Source: Thermoproteota archaeon (GTDB taxonomy: Archaea; Korarchaeota; Korarchaeia; B14-G2). Taken from it: DNA of 9,318 nucleotides. The notes under the pieces were generated by a model that was given only the letters and a program-made list of their open reading frames with translations, searched no databases and was not told the DNA's origin. Every line of letters begins with the position of its first letter. Within the stretch, counting starts at the first letter, position 1. The translations under genes were made by a program, and so were the position numbers. This document shows positions 1 through 9,318 of this stretch, piece after piece. Location: contig QMWA01000056.1 of assembly GCA_003661385.1 (NCBI GenBank), positions 1 to 9,318 of the forward strand, in the 5' to 3' direction.

Positions 1-138
1 CACCTTAATGTACTCTGGAGCAGGCTCTAGTGTAGGCGGTGGAGCAGGTGTAGGAGCTTGGCCAACACACCCTGCAGTCACCACAGTAGCTAGCAGCAGA
101 AGAGCCATAGGCCAGATCCTTAACCTCCTATCCAGCAT
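1..138 (-). CDS. N-terminal part of a secreted lipoprotein (gene continues beyond the left edge)
   Basis: Reading the minus strand from ATG at 138 gives 46 open codons that reach base 1 exactly in frame, so the gene is cut by the window edge. The product starts with a basic n-region (MLDRRLR), then a hydrophobic stretch (about residues 9-22), then a lipobox TAGC with Cys24 as the predicted lipidated residue. A short Pro/Thr/Ala-rich linker (residues 28-41) follows before the sequence runs out. Signal, lipobox and linker have the same plan as LivK next door, including Cys at position 24, so a second ABC solute-binding protein is the likeliest identity. That is inference, because no ligand-binding domain is visible. 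It diverges from the liv operon. A TATA-like TTTAAA 28-33 bases upstream of the start fits a nearly leaderless transcript. Confidence 0.75.
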   Translation of the reverse strand, partial: MLDRRLRIWPMALLLLATVVTAGCVGQAPTPAPPPTLEPAPEYIKV

Positions 139-165
139 GCTAAGCCAGTGCCCCACTACTGCGGC

Positions 166-171
166 TTTAAA
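166..171 (-). promoter_or_regulatory. TATA-like box for the minus-strand lipoprotein gene
   Basis: The self-complementary hexamer TTTAAA lies 28-33 bases upstream of the ATG at 138. An archaeal start about 26 bases downstream of the box centre would fall near 143, leaving only a few leader bases. The box is a short match, so confidence is modest. Confidence 0.4.
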
Positions 172-412
172 GCGTTTTGGCAGAAGGAAGCATTTAGATG
201 GAAGCTCAGCTGCAGCATAGGCCACCACAAGACACCGCAGCAGCTGATGGGGGATACCGAGAGAGCCAGCGGGGAAGCAGCAGGCTGCTAGCTACACCCA
301 GCTGCCAGCATGCCGAGCTGTTGAAGGCCTCTCATACCCTAACTCCCACAGCCTCATCATGCCCAGTGAGGCTGCTGAGGAACTCAGATGCAATGTCCTT
401 CTCAGGTCTATA

Positions 413-427
413 GTTAAATAATTTAAC
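413..427. repeat. Perfect inverted repeat upstream of livK, candidate operator
   Basis: GTTAAAT-A-ATTTAAC is a perfect palindrome with a single central base, about 70 bases upstream of the expected livK transcript start. The half-site GTTAAAT occurs again at 476-482, 63 bases (about six helical turns) from the first copy and just downstream of the TATA box. This arrangement would suit a dimeric regulator with a secondary site. No regulator is identified, and AT-rich palindromes can arise by chance. Confidence 0.4.
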
Positions 428-463
428 AACATGCCCCTCTTCTTCGATCCTTGACGTAGAAAG

Positions 464-470
464 TTTAAAA
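464..470 (+). promoter_or_regulatory. TATA box of the liv operon promoter
   Basis: TTTAAAA lies in an AT-rich stretch, with AAAG just upstream as a possible BRE. A start about 26 bases downstream would be near 493. The ATG at 481 would then not be transcribed, which supports the downstream GTG at 523 as the livK start with a leader of about 30 bases. Confidence 0.55.
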
Positions 471-510
471 AGACGGTTAAATGTCCCCCAGGTGGTGCAG
501 AGAAACCCCT

Positions 511-516
511 AGGGTG
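511..516 (+). promoter_or_regulatory. Shine-Dalgarno of livK (decides the start)
   Basis: AGGGTG has its GGTG core at 513-516, six bases before the GTG at 523. The core-to-start spacing is identical to that of livH, livM, livG and livF, so it selects 523 rather than the in-frame ATG at 481. Confidence 0.6.
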
Positions 517-522
517 TTGTGT

Positions 523-1878
523 GTGAGGAGAAGAACCTTCCGACATATGCTGATAGCATCAATTGCCCTAATAGCCATAATGTTAGCTGGATGCATAGGG
601 CAGAAGCCCACACCAACACCTACGCCAACACCTACAGTCAAGCCTACACCAAAGCCAACCCCCACACCAACTCCGACTCCAACCCCCACACCGACACCTA
701 CACCAGTCAAGGAGAAGATAGTCTTCGGCGGCACACTGTCTCTGAAGGGCAAGTATGAGCACGAGGGCAAGCAGGCTCTCTGGGGGATACTGGCTGCAGT
801 TGAGTGGATCAATAAGCACGGCGGGATAAAGGTCGGTGGCAAGACATATAAGCTGGAGTACAAGTACTATGACGATGAGAGCAAGCCTGAGAGGGTTCCA
901 GAGCTCTACAGCAAGCTGATCGAGGAGGACAAGGTGGACTTCCTTATAGCACCATACTCCTCACTGCTCACTAAGGCAGCTGCCCCAGTAGCTGAGACCC
1001 ACAAGGTCGTTATGATAAGCCATGGTGGAGCAAGTGACACGATCTATGAGCAGGGCTACAAGTACTTCGTTGGCGCACTGAGCCCTGCATCATACTACAT
1101 GAGGTCTGTCGTCGAGCTGCTGGCAACGATGAAGGACCCTGAGATAAAGATCGCCCTAATATACGAGAACACCCCGTTCCCAGCTGCTGTCATGAAGGGA
1201 GCTAAGGAGGCTGCAGCTGAGAAGGGCCTTAAGATAGTCTACGAGTTCAGGTATGAGAGGGGTGTGACAGAGTTTGGCTCGCCTATCTCAGAGGCCATTG
1301 CAGCTGGAGCAAACGTCCTGCTTGGAGGGGGGCACTTCGCTGACAGCACAGCTCTGACAAGGCAGGCCTGGGAGATGGGGTGGAAGCTGAAGGCCATAGC
1401 TGTCCTGGTAGCGCCAACGCTGCCAGAGTTCTATGAGCAGCTGAAGGACGCTGCCAACGGTGTGATGGCTCCAGCCCAATGGGAGATTGGAGTAAAGTAC
1501 TCACCTGAAGCAGCTAAGAAGGAGGGGCTTGAGTGGTATGGGCCCACAAACGAGGAGTTCATAGCCATGGTCAAGAAGATCTCAGGAGGTATTGAGCCAG
1601 ACTACCACGCCACCGAGGCAGCTGCAGCAGTCCTGTGCCTAGCTAAGGCCATAGAGAAGGCTGGGAGCCTAAGCCAGGATGCAGTCAGGACAGCAATGAA
1701 CGGCATGAAGCTTATGACCTGCTTCGGCCCATGGTGGATAGACCCCAAGACAGGGAAGGGAGTAGGGCACCCGATGGTAGTCATCCAGTGGCAGAACGGG
1801 AAGAAGGAGATAGTGTGGCCTGAGAGCGCTGCCACAGCTAAGCCAGTGTACCCAGCGCCAAACTGGTGGAAGAGGTAG
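523..1878 (+). CDS. livK: Branched-chain amino acid/amide ABC transporter, lipid-anchored substrate-binding protein
   Basis: This is the extracellular receptor that captures the substrate and delivers it to the LivH/LivM channel. From GTG 523 it has 451 residues: a basic n-region (RRRTFRH), a hydrophobic core, lipobox LAGC with Cys24, a Pro-Thr linker (residues 29-61), then a type I periplasmic-binding fold of the Peripla_BP_6/LivK family. Family-typical stretches are GTLSLKGKYEHEGKQA with WINKHGG near the start, DFLIAPYSS, ISHGGASD and the AEKGLKIVYEFRY segment after the hinge. The first gene of a tight operon, it is followed by both permeases and both ATPases, which makes the assignment firm. 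An upstream ATG at 481 adds 14 residues but lies above the predicted transcript start. The ligand is unknown; amides, urea or other amino acids are possible within this family. Confidence 0.9.
   Translation: MRRRTFRHMLIASIALIAIMLAGCIGQKPTPTPTPTPTVKPTPKPTPTPTPTPTPTPTPTPVKEKIVFGGTLSLKGKYEHEGKQALWGILAAVEWINKHGGIKVGGKTYKLEYKYYDDESKPERVPELYSKLIEEDKVDFLIAPYSSLLTKAAAPVAETHKVVMISHGGASDTIYEQGYKYFVGALSPASYYMRSVVELLATMKDPEIKIALIYENTPFPAAVMKGAKEAAAEKGLKIVYEFRYERGVTEFGSPISEAIAAGANVLLGGGHFADSTALTRQAWEMGWKLKAIAVLVAPTLPEFYEQLKDAANGVMAPAQWEIGVKYSPEAAKKEGLEWYGPTNEEFIAMVKKISGGIEPDYHATEAAAAVLCLAKAIEKAGSLSQDAVRTAMNGMKLMTCFGPWWIDPKTGKGVGHPMVVIQWQNGKKEIVWPESAATAKPVYPAPNWWKR
607..705 (+). repeat. Pro-Thr dipeptide repeat encoding the LivK linker
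   Basis: These 33 codons are almost entirely alternating Pro and Thr, interrupted by Val-Lys and Lys. They form a flexible, possibly O-glycosylated spacer between the lipidated cysteine and the binding domain, as is common in archaeal surface binding proteins. Codons vary (cca, ccc, cct, ccg; aca, acc, act, acg), so the DNA is an imperfect six-base repeat. The opposite strand reads as a spurious Gly-Val repeat frame. Confidence 0.9.
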
Positions 1879-1898
1879 CTTACCCCACTTCTTCTTTT

Positions 1899-1904
1899 GG
1901 TGGT
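1899..1904 (+). promoter_or_regulatory. Shine-Dalgarno of livH
   Basis: GGTGGT lies four bases before ATG 1909, with the GGTG core ten bases upstream of the start as elsewhere in the operon. It overlaps the in-frame TTG (1897) and GTG (1900) codons, which makes those poor start choices. Confidence 0.6.
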
Positions 1905-1908
1905 CTAC

Positions 1909-2826
1909 ATGGGCTTAGCCACCTTCGTGATTAGCATAGTACATGGGCTACTCTGGGGTGTAGTTCTAGGTGCTGTTTCAGCTGGGCTAACACTCATCTG
2001 GGGCGTCATGAAGGTCGTGAACGTGGCTCATGGGGAGGTTGCTCTGCTAGGCTCATACCTGATAGTAGGGCTGTACTGTGCCTTAGGGCTCTCACCGTAC
2101 ATAGCCCTCATCATAGCGCTGGCCTCGGGTTTAGCTGTGGGGATAGCGATGTACTGGGGCATGCTGCATAAGCTGGTTGGGAAGGTTGAGGTCATGACTC
2201 TGAGAGTTGAGATGTCTACGCTGCTGATAATGTTCGCGTTCTCAGTGGCTATAACAAACTCGTACTACTACTTCATAGGGTCTGAGCCGAAGGGCCTAGG
2301 GCTCTGGCACTTCGGGCCGAAGTCCAACATTAACATAGGCTACCTGGTCATAAGGACGAACTCCATCCTGGCATGCATCCTGGCAGTAGCTCTGGTAGCT
2401 GTGCTGCACCTCCTGCTAGCTAAGACAACGCTAGGCAAGGCGATAAGAGCTGTCATGCAGGATGCTCAGGCAGCTTCGCTCGTGGGAATCAACCCAGTGA
2501 AGATCAAGATGCAGACAACCATGATATCCATAGCTGTAACCATGCTCTCTGGCTTCCTGATCCTCCTACATGAGACCTCGATAATCCCAGGGACTGCAGC
2601 TCTGTACACACCTCTCTCCTTCGTCATCGTGGTGCTAGGTGGCCTAGGGAACATAATGGGCTCCTTCGTGGGCGGGCTGATAATAGGGCTGGTGTATGGG
2701 CTCTCTAAGGCTGTGATAGCATCTGTCTTCAACCCTCTCGCCAGCGCTCCGCTAGCCCTCTCGATAGCCTTCATAATACTGGTGCTCACGCTACTGTTCA
2801 AGCCTGAGGGGCTGTTCGGGAGGTGA
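1909..2826 (+). CDS. livH: Branched-chain amino acid ABC transporter, permease LivH
   Basis: One of two membrane subunits forming the translocation channel of the importer, acting with LivM. The 305-residue product is almost wholly hydrophobic with about eight likely membrane segments. It carries the LivH hallmark near the N-terminus (NVAHGEVALLGSY, residues 38-50) and the cytoplasmic coupling-helix region (GKAIRAVMQDAQAASLVGIN, residues 176-195) that docks on the ATPase subunits. It ends with LFKPEGLFGR, a typical LivH tail. The start at ATG 1909 is chosen for its Shine-Dalgarno; TTG 1897 and GTG 1900 are in frame but sit on that site. Thirty bases separate it from livK, so it is almost certainly cotranscribed. 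Length is normal for the family. Confidence 0.93.
   Translation: MGLATFVISIVHGLLWGVVLGAVSAGLTLIWGVMKVVNVAHGEVALLGSYLIVGLYCALGLSPYIALIIALASGLAVGIAMYWGMLHKLVGKVEVMTLRVEMSTLLIMFAFSVAITNSYYYFIGSEPKGLGLWHFGPKSNINIGYLVIRTNSILACILAVALVAVLHLLLAKTTLGKAIRAVMQDAQAASLVGINPVKIKMQTTMISIAVTMLSGFLILLHETSIIPGTAALYTPLSFVIVVLGGLGNIMGSFVGGLIIGLVYGLSKAVIASVFNPLASAPLALSIAFIILVLTLLFKPEGLFGR
2819..2825 (+). promoter_or_regulatory. Shine-Dalgarno of livM overlapping the livH stop
   Basis: GGAGGTG is the strongest anti-Shine-Dalgarno match in the operon and overlaps the livH TGA. Its GGTG core (2822-2825) is exactly ten bases before TTG 2832. ATG 2826 would directly abut the site with no spacer, so TTG 2832 is the better start. 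Confidence 0.55.
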
Positions 2827-2831
2827 TGGTG

Positions 2832-3839
2832 TTGAGCAGCTTCAGCGAGCTGAAAGCCAGGCTTCTGAAGCCTACTCCACTGCTCATCATCCTCCTGATA
2901 GCTGCAGTAGCTGTGGCACGCTTGCTTAACCTGACTACACTGGATACGATGACGATCTTCATGTACTTCATAGCTATAGCTGCCTCACTGAACCTCATCA
3001 TGGGCTTCACGGGGTACGTGAGCTTCGGCCACTGTGTATTCCTTGGGATAGGCGCGTACATCTATGCTCTCATGGTGTACTATGTGCCCTGGGCTAACGC
3101 GCTGCAGAAGACTGGAGGCCTCGGTATAATAGCTGTCGCGTTAATTGCAGCAGTTATAGCTGCTTTGGTGGCTGCAGCCGTAGGGCTAGCGGTGCTTAGG
3201 CTTAGGGGAGCATTCTTCGCGATAGCTACGATAGGCTTGGACTTCGCAGTACTCTACATCGTGATGGGGACTGTGCCCTTCATCAACCCAGAGCAGTTCT
3301 ATGGTGCTCAAGTGATCTTGCCAAGCAGGTGCCTCGTGTCAAAGACCTCGACTTTCACTGCCATGTTCATCACGATGGCGCTAGTCCTCGCCACAAACTA
3401 CCTGGTGAGGAAGTCGAGGTTCGGCATGGGGCTCGTAGCCATAAATGAGGACGAGGATGCAGCTGAGGTCATGGGGGTCCCTACTGCGAAGTACAAGACG
3501 CTAGCCTTCACCCTGAGCGCCTTCTTCACAGCTCTAGCTGGCGCAGTCTTCTACCTGAACGGTGGCGGAGTGTCTCCTGAGGCATTTGACCTAGCACACA
3601 CCGTGGACATGATTGTGATGATCGTCATAGGAGGCTTAGGGACTGTCTCAGGGCCTATAGTCGGTGGCATAGTGTACTACTGGCTCTATGACACTCTGCT
3701 AGTACACTACCCTGGCGTCAACCTGATAATCCTCGGGATCATAGTAGGGCTGATAATACTCTTCGCTCCAGAGGGTGTAGTCGGGATACTCAGGAGGTAT
3801 GAGTTTAAGGGGGTGAAGCTTAGAGAGGTGCTTGAGTAG
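2832..3839 (+). CDS. livM: Branched-chain amino acid ABC transporter, permease LivM
   Basis: The second membrane subunit of the importer. From TTG 2832 it has 335 residues, with a short basic N-terminus (residues 1-16) and then about eight to ten hydrophobic segments. The LivM hallmark LNLIMGFTGYVSFGHCVFLG lies at about residues 53-72, corresponding to the NxxxG(Y/F)xGxxSxGH motif of the family. The cytoplasmic coupling segment (SRFGMGLVAINEDEDAAEVMGV) is at about residues 195-216. A second conserved region, VIGGLGTVSGPIVGG, lies toward the C-terminus, followed by FAPEGVVGILRR. GTG 2823 and ATG 2826 are alternative in-frame starts that would overlap the livH stop; the difference is at most three residues. 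Only five bases separate it from livH, so translation is probably coupled. Confidence 0.92.
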   Translation: MSSFSELKARLLKPTPLLIILLIAAVAVARLLNLTTLDTMTIFMYFIAIAASLNLIMGFTGYVSFGHCVFLGIGAYIYALMVYYVPWANALQKTGGLGIIAVALIAAVIAALVAAAVGLAVLRLRGAFFAIATIGLDFAVLYIVMGTVPFINPEQFYGAQVILPSRCLVSKTSTFTAMFITMALVLATNYLVRKSRFGMGLVAINEDEDAAEVMGVPTAKYKTLAFTLSAFFTALAGAVFYLNGGGVSPEAFDLAHTVDMIVMIVIGGLGTVSGPIVGGIVYYWLYDTLLVHYPGVNLIILGIIVGLIILFAPEGVVGILRRYEFKGVKLREVLE

Positions 3840-3844
3840 GTGGT
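3838..3844 (+). promoter_or_regulatory. Shine-Dalgarno of livG overlapping the livM stop
   Basis: AGGTGGT begins inside the livM TAG and lies four bases before ATG 3849. The nine bases TAGGTGGTT are repeated identically at the livG/livF junction, suggesting the same terminate-and-restart arrangement at both. Confidence 0.6.
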
Positions 3845-3848
3845 TGCC

Positions 3849-4613
3849 ATGCCTGAAGCCATCTTGACCGTGGAGAATGTGACAAAGAGGTTTGGTGGGC
3901 TAGTAGCCTTGAACAAGGTTAACATCGACGTGTATGATGGGGAGATACTTGGGCTGATAGGACCTAATGGAGCAGGCAAGACAACACTGTTCAACGTGAT
4001 ATCAGGCGTGTACAAGCCTGAAGGGGGGAAAGTCTACTTTGAGGGAGTTGAGATCACTGGGAAGCCTGCCCACCAGATAACACGCATGGGGATTGCTAGA
4101 ACCCACCAGATAGTCAAGCCATTCAACGACATGACTGTGCTTGAGAACACGATGATAGGAGTGCTGTTCGGTAGGCTTGCGGGCAAGGTGTCCATGAGTG
4201 AAGCCAGAGAGAAGGCCATGAAGGTCCTTGAGCTAGTTGGGCTAGATGGCAAGGCAAGCGAGCTGGCAAGCAAGCTGACGTTGCATGAGAAGAGGATCCT
4301 TGAGCTAGCTAGAGCCCTGGCTGCTGAGCCTAAGCTCCTCTTGCTAGACGAGGTGCTAGCAGGCTTGAACCCCAAGGAGATAGAGGAGAGCTTAAAGATA
4401 ATCAAGGAGACCAAGGAGGCTAAGCAGCTGACAGTAATCATGGTAGAGCACGTAATGCACGCTGTAATGAACATCGCAGACAGGATAGTCGTCCTGCACT
4501 ACGGAGAGAAGATAGCAGAGGGCAAGCCAGTAGAGGTAGCTAACGACATCAAGGTCGTAGAAGCCTACCTAGGTGACAGAGATCTTGCACTGAAGTTTGT
4601 TAAAGTCAAGTAG
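3849..4613 (+). CDS. livG: Branched-chain amino acid ABC transporter, ATPase LivG
   Basis: A cytoplasmic ATP-hydrolysing subunit that pairs with LivF and drives LivHM. The 254-residue product has Walker A GPNGAGKTT (residues 38-46), Q-loop Gln87 in ARTHQIVKPF, Walker B LLLLDE (163-168) and H-loop His201 in MVEHVMH. The ABC signature is LTLHEKR (143-149) rather than LSGGQ; LivG proteins often have a diverged TLP-type signature, so this is probably normal. The LivG-type C-terminus is seen in the EGKPVEVANDIKVVEAYLG segment. ATG 3849 is chosen by its Shine-Dalgarno; GTG 3840 is in frame but part of that site. It lies nine bases after livM and nine before livF. Confidence 0.93.
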   Translation: MPEAILTVENVTKRFGGLVALNKVNIDVYDGEILGLIGPNGAGKTTLFNVISGVYKPEGGKVYFEGVEITGKPAHQITRMGIARTHQIVKPFNDMTVLENTMIGVLFGRLAGKVSMSEAREKAMKVLELVGLDGKASELASKLTLHEKRILELARALAAEPKLLLLDEVLAGLNPKEIEESLKIIKETKEAKQLTVIMVEHVMHAVMNIADRIVVLHYGEKIAEGKPVEVANDIKVVEAYLGDRDLALKFVKVK

Positions 4614-4618
4614 GTGGT
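4612..4618 (+). promoter_or_regulatory. Shine-Dalgarno of livF overlapping the livG stop
   Basis: AGGTGGT runs out of the livG TAG and lies four bases before TTG 4623. The in-frame GTG at 4614 is inside the site, so TTG is the likely start. Confidence 0.6.
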
Positions 4619-4622
4619 TAAG

Positions 4623-5336
4623 TTGGCGGTTCTTGAGCTAGATAAGGTTGACACAGGGTATGGTGAAGCCCAGGCGCTCTGGGATGTATCCCTCAAAGTC
4701 CAGGAAGGAGGGATAACAGTAGTACTTGGAAGCAACGGGGCAGGCAAGACCACAACGCTCAGAGTGATCACAGGCATCCTAAGCCCATGGAAAGGTGATG
4801 TGAAGTTCCTGGGAAAGAGCATAGTAGGAACTCCACCGCACAAGAGAGCTGAAATGGGGATAATCATGGTCCCAGAAGGGAGAAGGCTCTGGCCTCAGCT
4901 GACAGTATACGAGACCCTAGAGCTTGGAGCATACACCAACCGCGCGAAAGAGAAGTTCAGCGAGAACCTCGAGCTAGTATACCAGCTCTTCCCAGTCCTG
5001 AAGGAGAGGTCTAAGCAGCTAGCTGGAACCTTAAGCGGCGGAGAAAGCCAGATGCTAGCCATAGCTAGGGCCTTAATGTCATCACCGAGGATACTCCTCA
5101 TGGATGAGCCAAGCCTCGGGCTAGCCCCAAAGATAGTCCTAGATGTCTTCAAGGTAATTGAGAAGCTGAGAGACGACTTAAAGATGACCGTCCTGCTAGT
5201 AGAGCAAAACATCCACATGGCTCTCCAGATAGCAGACTACGGGTATGTCCTCGAGCAAGGCAGGATAGTAATGGAGGGAACCAGAGAGGAGCTGGAGAGA
5301 AGCGAGAAGATAAGAAAAGCCTACCTAGGTCTATGA
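4623..5336 (+). CDS. livF: Branched-chain amino acid ABC transporter, ATPase LivF
   Basis: The second cytoplasmic ATPase of the importer. From TTG 4623 it has 237 residues, the usual LivF length. Visible motifs are Walker A GSNGAGKTT (residues 36-44), the LivF-typical VPEGRRLWPQLTVYETLELGA region (about 83-103), ABC signature LSGGE (127-131), Walker B LLMDE (148-152) followed by PSLGLAP, and VEQN at the H-loop position, where LivF proteins characteristically carry Gln instead of His. The C-terminal EKIRKAYLG is also typical. It is the last gene of the operon: the sequence after it is decayed remnants with no clear T-rich terminator. A diverged, broken second livF lies about 100 bases downstream on the other strand. 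Confidence 0.93.
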   Translation: MAVLELDKVDTGYGEAQALWDVSLKVQEGGITVVLGSNGAGKTTTLRVITGILSPWKGDVKFLGKSIVGTPPHKRAEMGIIMVPEGRRLWPQLTVYETLELGAYTNRAKEKFSENLELVYQLFPVLKERSKQLAGTLSGGESQMLAIARALMSSPRILLMDEPSLGLAPKIVLDVFKVIEKLRDDLKMTVLLVEQNIHMALQIADYGYVLEQGRIVMEGTREELERSEKIRKAYLGL

Positions 5337-5429
5337 GCTCTCGTCCAGACTGCTAAGAGCTTGAGAAGCTTGCAAGACCTCCCCACATATATTTGCATGA
5401 AACAGCTTGAGGGCACCCACTCTAATCAC

Positions 5430-5676
5430 TAAGCATTGAGCAGCCAGCTGGCTTCTCCTCTCCTTCAGCTTGGGGAAAGCTGGTATACCCACTCTAAAGT
5501 GTCATCCTTCTTCTCTCCAGCCTCCCTCGTATAGGCGCCCAGCTCCAAGTTCTCTAGGACAGTCATATATGGAAAGAGCCTCCTGCCTTCTGGTATGTGA
5601 GCTATACCTTTCTCGACTATCTTGTGAGGTGGAAGCCTGTCTATCCTCTCCCCATAGAGCTTATTTCACCTGGCTG
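5430..5676 (-). pseudogene. livF: Remnant of a second livF (internal fragment, frameshifted)
   Basis: The minus strand from 5659 to 5480 is a 60-codon open stretch with unmistakable LivF content: DRLPPHKIVEKGIAHIPEG, then RRLFPYMTVLENLELGAYTR, then LEWVYQL. Both ends continue in other frames. Upstream, 5676-5662 reads QPGEI before a one-base shift. Downstream, one missing base in a Leu codon near 5478 is followed by FPKLKERRSQLA. After 5441 the LSGG signature is absent, with only a faint match to the following ARAL region. Walker A and the N-terminus are missing. It differs from the neighbouring intact LivF at roughly half the positions, so it is a separate paralogue and not a recent copy. 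The fragment stops within a few bases of where larA-like sequence begins on the other strand. Confidence 0.8.
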
Positions 5677-5677
5677 C

Positions 5678-6095
5678 GCGCGCCCAAAGGACATTAACCT
5701 ATACCAGGCTACACGCGCAGCGAACAGTCTTGTACTGACCTCTAAGCCAGCTGTAAGGCGTGGAGGCGTCATAATAATACCAGCTAGGTGTCAAGAGGAG
5801 GTTTGGTAGCAAAGTTTTCTATGAGCAGATGAGGAAAGGAAGCCCTCTAGAGATCTTGGACAAGCTGAAGAAATCTCAGACTCTAGGAGCACATAAACCC
5901 TACATCATGGCAAAAATGCTAGCCCATGCACACGTGATAGTAGCGGGATCAGAGGGCCCTGAGAGCATACTGATAGAGATGAACATGATCCCAGCTCGAG
6001 ATCTACAAGAAGCACTGGAGAAAGCACTTCAGATAGCAGGAGGAGACGCCAGGGTATACGTTGCCCCACAGGCTTTTCAACAGTTCCTGTCGTAG
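5678..6095 (+). pseudogene. larA: C-terminal remnant of a LarA-family (nickel-pincer lactate racemase-like) gene, frameshifted
   Basis: Two adjoining frames together give the last ~138 residues of a LarA/DUF2088 protein, normally over 400 residues long. From about 5678 the first frame reads ARPKDINLYQATRAAN and VRRGGVIIIPARCQEE, then hits TAG at 5807. The homology resumes one frame over, from about 5802, as FGSKVFYEQMRKGSPLEILDKL and ends with a normal-looking family C-terminus (MIPARDLQEALEKALQ, GGDARVYVAPQ) and TAG at 6093. A net one-base gain or two-base loss near 5795-5801 explains the switch. The N-terminal domain and the residues that bind the cofactor and catalyse racemisation are absent, so this cannot be active. 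An 88-residue frame from ATG 5829 is only the tail of this remnant. Family assignment rests on recalled motifs. Confidence 0.7.
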
Positions 6096-6160
6096 AAGGC
6101 CAACACAGCTATCCCTAGCAGTAGTTACAGCTTAGATCCCCCTCACGGAACCTCAGGAAG

Positions 6161-6168
6161 CTTATAAG
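6161..6168 (+). promoter_or_regulatory. TATA-like box upstream of a broken frame
   Basis: CTTATAAG is a good archaeal TATA match but is self-complementary, so its direction is uncertain. A plus-strand start near 6191 would precede ATG 6200 (four codons only, counting its stop) and ATG 6231 (22 codons to a TGA). It may be the surviving promoter of a decayed gene. Confidence 0.3.
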
Positions 6169-6230
6169 TCTCAGCAACCTTAAAGGCCAAGTAAAGCTTA
6201 TGGGTTCATAGAAGGAAGTCGGCTGGAGCA

Positions 6231-6479
6231 ATGAGAAAACCCTTCTTAGCTAGCAAGCCTGCAGCAAAAGAGGCTTTAGAGCAAGGGACAACTAGATGAG
6301 TGATCTCAGGAGGAGAACTTCATGGGAAATCTGTAGTCATCGCAATCATAGCATCTGACCTCTTAGACTTCAATATCAGTGTCCCAGAGAAAGCAAGCGC
6401 GCAGAGGACTCAGGTATACGTGTACTACAACAAAATATGTTCTTTCAGCACCATCGCTTCCTTCAGTAGGGAGAAGTGA
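6231..6479 (+). pseudogene. Unrecognised frame broken by one in-frame stop
   Basis: From ATG 6231 the frame codes 22 residues (MRKPFLASKPAAKEALEQGT and two more), meets TGA at 6297, and then stays open for 59 codons (6300-6476) to TGA 6477. The second part begins VISGGELHGKSVVIAIIASD, which looks like a beta-strand and helix segment of a real protein; the end is less convincing. GTG 6300 could begin a 59-residue small protein instead. I do not recognise the family. It sits just after the larA remnant on the same strand and may belong to the same decayed locus, but that is a guess. Confidence 0.25.
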
Positions 6480-6487
6480 TAAATTTT
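6479..6487 (+). promoter_or_regulatory. TATA box of the DUF1847 gene
   Basis: ATAAATTTT is centred near 6483. A start 26 bases downstream falls near 6509, within a few bases of GTG 6513, implying a very short leader or a leaderless transcript. Confidence 0.45.
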
Positions 6488-6512
6488 GGCTGCAGGGGGG
6501 GTGGGTGGTGCT

Positions 6513-7169
6513 GTGGACACTCCGGTATGTGCTAAGTGTGATTATAAGTTCTGTCATAGGGGGGTTACAGACCCTAAGGTGCTCCCTGACTTCTGTCCTA
6601 TGAAGCTGCATAGAGATGTTATAGAGGAGAGCCTAAGGGAATATGATGGGGACATGGAGCTCAGGAAGCTCTACGTTAATGCTACAATCTGCGAGTATGA
6701 GGCCTATGACACCTCTGGTGGGAGGTTTACTCCTGTTAGGCCTAGGGTTAGGGAGCTCATAGAGTTTGCCAAGAAGATAGGGGTGGAGAAAATAGGGATA
6801 GCGTTCTGTATTGGGCTCAGCAGAGAGGCTAGAGCTCTTACTGAAGTCCTTGAGTCACATGGCTTTAAGGTGTACTCTGCATTATGTAAGTGTGGTGCTG
6901 TGGATAAGGTGAAGCTGCATGTTCCAGCTGAGTACAAGCTTAGAGGACCAGATAAGTTTGAGGCTGCCTGCAACCCTGTTCTCCAAGCTAGGCTCCTCAA
7001 CATGGCTGGGACCCAGCTTAATGTTATAGTGGGCTTGTGCATTGGGCATGACATAATCTTCACGAGGTACTCTAAGGCCCCAGTAACTACTCTGATAGTG
7101 AAAGATAGGCTAACTGGGCATAACCCAGCTGTAGCGCTGTACACGTACTATCACAGAGCATATCTCTGA
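6513..7169 (+). CDS. DUF1847 family cysteine-rich, probably metal-binding protein
   Basis: From GTG 6513 this 218-residue protein matches the DUF1847 family in overall plan. An N-terminal Cys cluster (Cys6, Cys9, Cys14, Cys28) is followed by the family core: EFAKKIGVEKIGIAFCIGLS (about 82-101), an ALCKCGAVDK segment with Cys125 and Cys127, EAACNPVLQARLLNMAGTQLN with Cys153, IVGLCIGHDIIFTRYSKAPV with Cys176 and His179, and a VKDRLTGHNPAVALYTYYHR tail. Ten cysteines in a thermophile-type protein with CxxC and CxC pairs suggest bound metal or a metal cluster, but the family's function is unknown to me. TTG 6486 is an in-frame alternative that would start at the TATA box, so it is disfavoured. 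It stands alone, separated from its neighbours by non-coding DNA. Confidence 0.85.
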   Translation: MDTPVCAKCDYKFCHRGVTDPKVLPDFCPMKLHRDVIEESLREYDGDMELRKLYVNATICEYEAYDTSGGRFTPVRPRVRELIEFAKKIGVEKIGIAFCIGLSREARALTEVLESHGFKVYSALCKCGAVDKVKLHVPAEYKLRGPDKFEAACNPVLQARLLNMAGTQLNVIVGLCIGHDIIFTRYSKAPVTTLIVKDRLTGHNPAVALYTYYHRAYL

Positions 7170-7366
7170 ATTAGTGTAGCAGTGGGCTTTTGGGAGCTGC
7201 GCTGCCACATACTTCACACCTGCTAGGCTGCTTTAGCTTCTGCTATAGCTGAGTGAGGTAGCTGGATGAAGCTAATGGATGCCGGCAGGGGGCTGATAGC
7301 CACATGTGCTGGGTTGCTGTAGGGCTTAGCTAGAGAACGGCTGTGGGTGCTGTGAAGCTGCTGAAG

Positions 7367-7374
7367 TTTTATAA
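7367..7374 (+). promoter_or_regulatory. TATA box of the MFS transporter gene
   Basis: TTTTATAA is centred near 7371 and lies 26 bases before ATG 7397, the spacing expected for a leaderless archaeal transcript beginning at the A of the start codon. It therefore decides between ATG 7397 and the upstream GTG 7343. Confidence 0.55.
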
Positions 7375-7396
7375 CTGTGGTAGTGTTGCCTGTGGC

Positions 7397-8551
7397 ATGC
7401 TGGGTGTGAGGAAGCTTGGCTTCGCATGCTGTGTTGTGTTCCTCTCCTATTGTGGAGCCTTCATCAGAGTCCCTGTTGTGCCTCTCTACGCGAGTAAACT
7501 TGGGGCCGGCGTTTTTGAAGTCGGCGCTATAGTATTTGGGTTCATGATAGCTGCTGGAGCGCTGTCTGTGCCTATGGGGATTGTATCAGATCTGATTGGC
7601 AGGAGAAGACCTGTATTAGTCGGTTTGGCTATGAACTCTGCATGCAGCCTCCTGCTAGCTGCATCTCATACTCCCTTACAGCTCTTGGCGTCGTATACAG
7701 CTGGGGGAGTTGGTGTGGCCTCTTTTTCGCCGAGCTTGTCCTCTTATGTCAGCGATGTCTCAGGAAATAGAGTAGGCAGGGCCTTTGGGTTCTATCTAGC
7801 TAGCCTCCAGATCGGGATGGCAGCTGGGTCAGCTCTTGGCGGGGTTCTAGCTGAGTTGCTAGGGCTCAGGAGGACGCTGGCCTCCTCTGGGCTTGTGATA
7901 GCTGCAGCTCTAGTCCTAGCTTACTTCACACTCTTGGAAAGGCCTAGGGTTCCGGTAGAGAAGCCTAAGTTGAGCCCCTCTAAGCTTATGAAGCCAAGCA
8001 TCATAGGAGCCTGGGGTTCCACCCTAGCTATGTCCTCTAGCATAGGCTTGCTGCTCCCATTTCTCCCGCTTTATGCTAGAGAGCTTGGAGCTTCACGCGT
8101 TGCGATTGGAGCTATATTCTCAGCTCAATCTGTAGCGAACTCACTTGGCAGGATACCAGCTGGATATGCGTCAGATTCAGTAGGTGGGAGACCTGTAGCT
8201 GTAGCTGGGATGCTTGGAGTTGCAGCTGCTATGGTAGCTACTTCACTAGCATCTAGCTTAGAGGCTTTAGCTGCTGCTGTCGCGTTGGCTGGGCTCTCAG
8301 CGGGGGTATTTTCGACTGCAGCCAACTCTATACTATCTGAGGAAGCCCCGCAAGACCTCAGGGGGGCTTCAATAAGCGGCTTTAATGCATTCTTGTACCT
8401 GGGGTATGCCCTTAGCTCTCTGGTAGGTGGAGTTGCTGTTGAAAGGCTTGGATACCCCCTGAGCTTTAGGGCAGCAGGGTTCTTAGCAGCTCTAGCTGCT
8501 GTAGCCCTCATAGTTAGCTGCATGGTGCCGCATAGGAGCCTGGAGGACTGA
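7397..8551 (+). CDS. Major facilitator superfamily transporter, drug/solute exporter type
   Basis: A 12-helix membrane carrier of 384 residues from ATG 7397, probably a proton-coupled exporter. The MFS motif A is clear in the loop between helices 2 and 3 (GIVSDLIGRRRP, residues 61-72) and has the expected degenerate twin in the second half (AGYASDSVGGRP, residues 255-266). The two halves are visibly related: VPLYASKLGAGVFEVGAI in the first matches LPLYARELGASRVAIGAI in the second. A basic cytoplasmic loop (about residues 181-203, ERPRVPVEKPKL) joins them. GTG 7343 would add 18 residues but lies upstream of the TATA box. Substrate cannot be inferred. It is a single-gene unit, convergent with the EamA gene 41 bases downstream. 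Confidence 0.88.
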   Translation: MLGVRKLGFACCVVFLSYCGAFIRVPVVPLYASKLGAGVFEVGAIVFGFMIAAGALSVPMGIVSDLIGRRRPVLVGLAMNSACSLLLAASHTPLQLLASYTAGGVGVASFSPSLSSYVSDVSGNRVGRAFGFYLASLQIGMAAGSALGGVLAELLGLRRTLASSGLVIAAALVLAYFTLLERPRVPVEKPKLSPSKLMKPSIIGAWGSTLAMSSSIGLLLPFLPLYARELGASRVAIGAIFSAQSVANSLGRIPAGYASDSVGGRPVAVAGMLGVAAAMVATSLASSLEALAAAVALAGLSAGVFSTAANSILSEEAPQDLRGASISGFNAFLYLGYALSSLVGGVAVERLGYPLSFRAAGFLAALAAVALIVSCMVPHRSLED

Positions 8552-8592
8552 GCGCCCTGCTGCTTAGCCTCAGCTGCTGTAGCTGTGAGTGG

Positions 8593-9318
8593 TTAGAGAT
8601 TTAATGTGACCAATATCACACCTAGCATTATGCTAAGGGCTCCAGCTATAAGCTCAGAGGTCACGGTCTCGATTTCTTTGAGGAACATGTAGGAGAAGAG
8701 GGATACGAAGAGGGGTTCTGAACCGAGGATTGGAGTGACCACGCTTACATCAGCGTACCTGAGAGCGTAGAATGAAAAAACCCATCCCAGGCACATCCCA
8801 ACTGCTCCCTTCCAAAGAAGCTTAAAGGACTCAGCATCTAGAGTGGTGTAGCTTCTTAAAGCTGGGGAGGCTGTGAGTAGTATGGAGTATAATATGGATG
8901 CTGAGAGAAAGCCGAGAGCAACGCCCACAAGGGGCTCGTTATACAGCTTTAACCCCGCTTTCCTGACTACATATCCGAGAGCTGTCGTCAAAGCTGCAGA
9001 AGCAGGGTAAGCTAGCTTCCTCCAAGAGCCTTCGCCTATGCTAGATATGCTCCTCTGCACCAGGGCAGCACCTACTACAACACATAGTGCACCAGCTAAA
9101 ACTTTAACTTGAGGGCGTTCTCCAATCAAGAGCATAGCAATCACGGTGCTAAATAGAGGGTACGTGGCGAAGATTGAAGCGTTTGCAGACGCTCCAACCT
9201 CTTCCATGCCCTTAAAGTAGAGAATCCTGACCACACCAGGGTGCAGGAAGCCTGCAGCCAGGAAGATGAGCACACCATGCACATTAACTGGGCTCTTACA
9301 TGCTACTATAATGGCTAA
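8593..9318 (-). CDS. EamA/DMT family permease, N-terminus beyond the right edge
   Basis: The minus-strand frame stays open from base 9318 to TAA at 8593 (241 residues). A GTG at 9282 could serve as a start, but the frame upstream (LAIIVACKSPVNV) still reads as protein. Full EamA proteins have ten helices and about 280-300 residues, so roughly the first one or two helices lie outside the window. The two-fold EamA repeat is seen. The end of the first copy is ASIFATYPLFSTVIAMLLIG followed by GERPQVKVLAGALCVVVGA. The second copy is DVSVVTPILGSEPLFVSLFS followed by KEIETVTSELIAGALSIMLG. Substrate is unknown; relatives export amino acids or metabolites. It is convergent with the MFS gene, with no clear T-rich terminator in the 41-base gap. 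Confidence 0.85.
   Translation of the reverse strand, partial: LAIIVACKSPVNVHGVLIFLAAGFLHPGVVRILYFKGMEEVGASANASIFATYPLFSTVIAMLLIGERPQVKVLAGALCVVVGAALVQRSISSIGEGSWRKLAYPASAALTTALGYVVRKAGLKLYNEPLVGVALGFLSASILYSILLTASPALRSYTTLDAESFKLLWKGAVGMCLGWVFSFYALRYADVSVVTPILGSEPLFVSLFSYMFLKEIETVTSELIAGALSIMLGVILVTLNL

Follow-up and report, generated by a model that had tools for sequence, protein, structure and literature searches.

The window analysed here, which is the entire contig C56 (9,318 nucleotides), most likely carries a real double pseudogene scar left by ordinary gene decay. The 1.15 kb between an intact livF gene and an intact DUF1847 gene is a gene graveyard with two occupants: on the minus strand, part of the interior of a second, divergent livF; on the plus strand, the C-terminal third of a gene for a LarA-type racemase. 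The scar is probably a rearrangement junction that joined livF and larA remnants of independent origin, the partner halves of which were lost. It resembles the usual pseudogene remnants found where prokaryotic chromosomes have been rearranged, with truncated and frameshifted fragments of conserved genes lying between intact ones, but here two distinct genes, in head-to-head orientation, come within 8 bases of each other at a GC palindrome. The window belongs to an archaeal genome, probably of the class Korarchaeia, of 1.74 Mb (206 contigs, 91%-complete assembly), the sole member of its family among the genomes compared. The following features were identified, with the basis of each assignment in brackets:

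481-1878, plus strand: binding protein of a liv-type operon (ORF, Pfam)
1897-2826, plus strand: LivH (ORF, order and similarity to relatives' liv operons)
2823-3839, plus strand: LivM (ORF, order and similarity to relatives' liv operons)
3840-4613, plus strand: LivG (ORF, order and similarity to relatives' liv operons)
4614-5336, plus strand: intact LivF (ORF, Pfam, order and similarity to relatives' liv operons)
5337-5438: non-coding gap from the intact livF to the livF fragment, with no recognisable remnant
5439-5676, minus strand: livF pseudogene fragment (profile and shuffle control, relatives, reading frames)
5676-5683: self-complementary junction octamer GCGCGCGC, bridging both fragments (sequence count)
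5684-6095, plus strand: larA-type pseudogene fragment (Pfam, profile, relatives, frame analysis)
6096-6485: non-coding and richer in AT (GC 0.454); no remnant recognised
6486-7169, plus strand: intact DUF1847 gene that follows the scar (Pfam PF08901, 2.5e-54)

Gene content of the window

The intact liv operon that the earlier note placed next to the scar is indeed present. It spans 481-5336 on the plus strand, and its gene order and similarity match the liv operons of relatives. Zero Pfam matches were obtained for further remnants in 5337-5438 and 6096-6485, an Rfam search for structured RNA returned no match, and no tRNA genes were found. At one end of the window, positions 1-228 (minus strand) contain the start of a lipoprotein-type protein gene with a VVTAGCVGQ signal and a proline-rich linker; this gene diverges from the liv operon and is cut off by the contig end. 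At the other end, an ORF at 8593-9318 (minus strand) resembles an EamA-type (DMT) permease by eye only and runs off the contig.

The LivF fragment

Profiles were built from relatives, with the LivF and LarA fragments excluded, and 1000 dinucleotide shuffles of 5337-6485 served as the control. The best shuffle scores were 4.5 bits for LivF and 3.8 bits for LarA (n=1000), and the two identities proposed in the earlier note were borne out by scores far above these. For LivF, the ATPase of the branched-chain amino-acid ABC importer, the profile scored 75.2 bits over model residues 65-130 (window 5659-5462, minus strand). A second frame at 5477-5439 (model 126-138) is weak alone at 6.9 bits, yet it is exactly consecutive with the first. 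By eye, in a six-frame reading, the homology stretches to about 5676 in a further frame (QPGEI). The minus-strand piece thus corresponds to model residues ~65-138 of 239, but unlike LivF itself it is frameshifted and has lost both ends. The reading frame is interrupted by two frameshifts, near 5475 and near 5661-5664, and the Walker A, LSGGE signature and Walker B motifs are all lacking.

At the DNA level, identity to the livF genes of relatives is 73% over 5443-5625. The protein is up to 66% identical to LivF of other genomes and 61% identical to the neighbouring intact LivF, and on this comparison an inverted duplication of the adjoining gene was ruled out. In a tree built on 73 residues, the fragment took no clear position.

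The LarA-type fragment

On the plus strand, homology to LarA starts at 5684, where CCA AAG GAC encodes the PKD of PKDINLYQ, and covers the C-terminal ~137 codons, that is, the C-terminal third of a larA-type gene, up to a stop at 6093-6095. Two adjacent frames, PKDINLYQ...CQEE (5684-5800) and FGSKVFYEQ...QQFLS (5802-6092), scored 64.8 and 47.7 bits and together cover the C-terminal domain; Pfam LarA_C (PF21113) matched at 1e-8, above the family cut-off. The frame breaks near 5801 (net +1) because of one extra base. As for the frameshifts that the earlier note mentioned in both pieces, the LarA side carries a single one and continues to the C-terminal end.

The LarA superfamily comprises NPN-dependent 2-hydroxyacid racemases and epimerases, and its N-terminal domain carries the cofactor lysine and the catalytic histidines. 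The piece is homologous to the C-terminal domain of these enzymes, but it is frameshifted and has no N-terminal domain, so an enzyme role is impossible; PF09861 (Lar_N) was absent from the window and from the genome at E<=1. Since the LivF piece lacks Walker A, signature and Walker B and the LarA piece lacks its N-terminal domain, no working protein is expected from either. An ORF at 5829-6095 on the LarA side (88 aa) does have an ATG and a well-preserved C-terminal motif, and it, or a recoded product, might still be expressed and functional. We regard this as hardly credible, given that the entire catalytic N-terminal domain is absent, the start falls inside the C-terminal domain, and the codon score of the segment is near zero.

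A first broad search placed the nearest intact LarA proteins in G143 (Candidatus Hadarchaeum, 41% identity) and G378 (40%), and a later search found a Bacillota protein with 45% identity. The fragment and the Hadarchaeum-type proteins have a short insertion in common (TYAYFASKPAV/NSLVLTSKPAV). In a tree of 56 C-terminal regions, the fragment grouped (96/98) with sequences from Hadarchaeum, Bacillota, Chloroflexota, Thermomicrobiota and Deltaproteobacteria, and the LarAs of Korarchaeia fell elsewhere.

The junction and the missing halves

The two homologies are separated only by positions 5677-5683, inside GCGCGCGC, an 8-base GC palindrome that occurs once in the window. This agrees with the earlier note, which described the two pieces as meeting head-to-head within a few bases, in a GC-rich run. 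That note had also proposed that each gene lost its N-terminal side at the join; both are truncated there, at 5676 and 5684, but the C-terminal half of LivF is missing too.

Searches of the 91%-complete assembly with the Lar_N profile (E<=1) did not find a LarA N-terminal half elsewhere, and a full-length LarA query against the same genome (E<=10) returned only the fragment and one chance match. The weak match at C42:1866-2099 was rejected as an N-terminal half, as it runs across other reading frames and contains no LarA motif. Queries with the LivF N-terminus matched almost exclusively within full-length ABC ATPases, together with one 62-aa open frame (C93:6868-7041, 38% identical). The N-terminal halves that the earlier note suggested seeking elsewhere in the genome were not recovered for LarA, and for LivF nearly all matches belong to full-length ATPases. 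The other halves of both genes could sit in the missing ~9% of the genome.

We infer that the two pieces were joined across the GC palindrome by a real chromosomal rearrangement and that the partner halves were lost; the join would be the breakpoint of an inversion or the product of a deletion between inverted genes. As for flanking repeats that might have caused recombination, long ones were not seen, and those present are short and weak. Both pieces lean toward the codon choice of the genes around them (z 4.8 for LivF; z 2.5-2.7 for LarA, a weak signal). Together with the small number of disablements, this suggests that both fragments are resident genes that decayed recently.

A junction located exactly in a self-complementary octamer unique in the window, within an assembly fragmented into 206 contigs, could also be an assembly or amplification chimera of two unrelated stretches brought together at the palindrome. 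This explanation appears quite improbable: each piece has frameshifts on its own side of the join, the rest of the genome contains no intact copy of the larA piece that could have been its source, and the 15-mer across the junction occurs just once in the genome.

Liv importers and larA in other genomes

The earlier note had attributed the scar to one lost locus that paired a Liv importer with a LarA-like enzyme, and looked to relatives for intact divergent livF and larA genes. This arrangement did not appear in the comparison, in which an adjacent divergent livF was found in 0 of the 99 LarA loci examined. In two Korarchaeia genomes (G004 and G001), a liv operon is located near larA, which shows that the two can be close together in this class. 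In both genomes, liv and larA lie 3.6-3.8 kb apart in the same direction with four genes between them. The order is liv operon, an Asp/Glu-racemase-like (Amdase) gene, 2,4-diaminopentanoate dehydrogenase, GLUCM-like and DUF2848 genes on the opposite strand, larA on the same strand as liv, and a Mem_trans permease. Their LarA proteins and the fragment fall in separate clades.

A single ancestral importer-and-racemase locus, in which livF and larA were divergently arranged and then lost their facing N-terminal halves through a deletion, would accord with the proximity of the two genes in these Korarchaeia. It would also accord with a bacterial locus (L198) in which livHMG is divergent from larA at about 5.4 kb, and with L146, where a liv-type binding protein lies beside larA in divergent orientation. 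The Korarchaeia cases, however, are co-directional, with four intervening genes and a LarA of another clade. Moreover, the closest homologues of the LarA fragment have no adjoining liv operon, and the closest archaeal ones have sugar-acid-type neighbours; in Hadarchaeum, larA is surrounded by genes for dihydroxy-acid/6-phosphogluconate dehydratase, zinc dehydrogenase, aldehyde:ferredoxin oxidoreductase and a JAB-domain protein. We consider a single ancestral locus unlikely and favour remnants of independent origin.

The stretch from the liv operon to the Mem_trans permease is a conserved island in the two Korarchaeia (L041 of G004, 90-10368; L042 of G001, 7485-16534) and appears to be a locus for the uptake and degradation of amino acids. 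Within the genome studied here, contig C80 (L043, 2163-7381) contains another intact liv operon, with an Asp/Glu-racemase-like (Amdase-like) gene behind it and no larA. The opening part of the G001/G004 island shows the same synteny.

The nickel cofactor pathway

An intact larB-larE-larC cluster was identified on contig C31 of the same genome (L217, 6347-9497), with adjacent LarC (1.8e-108) and LarE (8.1e-79) genes and a LarB-type AIRC protein. In its vicinity are a solute-binding protein, an ABC ATPase and a CbiQ-type permease. The larA-type remnant on C56 is the sole trace of LarA in the 91%-complete assembly. Genomes with larBEC and no larA represent about 15% of those analysed previously (PMC11796402). 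The present genome resembles them, as its assembly contains larB-larE-larC but lacks an intact larA; the difference is that a larA-type remnant is still visible here.

The co-occurrence of this remnant with a retained larBEC suggests, with 9% of the genome missing, that larA was lost while the nickel-cofactor pathway stayed. One tentative and rather doubtful extension is that, after a recent loss of LarA, the nickel-pincer-nucleotide cofactor may serve a protein other than LarA. The scar provides a concrete archaeal case for the question of what the cofactor serves in larBEC genomes without larA. Other combinations were observed among the compared genomes. LarC and LarE are present in G006, where LarA was not detected. 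LarA is present in G003, G004, G007, G009 and G020, where there was no PF01969 (LarC) match and no LarE above the cut-off; LarA in these five genomes would therefore need a scavenged or different cofactor.
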